Origin: Thermoplasmata archaeon
GTDB taxonomy: Archaea > Thermoplasmatota > Thermoplasmata > UBA10834
Direction: 5' to 3'
DNA length: 64,000 nucleotides
Assembly (NCBI GenBank): GCA_029864565.1
Contig: JAOTTD010000009.1
Coordinates: 1-64,000, forward strand
The notes beneath the pieces are model-generated. The model was given only the letters and a program-made list of their open reading frames with translations, had not been told where the DNA came from and did not search any database. Numbering within the stretch: the stretch's first letter is position 1; every line of letters begins with the position of its first letter. A program made the position numbers and the translations under genes. Positions 1-64,000 of this stretch are shown piece after piece.

Positions 1-2
1 CG

Positions 3-392
3 ACCCCGAAGGGCAACAAGGAGTACCCGTTCGACCTGGCGGAGATCGCGGTTGCGGCAGGTGCGAACTACGTTGCGCGATGGACGACGAGACACGTCCA
101 CGAGCTTACGAAGTCGATCACGACATCGCTCAACAAGAAGGGGTTCAACTTCATCGAAGTGGTTGCGCAGTGCCCCACCAACTTCGGCAGGAGGAACAAG
201 ATGGCGGACCCATCCGCGCTCCTGGAATGGTTCAAAGAGAGTTCGGTGCGCAGGGACAAGGCACGTGCGGCCGCGATTGATCACGTCGACCTGAACCTTG
301 CAGGGCAGATAACCATAGGCGAATTCGTCAGCAGGGACCGCGCCTGCTACCACGAAAGGACAGGAGGGACAGCGCATGGAGATGGGCATTAG
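3..392 (+). CDS. korB: 2-oxoacid (2-oxoglutarate):ferredoxin oxidoreductase beta subunit, C-terminal part (5' truncated by window)
   Basis: Frame 3 reads TPKGNKEYPFDLAEIAVAAGANYVARWTTRHVHELTKSITTSLNKKGFNFIEVVAQCPTNFGRRN..., typical KorB C-terminus; overlaps the gamma subunit start. Confidence 0.85.
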   Translation, partial: TPKGNKEYPFDLAEIAVAAGANYVARWTTRHVHELTKSITTSLNKKGFNFIEVVAQCPTNFGRRNKMADPSALLEWFKESSVRRDKARAAAIDHVDLNLAGQITIGEFVSRDRACYHERTGGTAHGDGH

Positions 393-954
393 GTTCACTG
401 GATTCGGAGGCCAAGGAGTCATCCTCATGGGCATAGTCCTCGCCCGCGCGGCCGCACTCCACGACCAACCACAGGGAGTGGATGGAAAGGTGAAGCGAAA
501 GAGCGCTATCCAGACGCAATCGTATGGCCCATCGGCGAGAGGCGGGCACTCCAAGTGCGACGTGAAGATATCGACAGAGGAGATGCATTACCCGTTCGTA
601 GAGATACCAGATTACCTCGTGATACTCTCCAGACAAGCATACGGGAAATACATCCACGATGTCAAGCCAGAGACAAAGATTGTCCTCGACCCCGACCTTG
701 TGCCCGAGAAACCCGAGGGATATGTCTACCGCATCAGCGCCACGAAATCGGCAGAAGAGCTGGGCACCAGGGTCGTTGCGAACGTCGTCATGCTTGGCGC
801 CATGAGAGAGGTCTCCAACATCGTCAGTTACGAGGCTTTGGAAAAGGCCATGCTCGAGATTGTGCCCAAGGCCACCTACGATTTGAACAAGAAGGCACTC
901 GCGCTTGGCAGGCAGCTGGGCAGGGAAGCCATGCACGGAAAGGACAAGGATTAA
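376..954 (+). CDS. korC: 2-oxoacid:ferredoxin oxidoreductase gamma subunit
   Basis: MEMGIRFTGFGGQGVILMGIVLARAAAL...QTQSYGPSARGGHSKCDVKIS, KorC/PorC motifs. Confidence 0.9.
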   Translation: MEMGIRFTGFGGQGVILMGIVLARAAALHDQPQGVDGKVKRKSAIQTQSYGPSARGGHSKCDVKISTEEMHYPFVEIPDYLVILSRQAYGKYIHDVKPETKIVLDPDLVPEKPEGYVYRISATKSAEELGTRVVANVVMLGAMREVSNIVSYEALEKAMLEIVPKATYDLNKKALALGRQLGREAMHGKDKD

Positions 955-962
955 GGCAGTCC

Positions 963-1643
963 ATGCTGATAGCCGCAGAAGAGGGAAGAAGCGTGATCGT
1001 GGAATCTGTTCTCAAAGAGGGGCGGAGGGTCCTTGCGGAGAACGAAGTCAAGATGCTCTTGCGAGAGTCCGGTATCCCCACAACGGATTTTCAAGTCGTC
1101 GACGCGTACGACGAAATCGAGCTAAAGAAGCTCAGGTTCCCAGCAGTCATGAAGGTGTGCTCACCTGAGATACTCCACAAGACGGACATCGGAGGAGTAG
1201 TGCTGGATATACAGAAAGACCAGTTCGAGCAGGAGTTCTCCAAGCTGAGGAAGAAGTTTCCAAAGGAGCCCATACTCGTCGAGTCGATGCAAGACAGAAG
1301 GGTCGAGGTCATAATTGGCTTGATAAACGATCCGACATTCGGCCTCACGATAATGTTCGGCCTCGGTGGCATCTACACCGAGGTGTACAAGGATGTGACA
1401 TTCAGGATCGTGCCGATCAAGAAACAGGACGCTGAGGAGATGTTAAGCGAGATCAAGGCCGCCCCCATACTCGAAGGCTTCCGCAAGATCAAGGTGGACA
1501 GAGACGCCCTGTTGAACCTCCTGATGAAGGTCTCAGCGCTGGGCGTCAAGTACATGGACAAGCTCGACCAGATGGACCTGAACCCCGTGTTCGTCAAGGA
1601 GAAGGGAGTTGTCGTCGTCGACGCCAAACTCCTGCTCAGATAA
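963..1643 (+). CDS. ADP-forming acetyl/acyl-CoA synthetase, beta (ATP-grasp) subunit
   Basis: ATG at 963 inside ORF 555..1643; FPAVMKVCSPEILHKTDIGGVVLDI... ATP-grasp_5 signature; LDQMDLNPVFV. Confidence 0.85.
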   Translation: MLIAAEEGRSVIVESVLKEGRRVLAENEVKMLLRESGIPTTDFQVVDAYDEIELKKLRFPAVMKVCSPEILHKTDIGGVVLDIQKDQFEQEFSKLRKKFPKEPILVESMQDRRVEVIIGLINDPTFGLTIMFGLGGIYTEVYKDVTFRIVPIKKQDAEEMLSEIKAAPILEGFRKIKVDRDALLNLLMKVSALGVKYMDKLDQMDLNPVFVKEKGVVVVDAKLLLR

Positions 1644-1795
1644 GGTCGGCGCCCGACGGCTGGACTCACGCGGGAGGCGCCGCTCCTATGCGACGGGCGG
1701 TGGTCGGCGACCAACCATTATATACGGCGATTCCACGTACCGCCAACGCGACTGTCCTGGCCCTGGTTCTCATCCAAAGGCCGGGAGGACGACAC

Positions 1796-2182
1796 ATGAG
1801 TGACTCACGAGAAGACACAGCTGACAGCTACTTCCAGTGCGACGACTCCGAACGTGCTGCATTTGAGGCGGGCATAAAGATGGGCACTATCTACCACCAG
1901 TTTGTCGGCATCCCGGTGAGCGCGGACAACGTCGAGACGCTCGAGAACGCCATAGAAGAGGGGTGCAAGGTCCAGCCATTCGTGGAAAGCGTGAAAGTGG
2001 TGATTGACAGGTCAAGGCTGAAGACCAAGAGGGGCGAGTTCGACTATGTATCTCTCACTGGGGAGATGCTGGACGTTGACCTCGTCGTAAAGTACAAGGG
2101 CGCAAGGGTGGAAGCTGGAATGCGGCAGGTGAAGGAGATGAACTATCCGCTCATGTTCATCAGGCGGATCAGCAGGTCATGA
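1796..2182 (+). CDS. mptD: archaeal dihydroneopterin aldolase (MptD family)
   Basis: YFQCDDSERAAFEAGIKMGTIYHQFVGIPV... resembles the MptD family; TATA TTATATAC at 1719-1726. Confidence 0.75.
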   Translation: MSDSREDTADSYFQCDDSERAAFEAGIKMGTIYHQFVGIPVSADNVETLENAIEEGCKVQPFVESVKVVIDRSRLKTKRGEFDYVSLTGEMLDVDLVVKYKGARVEAGMRQVKEMNYPLMFIRRISRS

Positions 2183-2279
2183 TTGGCCAGGGCTTCGAGG
2201 GGAGATGGAACATTCATGACATCCATTATATGTTTGAAGCGACATGCCATGGCCAGCATCCTGTTCTAGAGGTGAAACA

Positions 2280-2825
2280 CTGGCGAGAGGTATCAAGGTC
2301 GGAATAACTGGGTTGCCTGGGGCAGGGAAGACCCAGGCCCTCGTCAAGGTCATCGAGATGCTGGAAGAGGAAGGGCTAGTCGTCGGTGGCATGATTACCG
2401 AGCCGATAGTCGAGAGCGGCAAGCGGGTAGGATTCTACGTGATGGACTGGCGGACGAAGAAGAAAGCGGTCTTTGCGCACATAGACACAGAATCGAAGTT
2501 CTACGTAGGCAAGTACGGTGTCAACTTGGAATCCCTGGACACGGTTGGGGTCGAGGCGCTTGTGGACGCCAGCAACAACGCCGACGTGATTGTCATCGAT
2601 GAGGTCGGCAAGATGGAAGTCGAGTCCGAGAGATTCGTCAAGGCCGTCAAGGAGGCCATGGAGGCAAACAAGCCCATGATTCTAACCCTTCACAAGAAGT
2701 CGAGAAACCCTCTTCTCCAGGACATACGGAGGAGGGACGACGTCAGGATACTAGAAGTGACGCCAATCAACAGGAATCTCCTCCCCTACAAGATAATGAA
2801 GCTCATGAAGGGCGAGTACCTGTGA
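2280..2825 (+). CDS. nucleoside-triphosphatase, THEP1 family
   Basis: GIKVGITGLPGAGKTQALV Walker A, VIVIDEVGKME Walker B; candidate CTG start at 2280 after GAGGTGA, or ATG at 2244. Confidence 0.85.
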   Translation: MARGIKVGITGLPGAGKTQALVKVIEMLEEEGLVVGGMITEPIVESGKRVGFYVMDWRTKKKAVFAHIDTESKFYVGKYGVNLESLDTVGVEALVDASNNADVIVIDEVGKMEVESERFVKAVKEAMEANKPMILTLHKKSRNPLLQDIRRRDDVRILEVTPINRNLLPYKIMKLMKGEYL

Positions 2826-3946
2826 GCGACCCCAACCTCGTCAGAATCCGCGAAGGCACCACGGAACTGATGGTTCCGCAAGGCTTCTGCATGCGAGGGC
2901 CTGGAAAGTCGTCTAAGGATGTGTTTTACAACAGACAGATGGAGTTCAGCAGAGACATCTCTGTATTACTCGGAAGAATCGCCCTGGAAGAGGGCTGGCG
3001 CGCACTGGACGGACTCGCCGCAAGCGGGGCGAGGGGGTTGCGCATGGCAAACGAATGCTTTTCGAATGGGCAGTTCGTCCTTAATGACAGGAATGAACGG
3101 GCGGCGGACTTGATTCACAAGAACGCCGAGTTGAACGACCTCACGGACGTCGAAGTCTCATGCAGGGATCTAAGGGCGCTGCTGGCTGAGGAGCACTTCG
3201 ATTACATCGATGTCGATCCTTTTGGCACGCCAGTCGCATTTATCGACTCGGCGATCCAAAGTTGTCGCGACGACGGCATCGTCGCAATCACAGCGACCGA
3301 TACTGCGCCCCTCTCTGGGACATACCCCAAGACTTGCGCCCGCAGATACGGCGCGTTGTCGGCCAGGAGTCCGTTCTCTCACGAAACAGGACTACGCATC
3401 CTGATGGGATACGTGGTGCGCGAGGCGGCGAAGCACGACCGCGGGTGCGAGCCGGTGCTCTGCTTTCACGCGGACCACTACTTTAGATGCCACATGAGGC
3501 TTCGCAAGGGTGCTGGACGGGCGGACAAGTCGCTGACCGAGTTGGGCTTTGCTACCTATGACCCTAAGTCACTTCGCCGCGAAATCGCCCCGGAACGCCC
3601 CACCGGCGACACACGGGGGGTCGCTGGGCCATTGTGGTGTGGACGACTGCATTCATCACACATCCTAGACGATATCAACCTTGATAGCGCTCTGGGCACC
3701 AGCCGACGGTGCGAGAAGATGGTCGGCCTGTGGCGAGAGGAACTCTCTGCCACTCCGCTATACTATCGAGTGGATGAACTCGCACAACGCACGAAACATC
3801 ATCCGCCGAAGCTATTGCGACTCATTGAATCTCTTCGTGCAATCGGGGCCTCGGCGTCGCCCACCCACTTCGACCCGAAAGGGGTCAAAACGGACATGCC
3901 ACTTGACGAGCTTTTAGCGACATTCGAGGACATCTCGGAAAGGTAG
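2822..3946 (+). CDS. trm1: tRNA (guanine26-N2)-dimethyltransferase
   Basis: VPQGFCMRGPGKSSKDVFYNRQMEFSRDIS...DGLAASGARGLRMANE...DYIDVDPFGTP; GTG start overlapping the upstream stop. Confidence 0.92.
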   Translation: MSDPNLVRIREGTTELMVPQGFCMRGPGKSSKDVFYNRQMEFSRDISVLLGRIALEEGWRALDGLAASGARGLRMANECFSNGQFVLNDRNERAADLIHKNAELNDLTDVEVSCRDLRALLAEEHFDYIDVDPFGTPVAFIDSAIQSCRDDGIVAITATDTAPLSGTYPKTCARRYGALSARSPFSHETGLRILMGYVVREAAKHDRGCEPVLCFHADHYFRCHMRLRKGAGRADKSLTELGFATYDPKSLRREIAPERPTGDTRGVAGPLWCGRLHSSHILDDINLDSALGTSRRCEKMVGLWREELSATPLYYRVDELAQRTKHHPPKLLRLIESLRAIGASASPTHFDPKGVKTDMPLDELLATFEDISER

Positions 3947-4005
3947 CGCCGGCCATGCGAGTTCAGAAGTTTTAATATCGTACCTGGCCATGACGAGCGG
4001 AGAAC

Positions 4006-5307
4006 ATGCCCGGATTGGTGGTCGTTGGTTCACAGTGGGGAGACGAGGGAAAGGGCAAAATCGTCGACTTCCTCGCGCAGGAGGCGCAAGTCATCGTCAG
4101 ATTCCAAGGAGGAAACAATGCGGGCCACAGCGTCAAGGTTGGCGAGGAGCTCTACAAACTCCATCACTTACCATCCGGAATCCTTCGCTCAGACAAACTG
4201 GCGGTGATAGGCAATGGCGTGGTAATCGATCCTGGCGTGCTGCTTGGGGAGATCGAGGCGCTAGCCAAGAGAGGCAAGAGCGCCAGTAACTTGAGAATAA
4301 GTGACAGAGCCCATGTCATTATGCCATATCATAGACTGCTCGACGGCGCGGAAGAGCGGCTGCGAAAGGGCAGCAAGGTCGGAACGACCGGCAGGGGCAT
4401 AGGGCCCGCATACTCGGACAAGGCCGCGAGGCTTGGGATTCGGATGGGCGAGCTGATCGACGAGAACCTGCTCGAGGAGAAGCTCAGGTTCGCAATCCCT
4501 CTCAAGAATAAATTGTTGCAGGCATTCGGAAGCGAAACAACCATAGACGAAAAAAAGGCCTTAGAGGAATTCGCCGAATATGGACGGCTCCTGAAGCCCT
4601 TGGTGACGGACACGGGAGCGATAGTGGACGAGGCACTTTCAAGGGGCGACAAGGTATTGTTCGAGGGAGCCCAAGGAACGATGCTGGACATCGATCATGG
4701 GACGTATCCGTTCGTGACGTCCTCCACGACCGTGAGCGGCAACGCTGCCTCTGGCTCGGGCGTTCCCCCGTCAGCGCTCCACGAAGTGATCGGCGTCACG
4801 AAGGCCTACACGACCCGGGTAGGTGAAGGCCCGTTCCCCACTGAGCTCAAGGGCGAACTGCAGGAACGCATAGCTGAGAAGGGCGGAGAGTTCGGAACGA
4901 CGACTGGGAGGAGCAGGCGCTGTGGATGGTTGGACCTGGTAGTCCTGCGCTACGCACACTCGCTCAACGGCTTCACTGGGCTCGCCATCACAAAGGTCGA
5001 TGTACTCGGTGGCATGGACGAGGTGAAGGTGTGCACCCACTACAGACTAGACGGAAGGAAACTCACAAGATTCCCCTCAGACCTGAGAATCCTCGAGAGA
5101 TGCGAACCTGTGTACGAATCGTTCAAAGGCTGGGAGGATCTTGACAGCACGCGCATGGAAGACGTGCTGAAGGGAGGATTCTCTCGCTTGCCAAGGAGCC
5201 TGATGGATTACATCCGTTTCGTCGAAAAAGAGTCGGGAATCCGCACGGTGCTCATTGGCCTCGGAAGGCGCAGGAGCGAATTGCTGGACCTCCGCAAGGA
5301 GAGATGA
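4006..5307 (+). CDS. purA: adenylosuccinate synthetase
   Basis: VVGSQWGDEGKGKIVDFLAQEAQVIVRFQGGNNAGHSV; TTTAATAT TATA box at 3971-3978. Confidence 0.96.
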   Translation: MPGLVVVGSQWGDEGKGKIVDFLAQEAQVIVRFQGGNNAGHSVKVGEELYKLHHLPSGILRSDKLAVIGNGVVIDPGVLLGEIEALAKRGKSASNLRISDRAHVIMPYHRLLDGAEERLRKGSKVGTTGRGIGPAYSDKAARLGIRMGELIDENLLEEKLRFAIPLKNKLLQAFGSETTIDEKKALEEFAEYGRLLKPLVTDTGAIVDEALSRGDKVLFEGAQGTMLDIDHGTYPFVTSSTTVSGNAASGSGVPPSALHEVIGVTKAYTTRVGEGPFPTELKGELQERIAEKGGEFGTTTGRSRRCGWLDLVVLRYAHSLNGFTGLAITKVDVLGGMDEVKVCTHYRLDGRKLTRFPSDLRILERCEPVYESFKGWEDLDSTRMEDVLKGGFSRLPRSLMDYIRFVEKESGIRTVLIGLGRRRSELLDLRKER

Positions 5308-5402
5308 CGACTGGGGACAGGAAAGCAGTTGGACAATCGCTGACAAACGCGTTTCGCAGATGCCCATCATGATTATATAAGTCTCCAATCATCTTGCCAG
5401 AG

Positions 5403-7742
5403 ATGCGTCGGCTTATCATCTGCGAGAAGAATCATGCCGCGCGGAGGATAGCGCTCATCCTCTCTGATGGTTCCTATAATAGGCGTTCCATCGCGGGCAC
5501 GCCCGTGATGGAGTTCACAAGAGATTCGGACACTTACACCGTCCTGGGGCTGCGCGGGCACGTCATCGAACTCGACTACCCAGATGAGTACAATGATTGG
5601 GAGGCGACTCCTCCCAAGAAGCTGGTCTCCATCGAGCCTGAGAAGTCCGTTGACCCTTCAGCGAAGAAGATAATGAATGCGCTGCGGGACGCCGCCAACG
5701 CCTCAGACGAGATCATCATAGCGACGGATTACGACAGAGAGGGAGAGCTGATAGGCGTGGAGGCTGTCGAGCACATCGACGCAAAGACCCCGTTGAAGAG
5801 AGCCAAATTCAGCGCGCTAACGAAGGCCGAGATAGAGCGCGCCTTCTCGAACCTCGTCGACGTCGATTACAGGCTCGCGACCGCGGCCGAGACTAGGCAG
5901 TACATCGACCTCGCCTGGGGAGCGTCGTTGACACGTTTCATGTCGCTTGCGTCTGGCCAGAGAGGCAGCGACTTCCTCTCGGTAGGGAGGGTACAGACCC
6001 CTACGCTGGCGCTGATTGTCGCCCGCGAGAAGGCGATACGAGAGTTCGTTCCCACGCCATACTGGCTGGTAACCGCTGACCTGAGAAATGGGAGCGAATT
6101 CACCGCGTCGCATGCGAAAGGCAGGTTTGACAATAGAGAAGAGGCGCAGGCTGCAGCTGCCAAAGCGAGGCGAGAGAAGCGCGCGAAGGTCGTCGAAGTC
6201 GACGTAAAACAGCACATGGAGTACCCACCACCTCCCTTCAACACAACGGTGTTCATCTCGGAGGCCACCAAAATGGGGCTCACCGCGGCGAGCGCGATGA
6301 AGACCGCGGAGGACCTGTACACTGACGGTTACATATCATACCCGAGAACGGACAACACCGTGTATCCGATGTCCTTGGGGCTCAGGAACATCCTGGAAAG
6401 GCTCAGAGAGTCCGAGTTCGCGAAGGAAGCTGAGGAGATACTCTCACAGGAGTCGTTGAGGCCGTCCAGAGGCAAGACGAGCACCACCGACCATCCGCCG
6501 ATACACCCTGTAGAAGCGGCGACCAAAAAGGAGCTGAAAGGCGGAAGATGGACGATCTACGAACTCGTCACAAGGAGGTTCCTTGCGACGATGGCGCCGT
6601 CGTGCGAGACCAAGAAGACCAAGGTCGACCTCGACATAGGCGGAGAATCGTTCATCGCGGAGGGATACGAGATTGTATCTCCTGGCTGGAGGAAGTACTA
6701 CCCGTATTACAGGGTGAACGAGATCGTGCTCCCGAAGCTGACGTCTGGGGGCGACGCAGATGTGGTCAAGGTCCATTCGACGGAGAAGAAGACCAAGCCA
6801 CCAACGAGATTCTCGCAAGGGACGCTGATACAGGAGATGGAGCGATTTGGCCTAGGGACCAAGAGCACCCGTCACGAGGCGTTGCAGAAGCTGTTTGACC
6901 GAAGGTTCGTGAAGGGGCAGAAGATGATCGAGCCAACTGAGAGCGGTACTGCGGTGATATCGGCGCTGGAGGACCACGCGAGGCTCCACGACGAGTACAA
7001 AATAACCGATGCGAAAATGACCGCCCACCTAGAGATGGAGATGGACCTCATCGCGAAGGGCGAGAGAGAGCAGCCCGATGTGCTCGAAGAGAGCCAGGCG
7101 ATGCTCGAGGACATTATCGACGTCCTAGAACGCAACCGGCAGGAGATCGGTGACGATATCCGCCGTGCGCTCAGAAAGCAGAGGTCCCTGGGGAAGTGCC
7201 CCAAGTGCGAGGCGGGCGAGATAGTCGAGATCAAGACCAAGGGAGGGGACACCTTCGCAGGTTGTTCGTCGTACCCAGACTGCAACAACACATATCCGCT
7301 CCCGCATGGCATGCTCGTCCTTCCAACGGAAGCGACGTGCGAGACTTGCGGTGCGCCGAAGATCAAGACCGTGGCCAAGGGGCAATCCCCCGTTGTCCTA
7401 TGCATAGACCCGAAATGCGACGAAGCCAGGAAGCAGAGGTACATAGGCAAGTGCCCGGAGTGCGGGGGAGATGTCACCACGATACAGTCGAAGAAGGGCA
7501 AACGGTTCGCCGGGTGCTCGAACTATCCCGACTGCAAGAAGATGTTCCCACTCCCGCAGATGGGGAAGATCGTCCCGACTGGGGAGTCGTGCGACGGTTG
7601 CAGTTCACCAATCATCAAGGTCTGGCAGCCCAAGAACCGTACGCCGTGGGTGTTATGCATCAACATGGATTGCCCCAAGAAACACAAGAGACAGGAAAGG
7701 GGCAAATCCAAGAAGAGGGCCGAGGGCTCAGGCAAGAGATAA
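5403..7742 (+). CDS. topA: DNA topoisomerase I (type IA) with C-terminal zinc ribbons
   Basis: LIICEKNHAARRIA...DYDREGELIG...SVGRVQTPTL...SYPRTDNTVYP; several CPKC/CSSYPDC zinc ribbons. TATA centre 5376.5 is 26.5 bp from ATG 5403 (ORF track uses TTG 5394). Confidence 0.95.
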   Translation: MRRLIICEKNHAARRIALILSDGSYNRRSIAGTPVMEFTRDSDTYTVLGLRGHVIELDYPDEYNDWEATPPKKLVSIEPEKSVDPSAKKIMNALRDAANASDEIIIATDYDREGELIGVEAVEHIDAKTPLKRAKFSALTKAEIERAFSNLVDVDYRLATAAETRQYIDLAWGASLTRFMSLASGQRGSDFLSVGRVQTPTLALIVAREKAIREFVPTPYWLVTADLRNGSEFTASHAKGRFDNREEAQAAAAKARREKRAKVVEVDVKQHMEYPPPPFNTTVFISEATKMGLTAASAMKTAEDLYTDGYISYPRTDNTVYPMSLGLRNILERLRESEFAKEAEEILSQESLRPSRGKTSTTDHPPIHPVEAATKKELKGGRWTIYELVTRRFLATMAPSCETKKTKVDLDIGGESFIAEGYEIVSPGWRKYYPYYRVNEIVLPKLTSGGDADVVKVHSTEKKTKPPTRFSQGTLIQEMERFGLGTKSTRHEALQKLFDRRFVKGQKMIEPTESGTAVISALEDHARLHDEYKITDAKMTAHLEMEMDLIAKGEREQPDVLEESQAMLEDIIDVLERNRQEIGDDIRRALRKQRSLGKCPKCEAGEIVEIKTKGGDTFAGCSSYPDCNNTYPLPHGMLVLPTEATCETCGAPKIKTVAKGQSPVVLCIDPKCDEARKQRYIGKCPECGGDVTTIQSKKGKRFAGCSNYPDCKKMFPLPQMGKIVPTGESCDGCSSPIIKVWQPKNRTPWVLCINMDCPKKHKRQERGKSKKRAEGSGKR

Positions 7743-7780
7743 TCTGCCGCTTTATGCTAGATTCTCCTTGCGCCCGCCAT

Positions 7781-8203
7781 TCACTCCAAGGGCGGCGGGG
7801 GCTCCTCGTCAGGGTCTTCCATGGTTTCGACGGCCGGATACATATTCTCGTCGATTATCGTAGGTGCCGCAGGAGGCGTCTTCTGTGGCGCTCCCATTCT
7901 CCGCTCCATGTGCTTCAACCTCGCCATGACGTCGTCTATTGTGTGAACATCCATCTTGAGGCTCAGGATTACAATCAGCACAGCGTCGACGAACAGCCAT
8001 GCGACGAGTATCCAAACGAGGATGCGCACGAGATCCCATGTCCATTCGAACGACAAATTGAATTCCTCCGCGGAGTTGCGCTCCAGGTCGTCGACGAACC
8101 CGTCCGAGTAGAGCAGGAGCACCACTCCAAGGAGTATGAGAAACACTGCCTTTATCCACCTGCTGGTCATCTGAGGTGTGATGTCCACTTGGTCACCTTC
8201 CAC
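7781..8203 (-). CDS. small membrane protein of unknown function
   Basis: Two hydrophobic segments (AVFLILLGVVLLLYS; ILVWILVAWLFVDAVLIVILSL); Pro/Glu-rich tail. Confidence 0.6.
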   Translation of the reverse strand: MEGDQVDITPQMTSRWIKAVFLILLGVVLLLYSDGFVDDLERNSAEEFNLSFEWTWDLVRILVWILVAWLFVDAVLIVILSLKMDVHTIDDVMARLKHMERRMGAPQKTPPAAPTIIDENMYPAVETMEDPDEEPPPPLE

Positions 8204-8248
8204 GAGTAATGGATTGGGTGCGTATTTACTAATTCCCCTGGAATGCGC

Positions 8249-9310
8249 CTAGGGGACGCTCTTGCCGGTAAGCAAATTCCTGAGTGCAGGCGCGAATTCG
8301 AACGTCTTGATCTCCACGCAGTGCTCGAGCGACATCAGCGTCATATCAGGTTCTTTCTCGAACGCCCTTTCCCTATGATACCAGGTGAGCCCAGCTTCGA
8401 GCCCGTGCGCATAATCTTGGAAGGTCGAAATCATGTGATTCGCTATGGCCTCGTCCGGCTTCATTAACGAGAAGAAGGAGAAATCCACATATTCGCGCGG
8501 CTGCTGCTCGTACTTCTCGCTCAAGGCAAAATCCATATTGAAATGCAGGTGCGCGACCGAGTATATCTCGAAACCCCATCTGTACAGCCTCGGAACGCAT
8601 ATCGGCGTGTAGTACTCTTGCTCCAGGAGCTTGTGCCTTATGCGTGTGACCGCTTGGCGCGAGAGCCCCACGATGGATGCCACCTTGCGATCTGGCTCGG
8701 AGGGGTTCTCGACGAGTGCCATGAGCACTTTCTGCTCGTTGTTGCTGAGGTCCGGAGATGTCACTTCCTGGGATATCTGCGAACGAGGCTTCGGCCGTGG
8801 GCGATCGAGGGCGAAGAATCGGTGCACCAACGGCGCGAAGTTCGTAGTCCACGTGCCTTTCGAAAGCTCATAGGGGAACGAGGTCGTGGACAGCTTGGCC
8901 TTGGACACCCTCTTCACGCCCGTGAAGAAGCGGTTGTGCCGTACCTTTAGGTCCTCTAGGTCTGCAGCGTTGCGGAGCACGCTCATGAATACAATGAACT
9001 GGTTACTTATGATCGCATCGAACAACTGGGGAGACGAAGAACAGAATTCCATGTAGTCGGAAGTCTTGATTTCAGCTGACACCGCGGGGTCCAGCGTTCC
9101 CTTGCTGAACGCAATCATCTCGCATCCCAGCTTGTGGAATGACGGGACGTTGATGTAGTAGATGGCACCTGCATCCAACATCCGCCTCCTCACAGACGCG
9201 ACCGTGCCCGCATTAATATTGTTCATCTCCGCCACTTGGCCATCCGTCCTTGTGGCGTCCTCGACTAGAGAAAGTATCACCAATTTCTCGAACGGCAGGA
9301 ATTTCCACAT
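8249..9310 (-). CDS. putative transcriptional regulator with two winged-HTH/effector half-repeats
   Basis: Half 1 KLVILSLVEDATRTDGQVAEMNNINAGTVASVRRRMLDAG; half 2 EQKVLMALVENPSEPDRKVASIVGLSRQAVTRIRHKLLEQ; TATA 9334-9341 is 27 bp from ATG (leaderless). Confidence 0.7.
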   Translation of the reverse strand: MWKFLPFEKLVILSLVEDATRTDGQVAEMNNINAGTVASVRRRMLDAGAIYYINVPSFHKLGCEMIAFSKGTLDPAVSAEIKTSDYMEFCSSSPQLFDAIISNQFIVFMSVLRNAADLEDLKVRHNRFFTGVKRVSKAKLSTTSFPYELSKGTWTTNFAPLVHRFFALDRPRPKPRSQISQEVTSPDLSNNEQKVLMALVENPSEPDRKVASIVGLSRQAVTRIRHKLLEQEYYTPICVPRLYRWGFEIYSVAHLHFNMDFALSEKYEQQPREYVDFSFFSLMKPDEAIANHMISTFQDYAHGLEAGLTWYHRERAFEKEPDMTLMSLEHCVEIKTFEFAPALRNLLTGKSVP

Positions 9311-9517
9311 CGCGTGGGATATGGCAAAATTGCAATAAATAGATTCCAGTTACGCATTTGTCAAGATTTGCGCAGTTCATGTTGCCTAAATCGCAGTGGA
9401 AATTTTTTCCAGGGCAGAAGTGTTAAGAACGCTTGATGCAAATCAACCTTGCCGATTTGGCACACGCTCTTTTGTCGAAAGGAGGAGAGGTGTAACCAAA
9501 GGGTGATGCCCAACTGC

Positions 9518-9543
9518 GGTGGAGTCCCCTCCACCCTCTTTTT
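9518..9543 (+). terminator. hairpin plus T-tract (intrinsic terminator-like)
   Basis: GGTGGAG(9518-9524)-TCCC-CTCCACC(9529-9535) followed by CTCTTTTT. Confidence 0.5.
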
Positions 9544-9645
9544 CTCTAATCATTGGATAATGCACAATCTAAGGAGCACGTTTGCATGACGAGAGTCCTC
9601 GAACCAGTGTGGTGAAAGGTGACCCTTTACGACCACTACATCGAA

Positions 9646-9795
9646 TCAAGCCTTCTTGGCTTCCCTTGTCTTGAGCCTGAGTCCCTTGTATCCGCATTTC
9701 CTGCACCTGCTCGCTCTGATTGCGTTGCGAGCATAGCAGTTCATGCAGATCTTCTTCATGAGGTTCCTTGCCTCTGCCTCTGGGAATCGAGCCAA
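9646..9795 (-). CDS. rpl40e: 50S ribosomal protein L40e
   Basis: [52 protein letters not shown] start 9795 downstream of TATA 9831-9838; CxxC...CxxC zinc site. Confidence 0.88.
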
Positions 9796-9865
9796 ACCGT
9801 GTCCCTCTGGCGCCTCAAACATGAAAACGGTATATAATCCTATGTATGTGCCAAACGCCCGTCCG

Positions 9866-10840
9866 CTATCTTGGCACCTTGCGCGATGCGTTCCTGCCCT
9901 CATTGGCGAAGTGAGCGAGCAAGGCCTCCAGCTGAATCCGTTCACTCGAGCCAGAGACTATGCGGAACTCCGCCTCGCCGACCCTGTCGACGAGACGTAT
10001 CTTCGAATCTTCGTCCACGGGCAGGTCGAAAACGGCCTTGTGGATGCCCTTCACGATGTCCTCACCCGACAGTCCATGCTTGACAATGAGGTCGTCCAAC
10101 TTCGACCTCGCACCTGTGAAGTTGCCCATCAGAGCGGTCTTCAGCAGCTCGTCGACCTCTGAAGGGCGCATACTCTCTGTGCACTCGTACACGACGTCCT
10201 GGTCAATCGCGTGCGCATCGGACGCCGCGACCTGGAGTATGTTCGTCGCCTTCCTGAGGTCCCCCGCCGCGATCGAGGTGATGGCGTCCACGCCATCGTC
10301 CTTGAGGTCGAGTCCCTCCGCCGTGGCGATTCGCATCAGGTATTCATTCACGTCGGCTTCCAGCAACGGCTTGAACCTGAATACGGCACACCGGGACTGA
10401 ATCGGCTCGATTATCCTTGATGAATAGTTGCAGGACAGTATGAAACGGCAAGTGGCGGTGTAGCGCTCCATCGTTCGACGGAGAGCCGCTTGGGCGTCGC
10501 CAGTCAGGGAGTCCGCCTCGTCCAAGAAGATAATCTTGAACTCGTTCTGGCCAATCGTCGCCGCCCTGGCGAAATCCTTGATCTTGCCACGGACTATGTC
10601 TATACCCCTCTCGTCAGAGGCGTTCAACTCAATCAGGTTGTCGCGCCAGCCCTCATCGTATAGTTCTCTCGCAAGGGCTATGGCGCAAGTCGTCTTCCCG
10701 CTTCCTGCGGGACCGGCGAACAGCATGTGTGGCATGCTTCGCGTCCGCACATACGATATCAGCCTCTCGACAATAGCTTTCTGGCCTATCACTTCGGAGA
10801 GCCTTCTCGGCCTGTATTTCTCGACCCAGACAGTATGCAT
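9866..10840 (-). CDS. rfcS: replication factor C small subunit
   Basis: [16 protein letters not shown]...[21 protein letters not shown]...[21 protein letters not shown]. Confidence 0.95.
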
Positions 10841-10937
10841 CAGCTATCGGCGACTCAAATGCCATAGGTTTACTAATAACTATTCCGGGCGGTCGGGCGA
10901 AAAAGGAATATATACAGAGCTTCGGAATGACGCCAGC

Positions 10938-11867
10938 GTGAGTTCGTGCGATAAGTGCTCCAACCCAGCGGCTATACTCGTCAGGTACAGCGGAGCTCGT
11001 CTGTGCAAGAAGCATTTGTGCGAGTTCGTCGTCAAGAGGGTGAAGCACGAATTTCGAAGGCAGGTGACCCTCGAACGTGGCGAACGGATCGCGGTCGCCG
11101 TCTCGGGTGGGAAAGACAGCACCGTGGCCGCATTTCTCCTCAAAGAGACACTGGGTGCAAGAAGAGACATAGAGTTCTGCGCAATCACTATCGACGAGGG
11201 GATCGAGGGATACAGGCCCAGCGCAATCCCCATCGTTGCGGACAACTGCCGAGCACTCGACATGGAGCATATCGTGGTGTCCTTCGAAGAGTCCTACGGG
11301 TTCACGATGGACCAAGTAGCGGAGGCAGAGCGCAACATGTCCTCCTGCACGTACTGCGGTGTCATGCGGAGAGCCGCTCTGAACCGCGCGGCGAAGGAAT
11401 GGGAGGCCTCCCGTCTTGCGACCGGCTTGAACCTCGACGACACCGCCCAGTCCATACTGATGAACTTCTCCAGGGGGGATGTGGAACGACTCGCCAGGCT
11501 CGGCCCTCATACGAGGAGTCAGCCAGGATTAGTGCCGCGAATCCAACCGCTGAGGACCATCCCCGAGAACGAGGTCGCGTTGTACGCTTTGGCGAAGGGT
11601 TTACGATACCATGACCTCGAATGCCCTTATGCATCGGAAGCTCTGAGGAATGACTATCGTGAGCTGCTGGCCAAACTCGAGGACAAGTATCCCGGGACGA
11701 GGCATTCCATACTCAAGAGCTACGAGGAGATACTCGACGCGATCGAGCGCGCACACCCACCGGCGAATCTGAGGTTATGTGAGTGCGGCGAACCGACCGC
11801 GTCGCAATCCGGAATGTGCAAGGTGTGCGATCTCGTCGCCTCGTTGAAGCGGGATCGTGTCAGCTAG
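10938..11867 (+). CDS. tRNA 2-thiolation ATPase, TtuA/NcsA (TtcA-like) family
   Basis: N-terminal CDKCSNPA zinc finger, AVSGGKDSTVAAFLL PP-loop, CTYCGVMRR, C-terminal CECGEPTASQSGMCKVCD; GTG at 10938 lies 26.5 bp from TATATA 10909-10914. Confidence 0.88.
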   Translation: MSSCDKCSNPAAILVRYSGARLCKKHLCEFVVKRVKHEFRRQVTLERGERIAVAVSGGKDSTVAAFLLKETLGARRDIEFCAITIDEGIEGYRPSAIPIVADNCRALDMEHIVVSFEESYGFTMDQVAEAERNMSSCTYCGVMRRAALNRAAKEWEASRLATGLNLDDTAQSILMNFSRGDVERLARLGPHTRSQPGLVPRIQPLRTIPENEVALYALAKGLRYHDLECPYASEALRNDYRELLAKLEDKYPGTRHSILKSYEEILDAIERAHPPANLRLCECGEPTASQSGMCKVCDLVASLKRDRVS

Positions 11868-12534
11868 AGTTGTCGGCTGAGAACCATTCCCCGCAATTGC
11901 GACAGACATAATCCTTGGCCGCCGACTCGGCACCACATACCTCGCACACTTTCTTCCCCTTCGCGACCGGGCGGGGCGGCATAGCTGGCGCATAGCCAAT
12001 CTCGTCGTCGGCAGTCACCTCGAACTCTTCCCTCAGCATGCTGGCGAATTTCGCCGCCCGGGGCAGGGGAGTCGGTATAGGTCTGCTGCCCTCGGCCCTC
12101 TTGCGGGCGAGTTCCGCTCTGCGCTTCCTCGCCCGCTCCTTCTCCGCATGCCTGTGATCCCTGAACACGGATAGCACCAATAGTCCCTTCAGCGAGAGCC
12201 CGAAGATGACGATGTACACTATCTTGGTGATGTCGAACCGCACGAAGTAGGGGCCGTAGGTGAGTTCTGCAATGCCGCCGCCGAAAACGACGAAGAACCA
12301 GAGACAGACGAAGGCTATCGCAGTCAATCCGAATAGGAGCCGCTTGAACGTACCCGGACGGTTCGCCGCCTCAATCGTGCTGGACGCGACTATCATGCCG
12401 CCGAAGAAGAGGACGTACATCTCTATGTTGGACATGAAGGCAGTGGCGAGTTGGGGGTAGTTTTCTATGATTAGATCGATCAATACGAGTGGTACGACGA
12501 TGAATCGGATTGTCTCCGTGAACGCCGTCCACAC
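11860..12534 (-). CDS. membrane protein with C-terminal zinc ribbon
   Basis: Multiple TM segments then CEVCGAESAAKDYVCRNCGEWF; converges with and overlaps the upstream gene by 8 bp. Confidence 0.6.
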   Translation of the reverse strand: MWTAFTETIRFIVVPLVLIDLIIENYPQLATAFMSNIEMYVLFFGGMIVASSTIEAANRPGTFKRLLFGLTAIAFVCLWFFVVFGGGIAELTYGPYFVRFDITKIVYIVIFGLSLKGLLVLSVFRDHRHAEKERARKRRAELARKRAEGSRPIPTPLPRAAKFASMLREEFEVTADDEIGYAPAMPPRPVAKGKKVCEVCGAESAAKDYVCRNCGEWFSADNSS

Positions 12535-12560
12535 GGCGTCGGGTACCCGTCCCCTACGCG

Positions 12561-13355
12561 CTAAGGTACCACCTCCAATGGAAACGAGTATGTAATGATT
12601 CCCGGGAGGCCAGGAATCACAATCTCAACCGTCACTGTGTCCGGGATTGTGCCGAGAGGCACATTGAAGTCTAGGAGCCCGACGGCGGTCCGGCCCAGTC
12701 GAAGCGTCTCATCCACCTCGGATACAACCACACCGTCCTCCAGCAGAGCCACATGGAGCGTCGTCGATCCCGACAGGATGTCGGAAGTCGTCACGCTGTA
12801 ATCTATGAGAATCGTCTCCGGGTTGAAAGGGTCGATCCACGGGTCCCCGAAGCGGACGCTCTGAATGAGCGCGTCCCATGGGATGCTGACCGAGTAGCGA
12901 GCGTCGAATTTGACGAGCTTCATCGTATAGTAGCACGAGACCTCCACGACGAAATCGAGCAGGTCGTCATTGAATATCATCCAAGTGAGGCCGTCGTTGT
13001 ACATCTCCGCAAGATCGAACGAGAAGACTATCTCTCCTGATGTGACCGCTCCCGCCTTCATCGTGCCGAGGTCGACCGTATCCTCGACGATCAGGACGTT
13101 GGAGTAATTCGAGACATGGTACCACAGCCGAAGCTCATCGACGCTGTAGTATCCGCCGTTGTCTATTGTGAAGGGCGCAGTGACGGTGACTTCGCCGGAT
13201 TCGTAAGCCCACTCGATTTCATTGGGAGACGGCAGGTCGACCTTGAAATCGCCAGCTGGAAAGGGGTAAATGCTGGTGAACGCCAGTATGAATATCACGA
13301 CGTTCACCGCCGCGACGCTTATGCCCAGGGCTTTAGTACGAGCGGCCATCAGCAA
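12561..13355 (-). CDS. membrane-anchored extracellular protein of unknown function
   Basis: N-terminal TM ALGISVAAVNVVIFILAFTSIY followed by a beta-rich domain. Confidence 0.55.
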   Translation of the reverse strand: MLMAARTKALGISVAAVNVVIFILAFTSIYPFPAGDFKVDLPSPNEIEWAYESGEVTVTAPFTIDNGGYYSVDELRLWYHVSNYSNVLIVEDTVDLGTMKAGAVTSGEIVFSFDLAEMYNDGLTWMIFNDDLLDFVVEVSCYYTMKLVKFDARYSVSIPWDALIQSVRFGDPWIDPFNPETILIDYSVTTSDILSGSTTLHVALLEDGVVVSEVDETLRLGRTAVGLLDFNVPLGTIPDTVTVEIVIPGLPGIITYSFPLEVVP

Positions 13356-13411
13356 TCCACGCTACTGGATTGTACTCATGGATATAAGAAACGTTGAGAT
13401 GCAGCAATCAG

Positions 13412-14707
13412 TCAGATGTCTCCGTCGAATCGAGGGTAATCGTATGCCTCCTCGCCCTCGAAGAAACAATAGTGAGCCTTGGTGAAGTCCTTCTTGAACT
13501 CTCTGACGTCTGCTCGGACATCGGCTGTCGAATCGCCCTTGATGACCACGCGGGCGATCAGTTCAGCAACATCAGCCATGTCCTTCTCCTTCATGCCGAG
13601 CCGGGTTATCTCCTGGGAGCCGATTCTGAGTCCGCTGGGGTGGACGGGGTCAGAGTCCCATGGGAGCAGGTTCTTGTTGGCGATGACGTTCGCATCCTCA
13701 AGGGCCTTTGCGACCTTCGCTCCACCTTGGTGCTCTTCGACGTTCACGACCAGCGTGTGTGACTCTGTGAACCCTTTCTGCTCACAGAGAACGTCGAGCC
13801 CCCGCTCGAACAGAGCCTGGGCAAGCGACTTCGCGTTCCTGATGGTCTGATCAGCGTAGGCCTCTCCGAACTCCTTGGCCTCAGCGAGCGTAACCGCGAG
13901 AGCTGCGACCGAGTGAAGATGGTGGTTGCTTGTGACGCCAGGAAACACTCCTCTCCTGAGTGACAGTTCGAGGCGTTCCTTGGTCAGATCGGACACGATT
14001 ATGCCGTGTTGAGGGCCAGGAAGAGTCTTGTGAGTGCTTCCGGAGATGACATCCACGCCCTCTCTAAGAGGGTCCTGGAATCGTTTGCCGGCAATAAGGC
14101 CCAGCACATGGGCGGCGTCGTACCATACGGTGCATCCCACCTCGTCCAAGCAGCTCCGCAGCTCCTCTAACGGGGTCGGAAACAGGTAGACAGACTGTCC
14201 GAACAGCGCGACCTTGGGCTTGACCTCCCTGATGAGACGACAAGCACCCTCGGGATCGATGTTCATTTCCTTCTGGTCGAACGGGTAGTTGTGGGCCCTC
14301 AGGCCCCTTAGCCCGATAGCGCCCATCTTCGCATGGGACAGATGGCCTCCGTCTGATAGCCCAACTGCCGTTATCTTGTCGCCGGGTTTCGCGATGGCCA
14401 TGAGCACAGCCAGGTTCGCGACCGTACCTGACACGGATCTTACATCCGCGAACTTGCAGGCGAACACATCACGCGCCAGTTCCTCGCAAGCGCTCTCTAT
14501 CTCGTCCACATAGATGTTGCCTTGGTAGTATCGTTTCCCTGGGAGGCCCTCGGCGTATCTGTTGTGCAGGTCCGAGTTCATTACCTCGCGTGCCGCTGGG
14601 CTCATGAAATTCTCTGAAGCGATTAGAGGTATGGACTCTTTGAACCAATCGTTGTGAAGACGAGTCACGTCCCTGATTTGTTGCGCTATGCTTCTTGAGG
14701 GCCTCAC
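13412..14707 (-). CDS. glyA: serine hydroxymethyltransferase
   Basis: SIPLIASENFMSPAAREVMNSDLHNRYAEGLPGKRYYQG...SGSTHKTLPGPQHG; GTG 14707 is 26.5 bp from TATA 14730-14737 (ORF track extends to 14797). Confidence 0.92.
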   Translation of the reverse strand: MRPSRSIAQQIRDVTRLHNDWFKESIPLIASENFMSPAAREVMNSDLHNRYAEGLPGKRYYQGNIYVDEIESACEELARDVFACKFADVRSVSGTVANLAVLMAIAKPGDKITAVGLSDGGHLSHAKMGAIGLRGLRAHNYPFDQKEMNIDPEGACRLIREVKPKVALFGQSVYLFPTPLEELRSCLDEVGCTVWYDAAHVLGLIAGKRFQDPLREGVDVISGSTHKTLPGPQHGIIVSDLTKERLELSLRRGVFPGVTSNHHLHSVAALAVTLAEAKEFGEAYADQTIRNAKSLAQALFERGLDVLCEQKGFTESHTLVVNVEEHQGGAKVAKALEDANVIANKNLLPWDSDPVHPSGLRIGSQEITRLGMKEKDMADVAELIARVVIKGDSTADVRADVREFKKDFTKAHYCFFEGEEAYDYPRFDGDI

Positions 14708-14897
14708 AAGTCGGGGGAACTCGTCGGAGATTAAAAACGTATTGCGGCGCATAGACAAGCGTCTCCTGTTCTCCCCCCTTGAAGCGGAGACGAACATGCA
14801 GTTTCACTGCAACCGCAAGACACTATCTTGGCTGAAGTCATGCTCATTTCCAATGGAAATGATGGTGGACGGAGAATCAGATATCTATTTATACGCT

Positions 14898-14916
14898 GTG
14901 TGACAATCTGTCATAC
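14898..14916. promoter_or_regulatory. near-palindromic operator candidate upstream of the RHH gene
   Basis: GTGTGACA-ATC-TGTCATAC, 7/8 inverted repeat between TATA (TTTATAC ~14888-14894) and ATG 14933. Confidence 0.5.
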
Positions 14917-14932
14917 AAGGTACCGGAATCAC

Positions 14933-15334
14933 ATGTCAGCCAGGTCAGCACGTCTCAATGTAAGACTGCCAGAAGAGGATGTACGCGAGCTCGAAGCCAT
15001 CCGCGAGAGGACCGGCCAGAGCTCCGTTTCCGACGTCGCCAGGGACGCGATTGCGTGCTATCTCCATGAGGAATCAGCGACTTGGAACTCGGAGAAGGTC
15101 ACGGCTATTGTCCCGGCGGCCCTGGCAGAGGACATGGAGATGTTCATTGCGAACGGCGATGCCACAGACATATCACAGGCGGTCACCTTGGCCCTGACCG
15201 TTTGGGTCGAAGACAGGAAGCGATACCACCTCGAGGGCAAAGAGTTGCTTCGGAGGAAGATCGCGGAAGCGGCAGAGGAACGCGACACGAGGAAGGGGAT
15301 GTCCCGTATCGCGTCCCGAATGAAGGTTCAGTGA
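14933..15334 (+). CDS. tandem ribbon-helix-helix (CopG-type) DNA-binding protein
   Basis: RLNVRLPEEDVRELEAIRERTGQSSVSDVARDAIACYL and second RHH-like KVTAIVPAALAEDMEMFIANGDATDISQAVTLALTVWV. Confidence 0.75.
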   Translation: MSARSARLNVRLPEEDVRELEAIRERTGQSSVSDVARDAIACYLHEESATWNSEKVTAIVPAALAEDMEMFIANGDATDISQAVTLALTVWVEDRKRYHLEGKELLRRKIAEAAEERDTRKGMSRIASRMKVQ

Positions 15335-15470
15335 AGTCAGCGGACACTCTCGATTCGGTTTCGGAAGCCTTGCTATGCGCTCGGTCAGCATACAGCTGAA
15401 CGACGCGCTAACATACAGAAGGGAAGGAAGGACCTGCCGTTGCAGGTTGCGGATGGGATGCACAACATGG

Positions 15471-15501
15471 GAGGGGCCCGCCCTCTCAACGCACTTTTTT
15501 T
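15471..15501 (+). terminator. hairpin plus T-tract terminator-like element
   Basis: GAGGG(15471-15475)-GCCCG-CCCTC(15481-15485), then TTTTTTT at 15495-15501. Confidence 0.5.
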
Positions 15502-15537
15502 ATCCACATTGCCGTGAGCAAAGATTGGAGGTGGCGT

Positions 15538-16584
15538 TTATCTGCTCTTCTTGGAGAGTATCCGCTTCAACTCCTCTATGGGCTCAGTCGTCGACGGGTC
15601 CACTTTTCTCAGGAAGGCGCTGTAGAGGCTAACGTAGTCGCCCATCATCACGAGGGAGAACATCTTGTCAAGATTCGAGTCGCCCACCGCGGATGACGAG
15701 AACACGTGCATGCGCTCGCCCACCATGGCCTTTGTTGCCTCCAGCCTCCGAGTCATCCTGCAGTCGCAACGGTTGTGTTCGAGAAACACCATGGAGAATC
15801 CTTGACTGAGACTGTCCCCAACCCATCCGACTATACCATTGTGATTCATCTCAGGGAGTTGGTCGCTAAAAGCAATCATCTTCGCATTCTCGTTCAACTG
15901 GTTCGCCCATCTCCTTGCGATTGGGACTGACAGATCATAACCGATAACGACAGGGATGGTTCCGTGGAGTTCATGGGCCAACCTCTTCGCAGGGTTGTCT
16001 GCAGTCCCCGACCCCGGACCGCAGTCCGCGCGCACCTGCTCGAGCAAAGGCACCAGACCTTCGATCTCCGAGGCGCCCTCCGCGACACCTGCGCTGTGAA
16101 GCATTCCCACGAGCGAGCCAAAGACATAGCCGATGGTGGCTCTGGGCACTAAACCCGAGGGCACGCGACAATGGGGGATGCCCTGCTCGCCTGCGAGTTC
16201 CTGGAGCCTCCCTCCCGAGGATATCGCTATCATGTTCGCCCCAATGTCGATAACATGGTCAGCCATGCTAAGAGTCTCCTCCGTATTGCCTGAGTAGCTC
16301 ACGGCGATAATCAATGAGTCGGTTCCGACATGGGCGGGGAGCGAATACGACCTCGCGACGCTACACGGAGTCTCGCTCGAATCCGAAAGCCAGGCGCACG
16401 CGAGATCTCCCCCTATTGCGGAACCCCCCATTGCACAGACCACGACCTCTCTGAAATCGGATCCGCCAATAACTGTCTGGCTCCCGAGCCTGAACCCCTC
16501 CATGAGATGATTGGGCATCCCAGCTGTCATGCCCAGCATGTCTCTAGAGTCAATCTCCTTGATACGACGAATCGAATCCAACAT
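15538..16584 (-). CDS. bifunctional phosphoglucose/phosphomannose isomerase
   Basis: VVCAMGGSAIGGDLACAWL...AVSYSGNTEETLSMADHV...PEMNHNGIVGW; TATA 16611-16618. Confidence 0.9.
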   Translation of the reverse strand: MLDSIRRIKEIDSRDMLGMTAGMPNHLMEGFRLGSQTVIGGSDFREVVVCAMGGSAIGGDLACAWLSDSSETPCSVARSYSLPAHVGTDSLIIAVSYSGNTEETLSMADHVIDIGANMIAISSGGRLQELAGEQGIPHCRVPSGLVPRATIGYVFGSLVGMLHSAGVAEGASEIEGLVPLLEQVRADCGPGSGTADNPAKRLAHELHGTIPVVIGYDLSVPIARRWANQLNENAKMIAFSDQLPEMNHNGIVGWVGDSLSQGFSMVFLEHNRCDCRMTRRLEATKAMVGERMHVFSSSAVGDSNLDKMFSLVMMGDYVSLYSAFLRKVDPSTTEPIEELKRILSKKSR

Positions 16585-16670
16585 CTAATCATCGGGAAGG
16601 GAGGGGTCGAAATATAAATGTAGTCCAGCGAAGAGCTCTCGAAATTAGCCAGGAGCAAAGCCGTGAATAA

Positions 16671-17152
16671 GTGCGATCAGTGGGACTCGACGACTGGAAA
16701 GACCACAAGTTGCCCGAACTCTCCGGCGGTCAGCGGCAGAGGGGCACATTCGCTCGATTCCTCGTGAACCGATCCGAGATCGTGCACGGGGACGAACCCT
16801 ACTGGGAATCGGAACTTCGAGCACTCCAAGGTAACTTTCCCTGGTGTTGGACTGATCGTGGGCATTTGCCGTCATGGAATCATCGCCCTCAGAAACATCG
16901 CCGAGAGGAGGCATGAGATCGGAGTGACACAGGCGATAGGGCTCCTTCGCCGCTCTGCCGGAGATTACTATGGCGTGGTGCTTGGCCTGCTGCTGTCAAC
17001 GGGCCGTTCGACGAGGAGGGTTCTCGAAGGTCTCCGAGTTCGTCATACAGTGAGGAGAGGTGCTCGTCGTGCTGGCTATCGCATTCGCCGTCACGATGAT
17101 ATCAACCCTTCCGCCATAGAGAGGAGTGGCCAGACTGGCCCCAGCTGAGGCT
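16671..17152 (+). pseudogene. remnant of MacB/FtsX-type ABC exporter (ATPase then permease fragments)
   Basis: VGLDDWKDHKLPELSGGQRQRGTFARFLVNRSEIVHGDEP (ABC signature and Walker B), then in another frame IIALRNIAERRHEIGVTQAIG (FtsX permease), then frame-shifted VLAIAFAVTMISTLPP*...RLAPAEALRRVD. Confidence 0.75.
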
Positions 17153-17216
17153 TTAAGAAGGGTAGACTGATACCTTCAGGATGGTAGCTACAACACCCAT
17201 ATTATCGGGATGAGGC

Positions 17217-17936
17217 ATGAGCGAATCGATGGCTTCAGCAGCCGTGCTAAACGCACTCGATTCCCTGCGGAAAGGGCAGTTCGTACTGGTGTACGATGCC
17301 GATGGCAGGGAAGAAGAGACGGACATCGTGATAGCCTCCGAGCTTGTCACGTCGGATGCGATAAGGACCATGAGGAAGGATGGCGGCGGCCTAATATGCA
17401 CGACGGCAGACGCCACCATTCAGGATGCGCTGGGGCTGCCGTTTCTCGCTGAAGTCTTCAAGCAAATGGGTCAGAAGTACCCCGTGATGAACGAGCTCAT
17501 CCCGAACGATATCCCCTACGATGTGAAGTCCGCTTTTGGGATAACTATCAACCACCGGTCCACCTTCACCGGCATAACGGACAACGACAGGGCGATGACC
17601 ATAGGCAAATTCTCGAAACTCGCCCAGGAGGCCGTTTCCAAGGGAGATGGATGGGGTGTCAAAGAATTCGGGAAGGGGTTCAGAGCTCCAGGGCATGTCC
17701 ATCTTCTCAACACCTCGGGGAGGATTCTGGAGACTAGATTCGGACACACTGAGCTGTCAACGGCGCTTGTGATAATGGCAGGTCTCGTGCACTCTGCAAC
17801 GGTGTGCGAGATGATGGGCGACGATGGAAACGCTCTGCCCAAGGCGCAGGCCATCGAATACGCCAAGAGGAACGGGCTAGTGTTTCTCGAAGGCGCCGAC
17901 GTAATCTCGGCCTGGAAGGAATTCGAGAAGGGGTGA
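17217..17936 (+). CDS. ribB: 3,4-dihydroxy-2-butanone 4-phosphate synthase
   Basis: LRKGQFVLVYDADGREEETDIVIASELVTSDAIRTMRKDGGGLICT; downstream rib genes. Confidence 0.93.
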   Translation: MSESMASAAVLNALDSLRKGQFVLVYDADGREEETDIVIASELVTSDAIRTMRKDGGGLICTTADATIQDALGLPFLAEVFKQMGQKYPVMNELIPNDIPYDVKSAFGITINHRSTFTGITDNDRAMTIGKFSKLAQEAVSKGDGWGVKEFGKGFRAPGHVHLLNTSGRILETRFGHTELSTALVIMAGLVHSATVCEMMGDDGNALPKAQAIEYAKRNGLVFLEGADVISAWKEFEKG

Positions 17937-17940
17937 TGGA

Positions 17941-18857
<917 letters not shown>

Positions 18858-18883
18858 GAATTACACTAAGGAGGATGTGAAAC

Positions 18884-19297
18884 ATGGCTAGGAAGTACAG
18901 GATCGGCATCGTCTGCAGCGAGTACAACTACGACCTGACGAAGATGATGCTCGAGAGGGCCAAGGAACACGCGAAGTTCTTGGATGTGGAAGTGGCGAAA
19001 GTAATCACCGTTCCCGGTGTGTTCGACATACCGCTGGCGGTCAAGAGTCTCCTGAAGGACAAGGGAATCGACGCCGCTGTGACCATAGGAGCTGTGATCG
19101 AAGGCGAGACGGAGCACGACCAGGTCGTCATAGGCCAGGCAGCGCGGAAGATAACGGACCTGGCCGTCGAGTACGAGAAACCCGTCGGCCTTGGCATCAC
19201 AGGCCCAGGCATGAGCAGGCTCCAGGCGGAAGACCGGATAGAACGTGCCAAGGACGCCGTCGAGGCTGTCGTCAAGCAGCTGAAGGCGTTGAAGTGA
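18884..19297 (+). CDS. ribH: 6,7-dimethyl-8-ribityllumazine synthase
   Basis: VPGVFDIPLAVKSLLKDKGIDAAVTIGAVIEGETEHDQVV. Confidence 0.93.
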   Translation: MARKYRIGIVCSEYNYDLTKMMLERAKEHAKFLDVEVAKVITVPGVFDIPLAVKSLLKDKGIDAAVTIGAVIEGETEHDQVVIGQAARKITDLAVEYEKPVGLGITGPGMSRLQAEDRIERAKDAVEAVVKQLKALK

Positions 19298-19343
19298 AGC
19301 GCGCCTAGAGCGGCATTGTTGGCTCACACCCGGTGCGAATCCC

Positions 19344-21260
19344 GTGGCTGCGGTAAGGTTAGGCAAGATCCACCTGCGCTGGTGCGACAGCTGCAACGTC
19401 CCCGTATTGGAGCAGCCCAGCTGCAGCAGATGCAGTGGCAAGACGCGGGAGGTCAAGGTAACCCCCCCTGGGGACGCAAGACCAGCATTCGAGCACGATG
19501 TTCGCACGCTCAGAGTTCTTATAGATAGGCAATACGGCGAGGGATGCGGGAACAAAGTCATCCCGGAGAGCCGTATCGTTCTGCTCAACAAGGCGCCTGA
19601 CCTTGACAGGATGGACGAGGTCATCGTCGGCGGACATGTCGTTGGGGCAATGAGATTCGACCTCGCTTCGGGGGAGAAATTTCTGCCTAGGCCGCGGGCG
19701 GCTATTGCGATGCAGCCCGTGCTCCGCAAAGGATGGGTCAGGGTCGATGACGGTGCTGTCAACGCAATCCGTGAACGCAAGGCGAGTGCTCTTGCTGTTG
19801 GAATAGTTGACTGCGCCCCTGGAATGCTCCCGGGCGACGATGTGATAGTCCTCAACGGAGAGGGCAGGACGGTCTCGGTGGGCGTGTCCAAGATGTCATC
19901 GAGTGAGATGCAGGAGAAGAGGCGTGGGACCGCCGTCAAGACAAGGTGGGTCGCTGACGGATCGGAGTGTGGCATTGACGAAAGTAGCAGGGCGTCCTGG
20001 GCTGATGCCAGAGAAGCCAACAGAGAGGTCATAGACAGACGTGTTTCCGAGGCGACGGTGTTCATCAAGAATCTGGTAGAGGATAGAGGGCTCCCAGTTG
20101 CTGTATCCTACAGCGGAGGCAAGGACAGCCTGGCCACGTTGCTCCTCGTTCTGGATAGCGGCGTGGTGCCAAAGATGCTATTCGTCGACACAGGTCTTGA
20201 GTTCGAGGAGACGAAACGCAACGTCTTCGATACCGCGCGGAGATACTCACTTGACCTCATTGTCGAGAGCGCAGGGGACGCTTTCTGGAAGAACGTGGGC
20301 CTGTTCGGACCTCCGGCGAAGGACTTCCGATGGTGCTGTAAGACCTGCAAGCTAGGGCCCGCGACCAGGCTCATACAGAAGAATTTTCCAGAGGGAGTCC
20401 TCTCTTTCATCGGGCAGAGGGCGTACGAATCCGAAAGCAGGGCTAGGAAGGGGAGAGTCTGGAAGAACCCATGGACACCGAACCAGCTGGGCGCCTCCCC
20501 GATTCAGAAATGGACAGCGCTCCATGTATGGTTGTACCTGTTCGACCGCGATGCGTCTCACAACATCCTCTACGAGCAAGGGTTCGAACGCATAGGATGT
20601 TTCCTTTGCCCTTCGACAGACATGGCTGAGCTCAAGCTCGCGAAGAGAGTTGAAGAAGGCTACAGCAAGTGGGAGCAGACGCTGCGGTCATACTCGGAAG
20701 CGAAGGGCATGCCTGATGAGTGGCTTCGCTACAGCCTCTGGAGATGGAGGAGGATACCGAAATCCGTTCTCGAATCGATCGGGGTCGAACGCGTCGAAGG
20801 TTCGGAGCGGGATATTCAGAACGATGTCGATGCACCCATAGAGTTTCACGGAACCGAAGCTTACAGTCCTTGCGTCGAGGGAATCAGCATGGAGGGTGTG
20901 TTCACTCAGTCGCTCGATATGAAGAGGGTGGGAAACCTGCTCAATGCGATCGGCGATGTCACCATATCCCCCGACGGAAGGATAGCCGAAGTCGAGAAGA
21001 TCACTGTGTTCTCCGAGGGGCCAGTCATGATCAAGGCAAGGAACGAGCAGGAGCTGAAGGCAAAGGCGGCGATGCTGAAGGAGACGATCCTGAGAGCGAT
21101 GGAATGCGCAGGGTGCGGCATATGCGTTGCCCGTTGTCCCAAAGACGCACTCGCACTCGACGGGCGTGTGAGCATCGTCGAGAAGCTATGCGATCATTGC
21201 GGGTCCTGCTTCGGGCCTTGCCCAGTTGTCCAATTCAGGGAGGACCAGCTCGACATCTGA
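19344..21260 (+). CDS. PAPS reductase-family protein fused to N-terminal zinc finger/PUA domain and C-terminal 2x[4Fe-4S] ferredoxin
   Basis: CDSC...CSRC; PUA-like KGWVRVDDGAVNAIRERKASALAVGIVDCAPGMLPGDDVIVL; SYSGGKDSLATLLLVLD PP-loop; CAGCGICVARCPKDAL...CDHCGSCFGPCPVV. Confidence 0.88.
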   Translation: MAAVRLGKIHLRWCDSCNVPVLEQPSCSRCSGKTREVKVTPPGDARPAFEHDVRTLRVLIDRQYGEGCGNKVIPESRIVLLNKAPDLDRMDEVIVGGHVVGAMRFDLASGEKFLPRPRAAIAMQPVLRKGWVRVDDGAVNAIRERKASALAVGIVDCAPGMLPGDDVIVLNGEGRTVSVGVSKMSSSEMQEKRRGTAVKTRWVADGSECGIDESSRASWADAREANREVIDRRVSEATVFIKNLVEDRGLPVAVSYSGGKDSLATLLLVLDSGVVPKMLFVDTGLEFEETKRNVFDTARRYSLDLIVESAGDAFWKNVGLFGPPAKDFRWCCKTCKLGPATRLIQKNFPEGVLSFIGQRAYESESRARKGRVWKNPWTPNQLGASPIQKWTALHVWLYLFDRDASHNILYEQGFERIGCFLCPSTDMAELKLAKRVEEGYSKWEQTLRSYSEAKGMPDEWLRYSLWRWRRIPKSVLESIGVERVEGSERDIQNDVDAPIEFHGTEAYSPCVEGISMEGVFTQSLDMKRVGNLLNAIGDVTISPDGRIAEVEKITVFSEGPVMIKARNEQELKAKAAMLKETILRAMECAGCGICVARCPKDALALDGRVSIVEKLCDHCGSCFGPCPVVQFREDQLDI

Positions 21261-22110
21261 TGAGGGCGTCGATTGCAGCTGCGACATCTGTGGCTCTCGC
21301 CCCCCATGGCACTATCGCGACATCTCCCTGCAGGTCGTAGCCTTCCTTGATCTTGCAGCATTTCGTGAGGACAGGGCCATCGACACGCCTCTGTTTGATG
21401 AGGTCGACAGGGCACATATTGACCAGGCGCGGTTCTGCTCCGTACAACGCCTTGAATATCCTTGCTGAGAGGCTACAGCCCACAAGCGACGCGCGGTGGA
21501 CCTGTTCAGGGGTCAGTGGCGGAGTACCATCCAAATACCCCAGCAGGTTATCGTGCTCCAGGCCGGACGCCTTGCATGGGAAGAGCACAGGTCCAGAGCC
21601 AGAGGTTCCCGATAGTTCATTGATATCCAGTTCCACCACTTCGAATTTCACGAAGGTGTCCTGCAACTGCGAGTCCAGCACGTCATCGACGAGTCCAACG
21701 AGTTTCGAGGGTGAGGGTGGGACCACGTCCACCACCGTCAATTCGAACGGTTGTTGATCCACGAAGAACGAGACATGTTCAGACCTTCCACGGACGACCA
21801 CGCACCTCGTGCCTTTCGATTCCCTCAACCGCCCCATCTTCGAAGCCGATAGCACATCGAGGTCTGTATCGTCCACGAACGAAGTCTCATCCGGGAGCGA
21901 CACGATGCTAACGGAGACGATTGGCTGGAGCACACCGTTGAGTTCTTCCTTCTCAATCTGGGCAACTGCCCATTCACGGCCGTTGGTCATAACGAAGTAC
22001 TTGGTGCGTATGTATGCTCGCTTGCCGGAAAGGAATGTCTTTATGCTCTCCTCGGTGAGGGCGAAATCGACATGCCTAACGCTCACTTCCTTGCAGTGGC
22101 CTGGGAACAT
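21235..22110 (-). CDS. conserved-looking protein of unknown function
   Basis: Full-length 291-aa ORF, overlapping convergently with the PAPS reductase-like gene by 26 bp; no recognised domain. Confidence 0.6.
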   Translation of the reverse strand: MFPGHCKEVSVRHVDFALTEESIKTFLSGKRAYIRTKYFVMTNGREWAVAQIEKEELNGVLQPIVSVSIVSLPDETSFVDDTDLDVLSASKMGRLRESKGTRCVVVRGRSEHVSFFVDQQPFELTVVDVVPPSPSKLVGLVDDVLDSQLQDTFVKFEVVELDINELSGTSGSGPVLFPCKASGLEHDNLLGYLDGTPPLTPEQVHRASLVGCSLSARIFKALYGAEPRLVNMCPVDLIKQRRVDGPVLTKCCKIKEGYDLQGDVAIVPWGARATDVAAAIDALIRCRAGPP

Positions 22111-22179
22111 CTCGAATGGCTATCGAGAACAGGGTAGATAGAACCAGCGATGGGGACTGAAAGCAAAGAAAGAGGCCGT

Positions 22180-22489
22180 TGAGCCCGGATTCCACAAGTG
22201 GGAGAACGGGCCATACTGAGAGACCGAGGCGAGCTACGGCCTCGATTCTGAATGCTGGCGCAGAGGCATCATGAGAGAAGCCATTGAGGCGATCATTTCC
22301 CAGGGCTTCGACAAGATGGCCCTCAACAGGATGACCTTACTGTTCATTTCGTACAACGAACGGTCGCTTCGGCTCGCCCGCCGACTCTACTTCGTCGAAG
22401 AGGGAGTCATGAGTGAGAGCGCGTTATTCGAAGACGAGATCATCCGCGACGTGATGTCCTCGCTTCATAGGGGCGATTGGCGAGGATGA
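22180..22489 (+). pseudogene. GNAT (RimJ/RimL-like) acetyltransferase remnant
   Basis: GFHKWENGPY*ETEASYGLDSECWRRGIMREAIEAIISQGFDKMALNRMTLLFISYNERSLRLARRLYFVEEGVMSESALFEDEIIRDVMSSLHRGDW: N-terminus missing, internal stop. Confidence 0.75.
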
Positions 22490-22612
22490 TAGCCGCCGCG
22501 CTGACACGCTTCTGAGAGGATCCATCTGTCCAAATTCATGATATGATCTGCTGTTTGAGTCGTATATCTCACAACAAGATTCTTAACCTACACCTGGGAT
22601 ATCCCGAAGGTC

Positions 22613-23689
22613 GTGCGAATGAAGGGCTATCTGGTCCTAGAGGATGGGACGATTTTTGAAGGGAAGCCCTTCGGCGTTCTCAAGGAAGCCTTCGGCGAAG
22701 TCGTCTTCTCGACCGGGATGACCGGCTATCAGGAATCCCTGACGGACCCTTCGTACGCAGGTCAGATCCTGACTTGCTCATATCCGATGATCGGCAATTA
22801 TGGAATCAACCTTCAGGACAATCAGTCCTCGAAGGTCCAGGTCTGGGGCTACGTCGTGAACGAGTTGTGCGAAGTGCCCAGCCATCGTCTGAGCATTACG
22901 AGTTTGGATGGATTCCTCAGACAGCACAACATCCCGGGATTGTCGGGTATCGACACCAGAGCGTTGATTAGGAAACTCAGGACGAAGGGCACGATGAAGG
23001 GTGCGATAACAACGAGCGAGCCTGCTGATGTGCTGGAAACGGTTCGCAAGATGGACAACCCGGACAAGGAGAACCTCGTGGCCAGGGTTAGCACGAAATC
23101 CATTCGGTCCTTCGAGTCTGGCAAGAGAAGGAGCGTCGTGGTTATCGACTGCGGAGTCAAGGACAACATAATCAAAGAACTGCAGGCGCGGTTCGACGTC
23201 CATCAGGTTCCCTACGATTACCCAGTGGAAGACATCCGGGCGCTTGACCCCGACGGAATATTCATCACTAACGGTCCTGGAAACCCCGCGCACGAAGACC
23301 TCAGGTCGACGGTCGTGGCCACATTGAAAGCGCTCAAGGACGAGATGCCCATGATGGGAATATGCCTCGGCAACCAATTGCTGGCGCTCACACTAGGCGC
23401 GAGGACCTACAAGCTCAAATTCGGCCATAGAGGGGTCAACCAACCTGTTGGATTCGGCAGGCGTGTGTTCGTCACTTCGCAGAATCACGGGTTCGCTGTG
23501 GACGGCCCAACCGCTGCGGATGTCGGAATGGATGTCACATTCAAGAACCTCAACGACGGCACGGTGGAGGGTATGAGGCACTCTGGGTTGCCGATATTCT
23601 CGGTCCAGTTCCACCCAGAAGCGAAACCGGGTCCTCAAGACACTACGTTCCTGTTTGACGAGTTTGCTAGGGTGTTGGAGGAATCCTGA
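22613..23689 (+). CDS. carA: carbamoyl-phosphate synthase small subunit
   Basis: GYLVLEDGTIFEGKPFG...VFSTGMTGYQESLTDPSYAGQIL...GICLGNQLLAL. Confidence 0.96.
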   Translation: MRMKGYLVLEDGTIFEGKPFGVLKEAFGEVVFSTGMTGYQESLTDPSYAGQILTCSYPMIGNYGINLQDNQSSKVQVWGYVVNELCEVPSHRLSITSLDGFLRQHNIPGLSGIDTRALIRKLRTKGTMKGAITTSEPADVLETVRKMDNPDKENLVARVSTKSIRSFESGKRRSVVVIDCGVKDNIIKELQARFDVHQVPYDYPVEDIRALDPDGIFITNGPGNPAHEDLRSTVVATLKALKDEMPMMGICLGNQLLALTLGARTYKLKFGHRGVNQPVGFGRRVFVTSQNHGFAVDGPTAADVGMDVTFKNLNDGTVEGMRHSGLPIFSVQFHPEAKPGPQDTTFLFDEFARVLEES

Positions 23690-26600
23690 TGCCAATGAGA
23701 GGCGACCTGAACAGAATAATGGTTGTCGGTTCGGGCCCGATTGTGATTGGCCAGGCAGCAGAGTTCGACTTCTCCGGCTCGCAGGCGTGCAAATCACTGC
23801 GGGAGGAGGGGTACACCACCATACTGGTCAACTCAAATCCGGCGACAATCCAGACCGACACGGAGACCGCGGACCACGTATACATCGAACCGCTCGACGC
23901 AGCCACGCTGGAGAAAGTCCTTGAAAAGGAGAGGATTCAGGGCATACTGGCCGGCATGGGAGGGCAGACCGCGCTGAACCTGTGCTCCGAACTCGCGGAG
24001 AAGGGCATTCTCGACAGACTGGGCGTCCAGCTCCTAGGCACGAAGACGAGGGCGATTGCGCTTTCGGAGGACAGGGAGCTGTTCAGGAAGACAATGCTAG
24101 ACCTCGGGGAGCCGATACCGAAGAGCAGGACCGTGAACTCCATAGAGCAGGCGAAGCAGGCAGTGGAGGTTATGGGCAGATACCCCGTGCTCGTCCGCCC
24201 CGCGTACACCCTCGGTGGCACAGGGGGCGGCATCGCACACGACGAGGAGGAGTTGACGCACATAGTTGGCAGAGGCTTGATCTACTCCAGGATCAAGCAG
24301 GTTCTGATAGAGGAGAGCGTCATAGGTTGGAAGGAGTACGAGTACGAGGTCATGAGGGACGCGAACGACAACACCATCATCGTGTGCAACATGGAGAACC
24401 TCGACCCGATGGGAATCCACACAGGAGAGAGCATCGTGGTCGCGCCCGCTCAAACCCTCAGCGACTCGGACCATCAGATGTTGCGTACAGCAGCTCTGAA
24501 GATCATAAGAGCACTTGAAATCGAGGGCGGCGCGAACATCCAGTTCGCCATGAATCACTCGACAGGGGAATACAGAATAATCGAGGTGAACCCGAGAGTG
24601 TCCCGCAGCTCAGCCCTGGCCTCAAAGGCGACGGGGTACCCGATAGCCAGGGTTGCGGCGAAGATAGCCGTGGGGATGACTCTGGACGAAATACCTAACG
24701 CGATAACGAAGAAGACTTGCTCCGCCTTCGAACCGTCCATCGATTACATAGTCGTGAAGATACCAAGGTGGCCCTTCGACAAGTTCAGGACCGTCGACCG
24801 GCGGCTAGGGACTCAGATGAAAAGCACGGGAGAAGTGATGGCGATCGGCCGCAACTTCGAGGAGGCGCTCCTGAAAGCTGTGAGATCCCTTGAGATAGAC
24901 AAGATGGGGCTTGAGGGCGACACGTGGAGCGACGCCGAACTCGAACGGCTTTTGGCCGAGGCCACGGACTCGCGGCTATTCGAAATCGCCGAGGCCTTGA
25001 GACGCGGTATGCCGACGAGCAGGGTGTGCGAGCTGACAGGCTGGGACACGTTCTTCGTGACCAAGATTCAGCGGCTGATAGAACTCGAGGCCGAGCTAGC
25101 GAATGGGCATCCGCCTGGGCTGCTGGCGACTGTCAAGAAGCTGGGCTTCGGGGACGAGTACATCTCCCGTCTCTCCAAGACCGATGCGCATTCGGTTAGG
25201 AGGGCAAGGAAGTCCGCAAAGGTAGAGCCCACGTACAAGATGGTCGATACGTGCGCAGCTGAGTTCGAGGCTGAGACACCGTACTTCTACTCGACATATG
25301 AGCAGGAATGCGAGGCACGGCCTTCTGATAACACGAAGATCATTGTGGTTGGCTCTGGCCCCATTCGCATAGGCCAGGGGATAGAATTCGATTACTGCTG
25401 CGTACACGCATCGCTCGCCCTGAAGGAGGAGGGAATCGACGCTGTGATAGTAAACAACAACCCCGAGACGGTCTCAACTGATTTCGATGTCTCGACCCGA
25501 CTGTATTTCGAGCCGATCACTGCGGAGGACGTATTGAACATCATAGAGCGGGAGGATGCCGACGGCGTCATGCTTCAGTTCGGTGGGCAAACGGCGATCA
25601 ACCTGGCAATGCCCATTCAGGAAGCCCTAAGAGGCAGCAAGACGAAGATACTCGGAACATCACCAGACTCGATTGACCTCGCGGAGGACAGGAAGAGGTT
25701 CTCGAGCCTCATGGACAGGCTGGGCATTGCGCAGCCGAAATCGGGAACCGGGCTCTCGTTCGACGAAGTAAGGAGCCTGGCTAGTGAGATCGGGTATCCT
25801 GTGCTCATCAGGCCGAGCTACGTCCTGGGAGGGCGCGCGATGGAGATTGTCTACAACGACTCCGAGCTGGAGATGTACATGAAATCCGCCGCGAAGGTAT
25901 CGAGGAACCATCCGATCCTGGTCGACAAGTACCTCACCCACGCCATCGAGATAGACGTCGATGCGATCTGCGACGGCAGGGAGGTCTACATCGGCGGGAT
26001 ACTCGAACACATAGAGGAGGCGGGCGTCCATTCTGGCGACGCGACTATGGTCCTTCCGCCGCAGACTATCTCTGACGCGGCATTGGACGATATAAGGGCA
26101 ATAACCAAGAAGGTGGCGTTGGCGCTGAACACAAAAGGACTGATGAATCTTCAGCTCGCCTACAAGGATGGAACGGTGTACATGCTCGAGGCAAATCCCA
26201 GGGCAAGCAGGACGGTCCCTGTGATATCCAAGGCCACGGGGATCCCGCTTGCCAAGATAGCGACGAAGGTCATGCTGGGCAGAACGCTCGAGGAGCTTGG
26301 CCTCCAGGGGGAGGCTATACTTGACCATGTTGCGGTGAAGGCATCGGTGTTCCCGTTCCTCAAACTCCCAGGGGTAGACAGCATTCTGGGACCGGAGATG
26401 AAATCCACGGGCGAGGTCATGGGAATCGACCGTTCGTACCCGGCCGCCGTATGGAAGGCGCTGGTTGCATCTGGTCAGAAGCTCCCTAGCAGCGGCAACG
26501 TCTACATTAGCGTAAGCGACGAGGACAAGGAGACAGCGGTTTCGGAGATTGCGTTCCGACTTCAGAAGCTCGGCTTCGGCATATATGCCACCAAAGGGAC

Positions 26601-26901
26601 AGCGACGCATCTACGCTCAAAGGGCATGGCTGTCACTACGGTCTATCGGATATCCGAGAACACATCGCCAGACGCACTCTCTCTGATGCGGGGAGGAAAG
26701 GTGCAGATGATAGTAAATACGCCGACGGAATCGTCGGGCGCTAGGAGAGATGGCTACATGATGCGGAGGCTCGCAGTGGAGCTCGAGATACCGATGTTCA
26801 CAACGACCAAGGGAGCGAGCGCTGCGGTCATGGGGATGGAGCACGCAATGACAAAGGCGATCCAGGTGAACGACCTCGCGTCCTTCCATCGCAGCAATTG
26901 A
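23689..26901 (+). CDS. carB: carbamoyl-phosphate synthase large subunit
   Basis: 1070 aa; two ATP-grasp halves (VVGSGPIVIGQAAEFDFSGSQAC; VVGSGPIRIGQGIEFDYCCVHA). Confidence 0.97.
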   Translation: MPMRGDLNRIMVVGSGPIVIGQAAEFDFSGSQACKSLREEGYTTILVNSNPATIQTDTETADHVYIEPLDAATLEKVLEKERIQGILAGMGGQTALNLCSELAEKGILDRLGVQLLGTKTRAIALSEDRELFRKTMLDLGEPIPKSRTVNSIEQAKQAVEVMGRYPVLVRPAYTLGGTGGGIAHDEEELTHIVGRGLIYSRIKQVLIEESVIGWKEYEYEVMRDANDNTIIVCNMENLDPMGIHTGESIVVAPAQTLSDSDHQMLRTAALKIIRALEIEGGANIQFAMNHSTGEYRIIEVNPRVSRSSALASKATGYPIARVAAKIAVGMTLDEIPNAITKKTCSAFEPSIDYIVVKIPRWPFDKFRTVDRRLGTQMKSTGEVMAIGRNFEEALLKAVRSLEIDKMGLEGDTWSDAELERLLAEATDSRLFEIAEALRRGMPTSRVCELTGWDTFFVTKIQRLIELEAELANGHPPGLLATVKKLGFGDEYISRLSKTDAHSVRRARKSAKVEPTYKMVDTCAAEFEAETPYFYSTYEQECEARPSDNTKIIVVGSGPIRIGQGIEFDYCCVHASLALKEEGIDAVIVNNNPETVSTDFDVSTRLYFEPITAEDVLNIIEREDADGVMLQFGGQTAINLAMPIQEALRGSKTKILGTSPDSIDLAEDRKRFSSLMDRLGIAQPKSGTGLSFDEVRSLASEIGYPVLIRPSYVLGGRAMEIVYNDSELEMYMKSAAKVSRNHPILVDKYLTHAIEIDVDAICDGREVYIGGILEHIEEAGVHSGDATMVLPPQTISDAALDDIRAITKKVALALNTKGLMNLQLAYKDGTVYMLEANPRASRTVPVISKATGIPLAKIATKVMLGRTLEELGLQGEAILDHVAVKASVFPFLKLPGVDSILGPEMKSTGEVMGIDRSYPAAVWKALVASGQKLPSSGNVYISVSDEDKETAVSEIAFRLQKLGFGIYATKGTATHLRSKGMAVTTVYRISENTSPDALSLMRGGKVQMIVNTPTESSGARRDGYMMRRLAVELEIPMFTTTKGASAAVMGMEHAMTKAIQVNDLASFHRSN

Positions 26902-26912
26902 AGATTCCGAGT

Positions 26913-27707
26913 TCAACCTTGTTCTCTAAGACTCTCGTACGCCAGCTCAGCACCTTTTCGACCTGAGAGCAGCATAGACCCAAAAGTGGGACCCATGCGG
27001 GGAAGGCCGTATGTCGCGGACACGGACATCCCGACGACTATAAGTCCGGGATGGACGTACCCCGTGCGTTCGACCACTTCGTCCTCGCTCTTTTCGATCC
27101 ACATTGCACCGCAGCCGGGTATTTTCAAAAGACCCCTCTCCTCCAGCTTGCGCGCGACTGAGGCGTCATGGCCGGTCCCGTCGATGACGACCTTGGTCTC
27201 TATGGATATGGGGTCAACGCACGCAACGGGCTTGGGCAGATAGGATATCGGAGACCAGTTTATGACGACTCCTGAGACCTTGTCCTTGTCCCTCAGAACG
27301 ACGTCATCGAAGGCCACCATGTTCAGAACCTTAGCACCAGCCTCGCACGCGGCGGCAATCAGCTTTGAGCACGCGAGAGGCCCTGGGGTTGTGTAAAGAC
27401 CCTTTTCGAACTCCTTGTACCTAATGCCGAGCTCATCCAACATCTTATGTGCGGGGGCGCGCACCGTTACGGAATTCATCAGGAATCCACCCATCCAGAA
27501 GCCCCCGCCGAGGTAGTTGTTCTTCTCGATTATGACGACATTAGCTCCCTTGTTTGCTAGGTCGTGGGCAGCTATCAGCCCGCTCGGGCCGCCACCTACG
27601 ACCACCACATCAGTGCTGATTATCTCGTTCATCTCCCGCGTGAACTCCGAGACGATAGCCCTCGTCACGGAGCTCTCAGATGATCTCTCGAATATTGGCA
27701 TCGGCAT
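26913..27707 (-). CDS. thi4: archaeal Thi4 thiazole synthase
   Basis: TRAIVSEFTREMNEIISTDVVVVGGGPSGLIAAHDLANKGANVVIIEKNNYLGGGFWMGG...VIDGTGHDASV. Confidence 0.9.
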   Translation of the reverse strand: MPMPIFERSSESSVTRAIVSEFTREMNEIISTDVVVVGGGPSGLIAAHDLANKGANVVIIEKNNYLGGGFWMGGFLMNSVTVRAPAHKMLDELGIRYKEFEKGLYTTPGPLACSKLIAAACEAGAKVLNMVAFDDVVLRDKDKVSGVVINWSPISYLPKPVACVDPISIETKVVIDGTGHDASVARKLEERGLLKIPGCGAMWIEKSEDEVVERTGYVHPGLIVVGMSVSATYGLPRMGPTFGSMLLSGRKGAELAYESLREQG

Positions 27708-27916
27708 ACACCAGTTCGCTTAAACCGCAAACCTGGTACCCGAATATAGAGTTATTGTATCACATACCTGCGGAGCCGCGGCAGGCGCGCGGCCGTGTGC
27801 GGGACAATGATAAAGCCCTCCCGAAGACAACCAGAACAAGGGGCGGAGCTGATGCCTCAGAATCGGTGCCCCGCAGACGCAATCATCTGGCTCCGCTCCA
27901 CCGTTGGGGTGCGAAT

Positions 27917-28063
27917 GTGACGACAGAAACGGATCCCGTCTGCAAAATGAAGGTAGAGACAGACACCGCAAAATTGATGTCGGTGTACCAGGGAAGAGAG
28001 TACTTCTTCTGTGCCCCTGGATGCAAGAACGCGTTCGACAAGGACCCGGCCAAGTTCCTCTGA
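27917..28063 (+). CDS. small YHS-domain protein
   Basis: VTTETDPVCKMKVETDTAKLMSVYQGREYFFCAPGCKNAFDKDPAKFL; GTG start. Confidence 0.8.
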   Translation: MTTETDPVCKMKVETDTAKLMSVYQGREYFFCAPGCKNAFDKDPAKFL

Positions 28064-28095
28064 GTGGAAGCACCAGCTTCGTCCGAGCCACCGGC

Positions 28096-28707
28096 TCAGA
28101 CGGTGACGAAGGGACTGGCCGCCTCTTTCAGGCGGTCGTACTTCTCCTTGTACAGCTTCGCACAGACACCGCAGCAGACATAATGGGTCTTACCGTCCAG
28201 CTTGAGCTTCACGCCCTCGTCCCTCATCTGATGGCCACAGTAGTAGCATTTGAGATGCAGGCCGCTTTCGGTCGTCAACGAGGCGCGTGGCATCTCTTTC
28301 TCAGTCTTCAGTATCATTGAGTTGTCAATCTTGGCAATCTCGGATATCCTGGACAGGGACTGGATAAAGGTCTGGTATTTCTTCTGGTCGTAGAACGACA
28401 GAATGCATAGTATTCGCGAATCGGATAGCACGTGGACCTGCCTGACAATATCCTCGCCCTTGATCCTATCGACAACTGCGTCAATCTCAGACGGTTTTGC
28501 CTCGATGAGAATAGCCACAGACACCTGGCCGAGCAAGTCCGCATCGAGCACCACAGAGTACCCTCTTATGAGTCCGTTGTCCGTCATGGCCTGCACTCTT
28601 GAACTCACCGTTGGTGTGCTCACTTTCACCCTTGAAGATATCTCTCTGAAGGATGCTCTACCGTCGGTCTGCAATTCGCTCAAGATCTTCCTGTCCGTTT
28701 CGTCCAC
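28096..28707 (-). CDS. Lrp/AsnC-family regulator with C-terminal TRASH metal-binding domain
   Basis: VDETDRKILSELQTDGRASFREISSRVKVSTPTVSSRVQAM HTH; KCYYCGHQMRDEGVKLKLDGKTHYVCCGVCAKLYKEKY TRASH; GTG start 28707 proposed (ORF open to 28875). Confidence 0.82.
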   Translation of the reverse strand: MDETDRKILSELQTDGRASFREISSRVKVSTPTVSSRVQAMTDNGLIRGYSVVLDADLLGQVSVAILIEAKPSEIDAVVDRIKGEDIVRQVHVLSDSRILCILSFYDQKKYQTFIQSLSRISEIAKIDNSMILKTEKEMPRASLTTESGLHLKCYYCGHQMRDEGVKLKLDGKTHYVCCGVCAKLYKEKYDRLKEAASPFVTV

Positions 28708-28932
28708 CGATTTAACCCCGTTAACAGTTGTACGCCCGAGGTCATAGTCTTTTCGATTGACAGGTACGGGTACGTTGTGGGCGTCAGAACGTTCTGCGGC
28801 AGTCTGGCATGCACACAAAAGCAGCATTCGACCGATTCCGCTCAACGGCGATTTGGCCGACAAGGCCGAAAACACTTTCTGAACGTTCGCCTCGCGCCTG
28901 CAACAATTAGTTATTCAGAGACCGCATTCCGA

Positions 28933-29220
28933 ATGAGCATGACGAACAAAGTCAACGCTGCCCACATACTTGTAAAGGATGAGGCAAAAGCCAAGAGCCT
29001 CTTGGCAATGGTCAAATCCGGCGAAGACTTCGCGGCGCTTGCCCGGACGCACTCGGAATGCCCCTCTGCCAAGAACGGAGGGAGCCTCGGATGGTTTGGC
29101 AAGGGACAAATGGTGAAGGAGTTCGAGGACGCTGCGTTCAACGGCAAGAAAGGAGAGACCGTCGGTCCGGTGAAGACCCAGTTCGGTTGGCACCTGATCA
29201 AGGTAGTCGACACGAAGTGA
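28933..29220 (+). CDS. parvulin-type peptidyl-prolyl cis-trans isomerase
   Basis: NAAHILVKDEAKAKSLLAMVKSGEDFAALARTHSECPSAKNGGSLGWFGKGQMVKEFEDAAF...TQFGWHLIKV. Confidence 0.92.
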   Translation: MSMTNKVNAAHILVKDEAKAKSLLAMVKSGEDFAALARTHSECPSAKNGGSLGWFGKGQMVKEFEDAAFNGKKGETVGPVKTQFGWHLIKVVDTK

Positions 29221-29304
29221 TTCCCAGTTGCACACCTAAGTCACATGGCGTAATAGAACGAAGGGGAAGGGTCTGATAGGTCTATGAAGGCCATTAGCTC
29301 GGCA

Positions 29305-30687
29305 TCACAGCTCGTCCTTGAGGTGCACGCCCAGGTTGGCCATCGACTTCTTGTACGATTTGATGACCCTCTTGTACTCCTTCGAAGGCTCTCGGTTCTC
29401 CGCATCCCAGCATTCATTGAGGTTCTTACCGAGCGGCGGGCTCGAGAGTTTCGATTCGTACTTCGACAGCAGTTTATTCGCAATCTCGTTCGCGTCCTTG
29501 AGGCTCATCCCGGCGACAGCGTGTCCAACCTCCGCTGAAATCCTTGGCTCGACAGGTGTCGTTTGGTCCTCGTATCGGTTCGAAGCCACCCCCACGGACT
29601 CAAAAGACAGTCCTGCGGTGACCGCTGCCAGCACCGACGCCGATGTCTCGAACAGGCACATCGGAGTGCAGGGCCCCGCCGATGTGTAGTTCAGGTTCAG
29701 ACTTATTATGTGGGAGTTCCTACTGATGGCCTGCCCCGTGGTGCTTATCACCCACAGTAGTTCCCTGCAGCTGCTGGAAACGTACCTGAGATGGATGGGA
29801 AACGGCAGTATCCAGCTTGACTGGTACGTCAGTATTCCCATGAGGTGATGAGCGACGTTGGACAGCGCTGTGCCCTCCGCCCCTCCGGCGTATCCGCCAA
29901 GCAGGGGGCCCTCGCACATGCCTATCGGACCTCCAAGCGAAAGGGCAGTCGTGACCTTGTTGAGCCTCGCGAAATCCACCTTCATTGGGTCCATGCAGCA
30001 AATCATGTACGCATCGGACCGACGCATCCCGAATTTGGGATGAAGCGCCGCGGCGAAGGCTATGTCGGATTCCGCCGTAGACAGGGAGTTCATTATCGGT
30101 ATGCCCTCACGACCGACCCGGTTGCACGCTTCCCTCGCGAGAACGGCGTTCCTCATGGCCCCCAGTATCTCCAATGGCGAAGCGGGTCGGATCCTCATGC
30201 CGCCGACGCGCGTGATGGCAGGCGTGGTTATCCCATTTGTCTCGGGAATCTCCGCGTATCCCTCAACGAGAGTGAGGAACGATTTGTCGCTGGAGCATGC
30301 ACCTCCACCGGCACCAAGTAGGCACCAAGGAGGCGTCCTATCGCCGACCTTTCTGCCCCTCAGCTTTTTGCGGTCACGGCCCTCACCCAGCTCGATCTCC
30401 TCGGGCGCCTCGGCAATCGCCTGCCTTATCTCCTTCTCTGAATACGATATTATCCTCGCAGTGCTGGTGCAGTAAGCACCGACTTCAGCGACGAGATCTA
30501 CAGCAGCCTCGAACATGTCGTCGGCAAGCGAACCGTCGTTCGGAATCGGGTTCTTGGGGTCGTACTTGATCTTGTACTCCTTTACCTTCTCCTGCACCTT
30601 CGGAGCGAACCGTCGTAGCTGATAGTCCGACTCGCTCATCGGTGTTCCTTCGAGCGCCTTGTCCATGACATCGAGGATCTGCACCAA
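29305..30687 (-). CDS. MtmB-family (monomethylamine-type) corrinoid methyltransferase lacking an in-frame amber codon
   Basis: YCTSTARIISYSEKEIRQAI...PLLGGYAGGAEGTALSNVAHHLMGILTYQSSW...SAGPCTPMCLFETSA...GKNLNECWDAENREPSKEY: same order and motifs as remembered MtmB; continuous 460-aa ORF. Confidence 0.8.
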   Translation of the reverse strand: MVQILDVMDKALEGTPMSESDYQLRRFAPKVQEKVKEYKIKYDPKNPIPNDGSLADDMFEAAVDLVAEVGAYCTSTARIISYSEKEIRQAIAEAPEEIELGEGRDRKKLRGRKVGDRTPPWCLLGAGGGACSSDKSFLTLVEGYAEIPETNGITTPAITRVGGMRIRPASPLEILGAMRNAVLAREACNRVGREGIPIMNSLSTAESDIAFAAALHPKFGMRRSDAYMICCMDPMKVDFARLNKVTTALSLGGPIGMCEGPLLGGYAGGAEGTALSNVAHHLMGILTYQSSWILPFPIHLRYVSSSCRELLWVISTTGQAISRNSHIISLNLNYTSAGPCTPMCLFETSASVLAAVTAGLSFESVGVASNRYEDQTTPVEPRISAEVGHAVAGMSLKDANEIANKLLSKYESKLSSPPLGKNLNECWDAENREPSKEYKRVIKSYKKSMANLGVHLKDEL

Positions 30688-30691
30688 CCTC

Positions 30692-31342
30692 TCACTTCCC
30701 TTTGGCCAGCTTGTTCGCCAGTCTGACCGTGGTCGCCGCGTCCTCGCCCCATCCGTCGGCGCCTATCTCCTTGGCCCACTCGCCTGTGGTCGGGCCGCCG
30801 CCTACCATGAACGCGTGATTCTTCCTGATCTTCATCGAGCCCAGATAGTCCACTATGTCCTTCTGAGAACCGATAGTGCTCGACATCAACGCCGAGGCAC
30901 CGATGATATCCGCCTTGGACTTCTGCGCCTCGTCGACGAAAGTAGCCGTCTTGACGTCCACGCCCAGGTCAACCACATTGAACCCGTTCGCCATCAGCAT
31001 GTTTGACACGATGTTCTTGCCTATCTCGTGTATGTCACCCTGAACTGTGCCAATCACGACCGTCCCTTTGGACACGGATTTGCCCTTCGGTATCAGCGGG
31101 AGTAGCAGCGACATGGCAGCCCTCATCGCATCTGCCGCGAGCATCAGTTCGGGCAGGTAGACTTCCATCTTTTCGAACTTTTCGCCAACTGACTCAATGG
31201 CGGGAGAGAGCCCCTTCTCGATTGCCTTCAGCGGGTCCATGCCCAACCTGATAGCTTCCTTTGCAGCCTTCTCGGCAGCGCCGGAGTCGTAGGACAATAT
31301 GGCATTCGATAGAGCCTTCTGCACCTTCTTCTCATCCATCAA
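30692..31342 (-). CDS. methyltransferase corrinoid protein (MttC/MtmC-like)
   Basis: GTVVIGTVQGDIHEIGKNIVSNMLMANGFNVVDLGVDV: DxHxxG B12-binding motif. Confidence 0.92.
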   Translation of the reverse strand: MMDEKKVQKALSNAILSYDSGAAEKAAKEAIRLGMDPLKAIEKGLSPAIESVGEKFEKMEVYLPELMLAADAMRAAMSLLLPLIPKGKSVSKGTVVIGTVQGDIHEIGKNIVSNMLMANGFNVVDLGVDVKTATFVDEAQKSKADIIGASALMSSTIGSQKDIVDYLGSMKIRKNHAFMVGGGPTTGEWAKEIGADGWGEDAATTVRLANKLAKGK

Positions 31343-31513
31343 CTAACCCCCTAAAGCAGAGAACCGCATGGGCGGTCCGTCCAGCGGGTGGATATTCATC
31401 CTGCCATAAAAAGGATTCCAGCGACGACGCCTGGACGACGCTGGAAGGCTCTCCCGCTGCCTCCTGGCTCCATCGTAATGCCTTTGGAGCGATGGGCGAG
31501 CGCAAGTGTCAAG

Positions 31514-32956
31514 TCAGAAGCCGTCCACTATCATATTCAGACGCTTCGAGACATCTCCATCGAGCTTCTCCGGCTTGTGCTCAGCAATGATCTTATGCGC
31601 CTTCTCGCCCGCGACGTCCATCAGGTCCTTCTTGCCGCCCTCGACCCATGACTCGAAAGTTGACATATCCCACAGTGTCGGCAGGTAGAAATCACGAACC
31701 CTCTTGAGCGTGTGCATCTCGCTGAGGTAGTTTCTCCCGATTCCGACCTTCTTGATGACATCAAGGGCGATCGTCTCATCACTGACCTCGATCTCCTTGT
31801 GCGCGTTTATCACCAGGCCAACAATCTCATGGTCGAGCATCAGCTGCTCGTACGACAGAAGCGTAGAGCCATCGGCCAAACCGATTCCATTCATGACTTC
31901 GCTACCAGCGGTGGTTAGAGGTGGACACAGTATTGAGTTCTCAATCGACACACGAATCCCTGGTACCCTCGAGCTGCCACCGATGCCGCCTGCAGAGCAT
32001 GGGATATTGAGAAACTTTGCCATCTCAGCATCGCCTATGCTTATCAGAATCGTCTCCGGAGCCCCCGAGTTATACGCGCCTGTCCTGGGGTCCATGCTCG
32101 ACTGAACAGAACCATAGAGCAGCGGCGCTCCGGGCTCATGTGCCTGCATCGCGCATGCCAAGGCCACTGTTTCAGCATGGTTCACAACAAGGCTTCCAGC
32201 AACGGTCGCGGGCCCGGTCAGCCCCATGCTCGCCATGCCGGTGATGTGCACCGGCACATGGTTCTCCGCCCAGACCATCGCCGCGTCGGTCGCACCGCCA
32301 TCGAGTATCAATGGCGAAACAGTGCAGACCATCGCGGAGAGATAGTGCCTCTCCCTCAGCTCCTCCTTCGAGCCCACGACGGCAGCGGCCATCTCGACCT
32401 GAGCACGAGCTTCCTCGGGGGTGGTCGTCGACTCGGTCTCAATGTGTTTCGTCGTGTTCTCCATGGCGGTCTTGAGTCCCATGAGCACGTGTGTCTTCGA
32501 CGGCATGTCGTTTGCGACCACCATGGGCTCATAGATGCTCAGGTAAGGCAAGTAATCGCCGAGGACCGCGGTCTTTCTTATGTCTTCGAGGGTCGACTCG
32601 TGCCGCGTTTGGGTCTTGTTGTTCCACACGGATATGCCGCAACCGTCCGTTGTGTGGTACTGGTGCCTACGGTCGAGTGGAAGGTCGTGCTCCTTGGTTC
32701 TCCCAGCCAAAACAATATTCGACGGTATCTTCTTGAGCAATGATTCAACGAGATCCGCTGGATACTTCACGATGCTCGTCTTATCGTCGACGGTGGCCCC
32801 GGCTCGCTTCAGCGACTCCCTGGCGACGCTACTGTGAACCCGGATGCCTGTGGTCTCGAGCACGTCCAGCGCTGCATCGTGTATCTTCTTCCTGTCCGAT
32901 TCCTTGATGAAGTTCTTTGGCTCCCTCACTCTAAATCTATCTGCAAATGATGACAT
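31514..32956 (-). CDS. non-Pyl MttB-family methyltransferase A
   Basis: 480-aa uninterrupted ORF; DALDVLETTGIRVHS...GMASMGLTGPATVAGSLVVNHAETVA, MttB superfamily. Confidence 0.85.
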   Translation of the reverse strand: MSSFADRFRVREPKNFIKESDRKKIHDAALDVLETTGIRVHSSVARESLKRAGATVDDKTSIVKYPADLVESLLKKIPSNIVLAGRTKEHDLPLDRRHQYHTTDGCGISVWNNKTQTRHESTLEDIRKTAVLGDYLPYLSIYEPMVVANDMPSKTHVLMGLKTAMENTTKHIETESTTTPEEARAQVEMAAAVVGSKEELRERHYLSAMVCTVSPLILDGGATDAAMVWAENHVPVHITGMASMGLTGPATVAGSLVVNHAETVALACAMQAHEPGAPLLYGSVQSSMDPRTGAYNSGAPETILISIGDAEMAKFLNIPCSAGGIGGSSRVPGIRVSIENSILCPPLTTAGSEVMNGIGLADGSTLLSYEQLMLDHEIVGLVINAHKEIEVSDETIALDVIKKVGIGRNYLSEMHTLKRVRDFYLPTLWDMSTFESWVEGGKKDLMDVAGEKAHKIIAEHKPEKLDGDVSKRLNMIVDGF

Positions 32957-33112
32957 TCCACCACTCCCTGTAGCAGGAGGCTTACGCCTCCGAAGCCCGC
33001 ATCAATAGAAAAGGTTTTTGACCAACCTTCATGAGACCGGCATCTCCGAAAGCGAAGGGTTCAAGAACCTTTCCAGTGGCCATCACCGCTTCCCTTTTGA
33101 GAGCGCGGTTCC

Positions 33113-34546
33113 TCAGACCTTGGCGTCCTTCACGTACTGCTTGATTAGCTCGTCTCCGGAGCGAACGATTGCCTTATCGATTGCTGGCACTGAGTGGTCT
33201 CTGAGAATGCTCCTCGCAATCTCCTTCGCCTCGGGCACCATCTTGTCGGAGAGGGTCGCCTCCCATTCGAGGGTCTTCTCGTCGAAGAAATGCAGCTCCT
33301 TCTTGAAGTTCCTCGCCGTGTGTGGATGAGTGAGGAAGGTGTTGCCGTGCCCAACCTGCTTCACGACATCCAGCGCTATCGTCTCCTCAGATATCGTTAC
33401 ATTCCTCATGTAGGCGCGGACGTTCTCCCATATTTTGGCCTCGATTACCGCCTGGTCGAACGCCACACCCTTGACTGCATCGATACCGCCTATACCGGAT
33501 ATGAGATCAGTGTTCGTCATTGTGCTGAGCGTTATGCCCAATATCGTTGTGAACGGATGCGGTATCCCTGGCGATTCCGTATCGTTTATTCCCCAGTCGC
33601 CGACCATAGATGGTAAACCGTACCTGCGCGCCATCTGCCCAAGGCCAGCGGCTATCAACGGCTGCTCGCTGGTCATGTAGTTGATCATCCCCGTTTTCAT
33701 GCTGATGGGAGCGGAGGATGAGCAGTAAATGTGGGGCGAGCCCGGGGCCGCGGACTGCGTGATCACAAGGCTCGCGAGGTTCTCGGCGTTTGCGTTCGTG
33801 ATGGTTCCCGCAAGTGTCACAGGGCTCGAACCACCGGAGAGCGACATCGACATCGACATGATGGGTATGCCCGCCTTGGCGAGTTCGACCATGCCCTCGA
33901 CCGCGCCCCCTTCGTATGACAACGGCGCGATTGAGCAGCAGATGACCGAGAATAGCGGCCTCTTCCTCAACTCGTCCTCGCCGCCTGCAACGAGTGCTCC
34001 AAGTTCCACCTGTTTCCTCGAATCCGCAGCGCTCATGACCGAGACGCCGTTAACGTGTTTGGTCGTGTTCTGCATGGCGGTCCAAAGCTCATACAGACCG
34101 TGCGATATCTGCGGAACGTCATTGGCTGTGATAGAGGTCCAAAGGAAGTCGACGCCGTTCAAGCCATCTCCCAGCCTGATGAAGTCAGCGATGTCCTTCC
34201 TTGTGGACGGCCTTTTCTCACCAGTGTCCATGTCACGTATGTAAACGCCAAGACCGGTCGTCGCGGCGAATGGAGGACCCGCGACCGGTATCTCCATGTC
34301 GTTCTTGTTGTCCCTCGCGCACAAGCGTGTCTTCTTGGGAGCCTTCTTGAGCGCTTCGCGAACCATATTCTCTGGTATCTTCGCAATCTGCTTGGAGAAA
34401 TCCACGTCGGCGCCTGCTTCACTAAGCGTCTTGAGCGTCGAGTCGCTCCGGATCATAACCCCAATCTCGTTCAGGCTCTTGAGGCTCGACTCGTGTATCA
34501 TATCCTGCTCTTCCTTCGAGAGGAAGACAAATCTAGCGTGTGCCAT
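33113..34546 (-). CDS. non-Pyl MttB-family methyltransferase B
   Basis: MAHARFVFLSKEEQDMIHESSLKSLNEIGVMIRS...SLSGGSSPVTLAGTITNANAENLASLVITQ; no internal stop; start at ATG 34546. Confidence 0.85.
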   Translation of the reverse strand: MAHARFVFLSKEEQDMIHESSLKSLNEIGVMIRSDSTLKTLSEAGADVDFSKQIAKIPENMVREALKKAPKKTRLCARDNKNDMEIPVAGPPFAATTGLGVYIRDMDTGEKRPSTRKDIADFIRLGDGLNGVDFLWTSITANDVPQISHGLYELWTAMQNTTKHVNGVSVMSAADSRKQVELGALVAGGEDELRKRPLFSVICCSIAPLSYEGGAVEGMVELAKAGIPIMSMSMSLSGGSSPVTLAGTITNANAENLASLVITQSAAPGSPHIYCSSSAPISMKTGMINYMTSEQPLIAAGLGQMARRYGLPSMVGDWGINDTESPGIPHPFTTILGITLSTMTNTDLISGIGGIDAVKGVAFDQAVIEAKIWENVRAYMRNVTISEETIALDVVKQVGHGNTFLTHPHTARNFKKELHFFDEKTLEWEATLSDKMVPEAKEIARSILRDHSVPAIDKAIVRSGDELIKQYVKDAKV

Positions 34547-34681
34547 GATGCAACTCCCCCACCGTTCACTCCTTTCTGAACGGGACGGCAATCCCGCATC
34601 CATGTAATATTCGTTTCGACGCTCTGCGATGTCACGTTTAAGACCTTTCGCTTTCCGTCGAAAGAGGCCATTCGGGAGCGA

Positions 34682-35578
34682 TTACGCGGTTTGAACCCTT
34701 CCGCGCGTGAGCACGATATACAGCCCACCGATGACCAATGCTCCTCCCAGGATTATCCACAGGCCGGGGGTTTCGTCCGGCAAAAGCAAGAAAGCCAGGA
34801 TGGAGGCTCCAACAGGCTCGCCGAGAACGCTTGTGGACACTATGTGGGCTGGCACCTTCTTCAGAGCGTAGTTGAACATGGTGTGTCCAAGGATCGTAGG
34901 GACAATCGCTAACAGAAGGAACAGGGACAGCTCGCGCCCGTCCAGCACCAGGAGCTCATCCCCCGCAACCATAGCCGCGGCTAGCATTATGACAGCCGAT
35001 AGCGAATAGACGGACAACACGTACGGGCCGAGCGACACCCTCTGGCGCGCGAGCCTCCCAGATAGGAAGTATATTCCAGCGCAGAGTCCGCCGAGGAAAG
35101 CCAGCAAGTCTCCAAGGAAAGTGTCGCTACCCTCACCGTAATCCGCAACCGATATGACGCAAACGCCGGAGAAGGCGACGACTATGCCAATCGCGGCAAT
35201 CCTCTTCACCCTCTCCCCAAGCACAAAATGAGACACCCCTGCGACGAACATCGGATGAGCGGTGACGAGTATAACCGATGTCGATACGAGAGTCAATGTA
35301 AGGGACACTATCCAGAGTCCGAAATGGAACGACAGCGCGACGGCGCTTATGACAATTAACATGAGGTCCGTCTTGCCCAGCCGCCTCAGTTCCGAGAATC
35401 CTCTCGACCACGCTATGAACGGCAGAAGCAGGGCGCACGTGAAGACGAGGCGATAGAATGCGATGACGAACGGGCTTGAGCCGCTCCACTTGATGAATAC
35501 GGAGGCGAAAGATATAGAAACCATCGCGACGAGGATTGCCGAGTAGGCTCTCGATGTTTCCTCGCTCTCGATGGACAA
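34682..35578 (-). CDS. EamA/DMT-family transporter
   Basis: About 10 TM segments; SFASVFIKWSGSSPFVIAFYRLVFTCALLLPF; C-terminal EPVGASILAFLLLPDETPGLWIILGGALVIGGLYIVL. Confidence 0.88.
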   Translation of the reverse strand: MSIESEETSRAYSAILVAMVSISFASVFIKWSGSSPFVIAFYRLVFTCALLLPFIAWSRGFSELRRLGKTDLMLIVISAVALSFHFGLWIVSLTLTLVSTSVILVTAHPMFVAGVSHFVLGERVKRIAAIGIVVAFSGVCVISVADYGEGSDTFLGDLLAFLGGLCAGIYFLSGRLARQRVSLGPYVLSVYSLSAVIMLAAAMVAGDELLVLDGRELSLFLLLAIVPTILGHTMFNYALKKVPAHIVSTSVLGEPVGASILAFLLLPDETPGLWIILGGALVIGGLYIVLTRGRVQTA

Positions 35579-35629
35579 ACGTCACGTCCCCCCTCGATTA
35601 TCGCCCCATCCATCCGGACGCGCCGGACG

Positions 35630-36130
35630 CTAGTATATTGTGACCCCTTTGACGCCTTTGGCCTGACGTATCAGGGGAATCACTTCAGGTGGGACCGTGC
35701 TCTCAGTCACGATGAAGAGCCTTGGCTCCTCGGAGGTCATGGGATCGTCCACGATCGCCTGGCGAATGCTGATTCCCGACCGGGACAGTATCTCAGCGAC
35801 TCCCGACAGGCAGCCGGGTTCGTGGGCGTTGACGGGCACGATCTCTATCGCGCTCCAACCCATCGCGGAGGCGGCGTTCTTGAGGTGGTTGGTCGGCAGA
35901 AGTTGAGAGAAGAACTTCTGAAGCGTCGGGTCGCCCTTGATAGTGTCTATGGTGGATTTCACGACTCTCCTGTCGACCCCCGCGGCTCTAGCAAGTGCGG
36001 AATCCGCAATCTGCACATCGCCACAATAGATATGGTCCCTGTCAATGCGGAGTCCGTATCTCAGGAGGTACCTCGCGACCTTGGCCTGAGATGGATATTT
36101 CTCGAAGTAATTCGCAATCTTGTCCCACAT
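35630..36130 (-). CDS. HTH/ACT-domain regulator of amino-acid metabolism (COG2150-like)
   Basis: VARYLLRYGLRIDRDHIYCGDVQIADSALARAAGVDRRVVKSTI then ACT IEIVPVNAHEPGCLSGVAEILSRSGISIRQAIVDDP. Confidence 0.8.
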   Translation of the reverse strand: MWDKIANYFEKYPSQAKVARYLLRYGLRIDRDHIYCGDVQIADSALARAAGVDRRVVKSTIDTIKGDPTLQKFFSQLLPTNHLKNAASAMGWSAIEIVPVNAHEPGCLSGVAEILSRSGISIRQAIVDDPMTSEEPRLFIVTESTVPPEVIPLIRQAKGVKGVTIY

Positions 36131-36166
36131 GCCAATCGATGACTACATGTGTACAGTAATAGATTA

Positions 36167-36183
36167 ATATTGTCACATATTGT
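36167..36183. promoter_or_regulatory. tandem ATATTGT repeats (10-bp period) between the ACT regulator and the aro operon
   Basis: ATATTGT-CAC-ATATTGT in the divergent intergenic region. Confidence 0.35.
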
Positions 36184-36273
36184 ACGCCTTCGCACTGCCA
36201 CATCATAGCAAGGGTCTTATAGGTCCTGCACAATGGCGTCGACATTGACACTCTTTAGCACGGTAGGAGCTAG

Positions 36274-37065
36274 ATGAGAATGCTGGGAAAAACCATCAGA
36301 CTCAGACGCATCTTCGACCAGATGAGCGGGAACACCGTGATCGTGCCGATGGACCACGGGATCTCCCTTGGGCCGGTCAAGGGCATCGCGGACATCAGGA
36401 GCACAGTCGACAAACTTGCCAAAGGCGGAGCATCTGCGATTGTGATTCACAAGGGCTTGGTCCCACACGTGGGCCCTGCGGTCGGCTCGCCATTGGGGCT
36501 GATCATACACATATCCGCAAGCACTTCGTTGTCTCCAGATCCGAACGCGAAGGTGCTTGTGGCCAGCGTTGACGCCGCGACGGCAATCGGCGCGGACGCG
36601 ATTTCCATTCACTGTAACATCGGCAGCGAGACCGAGGACGAGATGGTCTCAGACTTCGGACTCGTCTCAGATAGATGTAGCGAGCTGGGTATGCCCCTGC
36701 TCGCGATGTGCTACCCACGAGGCAAGAGTGTGAAAGACCAATTCGACCCGGATGCTGTCAAGCACTGCGCGAGGCTGTCAGCGGAGCTCGGGGCAGATGT
36801 CGTAAAGACCAACTACACCGGTTCAGTGGATACTTTCAAGGAGGTCGTCAACGGCACACCAGTCCCAGTCGTCATAGCAGGTGGGCCGAAGATGGACAAC
36901 GACATCGACCTGCTCAAGATGGTCAGCGACGCGATGACTGCTGGCGCGAAAGGAGTCTCCATCGGCAGGAACGTTTTCCAGCACGACGATGTTGAATCAA
37001 TAACGAGGGCCATCGGGAAAGTAGTCTTCCGGGGTATGGACCCAGAGGACGCGTATAGGCGGTGA
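36274..37065 (+). CDS. 2-amino-3,7-dideoxy-D-threo-hept-6-ulosonate (ADH) synthase
   Basis: RRIFDQMSGNTVIVPMDHGISLGPVKGI...; followed by DHQ synthase II. Confidence 0.9.
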   Translation: MRMLGKTIRLRRIFDQMSGNTVIVPMDHGISLGPVKGIADIRSTVDKLAKGGASAIVIHKGLVPHVGPAVGSPLGLIIHISASTSLSPDPNAKVLVASVDAATAIGADAISIHCNIGSETEDEMVSDFGLVSDRCSELGMPLLAMCYPRGKSVKDQFDPDAVKHCARLSAELGADVVKTNYTGSVDTFKEVVNGTPVPVVIAGGPKMDNDIDLLKMVSDAMTAGAKGVSIGRNVFQHDDVESITRAIGKVVFRGMDPEDAYRR

Positions 37066-37069
37066 TTCC

Positions 37070-38101
37070 CTGACCGACCGCCAGGTTTGGATCGGGGCGA
37101 TCTTCCAGCCCAGTAGAGAGAACAGGAAGAAGATCGTCCTGAGTGCATTGGAAAACGGGTTCGACACGATAGTCCTCGACAAGAAGGACTCGTCATTTAC
37201 TAAGCTCGGAAGGTTCAGAGCGATCGCGCTTTCTGGCAGCACCCTGACTGAGAACGGCAAGCCTGTCGGCAGGATAGTGGAGATAGCCAATAAAGAGGAC
37301 GAGCTAAAGGCGAAGAAGCTTGCTGAGAAGGGCGAGAACGTGGTAATCTCCGCCAAGGACTGGAAGATCATCCCCCTCGAAAATCTGATCGTACATTTCC
37401 AGGGAGCGAGCGCAAAGCTGTTCATGCTCGCAAGAACCGCTGAGGAAGCCAGACTGTTCTTCGAGACGATGGAACACGGATCGGACGGTGTGGTGTTCGC
37501 CCCGACTCGAATCGATGAATTAGCCGCCCTGAGAAAAATGATGGAGGCAAACTCGCCGAAGCTGGGGCTGAGAGAGGGCGAGATAGTCACCCTCCGGCAG
37601 CTGGGGCTCGGCGACAGGGTGTGTATCGATACTTGCTCAGTTCTCCGAATAGGAGAGGGCATGCTGATCGGCAACCAATCGTCCTGCATGTTCCTGATAC
37701 ACTCTGAGACCATCGAATCCGAATACGCCGCGTCACGGCCGTTCCGTGTCAATGCTGGCCCGGTACACGCGTACATCCTGATGCCGGACGGGACCACGAG
37801 ATACCTCTCTGAGCTGAGAGGCGGTGAGGAAGTGCTCGTCGTCGACTCGGAAGGGCACACGCGAAGAGCCATCGTCGGCAGGACGAAAGTCGAGCGGCGG
37901 CCCCTCCTTCTCATAGAGGCCGAGGTCGACGGCAATAGATATTCTACCATCGTCCAGAACGCAGAGACGATAAGAGTATATTCGAAAGGGAAAGTAGTGT
38001 CCGTGTCGAAACTCAAGACAGGAGACCCCATCCTTCTCAGGCTGGAGAAGGGTGGACGCCATTTCGGCATGTACGTAGATGAAACGATACAGGAGAGGTG
38101 A
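37070..38101 (+). CDS. 3-dehydroquinate synthase II
   Basis: LTDRQVWIGAIFQPSRENRKKIVLSALENGFDTIVLDKKD... through IVQNAETIRVYSKGKVVSVSKLKTGDPILLRLEKGGRHFG; candidate CTG start at 37070. Confidence 0.9.
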   Translation: MTDRQVWIGAIFQPSRENRKKIVLSALENGFDTIVLDKKDSSFTKLGRFRAIALSGSTLTENGKPVGRIVEIANKEDELKAKKLAEKGENVVISAKDWKIIPLENLIVHFQGASAKLFMLARTAEEARLFFETMEHGSDGVVFAPTRIDELAALRKMMEANSPKLGLREGEIVTLRQLGLGDRVCIDTCSVLRIGEGMLIGNQSSCMFLIHSETIESEYAASRPFRVNAGPVHAYILMPDGTTRYLSELRGGEEVLVVDSEGHTRRAIVGRTKVERRPLLLIEAEVDGNRYSTIVQNAETIRVYSKGKVVSVSKLKTGDPILLRLEKGGRHFGMYVDETIQER

Positions 38102-39597
38102 CGATGACACTCGTCGTCGCTTCTCTTGTCGAGAGAAGCATTGCTGGAGTGTCGCGCTCATCAAAGAAGGCTTTTGAGGCGGGAGCAGACCTGGTCGAAA
38201 TCAGGCTTGATATCTTGAGAGGAATCGATGCTCATCCGAATCTTGTCCAGGATGCCAGAGGGGCAGTAGACGGCGCCGCCGTGGCGACCCTGAGGTCGAC
38301 ATTCGAAGGAGGAAGGTCCGACTTGAAAGGAGGCGCCAGGCGTGCAATGCTCGAGAGGGTAGTCGATTCGGGATTCGAGTACACCGACCTTGAGCTCGCA
38401 AGAGACGCGCATCTCTTGAAAGAGCTCGGTTCGTCGCGAGGCGGCACGAAGGCGATAGCATCGTACCATTTCTCGCGACCGGTGGCGAAGGCGCTCGTCA
38501 GGCAACGTCTCGAAAAAGGGCTGGCCGCGAGGGCCGTGGCCAAGATCGCAATGCCATGTGCGAACGCCGCTCAGGCGGTGATGCTCGCCGAACTGGCCGG
38601 AGACATCTCCGCCAAAGGCAAGCCCTTTGTCCTAATCGGCATGGGAGCCCAGGGCCAACTTACGCGTGTTTGCGCTTCCGGTATGAGGTCGGAACTCGCC
38701 TACGCCTGTCTTCCGGGCAAAGAGGCGGCCCCCGGCCAACTGGACGTGCGGACTCAAGCGGGCCTTGCGAAGCACGGCAGCGTCATATTGGGATTGATAG
38801 GGCACCCCGTGTCCCATTCCGTCTCCAGGCCGATGCAGGAGGCCGCGCTGAGGAGCGTGGACCTCAACGGCATCTACCTGCCATTGGACATACCCCCAGA
38901 GCGAATGAACCGCAGGCTCGTGGCGACGCTGTTCGACATCGGTTTTCGCGGGCTCAATGTGACCATTCCCAACAAGCAGAAGGCATACCGATTGTGTGAT
39001 ATCAGAAGCGAATCGGCAAGGAATACAGCCGCGGTGAACACCCTCCACTTGCAGAAAGGGAAGATTGTCGGAGAAAACACAGATGTGAAAGGCTTTCAAC
39101 AGTTGATTTCACTTAAAAAGGTCCGCGTGAAGAATGCCCGAATCCTAGTCATCGGAGCGGGCGGAGCAGCCCGAGCGGTGTGCAAGGCACTAAGCGACGG
39201 AGGAGCCGAGATAGTCGTCGCCGCCCGCAGGCCCAAGGCCGCCTCCGACCTCGCCAAAGCCTGCGGGTCGAGTTGGACACCCTACCCTGCGCTGGGAACG
39301 GCCACGGAGACCTACGATATAATGGTCAATACGACCCCCATCGGCACCAAGGGTGCGAAGGATGAGCTCTCGAACCTGCCAGAGAACGCCATCAAGAACA
39401 GTCGCATCTTCGTCGATCTGGTCTACAACCCGTCCACGACGCCGAGCATGGCTGTCGCCAGGAGGTTCGGACGCACGGCGCATGGCGGACTGGAGATGTT
39501 GGTGAGGCAGGGAGAAGAAGCCTTCAAGATATGGACAGGCAAGTCGCCGGACGTCTCCAAGATGAGACTGGCGGCGAGGAGGGTGCTGGAATCATGA
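38098..39597 (+). CDS. aroDE: bifunctional 3-dehydroquinate dehydratase (type I)/shikimate dehydrogenase
   Basis: AroD motifs VEIRLDIL, IASYHF, AKIAMPC, APGQLDV; AroE motifs LIGHPVSHSVSRPM, NVTIPNKQKA, ENTDVKGF, GAGGAARAV, NTTPIG. Confidence 0.93.
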   Translation: MTMTLVVASLVERSIAGVSRSSKKAFEAGADLVEIRLDILRGIDAHPNLVQDARGAVDGAAVATLRSTFEGGRSDLKGGARRAMLERVVDSGFEYTDLELARDAHLLKELGSSRGGTKAIASYHFSRPVAKALVRQRLEKGLAARAVAKIAMPCANAAQAVMLAELAGDISAKGKPFVLIGMGAQGQLTRVCASGMRSELAYACLPGKEAAPGQLDVRTQAGLAKHGSVILGLIGHPVSHSVSRPMQEAALRSVDLNGIYLPLDIPPERMNRRLVATLFDIGFRGLNVTIPNKQKAYRLCDIRSESARNTAAVNTLHLQKGKIVGENTDVKGFQQLISLKKVRVKNARILVIGAGGAARAVCKALSDGGAEIVVAARRPKAASDLAKACGSSWTPYPALGTATETYDIMVNTTPIGTKGAKDELSNLPENAIKNSRIFVDLVYNPSTTPSMAVARRFGRTAHGGLEMLVRQGEEAFKIWTGKSPDVSKMRLAARRVLES

Positions 39598-40460
39598 TCG
39601 GAACTGCAGCTTGCCGGGGCGCGGCCACCATCGTCAATGCCATCGCGTGCGGCAAGGGCGCGGCTCTGGGAATCACCCTCGAAACCGATGTCCGTCTCGA
39701 ATTGGAGCGTGCAGAAGGCGGTATATCTGTTGAAGGAGCGCCTGAGGGAGACGACTTGGTGGCCGGATGCGTGCGTGCGGTCGCTGCAGGATCGGGCCAC
39801 GACATGGTTAATGGCAAGGCGATCATCAAATCGAACATTCCCATTTCTCGTGGACTCAAGAGCAGCAGCGCTGCAACCAACGCCGTGACCCTTGCGGCCT
39901 CGCGCGCGCTGGGCGCCGGCCTGACAGACGAAGGCCTCCTTGACATCGCCATAAACGAATCGATCAAGGCACATGTCACTGTCACTGGCGCTTTCGACGA
40001 CGCGACCGCCTGTTTCCACGGCGGCATAGTGATAACGGACAACATCAAAAGGAGAATACTGAAATCTGGCCGTGTGAAAGAGAACCTCGAAGTCGTTATC
40101 CACGTCCCTGCGAGACAAATCCGCAAGAGCGATGTGGACAAGAATGAGTTCGCCGCCCACAGCGAAGAATTTGAAGAAGCTCTGCGATTGGCAATAAGAG
40201 GCGAGTACGGGGCAGCCATGGATTTGAACTCTAGACTGAGTTCGGATATTCTGGACATCTCCAACGAGGTCGCAGAGTCAGCGAGGAAGAGTGGCGCCTA
40301 CGCTGCGGGCATAACTGGAACAGGTCCAGCCACTGTAGTTCTGAGCAGACCCGACAGACTGCAAGAGATCATGGAACGCATGAGGGTTTACGAAGGCGAA
40401 ATCCTCAGGGCGAGGCTAAACGATACATGTTCGCGGGAGGTGGTCCCACGACTCTTGTAG
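39594..40460 (+). CDS. aroK: archaeal GHMP-type shikimate kinase
   Basis: IKSNIPISRGLKSSSAATNAVTLAASRALG GHMP motif; operon context. Confidence 0.9.
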   Translation: MIGTAACRGAATIVNAIACGKGAALGITLETDVRLELERAEGGISVEGAPEGDDLVAGCVRAVAAGSGHDMVNGKAIIKSNIPISRGLKSSSAATNAVTLAASRALGAGLTDEGLLDIAINESIKAHVTVTGAFDDATACFHGGIVITDNIKRRILKSGRVKENLEVVIHVPARQIRKSDVDKNEFAAHSEEFEEALRLAIRGEYGAAMDLNSRLSSDILDISNEVAESARKSGAYAAGITGTGPATVVLSRPDRLQEIMERMRVYEGEILRARLNDTCSREVVPRLL

Positions 40461-41719
40461 TGAAGTCATCAACGGCCAACGGCACGGTCACCGCTCCACC
40501 GTCCAAGTCGTACACTCACAGAGCGATGATACTGGGAGCGCTCACGAGGTCGAGGTTCTCACTGAAGAGCCCATTGATGTCCGATGATACAAGGGCTACT
40601 CTGGAAGCACTCCAGAACATGGGCGCGGAAGTGGACATCCATCCAACGTACGTGCAGCTGCGGCTCGAGGAGCTCACTGCGCCCAAGGAGCCCATAGACG
40701 CCCGCAACTCAGGAACCACAATGCGTCTCATCACGGGGCTAGCCTCCCTGCTGCCGGCGACGACCACCCTGACGGGTGATGCAAGCCTTGTGAGGCGGCC
40801 TATGGGACCTTTGATGGATGCCCTCACCCAGCTTGGCGCTAGCTGCAGTTACATAGGACAGCCTGGGAAACCCCCTCTTAGGATTACTGGACCGATTGCC
40901 AAGGAGCAAGCAGAGGTGAAAGGGGACGTGAGTTCCCAGTTCATCTCGTCGCTGCTGATTGCGTGTACTCAGAAACAGCAGGATACCCGAATAACAGTGG
41001 ACGGAGCAATAACATCTAGGCCGTATGTCGACATCACTTTGGAAATGCTGGATAGGTTCGGCGCTGCGGTGAAAGAGAGCCCATCGGGTTTCGAGATACC
41101 AGGTGGACAAAGCCTCGCGAGAGAGTCGTACGCCATCCCCGGTGACTTCTCCTCTGCTGCCTTTCTGCTGGCAGCCGCGGCAATAACAGGCGGACGGGTC
41201 GCCGTTAGGCAGCTTGACGAAGAGTCTCCCCAGGGGGACAAAGCCATCCTCGATCTCCTCGCGCGCTTCGGTGCGCCAGTGTCAAAGACGCCGCACATGG
41301 CAACGGTTGGCGGGGGAAAGCTCAGGGGCGTCGAAGTGGACGTTGCTGCGATCCCGGACCTGTTCCCCATACTGGCAGTGGTAGGCGCAGTCTCCGAAGG
41401 CAAGACCATCCTCAAGGGGGGTAAGAATCTGCGTGCAAAGGAGAGCGACAGGATTGCCTCAACCACACGGTTCCTGCAGGACATGGGTGCCAGGATACTG
41501 CCTAGAGACGACGGGTGTGAGATAATCGGCGTGCCCAGACTCAAGGGCGCGAAGATAGATACCCAGGGGGACCACAGAATACTTATGGCCGCAACGGTTG
41601 CGGCTCTGGTATCAACCACAGACACAGTGATCGAGGATGACGAGTCGTACAAGATCTCGTATCCTGGCTTCATCAGAGACTTGCACCAACTTGGATGCAG
41701 GGTGGAGGTAAGGAAATGA
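40427..41719 (+). CDS. aroA: 3-phosphoshikimate 1-carboxyvinyltransferase
   Basis: VTAPPSKSYTHRAMILGALT...DARNSGTTMRLITGLASLLP...GDASLVRRPMGPLMDALTQLGA. Confidence 0.96.
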   Translation: MFAGGGPTTLVVKSSTANGTVTAPPSKSYTHRAMILGALTRSRFSLKSPLMSDDTRATLEALQNMGAEVDIHPTYVQLRLEELTAPKEPIDARNSGTTMRLITGLASLLPATTTLTGDASLVRRPMGPLMDALTQLGASCSYIGQPGKPPLRITGPIAKEQAEVKGDVSSQFISSLLIACTQKQQDTRITVDGAITSRPYVDITLEMLDRFGAAVKESPSGFEIPGGQSLARESYAIPGDFSSAAFLLAAAAITGGRVAVRQLDEESPQGDKAILDLLARFGAPVSKTPHMATVGGGKLRGVEVDVAAIPDLFPILAVVGAVSEGKTILKGGKNLRAKESDRIASTTRFLQDMGARILPRDDGCEIIGVPRLKGAKIDTQGDHRILMAATVAALVSTTDTVIEDDESYKISYPGFIRDLHQLGCRVEVRK

Positions 41720-42792
41720 ACTCAATCGGATCGGCCTACAGGATAAGCATATTCGGCTCCAGCCACGGCCCATTCATAGGCGCGTCCGCTGAAGGATGCC
41801 CAGCGGGAGAGAGGATCTCGGAAACCGCAATACAAATCGAACTGGACCGAAGAGCACCCGGCAAAAGCGCGGTCGCAACGTCCCGGAAGGAGCGGGATAA
41901 GGTCGAAATCATCTCAGGATTGCTGAATGGCAAAGCTACAGGCGCTCCAATAGTAGGCCTCATTGCGAACAGGGACTGCGATTCCTCCGCTTACGACGCG
42001 CTCAGAAGGGTCCCTCGACCAGGCCACGCAGACTACCCCGCCATCGTCAAATACGACGGCCACAACGACCACCGGGGTGGCGGACAGTTCTCTGGTCGCA
42101 TGACCGCAGGGCTCGTGTTCGCAGGGGCCGTCGCGAGGCAAGTGCTCGAGAGACGGAAGGTCCGGGTACTTGCGGAGACCGTCCAGATTGGTAACATCAA
42201 GCTTGACAAAGACATCCCGTTCAGCGCAGCGGAGAAACTCGTGCGCGCGAGCCCAGTCGGCTGCGCCGATCGCAAGACCGCCGACCTGATGAAGGACGAA
42301 ATCGTGAATGCCCATGAGGAGAAAGACAGCGTTGGCGGCGTCGTGAGGTGCACCATAATTGGTGTACCAGTCGGTGTAGGGGAACCGTTCTTTGGTTCCA
42401 TCGAGAGCCTCATGTCGGCTGTGATGTTCTCGATACCGGGTGTGAAAGGCGTCGAGTTCGGCTCTGGTTTCGGATCCGCGGCAATGCGTGGGAGCGAAAG
42501 CAACGACCCGTTCGTGGTCAAGCGCGGGAGGGTCGCAACAAAGACGAACAACTGCGGTGGCATATTGGGCGGAATAGCGACGGGCATGCCCATACAGTTC
42601 CGGGTCGCGTTCAAGCCGACTTCATCGATAGCGACCCCGCAGATGAGCGTCGATATAGAGGAGAAGAAGCCCGTCGAACTCGTGGTCAAAGGTAGGCACG
42701 ACCCGTGCATCGTGCCGCGTGCGGTACCCGTCGTGGAGAACTCCGCGGCAGCCGTGATGCTGGATGAAATGATCCAGGGGGGATTCCTCTGA
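41716..42792 (+). CDS. aroC: chorismate synthase
   Basis: YRISIFGSSHGPFIGASAEGCPAG...RPGHADYPAIVKYDGHNDHRGGGQFSGRMTAGLVFAGAVA. Confidence 0.96.
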   Translation: MNSIGSAYRISIFGSSHGPFIGASAEGCPAGERISETAIQIELDRRAPGKSAVATSRKERDKVEIISGLLNGKATGAPIVGLIANRDCDSSAYDALRRVPRPGHADYPAIVKYDGHNDHRGGGQFSGRMTAGLVFAGAVARQVLERRKVRVLAETVQIGNIKLDKDIPFSAAEKLVRASPVGCADRKTADLMKDEIVNAHEEKDSVGGVVRCTIIGVPVGVGEPFFGSIESLMSAVMFSIPGVKGVEFGSGFGSAAMRGSESNDPFVVKRGRVATKTNNCGGILGGIATGMPIQFRVAFKPTSSIATPQMSVDIEEKKPVELVVKGRHDPCIVPRAVPVVENSAAAVMLDEMIQGGFL

Positions 42793-43877
42793 CTTCGTCG
42801 GAACTCGAGTCTCTGCGCGGACAGATAAGCGCGATCGACGGAGAGATCATGTCGCTCGTAGGCCGGCGAATGGACGTGGCGAGAGAGGTCGGTAGAACCA
42901 AGCGAAAGGACAACCTCGACATTAGAGACACATCAAGAGAAGAGCTTGTTGTCCGAAGCGCAGTCGAAAAGGCCCAAACGAGGGGTGTCGATAGCGAGAC
43001 CGCAACCGCCATAGCAGAAACGCTGATAGATGCTGCCGTGCGTGTCCAGAGCGAAGATTTCGACCGATACCTCGACGACAAGAAAGCTATGGTTGTTGGT
43101 GCTGGAAGGACCGGTGCTTGGACAGCCGGATTCCTATCCAACAGAGGCGCTGAAGTATCGGTGTTCGATCCTAGAGCGAAGCTGGAGGGCTACCCCAACT
43201 TGCAGACGCCTGCTGAACACGCGAAAGACGCTGACCTGATAATCATCGCGAGCCCTCTGGGCGTCGCTCGATCCGACATGCAGCTCATATTATCCTCGTC
43301 TCCTAGGGGAGTCATCTTCGACGTGTGCAGCGTCAAGGCACACATGAGAGATACCCTTATGACAGGAGTCAAGGAGGGATTGAATGTCACAAGCGCGCAT
43401 CCAATGTTCGGGCCAAACGTGGCTACTCCGAGAGGCGAGAACGTTCTTGTCTGCGGCTGCGGTTGCGAAAGTGCTGACGAAGTCGTGAAGGACCTGTACA
43501 AACGAGCGGGAGCCAATGTAGTCAGCGTCGCCCTGGACGAACATGATAAGCTCATTGCCTACATACTCGGCGCGCCTCACCTGTGCACCCTCCTCTTCGG
43601 GCTCGTCACGATGAGATCTTCATTTGCTGCGCACCGACTCGCCGATTTATCAGGGCCTTCGTTCTCAAAGCTCTCCAATCTCGCATCGAGCATATCCAAT
43701 GAGAGCAGACGTGTCTATCACGATATCCAGAGATTCAACCCGGAGTCGATATCGATGTTGGATTCGATGATTTCGGCCATTGACGAACTCAAGACGGCCT
43801 CGTTGAGCGACAATCCGGCAGCGTTCGCAGGCATCATGGACGCAGAGAAGGAGTACTTCGAGAGGTGGCCGAGATGA
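42789..43877 (+). CDS. chorismate mutase/prephenate dehydrogenase
   Basis: LTSSELESLRGQISAIDGEIMSLVGRRMDVAREVG (CM helix 1), VVGAGRTGAWTAGFLSNRGAEVSVFD, SAHPMFGPNVATPRG; candidate CTG (or ATT 42783) start. Confidence 0.88.
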   Translation: MTSSELESLRGQISAIDGEIMSLVGRRMDVAREVGRTKRKDNLDIRDTSREELVVRSAVEKAQTRGVDSETATAIAETLIDAAVRVQSEDFDRYLDDKKAMVVGAGRTGAWTAGFLSNRGAEVSVFDPRAKLEGYPNLQTPAEHAKDADLIIIASPLGVARSDMQLILSSSPRGVIFDVCSVKAHMRDTLMTGVKEGLNVTSAHPMFGPNVATPRGENVLVCGCGCESADEVVKDLYKRAGANVVSVALDEHDKLIAYILGAPHLCTLLFGLVTMRSSFAAHRLADLSGPSFSKLSNLASSISNESRRVYHDIQRFNPESISMLDSMISAIDELKTASLSDNPAAFAGIMDAEKEYFERWPR

Positions 43878-44941
43878 CGAAGCGAAGAGCGGCAATATTG
43901 GGTACAACCGGGATGATAGGACAGCGATTCGCTCACATGCTGGACGACCATCCGTATTTCGAGGTGGTCGCATACTGCGCCTCAGACCGGTCTCAGGGCA
44001 AGAAGATATCGGAAGTCTGGAAGCTGCCAGATGCGGAGCTGAGCGACGACCTTGAGGGGCGGGCGATCCAACAGACCGTCGCGGAAGATCTATCGAGGGA
44101 AGGCGTCGAGCTCGTGTTCAGCGGCCTCCCGTCGGACGTCGCAAAGGACATTGAGGATGAGTGTGCTGAGCTTGGAATGGCGGTCTTCTCCAACGCGTCC
44201 TCACACAGGACGGACCCGGACACCCCGATACTCATACCCGAGATCAATCACGATCATCTCGAGGCGGTGGATATTCAGCGAAAGCGCAGGCGGAAAGGAG
44301 GGTACATCATCACGAACGCGAACTGCTCAGTCACGGGACTCGCTCTCGGCCTCAAGCCGCTCGTGGATGCGTTCGGCATCGAGGATTTCCATGTCGCCAC
44401 TTATCAGGCGCTTTCAGGAGCGGGATACCCTGGAGTCCCAGCAGTAGACATCCTGGGGAACATCCTGCCCCATATATCAAAAGAAGAGGAGAAGATGAAA
44501 AGCGAAGGACGTAAGATACTCGGTCGCTTCGAACACGGGCAATTCGTGGACTCGTCAGTCAGCATACTAGCCAGCTGCACGAGGGTGAACGTCAGAGATG
44601 GCCATCTGGAGGCGGTGTTCGCGAGAATGCCGGACATGCCGGACAACGAAAGGATAGCATCCACTCTTGGAGAATTCAAATCGCGTCCCCAGGAGCTTTC
44701 GCTGCCGAGTGCACCCGTCGAACCGATCATTGTGACAGCCGCACCAAACCGCCCGCAGCCCCTGGTCGATTCACTCGCCGGAAGCCCTGAGAGGGCGCGC
44801 GGCATGGCGATCACCGTTGGCAGGATCAGGACGACTGAGGACAGCCTCAGGCTCTTCTTGCTGGTTCACAACACGATTCGGGGAGGAGCCGGCGGCTCCG
44901 TGCTGAACGCCGAACTCGCCCACAGGGAGGGGATTCTTTGA
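43865..44941 (+). CDS. asd: aspartate-semialdehyde dehydrogenase
   Basis: AAILGTTGMIGQRFAHMLDDHPYFEVVAYCASDRS...ITNANCSVTGLALGLKPL; start GTG 43865 or ATG 43874. Confidence 0.95.
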   Translation: MAEMTKRRAAILGTTGMIGQRFAHMLDDHPYFEVVAYCASDRSQGKKISEVWKLPDAELSDDLEGRAIQQTVAEDLSREGVELVFSGLPSDVAKDIEDECAELGMAVFSNASSHRTDPDTPILIPEINHDHLEAVDIQRKRRRKGGYIITNANCSVTGLALGLKPLVDAFGIEDFHVATYQALSGAGYPGVPAVDILGNILPHISKEEEKMKSEGRKILGRFEHGQFVDSSVSILASCTRVNVRDGHLEAVFARMPDMPDNERIASTLGEFKSRPQELSLPSAPVEPIIVTAAPNRPQPLVDSLAGSPERARGMAITVGRIRTTEDSLRLFLLVHNTIRGGAGGSVLNAELAHREGIL

Positions 44942-46140
44942 CGAAGCCCAACAGAGTATCGAGCGGCAAAGGAAAGACTTACGGAGAGATAAAAGCCCGG
45001 GCGAGCGAGGGGAACGCCATGGTAATGACGGCGATGGAGTTCAAGAAGTTCGTGAAGGCTAACGGCGTCAAGAAGGCCGCGAAAGAAGTGGACATCGTTA
45101 CCACTGGGACTTTCGGTGCGATGTGTTCCTCTGGAGCCTACTTCAACCTTGGACACTCGGACCCACCCATCAAGATACAGAGGGCATGGATGGATGGTGT
45201 GCCAGCTTATGCCGGAATCGCAGCCGTGGACCTCTACCTGGGCGCGACCGAACTTGATGAGTCCAACAACATGATGCACGGCGGCGCACATGTGATAGAG
45301 GACTTGGTCAGAGGCAGAGCGGTGAGGCTGAAAGCAACGGCCCGCAGCACAGACTGCTATCCCCTGAAGGAGATAGACACGTACGTGAGTCTCAAGACGA
45401 TGAACCAGGCCGTGATGATGAATGTCCGCAACTGCTACCAGAACTATGGAGCCGCGTCGAACTCCTCTGGGAAGACGCTCTACACGTACATGGGAAAGCT
45501 TCTGCCCGAGCTCGGGAACGCAACCTACAGCAGCGCTGGTGAGCTGTCGCCGCTTCTGAACGACCCATACTACAGGACCATAGGCATCGGCACCAGGATA
45601 TTCCTGGGCGGAGGAGAGGGGTTCGTTGCCTGGGAGGGCACGCAGTTCAACCCAGGCGTGGCACGCACTCCGCGGGGAGTTCCGAAGAGGCCCGCAGGGT
45701 CGCTCGCTGTCATCGGCGACCTGAACCAGATGTCATCTGATTTCGTCAAGGGCTTGACATTCACAAGATATGGCACGTCACTGGGAGTCGGCATGGGCGT
45801 GCCAATCCCGATACTCGACGAGGACATGGCGAGCGCATGCGCGGTCACCGACGACAAGATATTCACGGCGATATTCGACTACTCCCAACAAAGACGATCG
45901 AGACCTGTCCTGAAGGAGGTCTCGTACGCCGAACTGAACTCTGGAGAGGTCTCGATCAAAGGTAAGAGGGTGCCGACATCTCCCCTATCGAGTCAGTACA
46001 AGGCCATGGAGATCACGAAGATACTCAAGAAGAGGATACTCGATGGCAGCTTCGCGGTTACAGAACCGGTCCAGAGACTCCCGCTGGACAAGTCGCTGAA
46101 AACCCTTGACGTGAGGAGCGAGAAGGAGGCGATGAAATGA
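44938..46140 (+). CDS. DUF39 L-aspartate semialdehyde sulfurtransferase (homocysteine biosynthesis)
   Basis: DIVTTGTFGAMCSSGAYFNLGHSDPPIKIQRAWMDGVPAYAGIAAVDLYLGAT; followed by NIL-ferredoxin gene; TTG start. Confidence 0.88.
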   Translation: MTKPNRVSSGKGKTYGEIKARASEGNAMVMTAMEFKKFVKANGVKKAAKEVDIVTTGTFGAMCSSGAYFNLGHSDPPIKIQRAWMDGVPAYAGIAAVDLYLGATELDESNNMMHGGAHVIEDLVRGRAVRLKATARSTDCYPLKEIDTYVSLKTMNQAVMMNVRNCYQNYGAASNSSGKTLYTYMGKLLPELGNATYSSAGELSPLLNDPYYRTIGIGTRIFLGGGEGFVAWEGTQFNPGVARTPRGVPKRPAGSLAVIGDLNQMSSDFVKGLTFTRYGTSLGVGMGVPIPILDEDMASACAVTDDKIFTAIFDYSQQRRSRPVLKEVSYAELNSGEVSIKGKRVPTSPLSSQYKAMEITKILKKRILDGSFAVTEPVQRLPLDKSLKTLDVRSEKEAMK

Positions 46141-46538
46141 AGACCAAGCTCGTGCTCAACTTCAACCCTGAATCGTCGAACCTGCCGATAACACACCACC
46201 TCATCGCAGAGCATGGCCTGCTGGTGAACATACTGCGTGCCGAGATAGACGAGGTGGGCGGCAAGATGGTCATAGAGGTCTCCGGAAAAGCCGATAGCAT
46301 CCGCAAAGGCATCGATTACCTCAAGGATGCATCGGTCGGTGTGAGGCCTATCAAGGAGGGCGTGAGGAGGGACGACGAAGCCTGCACACACTGCGGCGCC
46401 TGCATATCCATATGCCCGACCAACGCCTTGAGCCTCGACCCAAAGACGCGCAAGGTGTTGTTCACAGAAGAGAAGTGCGTGGCATGCGGAGTGTGCATCG
46501 ATGCGTGCCCCCCACGCGCAATGGAGATTCTGATATGA
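46137..46538 (+). CDS. NIL-domain/2x[4Fe-4S] ferredoxin (homocysteine biosynthesis partner)
   Basis: KTKLVLNFNPESSNLPITHHLIAEHGLLVNILRAEIDE NIL domain; CTHCGACISICPTNAL, CVACGVCIDACPPRA. Confidence 0.9.
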   Translation: MKTKLVLNFNPESSNLPITHHLIAEHGLLVNILRAEIDEVGGKMVIEVSGKADSIRKGIDYLKDASVGVRPIKEGVRRDDEACTHCGACISICPTNALSLDPKTRKVLFTEEKCVACGVCIDACPPRAMEILI

Positions 46539-47320
46539 GCGGCATCGTAAGAACGAAGTTCGAGATAGACGAAACAGCGGTCACTATCGTTGCCGACAAG
46601 CAGTTCATTTCGTACGCCATAAATGCCATCCTCGACGCTAGGGCAGACATCGAACGCCAGATCACAGCTGACCCATTCTTCCTCACGACCTTCGAGCCAT
46701 ACGACCGTGGCCGGGCGAGTAGCGAGACGGTACATAGGATGTGCGAAGCCACTGAGGCCGTTGGCATAGGCCCGATGGCGTCAGTTGCTGGAGCGGTCGC
46801 TCAGGCGGGGCTGGAGGCAATGGTCGCCCGAGGTTGCCGTCACGGCTGGGTCGACAATGGAGGAGACATCGCTCTAATTGTCGAGGAACCAGCCGTCATC
46901 GAGGTCTTCTCCGACCCCGGTGCTAGCGACGCCGTCGCTCTCGAGATAGAGTCGCTAGGGAAAATCATGGGCGTGTGCTCGTCTAGTGGAAAGCTCGGGC
47001 ATTCTATCAGTCTTGGAGAGTCTGACGTCTCAGTCGCAATCGCCGACTCGCCTGTCCTTGCAGATGCAATGGCAACCGCACTTGGAAACGCTGTTCGCAG
47101 GGGGCGCGATCTCGGAGCCTCGTTCGCGTCAGTGAATGGCGTGAACGGTTTCATAGGCGGGTTGGTTATGCTCGACGGCGCCGTGGGCATCTTCGGCGAC
47201 GTACCCAAAATCGTCGAAGTCGAACACAGTAAGAGCAGGATGACCGCTCACAGCGAGACGTCATCCACAGCCTATGGAGAAGACGGCAACGACAACAAAT
47301 CGCAGAAGGTGAGACATTGA
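46535..47320 (+). CDS. UPF0280-family (ApbE-like) protein
   Basis: FEPYDRGRASSETVHRMCEATEAVGIGPMASVAGAVAQAGLEAMVARGCRHGWVDNGGDIAL. Confidence 0.85.
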   Translation: MSGIVRTKFEIDETAVTIVADKQFISYAINAILDARADIERQITADPFFLTTFEPYDRGRASSETVHRMCEATEAVGIGPMASVAGAVAQAGLEAMVARGCRHGWVDNGGDIALIVEEPAVIEVFSDPGASDAVALEIESLGKIMGVCSSSGKLGHSISLGESDVSVAIADSPVLADAMATALGNAVRRGRDLGASFASVNGVNGFIGGLVMLDGAVGIFGDVPKIVEVEHSKSRMTAHSETSSTAYGEDGNDNKSQKVRH

Positions 47321-48681
47321 AGATAATGAAATTCGGAGGCACATGCCTAGGCACTGAGGACGCCCTCCGAAGAGTCGCGAAGGTGGTCAAGGACGAACCA
47401 GCCGAGAAGATCGTCACGGTGTCGGCAGCGTCTGGTGTGACCAACTCGCTCAAAGAGTTCGTCTCCGTACCCAGGAAGGAGGCGGATATCGATGACTTCC
47501 TGCTCAAACTGAAACTCCGGCACGTCGACCTTCTGCCCAGGAGAGACGGCAGCTCGAGAAAGGAAGCCCTCGAGATGATCGAGAAGAAGATAACTAAACT
47601 CGACCGGCTCCTCTACGGTGTAACTTACACCGAGGAGCTCACGCCCAGAACTTACGACCTGATGCTCAGCGCGGGCGAGAGACTCGCAGCGATTGTCGTG
47701 GCGGCCCGCTTGTCACATCGCAAGCTGGACGCAGTGGCGATGGAGACCGACGCACTTGGACTAGTCACCAACAACCAGCATTTCAACGCCGTAGCGATAC
47801 TGAGCGAGTGCGAGAAGAACCTCAAACCGACCTTGGAGAGCGCGCTGAGCAAGGGCATGTTGCCGGTGGTTACTGGCTTCTTCGGCATCACGAAGAACGG
47901 CCATGTGTCCACCTTCGGAAGGAGCGGGACGGACTACACCGCCTCTGTCTTAGCCCATTCGATGAGGTCCGGACCTATTGAGATCTGGAAAGAAGTCGAT
48001 GGGTTCATGAGCGCCGACCCCAAGATGGTGAAGAACGCCTTTTTGATAGACCGCCTGTCGTACGAGGAGGCGGCGGAGCTGGCGTATTTCGGCGCCCAAG
48101 TGCTGCACCCTCGAGCCGTCCAACCAGCCCGGCTGCGGGGGATCGAGATGGTCATCAAGAACCTGTACGACCCGAAATCTCCGGGCACAATTGTTGGCAA
48201 CAGCAGGGCCACGAGGAAGGACGTAATCAAGAGCGTATCCTATGTCCCGAAGGTCGCGACGCTCAAGATCTACGATACAGGGGCAGGATACAAGTCTGGA
48301 TTCCTCTCCGACATATCCACATGCCTCACCAACGAGGGCATCAACCTGTTCTCAGCGACCACTTCCCAGACTTGCGTGGCCGTGATTATCGACGAGAACG
48401 ACGTCGCCGCGGCGAAGAAGGCGATGAAGACGCACATCGCTGGAGTCGGCGAGAGCTTCGAGATCGAAGACGGACGGGCGTTGGTGTGCGCCGTCGGAGA
48501 AGGCCTCGGAAGAACGAAAGGCGTGGCCGCCAGAGTGTTCAAGGCGGTGGCGTCGAAGGATGTCAACGTCGAGTTGATATCAGCGGGAGCGTCGACCGTC
48601 GCATACCATTTCACAGTGGACCAGAAAGATCTTAGGAAGACGGTCAGAGCGATCCACAAGGAGTTTTTCGGATACGTCTAG
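47317..48681 (+). CDS. lysC: aspartate kinase
   Basis: KIMKFGGTCLGTEDALRRVAKVV...TFGRSGTDYTASVLAHSM...; TTG start with GGTGA 4 nt upstream. Confidence 0.94.
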   Translation: MKIMKFGGTCLGTEDALRRVAKVVKDEPAEKIVTVSAASGVTNSLKEFVSVPRKEADIDDFLLKLKLRHVDLLPRRDGSSRKEALEMIEKKITKLDRLLYGVTYTEELTPRTYDLMLSAGERLAAIVVAARLSHRKLDAVAMETDALGLVTNNQHFNAVAILSECEKNLKPTLESALSKGMLPVVTGFFGITKNGHVSTFGRSGTDYTASVLAHSMRSGPIEIWKEVDGFMSADPKMVKNAFLIDRLSYEEAAELAYFGAQVLHPRAVQPARLRGIEMVIKNLYDPKSPGTIVGNSRATRKDVIKSVSYVPKVATLKIYDTGAGYKSGFLSDISTCLTNEGINLFSATTSQTCVAVIIDENDVAAAKKAMKTHIAGVGESFEIEDGRALVCAVGEGLGRTKGVAARVFKAVASKDVNVELISAGASTVAYHFTVDQKDLRKTVRAIHKEFFGYV

Positions 48682-48709
48682 GCGTTTCCGAATGTCGGTC
48701 AAACCTCGC

Positions 48710-50653
48710 TCACAATATCTCCACGAAGGTAGAGTTCAGGGCGGAGCACTGGCCATATCGCTGCACGAAGTCTGTCGTCACGAAATTAACGTTCGTTCCC
48801 CCGGACAGCTTAGGCCACAGTGCTGAATAGCAGAGAAGGACCCCTTCTGGCACGTTATCCGATAGCTCAACCTTCACATTCGTCTCTCCGAACTCGTTTC
48901 TCAGGGTGATTTGCGAGCCCGCCTCGATGCGTTCGCCCTTCGCGTCCTTCGGGGAGATATAGACCACGGGCTCGAGATTCGGCCACAGGTTATGGTATTG
49001 CGATCTGCACAGCTGCTGGTGCACAGGGGATATCAATTGATAGGGCAGCCGTCCGCGAACCTCAATGTGCGACGGCAATCCGCCGAGGCCTTCCGTCTCA
49101 GCCGCAGATGAGTACAGCTCGATCTTGCCGCTTGGGGTCTGGTAGACAGACCTGTCCACCTGCTTTAGCCTGAGGAAGCCCTTTTTCGTCATGGCGTCGT
49201 AGGTTCCCTCCACAGCTCTGCTCTTTGACACAAGGGTGCGGGCGATCTTCTCGTCCTCCTCGAAGAGCTCCTTCGACCTGAGCTTCATCTTAGCCGCCAG
49301 CGCCCGGAAGAGGTCGGAGTTGCACATCGCCTCACCCATCGGCTCCATAGCCTTCTCGTTCAAAGAAAGATACTGATGAAAGTACGATGTGTGGATGTCG
49401 AAGTGTTCAAATGAAGTCGTCGCCGGAAGAACGATGTCCGCGTAGTCCGCGGTGTCGGTCATAAAGAGGTCGTGGACAACGACGTAAAGGTCCTCCCGCG
49501 AAAACCCCCTTCGAAGCAGCTTCTGGTTTGGAAAGGTGGCCAAGGGGTTCGATCCGCAAACGAACAGCATCTTGGCCGCGTCAGAGTCGAGAGTTCTCCC
49601 AAAGTCCACCATGCAATGTTCCTCCCGCAGCCTCGAGATCAGAGCGGTCCCTTTCAAGTAGTCCCTGTCGAAATCGCCCAGGTTGGTGGAGTAGAAGAAC
49701 CCGCGCTTCTCGCCGATCATCGCCGGGAGGATGCTGATGGCGCGGACCATATCGCCACCGTTCCTGTTGCGCTGCATGCCGTATCCGATCATTATGCAGC
49801 TGGGGCGTAGGGATGTGTAGTCACCCATGAAGTCTTCTATCTGGCTGATGCCGAGGCCAGTGGTTCTGGAGATGTTGCGCATATCGAACTTCTTCACGAC
49901 CTCCTCGAACTTGTCGAAGCCAGTCGTGTTAAGCCTAAGGAACTCCTCGTTGTGAAGGCGGTTCTCGATGAGGTGGTTGACGACACCAAGGGCGAGCGCA
50001 GCGTCCGTAGTGGGACGTATCTGCAGGTGCGTGCCAATCTCAGCAGTCGCGGTTCTTATTGGGTCGATGACATAGATCTTTGCGCCCGCTTTCTTGGCCC
50101 TTTTAAGAATCTCGAATCCGTGTGGGCTAGACCAAGCAGGGTTCATTCCCCAAACGACAATCAGCCGACACTTCTCAATCTCGTCCGGGAGCATTCCATT
50201 GGCCGAACCATACACGACTTCAAGGGCCTTGTCTCCGGCGTCCGAGCAAATCGTCTCCGCTACTCTGGCCGCACCTATTGCATTGAAGAACCTACTCGGA
50301 AAGTGTCTCTGGATCAAGCCCATTGTTCCTGCGTGGCTGAGCTGCACGACGGAGTTCGAGCCGAACTCAGCCGAACGGCTCCTGATCTCCTCCGCGATCT
50401 TCTTTAGGGCATCATCCCATGAGATTCGCTCGAACTGGCCGTCTCCCTTCTTGCCCATCCGCTTCATCGGGTAGAGGACCCTGTCCTTGGAGTTGGCGTG
50501 CTGCGGCAGGCCCTTGCCTTTGGCACATATCATCTTTCCGGTGAATGGTTGTTTCTTGTTTGCCTCTACAGAGTGCAGCTTCCCTGCTCGGACACGGGTG
50601 ATCATAGAACAAGTGTCGGGACAATCCCTCGGACAGGTGCTGAAGATGTACAA
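48710..50653 (-). CDS. molybdopterin oxidoreductase catalytic subunit ([4Fe-4S] type)
   Basis: STCPRDCPDTCSMITRV...MICAKGKGLPQHANSKDRVLYPMKR...GMNPAWSSPHGFEILKRAKKAGAKIYVIDPIRTATAE. Confidence 0.9.
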   Translation of the reverse strand: MYIFSTCPRDCPDTCSMITRVRAGKLHSVEANKKQPFTGKMICAKGKGLPQHANSKDRVLYPMKRMGKKGDGQFERISWDDALKKIAEEIRSRSAEFGSNSVVQLSHAGTMGLIQRHFPSRFFNAIGAARVAETICSDAGDKALEVVYGSANGMLPDEIEKCRLIVVWGMNPAWSSPHGFEILKRAKKAGAKIYVIDPIRTATAEIGTHLQIRPTTDAALALGVVNHLIENRLHNEEFLRLNTTGFDKFEEVVKKFDMRNISRTTGLGISQIEDFMGDYTSLRPSCIMIGYGMQRNRNGGDMVRAISILPAMIGEKRGFFYSTNLGDFDRDYLKGTALISRLREEHCMVDFGRTLDSDAAKMLFVCGSNPLATFPNQKLLRRGFSREDLYVVVHDLFMTDTADYADIVLPATTSFEHFDIHTSYFHQYLSLNEKAMEPMGEAMCNSDLFRALAAKMKLRSKELFEEDEKIARTLVSKSRAVEGTYDAMTKKGFLRLKQVDRSVYQTPSGKIELYSSAAETEGLGGLPSHIEVRGRLPYQLISPVHQQLCRSQYHNLWPNLEPVVYISPKDAKGERIEAGSQITLRNEFGETNVKVELSDNVPEGVLLCYSALWPKLSGGTNVNFVTTDFVQRYGQCSALNSTFVEIL

Positions 50654-50786
50654 CTTCGTCCCCTCCTGTTGGAGATTCGTGGCGCTTGGCCCTTAAAGGA
50701 TTATACTGGAATTTATACATTGGCCGCAAGGCGCCGTGCCAGGGAAGTACGCTCCTTGCGTCGCACACCGTTCGGGCTGGATGGCC

Positions 50787-51290
50787 TCATTGCCAATGCG
50801 AGCCCCATCCGTTCGACATGAACAGCTCGCCAAGAGGCTTCCTCTTCCTCGAGGAGGGGGAACTCGTTGGGTAGCCCAGAGTCATACATATGGGAACTTC
50901 GTGGTCATCGGGTATTCCTAGCACCTGTCGCACGCCATTTGGGTCAAAATCACCTATCCAACAAGTCCCGAGGCCCAACTCCACCGCTCTCAAGGACACA
51001 TGGTCGAGGGCAATCGCCAGGTCGACCGTGGACATGGTGCCTCCAGATTCCGCGACTCCGACCAGGTATGCGTAGCACTCGCCAACGAATCGCTGTCCTC
51101 CCGAAACGGGGACCAGGCTTTCGAGCGTCTTCCTGTCCGTGACCACGACGATCCTCCAATCCTGTCGGTTATTTGCAGAAGGGGCCAGTCGCGCCGCCTC
51201 CAAGACCTGTGCCAACACTTCAGCCGTGACGGCTCGGCCATCGTACTTCCTGATACTCCTTCTAGATTCTATCGCATCAATGACATCCAA
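50787..51290 (-). CDS. nitroreductase-family protein
   Basis: LDVIDAIESRRSIRKYDGRAVTAEVLAQVLEAARLAPSANNRQDWRIVVVTD; TTG start 51290 proposed. Confidence 0.88.
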   Translation of the reverse strand: MDVIDAIESRRSIRKYDGRAVTAEVLAQVLEAARLAPSANNRQDWRIVVVTDRKTLESLVPVSGGQRFVGECYAYLVGVAESGGTMSTVDLAIALDHVSLRAVELGLGTCWIGDFDPNGVRQVLGIPDDHEVPICMTLGYPTSSPSSRKRKPLGELFMSNGWGSHWQ

Positions 51291-51294
51291 GGAA

Positions 51295-51825
51295 TCACCC
51301 CTTGCCGACCTTCTCCCCAATCGTGCGGTAGTCCCCCCAGTAAAGCAGCATCTTGCCTTTGTCGTAGTCTTCACGCTGCCTCGCAGCCACGATCTCGCCT
51401 ACGAACCAGGTGTGATCTCCTGTGTCAATCTCGTGCGTCTTCACGCATTCGATATTGACTGGACATTCCGCTATCAGCGGCGCCGACACCTTGGAGGCCT
51501 TCTCGCGGGTTAGTCCCGCTGCCTCGAACTTATCCAGCTTCTTCCCGGATTTCGAGCCACATATCTTCACCGCTCTAAGAAGAGACACATCAGGCACGTT
51601 GATTGCGAAATCCTTGCTCTCCTTGAACAACCGAAAGCTGAATCGCGCCGGAGCTATCCCGACGCCTATGAGCGCTGGCTTGAATGAGAACACGTGGCAA
51701 AGCGCTAGCGTTATGACGTTGTCCTTCTCTCCCCGAACAGTGCCGAGCACGACGGGAAAACCAGAGAACACATCCTCAGCGTCGGTTGATGATAGCACCC
51801 GCTTCGTCATCACATCACCTGACAT
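51295..51825 (-). CDS. flavin reductase-like FMN-binding protein
   Basis: FPVVLGTVRGEKDNVITLALCHVFSFKPALIGVGIAPARFSFRLFKESKDFAINVPD. Confidence 0.88.
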   Translation of the reverse strand: MSGDVMTKRVLSSTDAEDVFSGFPVVLGTVRGEKDNVITLALCHVFSFKPALIGVGIAPARFSFRLFKESKDFAINVPDVSLLRAVKICGSKSGKKLDKFEAAGLTREKASKVSAPLIAECPVNIECVKTHEIDTGDHTWFVGEIVAARQREDYDKGKMLLYWGDYRTIGEKVGKG

Positions 51826-51834
51826 GTCACCGGC

Positions 51835-52206
51835 CTACTCGCCCAAGAGTTTGCGATAGTCGTCTGCGGACATGAGCGAAGCGAAGCTTGATGCATCGCT
51901 GACCTCGATAGCGGCTATCCAGCCCTCACCGTATGGGTCGGTGTTCAACAGTTCCGGGGAGTCGACGAGTTTGTCGTTCGCCTCCTTGACAATGCCAGTG
52001 ACAGGAGCGAAGACTTCCGAGACCGTCTTAACGGACTCGACGTTGGCGACCACTTCGCCCTCTCCAATCTTCTTGCCTACGGATGGGAGCTCAACAAACA
52101 CTATCTCGGTCAACTCGTTCTGAGCGTGGTCTGTGAGCCCCAATCTAGCGACCTTTCCTTCAATCTTCACGTACTCGTGGTCTTTGGTGTATTTTAGGTC
52201 TGGCAT
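51835..52206 (-). CDS. gcvH: glycine cleavage system H protein
   Basis: DLKYTKDHEYVKIEGKVARLGLTDHAQNELTEIVFVELPSVGKKIGEGEVVANVESVKTVSEVFAPVTG (lipoyl-lysine motif). Confidence 0.94.
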   Translation of the reverse strand: MPDLKYTKDHEYVKIEGKVARLGLTDHAQNELTEIVFVELPSVGKKIGEGEVVANVESVKTVSEVFAPVTGIVKEANDKLVDSPELLNTDPYGEGWIAAIEVSDASSFASLMSADDYRKLLGE

Positions 52207-52417
52207 TATCTCGGACGTATCTCGCACCCCCAGCTCCAGCACATTAGCTTAGTCTAATTTATATGTTGCCACGCATAGCCAGGCAGATGTTTCACCGGCG
52301 TCAGTCAAAAGGAATTCTTGCTCGGGACTTCATTCAGAGCGCCCCCGGAGCGTGATTCTGTCAATCATTGAGAGAAGGACCCAAGGGCAGAACCCCTCCG
52401 AGATGTTGAGCGCAGGC

Positions 52418-52891
52418 TCATGACTCGCCCTTCTTCCCACGAATATTCTTGACGACTATCGCGGGATGGCAGCTCCTGTTGAACTCGGAGCATCCGTTGC
52501 ATCCGACGAGCGTCTTCGGCCCTTTCTCCTTCGCTCCGAGGACTCTGAAGCCGATGCTCCTGTAGAATTCGGGAACTCGGACCTTTGCCCACAGCTCGGT
52601 CACCCCCCGAACTCTTGCCTCGTCCTCCACTAGCGCGACGAGTGAGGTTCCCACCCCTCTCAGCCTCACGCTGGAATCGACTGCGACCCATTCGAGGAAG
52701 AGCTGTCCATTCTCACACTCGAGCGCTGCAGAACCCATCAATCGCCCGTCAAGATAGTACCCGAAAGCAGCAACAATACCCTCCACGGACTTGTCCGTCA
52801 CATCCAAGCCAGCTCGGACAGCGAGTTCTCTCACCGCTTCATAATCCTGCGTTCGCTTGAATGATTGTAGGCCGTTGGGAGCGCTCTCCAT
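52418..52891 (-). CDS. GNAT-family N-acetyltransferase
   Basis: LFLEWVAVDSSVRLRGVGTSLVALVEDEARVRGVTELWAKVRVPEFYRSIGFRVLG. Confidence 0.85.
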   Translation of the reverse strand: MESAPNGLQSFKRTQDYEAVRELAVRAGLDVTDKSVEGIVAAFGYYLDGRLMGSAALECENGQLFLEWVAVDSSVRLRGVGTSLVALVEDEARVRGVTELWAKVRVPEFYRSIGFRVLGAKEKGPKTLVGCNGCSEFNRSCHPAIVVKNIRGKKGES

Positions 52892-53045
52892 CGTCCACGC
52901 TGAAGAACGACTACGGCTTATACCTTTGCCACGACCAGCTTGCTGCCGCCCTGTGACAATCGACCTAGTCTCTGTACTCGACGCACCACACGCTACTGGA
53001 CTAAGAACGCTAGACCGACGTGGTCTCTAATCCAGCAGGGTCCAC

Positions 53046-53200
53046 CTAAACGTCTGGCACGGTCGCAAAAGGTACATTTTCTGCCGTTTCTTGCATCTGG
53101 ATACGTTGATTTCGGACCGCCTCGAAAGCCTTGCATTGGTCGCCCAAATTGACTCCGATATATCGCAGGGTCATCTCGGTAGATTCGTGATTGCTGCAGG
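53046..53200 (-). pseudogene. possible tyrosine-recombinase C-terminal remnant
   Basis: NHESTEMTLRYIGVNLGDQCKAFEAV resembles integrase C-termini (NHSS..TLRYIGI); no upstream catalytic domain visible. Confidence 0.4.
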
Positions 53201-53286
53201 GTCGTTTGGATTGGCCATAGACCGTACAAGAATACATCGTCTGATGCTCAGACCCAGCATTCTAATATACTCTAGGCAGGATACAT

Positions 53287-54687
53287 ATGGGCGTGGGAAC
53301 CCGAGTAGGAATTCTGCTTGCATTATCTGTCATCATGATGTTCGTCATGCCCTTGTTCTCCGTGCCCGTGGCCGGTGATGGGCTCGCCTCACGATACGAT
53401 ACTGCGCGTGATGCTTGGTACACTCTCGCAGAGAGGGACCAGTTCTGCATAATCAACTATGACGACGGGATTGAGAAGATGATCGTTCAGATACAACTGG
53501 ACGGTTCTGAATTGCGCTCGTCTGAGAAGATAGCTTGGTTGTTCCCCATACCTGCGCTACCTGAGAGTGTGTCTCTCAGACACTTTCGGGTAATTCCGAG
53601 ATTCGATGGCTATTCGTTGGGCTCGGCCGTTCTGGAGAAGGTTGCGGATAGCACGTCCTGGAGTTTCGCATTTGGCACACAGCTGTACACTGCGCCCGCT
53701 CTTGGCTACTACGCGACATTGGGATTTGGCGGCTCCAGTGGTATAGAGGATTCCGTTGAGAGTTACGCCATATTGAACCAGTACGGCGTCACTACCGAGG
53801 TCTTGGCCGTGGACAGCTCAGAAGCGCTAGGCGTCTATCTGACTTCGAAGGAGTTGGCATTACCTGAAGAGGCGGAGCTTGCCATTGAGAATTATCTGGA
53901 TGGTGACTACTCCTTTGTATTGTCTTGGGTATCCAGCGTTTCGTCCTTTCTTACACAGGCCTTCAAGATACCGGGAACGGACACCTACTCTCTGGGTATC
54001 GGCGTTGAATTTCCGTGCGATGGCATCTTCTTCCCGCTTGAGATGACAAGTGCATACGATACGCTCGAGATACCCATAACCGTGCAGGTTCTCGACCATG
54101 TGACTCCAGACGAGTACCCATCCGGAGGGAATCTCGACTTCTCATGCAAATACCGGGTCCAGGACACCTTCCGTCCTACGGAATTCCTAGAGAAATACAT
54201 AGAGGAATTCGATTATTTCTTCGCCGAGCAGATCGCCGCGAACGATGGTTCATTATTCCTTAAATCGGTCGATTACACAGTCGTTAGGTTCGACGGTCCG
54301 GCTGGGGAACTCACCGAGGATCTCTGGCTGTCCGATTCACGGCCTTTAAGCGTCTCGTCGCTACAGTTCGTTGGCGACCACCCTTGGTTGGTGGTGTTGG
54401 CCGTGTTCATATTGGTTTCATGCATATCCAGCCTGGTCGCGTGTGTAATCATCTTCGGCTGGAATGCGCGACTAACTCGGACATACATTATTCTCGGCGC
54501 TGCAAATCTCTTCTCCATTGCAGGATACTACTTCGCATATGACGCGGTGACGCCTAGGCTCGAGAGAGAGAATGTCAACACTGAACGAAAGGGATGGAGG
54601 TTGATGTTGCTGTTCTCGGGATTGTTCATCTATCAGCTTGGGTTCGTCTACTTCGTGTTCTTCTATCGCCCGACGGTGGGAATGTGA
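53287..54687 (+). CDS. membrane-anchored extracellular protein, DUF2330-like
   Basis: N-terminal signal/TM; ERDQFCIINYDDGIEKMIVQIQLDGSELRSSEKIAWLFPIPALPESVSL; C-terminal TM helices. Confidence 0.65.
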   Translation: MGVGTRVGILLALSVIMMFVMPLFSVPVAGDGLASRYDTARDAWYTLAERDQFCIINYDDGIEKMIVQIQLDGSELRSSEKIAWLFPIPALPESVSLRHFRVIPRFDGYSLGSAVLEKVADSTSWSFAFGTQLYTAPALGYYATLGFGGSSGIEDSVESYAILNQYGVTTEVLAVDSSEALGVYLTSKELALPEEAELAIENYLDGDYSFVLSWVSSVSSFLTQAFKIPGTDTYSLGIGVEFPCDGIFFPLEMTSAYDTLEIPITVQVLDHVTPDEYPSGGNLDFSCKYRVQDTFRPTEFLEKYIEEFDYFFAEQIAANDGSLFLKSVDYTVVRFDGPAGELTEDLWLSDSRPLSVSSLQFVGDHPWLVVLAVFILVSCISSLVACVIIFGWNARLTRTYIILGAANLFSIAGYYFAYDAVTPRLERENVNTERKGWRLMLLFSGLFIYQLGFVYFVFFYRPTVGM

Positions 54688-54751
54688 ATCGCAGAAGACC
54701 AACGTAGGTCCGCCGGGGTGGATGGATCAGGTAGGAAACACAACCTGAGTT

Positions 54752-55021
54752 ATGTTATGCGAGGTAGGCAACGTGAAGGGGCTTCTGGCGGAAGCCCTTA
54801 GGCAATCGAAGGCGATTCAACCAACAGAGGGCCTGGCTATGATTAAGATTCTTTACATCACTGGATTGGTGATTTGTGGAATCGCCGCAGGGTTACTGTT
54901 GATGGGTAAGATTGAATCTGGTGTGGCAGCACTTGTGGGCATTGTCGGGATCGGTTTGATGGGTTCATCTGGATTGACCGTTTTTCTGCTCCCACTATGT
55001 CGCCGTGAGAGAAGACCATAG
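54752..55021 (+). CDS. small two-TM membrane protein
   Basis: ILYITGLVICGIAAGLLLMGKIESGVAALVGIVGIGLMGSSGLTVFLLPL; true start may be ATG near 54839. Confidence 0.4.
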   Translation: MLCEVGNVKGLLAEALRQSKAIQPTEGLAMIKILYITGLVICGIAAGLLLMGKIESGVAALVGIVGIGLMGSSGLTVFLLPLCRRERRP

Positions 55022-55028
55022 GGGCGGA

Positions 55029-55355
55029 ATGCCAGAGAAAGAGCCATATGGGCGGGAGAATAATGCGGGGTGGGTGCTAAGTGTGGATTTCAAATACACT
55101 CTGGTAGGAGACCCGGCTGAGAGACTCGCGACAATCAAGCGGAAAGCAGCTCAGAAGTTCGTGACCTTCGTGGGGGATTTGTCTGAAGGAACCTTTTCAG
55201 GAGACATGCCGTTGCCGATAATCGGAGATATGACAGTCAGAGGACGTTACAGAATCAACGGCGACCAGATTACTGTGGCGGTATCCGACAAACCGGAGTC
55301 ATACTCTTGGGACAAGGTGGATTTGATGCTCCGAGATTTCATCGAGGGCGACTAA
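55029..55355 (+). CDS. hypothetical protein (possible PHA granule-associated-like fold)
   Basis: VDFKYTLVGDPAERLATIKRKAAQKFVTFVGDLSEGTFSGDMPLPIIGDMTVRGRYRINGDQITVAVSDKPESYSWDKVDLMLRDFIEG. Confidence 0.5.
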   Translation: MPEKEPYGRENNAGWVLSVDFKYTLVGDPAERLATIKRKAAQKFVTFVGDLSEGTFSGDMPLPIIGDMTVRGRYRINGDQITVAVSDKPESYSWDKVDLMLRDFIEGD

Positions 55356-55632
55356 ACCGTGAATGAGTTCATCCTATTCTTTACATAAAGAGTCGGGCCA
55401 GCTATGGAATAAGCTCTCGGAAGCCATCTGATTCTTTTCAATCCAGTCGGGGAGAGAAGTATCAGATGCCAAGTGAGAAAAGGCCATAGGGGCGGTAATA
55501 GGAAAGGGGTTTGACTCCGGCCAATTCCCCGCTGATCGAATCCGATCTTCACCTTACTGGTCTTCGCGCTCGTCTATCCGAATTTATGACTTCCTTCAAT
55601 AAATGATGGTCGCTGCCAGACTAGTGTCTCCG

Positions 55633-56163
55633 TCACGCGAAGGCGCCCAAGCATGCGAGCATTACGCCCAACGAAACGAGCGATATGATTGCGTTCGCCA
55701 TGATGTCGTTGTATCTGAAAGGGCCTGAAAACCTGCGCCCGGTGATTGGATGAAGCAGTCTGCAGCCCTGAAAAGTCAGGGCGTCTTCTCCAGCGTGCGC
55801 GAAGGACGCAATGAACACAACGGCCACAGACGTTGTTGCGGCAGAGGAGTCGGAGAATGGGAGATAGGCCCCACGCAAGGCCACCACGAGAATCAGCAAC
55901 CAGGCGAGTGATAACAGCGCCGAGCCCGACAGGCTGTGGGTCCATACGGACCGGTGAGCATTTCTAGACAGAGGCATGAGGAAGACATCGGAGTCCGGCA
56001 GCAATCCCGCAACTGCGCCGATGCAAACTAACTCCGGCCAGCTGCTATCTGCAAGTCTAGAGATGACCGCTCCAATGGCCATCCCGGTGGCCAAATGTGT
56101 CGCCCACTTCGTAAGTGCACCCCAGGAGGCCGATTGGCTCTGCTTTGCAGTGATTGCATGCAA
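55633..56163 (-). CDS. YdjM/DUF457-type membrane-bound metal-dependent hydrolase-like protein
   Basis: WATHLATGMAIGAVISRL...GAVAGLLPDSDVFL...HRSVWTHSLSGSALLS; start within ORF 55633..56268 uncertain. Confidence 0.75.
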   Translation of the reverse strand: MHAITAKQSQSASWGALTKWATHLATGMAIGAVISRLADSSWPELVCIGAVAGLLPDSDVFLMPLSRNAHRSVWTHSLSGSALLSLAWLLILVVALRGAYLPFSDSSAATTSVAVVFIASFAHAGEDALTFQGCRLLHPITGRRFSGPFRYNDIMANAIISLVSLGVMLACLGAFA

Positions 56164-56260
56164 CATTATTGAATCTTGTCCTGGCGTTCGCAGGAGCGAA
56201 CAGACAGCAAATGTTATTAATCGCAACCCTGATTGCTCGGTAAAGAAGGTGGTGGACCAC

Positions 56261-57379
56261 ATGGACAAAAAGAGTCTGGCATTTCTCGAGAAGCTTACGA
56301 ACAGCTTCGGACCAGCGGGGTTCGAGAAGGAACCAACACGAATCGTAAGGGATTATGTGAAGAGATACTCGGATGCGACCTCGACCGATGGATTGGGATC
56401 ACTACTGTTCACGAAGAAGGGGACATCAGAGACTCCCGTCGTCCTAATTCCAGGTCATGTGGACGAGGTTGGATTCATTGTGTCATCAATCAACAAGCTT
56501 GGCTACCTGACGTTCAACCCACTCGGTGGATGGTTCGACCAGGTGTTGTTGGGACAGCGCGTAAAGGTCAGGACATCCAAAGGACTCATCCCGGGAATCA
56601 TAGCCGCCAAGCCGCCTCACCTGCTTCCGACTGAGGAGAGGTCGAAGGTGGTCGTGAAGGACAAGATGTTCATCGACATCGGCGCCTCCAACGAGGAGGA
56701 GGCCAAGGAAATGGGCATCAGGATCGGCAACCCAGTGATGCCGGATTCGACGTTCTCCACGATTGACAAGAAGGTATTCAGCAAAGGCAAGAGGAAGGGC
56801 TCCGACACGATCGCCATCGGCAAAGCGTTCGACGACCGCATAGGCGCGTTCATTGCAGCGGAGGTTGTGAAGACTCTGAAGGAGAAGAGGATCGCCCATC
56901 CGAACACCGTAGTTGGTGCCGCTACGACACAGGAGGAGGTTGGGCTAAGAGGGGCACGCACAACTGCGTACGTCGTCAAACCAGATGTCTGCCTTACACT
57001 TGAAGTTGATATCGCTGGGGACGTGCCGGGCATCGAGGCGAACGAGGCGCCAACGAAGATGGGCATGGGACCATCGATAACGACCTACGATTCATCGATG
57101 ATACCAAACCAGGAGCTGCTAGAGTTCGTCATTTCCGCTGCCGACAAGGCGAAGATCCCTCACCAGCTCTCGCAGATGGCGAGAGGAGGCACCGATGCGG
57201 GGATCATCCATATATCGAATGCCGGATGCCCGAGCCTGGTGATAGGCGTGCCCACGAGGCACATACATGCCCATGCGGGCATGCTAAGCCTCACCGATAC
57301 GGAGAACGCGGTCAAGCTGCTGGTCGAAGTCGTCAAGAAGCTGGACAAGAAGAAGGTCGCTAGTTTCACCGAGGTATAG
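56261..57379 (+). CDS. M42-family metalloaminopeptidase (TET/FrvX-like)
   Basis: LTNSFGPAGFEKEPTRIVRDYVK...IPGHVDEVGFIVSSINKLGYLTFNPLGGW...ATTQEEVGLRGA; ATG 56261 after GGTGGTGG. Confidence 0.92.
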   Translation: MDKKSLAFLEKLTNSFGPAGFEKEPTRIVRDYVKRYSDATSTDGLGSLLFTKKGTSETPVVLIPGHVDEVGFIVSSINKLGYLTFNPLGGWFDQVLLGQRVKVRTSKGLIPGIIAAKPPHLLPTEERSKVVVKDKMFIDIGASNEEEAKEMGIRIGNPVMPDSTFSTIDKKVFSKGKRKGSDTIAIGKAFDDRIGAFIAAEVVKTLKEKRIAHPNTVVGAATTQEEVGLRGARTTAYVVKPDVCLTLEVDIAGDVPGIEANEAPTKMGMGPSITTYDSSMIPNQELLEFVISAADKAKIPHQLSQMARGGTDAGIIHISNAGCPSLVIGVPTRHIHAHAGMLSLTDTENAVKLLVEVVKKLDKKKVASFTEV

Positions 57380-57398
57380 GCATCGAGAGTGTGCTTGC

Positions 57399-58010
57399 AT
57401 GCAAAAGGCCATCGATCCCGCCCTTTACAGAGACCTATCCGAATCGAAGGCGGCTCTTGCGAGACACGGCATAGTTATCATACGTTCGATTGAGGCCGAT
57501 CTCGGACCCGCCATGATTTCCGCGACCAGGGATTCCATATCCGCATCGCCGGAGGCTTTGAGCGGAATGAGCGATGAGGAACTCGACGAGTTCATGGAAG
57601 GGTTGAGAAAGACGGCGATGAAATCCGCCAAGGACCTGCGGGTGTTGTACATCAGGTTGCTCGCCCAGCTGGGAACCGAGTACATAGGCGATCTGGTGAA
57701 GGAGCTGGACGGTATAGAGAAGCTGTTCACCTGGGAGAGGGTCTCGAAGTCGGTGGATCCAATCAACAAGCGCCTTGCCAAGGCAGGCTTCCGGCCAATG
57801 CGGCTGCCTCATGCGGAAGCCGTCTCGGCATCGTTCGCTCTGGAACTGAACGAGAGATGGCCAACGGCCTTCGATAGATTCAAAGGCCTGGCTTGCGAGG
57901 CTGCGAAGAAGCTGGAAGGCGATAGGACAAAGACTACGCCAAAGAAGAAGTCGAAGAAGAAGACCACCCCTAAGAAGACGAAGAAGAGTGGGAATTCTAA
58001 GAAGGGTTGA
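57399..58010 (+). CDS. unknown helical protein with lysine-rich C-terminal tail
   Basis: Ends DRTKTTPKKKSKKKTTPKKTKKSGNSKKG. Confidence 0.65.
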   Translation: MQKAIDPALYRDLSESKAALARHGIVIIRSIEADLGPAMISATRDSISASPEALSGMSDEELDEFMEGLRKTAMKSAKDLRVLYIRLLAQLGTEYIGDLVKELDGIEKLFTWERVSKSVDPINKRLAKAGFRPMRLPHAEAVSASFALELNERWPTAFDRFKGLACEAAKKLEGDRTKTTPKKKSKKKTTPKKTKKSGNSKKG

Positions 58011-58016
58011 ACCGGA

Positions 58017-58529
58017 ATGGCAGTCCTGTCGGATTCCGACATTGTCAGCCTGCTCAAAGAGGGTTCACTGAGGATTGGAGGATTCTGTGAGCAGAACCTC
58101 ACTCCCAATGGCTATGATGTCACCATTGAGGAGATATGGATACCTGCCAAGGATTCGCGATTCAAAGAGGGCATAGCGGAGATCCCTGGACAGGAATGGT
58201 TCGTCGTCGGCACAAAAGAGTTCCTGGAGCTGCCGGCCGACATCGTTGGGGGAATCTGGATAAGGACCACCTGGGTGAGGAAAGGCATACTGTCCTCTTT
58301 TGGACGAATAGATGCAGGATTCAATGGGAATTTGACCTTTTCGGCATTCAATGCGTCCGCCGAGCCCGTAGCCGTCCCGATAGGCGAGAGGTTCGCCCAA
58401 GTAGTCTTCGAAGAGATGCGCTCTGCTGCGTCTGAAAGCTACGACAAACGGTCCGGCAACTATCAGGGGCAGAGAGGCATAACGCTTGCGCCCGCGGACC
58501 GTCAGAGGAACGACAGGTCGAAGCCATAG
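58017..58529 (+). CDS. dcd: dCTP deaminase/dUTPase family
   Basis: LSDSDIVSLLKEGSLRIGGFCEQNLTPNGYDVTIEEI...RTTWVRKGILSSFGRIDAGFNGNLTFSAFN. Confidence 0.9.
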   Translation: MAVLSDSDIVSLLKEGSLRIGGFCEQNLTPNGYDVTIEEIWIPAKDSRFKEGIAEIPGQEWFVVGTKEFLELPADIVGGIWIRTTWVRKGILSSFGRIDAGFNGNLTFSAFNASAEPVAVPIGERFAQVVFEEMRSAASESYDKRSGNYQGQRGITLAPADRQRNDRSKP

Positions 58530-59506
58530 AAGTTGAGAGAGGGAGAGTAACTCTTGACCTTTCGCCTCGCAAGAGGCTTGATGGCCCGGCCCTCCCTTAC
58601 TGCGACGGACCTCATGTCGTCTATCCGCTTCTCGATATCTGGCTCCTCCATTATCTCGTAGAAGTGTATCACTCCACCTGGCCTCAGCGCTCGGATGGCC
58701 TCTGGGAGGAAATCGTAGGCGCTGTGAGGGAGGTTCATGATTATCCTGTCCGCTTGTCCAAGCTTCGCAATCTCTTCCCGCGCGTCACCGTGCACGGACC
58801 TCAAACCACTCGCCTTGTTCAACTTGATGTTCTCCTCCAGATATCTGACCGCATCGGGATTGGAGTCAATGGCGTAGACCATCTTCGGCGTGCGCGTCTT
58901 TGCGATGAGAATGGAAAAGGGCCCTACGCCAGCGAACATGTCGATCACCACCTCGCCCGCAGCAACCTGCTCAGCTACGATTACCCGTTCTGTCGCCAGC
59001 CTCGGGGAGAAGAATACTTTCGCAACATCCAACTTGAACATCAGGCCGTACTCGCGATGAGTGGTCTCCGTCGATTTGTCGCCGGCCACCACCTTCACCC
59101 TCCTTGTACGGAATTCGTCCACCACGCCTGCGTCCATGCACACCGTACGCACGGACTTCTGCGCACCAATGATAGCCTGCCCAATCTCCCCGGCGAACGG
59201 AAGCGCCTCGTCGGCAATCTTTACGATGGCTATTGAGCCTAGGACATCGAACGAGGACGGGAGGTATCTGCGGAGCTCGTCTGGCATGTCGACGAGAACC
59301 CTGAAGTCCTTGATCTGATCCTCAATCTCCTCGAAATCGCGTGTCTCAATAGGGTAGCCCACGTCGAGCCTCTGCGACACAGGGAGGTAGACATTCTTCG
59401 CGTCGGCCCGTATCTGAAGCCCCCTCCTGAGAATCCCCTTGGAAGCGAGTCTGAGCCTTATCGGCTCCGCCTTTTTCTTCGGTACAACGACGCAGAGAGA
59501 CTTCAT
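58502..59506 (-). CDS. trm5: tRNA (guanine37-N1)-methyltransferase Trm5
   Basis: [52 protein letters not shown]...[12 protein letters not shown]. Confidence 0.92.
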
Positions 59507-59606
59507 GCACGCAAGAAATCAGCATCTGAGATAGATAAGGACTGGGGTCGTCAGAGCGGCAGAAGAGTACAATTACCTATGCCAGCAATCCCCATGACGG
59601 ATTCGG

Positions 59607-60401
59607 ATGGTGGCTGAGAAGGACAGAAGGTTGACGCTCATTGGCCTGGGCCTTTGTGACGAGAAGGACTTGACAGCTCGTGGGATGGAAGAGATACGAG
59701 AAGCGAACTCCGTCTTTGCGGAACACTACACATCGACTCTTTCGAAGGGCTCGATCTCCAGGCTTGAAAGGGCCGTTGGAAGAAAGATCGTGATGCTCAC
59801 AAGGGAAGAAGTCGAAAATGGCACGCGCATAATCGAATCGTGCAGAGAGGGGCGAGTAGCCTTCCTTGTGGCAGGAGATCCGATGACTGCCACAACGCAT
59901 GTCGACCTTAGACTGCGTGCAGCTAGAGAATCGATAGAGACGGCAATCATCCACGCCTCATCCGTGCTTACCGCCGTGCCTGGGCTCCTCGGACTTCAGC
60001 ACTACAAACTCGGCAGAACGACCACTTTGCCCTTTCCTCAAGAAGGTTATCTCCCGACCAGCCCGTACGAGATCATCATCAACAACCTCGACAGAGGGCT
60101 CCATTCGCTTGTATTGCTAGATATCGATTCCGAAAACAATCGCTACATGACCGCTAACGAGGGGATGAGCGTCCTTGAAGAGATGGCGAAGAAGCGCGGC
60201 GATCCCGGGAGAATAGACGACGACACGCTTGTCGCGGTCGTCGCCAGAGCGGGCTGGCCAGATTGCATCGTGGCCGCTGGAAAGCTGGGAGAGATGCGCA
60301 CCCGCACTTTCGGGTCGCCGCCGCATACGTTGGTCGTTCCAGGGCAGCTCCATTTCATGGAGGATGAGGCTCTGAGGGCGTTCGCGGGCCTGAACCGCTG
60401 A
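59607..60401 (+). CDS. dphB: diphthine synthase
   Basis: LTLIGLGLCDEKDLTARGMEEIREANSVFAEHYTS...VAGDPMTATTHVDLRLRA. Confidence 0.93.
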   Translation: MVAEKDRRLTLIGLGLCDEKDLTARGMEEIREANSVFAEHYTSTLSKGSISRLERAVGRKIVMLTREEVENGTRIIESCREGRVAFLVAGDPMTATTHVDLRLRAARESIETAIIHASSVLTAVPGLLGLQHYKLGRTTTLPFPQEGYLPTSPYEIIINNLDRGLHSLVLLDIDSENNRYMTANEGMSVLEEMAKKRGDPGRIDDDTLVAVVARAGWPDCIVAAGKLGEMRTRTFGSPPHTLVVPGQLHFMEDEALRAFAGLNR

Positions 60402-60532
60402 TTCCGTCGATGAGCGGCTTAAGCAGTGGCCGCCACCTCAAGCCGCAAACGGACGGCCGGAACCCACGGCATAAGAACAAAGTAAGGTGTTTTGGCCGTC
60501 AGCCTCCACCTGAGAATGTGAAGGCTGGCGGT

Positions 60533-60775
60533 CTATGGTTTCCCGAGATTCCAGGCTTCGACTGGTGCTGCCACGAGCTCAGTCTCACACTGTGATTCAA
60601 GCAGCGAGATCATCAGTTCGATGGCCTCCAATGCTATCTCACAGTCAGCGTTCGTGAGAGCGTCCACGGCCTTGTCGACCTTGCCCGCGTCCAGCATCTT
60701 GCGAGCGAAGGACTTGGTCAGTGGCGCCAATGAACATGTTCGAAACATCACAAGAGCGGGACAGGCATATCTCAA
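60533..60775 (-). CDS. small protein of unknown function, translationally adjacent to the FtsZ-like gene
   Basis: TTG start directly after the FtsZ-like stop; SFARKMLDAGKVDKAVDALTNADCEIALEAIELMISLLES. Confidence 0.45.
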   Translation of the reverse strand: MRYACPALVMFRTCSLAPLTKSFARKMLDAGKVDKAVDALTNADCEIALEAIELMISLLESQCETELVAAPVEAWNLGKP

Positions 60776-60776
60776 T

Positions 60777-61706
60777 TCACAACTTATTCATCAGCAGGAG
60801 ACTCAAACGAATGCTATCGCCAAGGCTTTCGTCCCGATAAGTGCCGTGCATGATCTTCGAATCACCGAGCCGCTGTCGGACCCGTTCGATCAATCTTGTC
60901 CGCTCCCTGTCCCATGGATCCGCAGCGGAATAGACCGCAATCGCTGCGATTGTCTCGCTTGTCTCGAAATCAAACCACGGGGAGGTGAAGGCCTCATCTA
61001 CCGCACGCTGCACACGCTCGTCCCCCCTGCCCAACCCTAGGCCGAAACGACCGTAACGAGCTTCACCAACTGCTTGCTTGAGGATTCTCGACCCATTCCT
61101 GTCCAGGACTCGGCAAATGTCCAGCATCGGCCTGTTCATTATCCCGTTCATCACAGCAAATGCCTTAGAGAGCGGCAACGTCGGTGCCAAATCGGAGAGG
61201 GCATCGTTTCCGAAGACTATGCAAGCATCCGTGCTACCGACAATTCTGCGCAGGCATTTCGCAGCGAACTCCCTCCGGCGTTCGCTCTCTGCAGAGAACG
61301 GAGAAGCGACCAGCGCAATGGATAGTGCGCCTTTGCCTTTCGCCAACTGTCCCAGCACCGCAGTCCCCAGGCTGCCGCTGACACCTCCGAGGCCGGCCAG
61401 CAGGAATGCTATATCCGTACCATCAAACAGTCTGTGCATCTCATCGCCGGCGACCGATGGCGATTGGTGTATGATGGCAGGGTCGGCCTGATAGAGCCCG
61501 ATGAGCTTCTGCGGGGTGATAAGTGACTGCACCGCTGCACCGGAACGTTCGAGGTCAGCCTCGGACGTGGAGAAGGCCACAGATGGTATCGCAGAGCGCG
61601 CAATCATGCTGCAACCGGCGCTTCCCACACCGAACGCCTTCGCCCTGGCAAGATTGTCGCTCGATGGCGCGTCAAATGCAATCATTCCATCTGTCATCCC
61701 GGCCAT
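60777..61706 (-). CDS. divergent FtsZ/tubulin-superfamily protein
   Basis: KAFGVGSAGCSM (T1), DIAFLLAGLGGVSGSLGTAVLGQLAKGKGALSIALVASPF (T4 region), DACIVFGNDALSDL, GRGDERVQRAVDEAFTSPWFD. Confidence 0.75.
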   Translation of the reverse strand: MAGMTDGMIAFDAPSSDNLARAKAFGVGSAGCSMIARSAIPSVAFSTSEADLERSGAAVQSLITPQKLIGLYQADPAIIHQSPSVAGDEMHRLFDGTDIAFLLAGLGGVSGSLGTAVLGQLAKGKGALSIALVASPFSAESERRREFAAKCLRRIVGSTDACIVFGNDALSDLAPTLPLSKAFAVMNGIMNRPMLDICRVLDRNGSRILKQAVGEARYGRFGLGLGRGDERVQRAVDEAFTSPWFDFETSETIAAIAVYSAADPWDRERTRLIERVRQRLGDSKIMHGTYRDESLGDSIRLSLLLMNKL

Positions 61707-61890
61707 CCATGCAGATTCGCCGATTTATGTTTCACGGCAATGTTACATCCGGTTTCCTGCAGGCAATAAGCTCAATACTCTGAGCGGCATTCGAGAGGAA
61801 GGGAAGGACGGGAGCGAACGGGCGCCATGCCAGCATTCGCTCCTCAAACACAATCCCGATCGGAGATGTCTTCCGGAAGGTGAATTCGGC

Positions 61891-63003
61891 GTGAGGTTGG
61901 TGCACATATCAGACACCCATCTGGGTTTCTTCGCTTATTCCAGGTCGGACCCAGACTTGGGCATCAACCAGAGAGAAGCCGATTTCTACCGCGCGTTCGC
62001 TCAAGCCATCGACAAGGTCATCGCGCTCAAGCCTGACGTAGTCGTCCACGCAGGCGATCTGTTCGATGGCGTTCGGCCACAAAACAGGGCGATCGATGTG
62101 GCGCTCAGACAACTTATAAGACTATCAGAGTCGGGGACGGAGATCGTGTTGATAAGTGGTAACCATTCCACGCCCAAGATGAGGGAAACGGGGAACATAT
62201 TCCGCATATTCGAACACTTGGATGGCATACATCCAGTACACGAACCAGGAGTCGCTGAGATCGTAGTGGGAGATGCAACGATACACGCCATTCCCCACTC
62301 GGCGAACCCACCCATGAACGAGGTCCTGTCTCTCCTTCAACCATCGAAACTCACGCGTCACAACGTGCTGATGCTGCACGCAGGCATCGAAGGGTCGAGC
62401 AGATACCGAACGGACCACATCAATCAACAGTTGATCGCCCCCGACAACATCCCGAAGGACATGGACTACGTCGCGCTCGGGCATTATCACGAGTTCGCAG
62501 AGCTCACGAAGGGGATGTGTTACTCAGGATCAACCGAACGGCTCGGATTTGGGGAGGTTGGCCAACGCAAAGGGATCGTCGAGGTTGACCTCGACAGAGG
62601 GACCACCGAGTTCCACGAGCTGGACGTCAGAGACATGTACGACATAGAATCCATCGACGCTGAAGGTCTCACTGCGATGGAGGTGTTCGGAGAAGTCAAG
62701 TCACGCCTTGAGGATTCGCCGCTCGAAGGAGCGATTGCGCGATTGATAGTTGCCAACGTGCGGTCGGATATCGCTCGATCGCTCGACACGCTGTCCTTGA
62801 AGAGGATGGCTTCAAGCGCCCTGTACTTCGACCTTAAGATACAGAGAGCCGACAGCGAGCCAATCAGAGAGCAGAGGGATTCCACCATCGACTCGCTTGA
62901 ACATGAATACGGCTTGTTCGTCGAGAGACTGAATATCCCAGATGAGAGAAAGAAACGACTTCTGAGCCTTGGTGCGTCCTATCTCACGGAGGGGAGCGAG
63001 TGA
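61891..63003 (+). CDS. mre11: DNA double-strand break repair nuclease Mre11
   Basis: VRLVHISDTHLGFFAYSRSDPDLGINQREADFYRAF...VVHAGDLFDGVRP...ISGNHSTP...LGHYHE; GTG start. Confidence 0.94.
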   Translation: MRLVHISDTHLGFFAYSRSDPDLGINQREADFYRAFAQAIDKVIALKPDVVVHAGDLFDGVRPQNRAIDVALRQLIRLSESGTEIVLISGNHSTPKMRETGNIFRIFEHLDGIHPVHEPGVAEIVVGDATIHAIPHSANPPMNEVLSLLQPSKLTRHNVLMLHAGIEGSSRYRTDHINQQLIAPDNIPKDMDYVALGHYHEFAELTKGMCYSGSTERLGFGEVGQRKGIVEVDLDRGTTEFHELDVRDMYDIESIDAEGLTAMEVFGEVKSRLEDSPLEGAIARLIVANVRSDIARSLDTLSLKRMASSALYFDLKIQRADSEPIREQRDSTIDSLEHEYGLFVERLNIPDERKKRLLSLGASYLTEGSE

Positions 63004-64000
63004 GGATCAGTTACCTGGAGCTGAAGAACTACAGGAAGTTCAGAGACTTGAAGCTTCAGTTCCCCGACGGTGTAGTAGGCATTCTGGGCCTCAATGGTTC
63101 AGGCAAGACCACAATAATCGAGGCCATCGCTTGGGCCCTGTTCGGAAACGAAGACGAAGTAGTAAGGACCAACAGAGAAAGCATTAGATTCTCGGGCGCC
63201 AGAGCTAAGGAAAACGTCAAGGTGATTCTCGATTTCGAGCTCGATGATGCGGAATACAGGATCGAGCGAGAGATGGGGGGCCGCAGCCTTGTCATGAAGG
63301 CGACCCTGCACCATGGACCTAACCTCATCGCTGACGGAGACAAGGCCGTCAAAGCAACGATTCAGAAGCTCATAGGCATGGACTACAAGTCGTTCTTCAC
63401 TTCGGTATTCGCGAGGCAGAAGGAGCTCGATGAACTGCAGGAACTCCAGCCAGCGAAGCGCAAGGAAGCAGTATTGAGGATGTTACGCATCGATGGTCTG
63501 GATATAGCTCTGCGGTCGATAAGGAGTGACCGCAACTCTGCCTCGGAGAGAGTCAGAGGGGCGGAAACCGTGTTGACGGATGCGAACGGGATTGACCGCG
63601 AGAAATTCGTGACTGAACGGTTGGAGAAGCTCTCGAAGGACCGCAGGAGCGTCGAGAAGACTCTAAAGGATGCGCAGGAGGCCGCCATGGCGCTTGCTAG
63701 GGAGGCGAGTGAAATGCGCGAGAGGAAGGAGTCCTTGAGGAAGGATTTCGAGGCTTTGGGCATCGCGAAGGCGAACCTGGACGCGAACAGGAGGGCGCTT
63801 GCGGACCAAAGAACCTCGGAGGACACCCTGACACGAAGAATCCTGGAAATAGAGGGCGCATTCGAAAGGATGCCTGATCTGGAGCGTGCCGAGGGAGAGT
63901 GGAGGAAGGCTTTGGCAGAGAGGGACTCCATGGAGCGGGAGAAGGAGCGCTTCGACATGCGCAAGCACCTGCTCGCCGACAAAGCCTCGATCGAAGCGGA
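63000..64000 (+). CDS. rad50: DNA double-strand break repair ATPase Rad50, N-terminal part (3' truncated by window)
   Basis: VRISYLELKNYRKFRDLKLQFPDGVVGILGLNGSGKTTIIEAIAWALFG...SVFARQKELDELQELQPAKRKEAVLRML; GTG overlaps the mre11 stop. Confidence 0.95.
   Translation, partial: MRISYLELKNYRKFRDLKLQFPDGVVGILGLNGSGKTTIIEAIAWALFGNEDEVVRTNRESIRFSGARAKENVKVILDFELDDAEYRIEREMGGRSLVMKATLHHGPNLIADGDKAVKATIQKLIGMDYKSFFTSVFARQKELDELQELQPAKRKEAVLRMLRIDGLDIALRSIRSDRNSASERVRGAETVLTDANGIDREKFVTERLEKLSKDRRSVEKTLKDAQEAAMALAREASEMRERKESLRKDFEALGIAKANLDANRRALADQRTSEDTLTRRILEIEGAFERMPDLERAEGEWRKALAERDSMEREKERFDMRKHLLADKASIEA

Follow-up and report, generated by a model that had tools for sequence, protein, structure and literature searches.

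A pyrrolysine-free MtmB/MttB methyltransferase locus in a Thermoplasmata archaeon and its probable connection to tetrahydrofolate-dependent acetogenesis

MtmB1 of Methanosarcina barkeri (PDB 1l2q/1nth) carries pyrrolysine (Pyl) at position 202 in polar surroundings. MtqB of Methanococcoides methylutens Q3c is the only non-Pyl MtmB-family enzyme of known function and demethylates tetramethylammonium and choline (PMC13044021); like the enzyme described here it adjoins its own corrinoid protein, MtqC, and its pocket, in which a Met and a Cys are conserved, has many aromatic and sulfur-containing residues. In its host, a Pyl-using methanogen, the methyl groups that MtqB releases pass by way of MtbA to CoM and methane (PMC13044021). 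The non-Pyl methyltransferases MtpB, MtcB and MtyB of Eubacterium limosum share few corrinoid carriers in the MtpB/MtcB/MtyB-MtqC-MtqA-RamQ system, where the Wood-Ljungdahl pathway is supplied by a corrinoid:THF methyltransferase working with a reductive activase (PMC8604678), much as we propose below. For the archaeal lineage COMBO-56-21 (Ca. Gimiplasmatales), PMC11264602 proposes methylotrophic acetogenesis with mttB, mttC, mtmB, mtgB, acsA-E and the H4F branch, and states that a second methyltransferase is lacking from the model.

We compared a locus from a Thermoplasmata archaeon with these systems. Our best reading, by analogy, is that it would work like the MtxB-MtqC-MtqA-RamQ system of E. 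limosum: with a probability of about 0.72, it is a quaternary-amine-type demethylase set that delivers methyl groups to tetrahydrofolate and CODH/ACS and includes an MtqB-like MtmB. The E. limosum system is bacterial and of MttB type, whereas the archaeal one also has enzymes of MtmB type and a fused CODH/ACS; unlike the setting of MtqB, it has MttB genes alongside and no URO-D protein, Mcr or PylS. The component protein kinds are already known, and the new detail lies in how the active site has been remodelled, in likely candidates for the missing partner enzymes and in the pattern across the order. As far as the accessible literature shows, the new elements are the order-wide replacement of the Pyl site and a dimethylargininase link, both additions to the COMBO-56-21 proposal as available in PMC11264602, together with a candidate second methyltransferase and the relation of the two MttB-type proteins to MtmB loci. 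The initial annotation had suggested an uncharacterised methylated-amine demethylation system, a description which needs correcting, as MtqB has a known function (PMC13044021) and methylotrophy had already been put forward for the lineage (PMC11264602).

Gene content and conservation of the locus

The window, that is the whole stretch of 64,000 nucleotides analysed, corresponds to contig C30 of a 1.93-Mb metagenome-assembled genome of 86% completeness, probably of the lineage Ca. Gimiplasmatales/COMBO-56-21 within the Thermoplasmata. Read along the minus strand in the direction of transcription, the genes encode a TrpY-family regulator (35630..36130; NF053754, 185 bits), an EamA/DMT transporter (34682..35578; PF00892, 114 bits), two non-Pyl MttB-superfamily proteins, P4 (33113..34546; PF06253, 235 bits) and P3 (31514..32956; PF06253, 288 bits; PDB 7xcl, 8e-60), a corrinoid protein of MtxC type (30692..31342; TIGR02370, 208 bits) and an MtmB-family methyltransferase (29305..30687). 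The five minus-strand ORFs from EamA to MtmB are uninterrupted and match the families that the initial annotation had named. Profile searches recovered PF02607 and PF02310 in the corrinoid protein, with the DIHEIG axial His motif within GDIHEIGKN, and scores of 205 and 186 bits against the MtgC and MtbC models. The MtmB matches PF05369 over 449 of 450 positions (323 bits). Its TTG start is kept in five genomes; the corrinoid gene has an alternative start at ATG 31339, and P4 most likely begins at ATG 34546, which gives 477 aa and equal length in five genomes, rather than at 34603.

Only 4 nt separate the corrinoid gene from mtmB, and tight coupling is limited to this pair. The gaps before P4, P3 and the corrinoid gene span about 130-170 nt, and each holds a minus-strand TATA-like stretch recognised by consensus: GGTCTTAAACGTGAC at 34631..34645 before P4 (core in 4/5 genomes), ACCTTTTCTATTGATG at 33000..33015 before P3 and CCTTTTTATGGCAGG at 31400..31414 before the corrinoid gene, its core kept in relatives. 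The MttB genes appear to be transcribed separately. The TrpY-family gene, which serves here as context outside the system, lies upstream of EamA and is divergent from aromatic biosynthesis genes; the transporter, counted in the cluster by the initial annotation, is present and syntenic in four relatives but may not belong to the system. No RNA regulatory element was found near the cluster with Rfam, and the window holds no tRNA genes.

The gene order is shared with four congeneric relatives (L039, L040, L041 and L044), and the arrangement MttB-MttB-corrinoid-MtmB is intact in all five genomes of the genus with sufficient contig. Against the four relatives, pN/pS was 0.10-0.30 for all five genes and 0.10-0.18 for MtmB; these are rough values with synonymous sites near saturation, in which purifying selection is still clear. 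The five genes are real and under purifying selection. The corrinoid-MtmB pairing also recurs across the order and in Bathyarchaeota loci.

Replacement of the pyrrolysine site

An AF2 model of the window MtmB (pLDDT 85) matches 1nth/1tv2 with a TM score of 0.93, and its identity to M. barkeri MtmB1 is 33% over the structural alignment. Full-length profile match and TIM-barrel fold place it in the MtmB family, but the in-frame amber codon, or Pyl202, and the anionic cleft of canonical MtmB are lacking. In an alignment of 32 MtmB sequences from the order, the Pyl202 column is Met in every one, E205 is replaced by Leu, H228 by Tyr or Phe, E229 by Met or Leu, E259 by Cys or Asp and Q333 by Leu or Ile. 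The same cleft positions are invariant in 30 Pyl sequences, except for E205 (28/30); E229, E259 and Q333 are residues which we take to line the Pyl pocket of the MtmB structure. As Met at the Pyl column and the replaced polar residues occur in every aligned MtmB of the order, the pattern is not an artefact of recoding. A Pyl-free MtmB with a consistently replaced pocket is nearly universal in this archaeal order. The pocket of clade A, to which the window copy belongs (Met202, Tyr228, Met229, Cys259), resembles that of MtqB when compared by the description in PMC13044021, with position numbers unmatched.

The codon usage and the genome content agree with this. Of 264 predicted genes in stretches of the own genome around methyltransferases and partner genes, 58 (22%) end in TAG, and the ordinary TAG stops that had been pointed out at 3944-3946 and 11865-11867 were confirmed. 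All 22 PF06253 matches (two partial) and both PF05369 matches of the own genome are without in-frame TAG, as are the MtmB matches found in 20 of the 21 genomes of the order; the sole genome without a match is 55% complete. In Methanomassiliicoccales-like genomes of the same class, used as control, each full MtmB contains a single TAG, which shows that such codons are within reach of the search. No PylS scored over the cutoff in profile searches of the 21 genomes, and the weak matches scored in the range reached by other class II synthetases in the control genomes. The claim that the locus is pyrrolysine-free and corrinoid-dependent is supported.

The MttB-type proteins give the same picture. 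P3 has Gly in the Pyl334 column and no Tyr364, a residue fully conserved in Pyl-MttB (PMC9842639), and a column check found both Pyl334 and Tyr364 absent in 20 MttB-type copies of the own genome. These copies lie outside the Pyl-MttB clade in the tree. P3 and P4 are non-Pyl MttB-superfamily proteins (PF06253, without Pyl334 and Tyr364) and fall elsewhere than MtgB; two other copies on contig C24 group with MtgB (2qne) at a support of 0.94.

Partner enzymes across the order

We surveyed 21 genomes of the order by profile searches with cutoffs. McrA and MtrH were found in 0/21 genomes and URO-D (MtaA/MtbA-type) proteins likewise in 0/21; with both Mcr and the CoM methylase absent, the order is not methanogenic. 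MtrH- and URO-D-type proteins were also considered as second methyltransferase and rejected on these counts. RamA/AcsV-type (RACo/RamA) activators were over the PF14574 cutoff in all 21 genomes; both activator types match the NCBIfam AcsV and RamA models below the cutoffs of those models. Fhs was present in 20/21. The initial annotation had seen no MtaA/MtbA, RamA or pyl genes in the window. Nothing seen in the window contradicts this, and genome-wide searches placed none of these families on its contig, but it is misleading for the genome, as RamA/AcsV-type activators and an AcsE-like methyltransferase are encoded on other contigs.

The PF00809 proteins are of three sorts: DHPS, AcsE and a second, AcsE-like protein. 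AcsE clusters with DUF3786, an AcsV-like activator, a CODH-ACS fusion, AcsD and AcsC. The fusion joins the CODH catalytic subunit and ACS alpha/beta in about 1380 aa beside AcsC and AcsD (L119:258-4397, L110:2459-6625). In four main-family genomes (G000, G002, G006, G007) the AcsE-like gene neighbours a corrinoid gene and a pair of MttB genes, and CorA, if present, also adjoins it; in the second family it lies beside RamA (G019, G020), in one case with a corrinoid gene. The AcsE-like protein keeps the pterin-site residues D75, N96, D160 and N199. It is about equally similar to AcsE, MetH and PDB 4o0q, another methyltransferase of the same fold; these scores are compatible with more than one partner and direction. 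It is a candidate, from its sequence and its gene neighbourhood, for the second methyltransferase (MtxA) and would fill the step missing from the methylotrophic-acetogenesis model of PMC11264602.

In the mechanism that we propose, one MtmB-type and two MttB-type enzymes, Pyl-independent and each specific for its substrate, would pass methyl groups to the Co(I) of the corrinoid protein. The substrate would be an N-methyl compound that is cationic, with a quaternary amine as the likeliest case, held above the corrinoid so that Co(I) attacks its methyl group. The positive charge already present on the leaving nitrogen would make Pyl dispensable, a mechanism drawn from work on MtgB, MtpB, MtcB, MtyB and MtqB. 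The AcsE-like pterin-binding methyltransferase, in the MtxA role, would then move the methyl group towards tetrahydrofolate, and a RamA/AcsV-type activase would re-reduce Co(II). The resulting CH3-H4F may yield reductant by oxidation, be built into acetyl-CoA by AcsE, AcsC/D and the fused CODH/ACS, or do both. With four small corrinoid proteins for about 22 methyltransferases, the own genome agrees with carrier sharing of the E. limosum kind; the pairing of each of the three methyltransferases with this carrier would follow the same scheme.

Paralogues, neighbours and competing readings

The own genome encodes two MtmBs. Clade A, which includes the window copy, has Cys259 and Asn332 and usually lies behind a corrinoid gene, and clade B has Asp259 and mostly Ser332 and is usually without one. 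As the split is moderately supported in the tree (0.43 and 0.66), the clades are separated by pocket positions rather than by the tree. With its consistent pocket replacement and a pair of paralogues distinguished by Cys or Asp at a single pocket position, the order offers a clean test of function and of Pyl loss or gain. In each of the seven genus g1 genomes the clade B gene immediately follows a dimethylargininase gene, as at L085:13772-16006 (G000:C58); the dimethylargininase matches PDB 3rhy (E 5e-44) and keeps the catalytic Glu/His/Cys. This neighbourhood also holds, at L085:16035-18790, a saccharopine dehydrogenase-like/carboxynorspermidine synthase-like gene and a conserved protein of 140 aa.

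The dimethylargininase bears on a different reading of the substrates, in which the MtmB-type enzymes, at least those of clade B and possibly clade A, would need no Pyl to remove methyl groups from simple methylamines or methylguanidino compounds, for example methylamines freed from methylated arginines by the neighbouring enzyme. The constant linkage in genus g1 speaks for it, as does the weak activity of MtqB on monomethylamine (PMC13044021). Nevertheless, Pyl is thought necessary for efficient methylamine activation, the linkage may mean nitrogen scavenging only, and the window copy has Cys259 in place of Asp259 and no dimethylargininase beside it, so we consider this reading unlikely. It is somewhat more speculative that the Pyl-free MtmBs, the dimethylargininase-linked ones first and possibly the window copy, feed acetogenesis with methyl groups from methylamines or methylarginines. 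If true, this would break the rule that methylamine use by the MtmB family requires pyrrolysine, and would couple the turnover of methylated proteins to acetogenesis.

Three methyltransferases around one carrier had been noted at the outset, and the genes are indeed present, but this is one of several loci in the genome and its only tight unit is the corrinoid-MtmB pair. The genes might therefore be loose neighbours, with that pair as one unit, the two MttBs acting on other carriers and EamA in a TrpY/aromatic regulon. The long gaps with TATA-like stretches would fit, and in genus g3 the corrinoid-MtmB pair has no MttB pair directly upstream; yet the relatives of P3 lie near MtmB in g3 too, and the four-gene order is unbroken in the five genomes of the window's genus with enough contig, which makes this arrangement improbable. 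That the genes encode amber-recoded Pyl enzymes and have lost their TAG through misassembled or misread sequence has a negligible chance: their families have Pyl-bearing founders, but TAG is a normal stop here, PylS is absent over cutoff in the 21 genomes, Met is fixed, the cleft residues are replaced in concert and independent assemblies agree. The Met fixed in independent genomes, three single-contig assemblies included, rules the artefact out.

Besides the P3 relatives in g3, the closest relatives of P4 adjoin the clade B MtmB. No plasmid-borne relatives of the window MtmB were found. Three Bathyarchaeota loci (L067, L068, L071) carry corrinoid-MtmB pairs whose MtmB is about 52-53% identical to the window copy, and the two of these that were aligned, from L067 and L068, carry Met at the Pyl position. 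On C24, C26, C3, C53, C27, C4 and others (L075-L087) the own genome holds about 20 MttB-family genes of nearly full length; many are at only 25-36% identity, and several lie beside oligopeptide-type ABC transporters.
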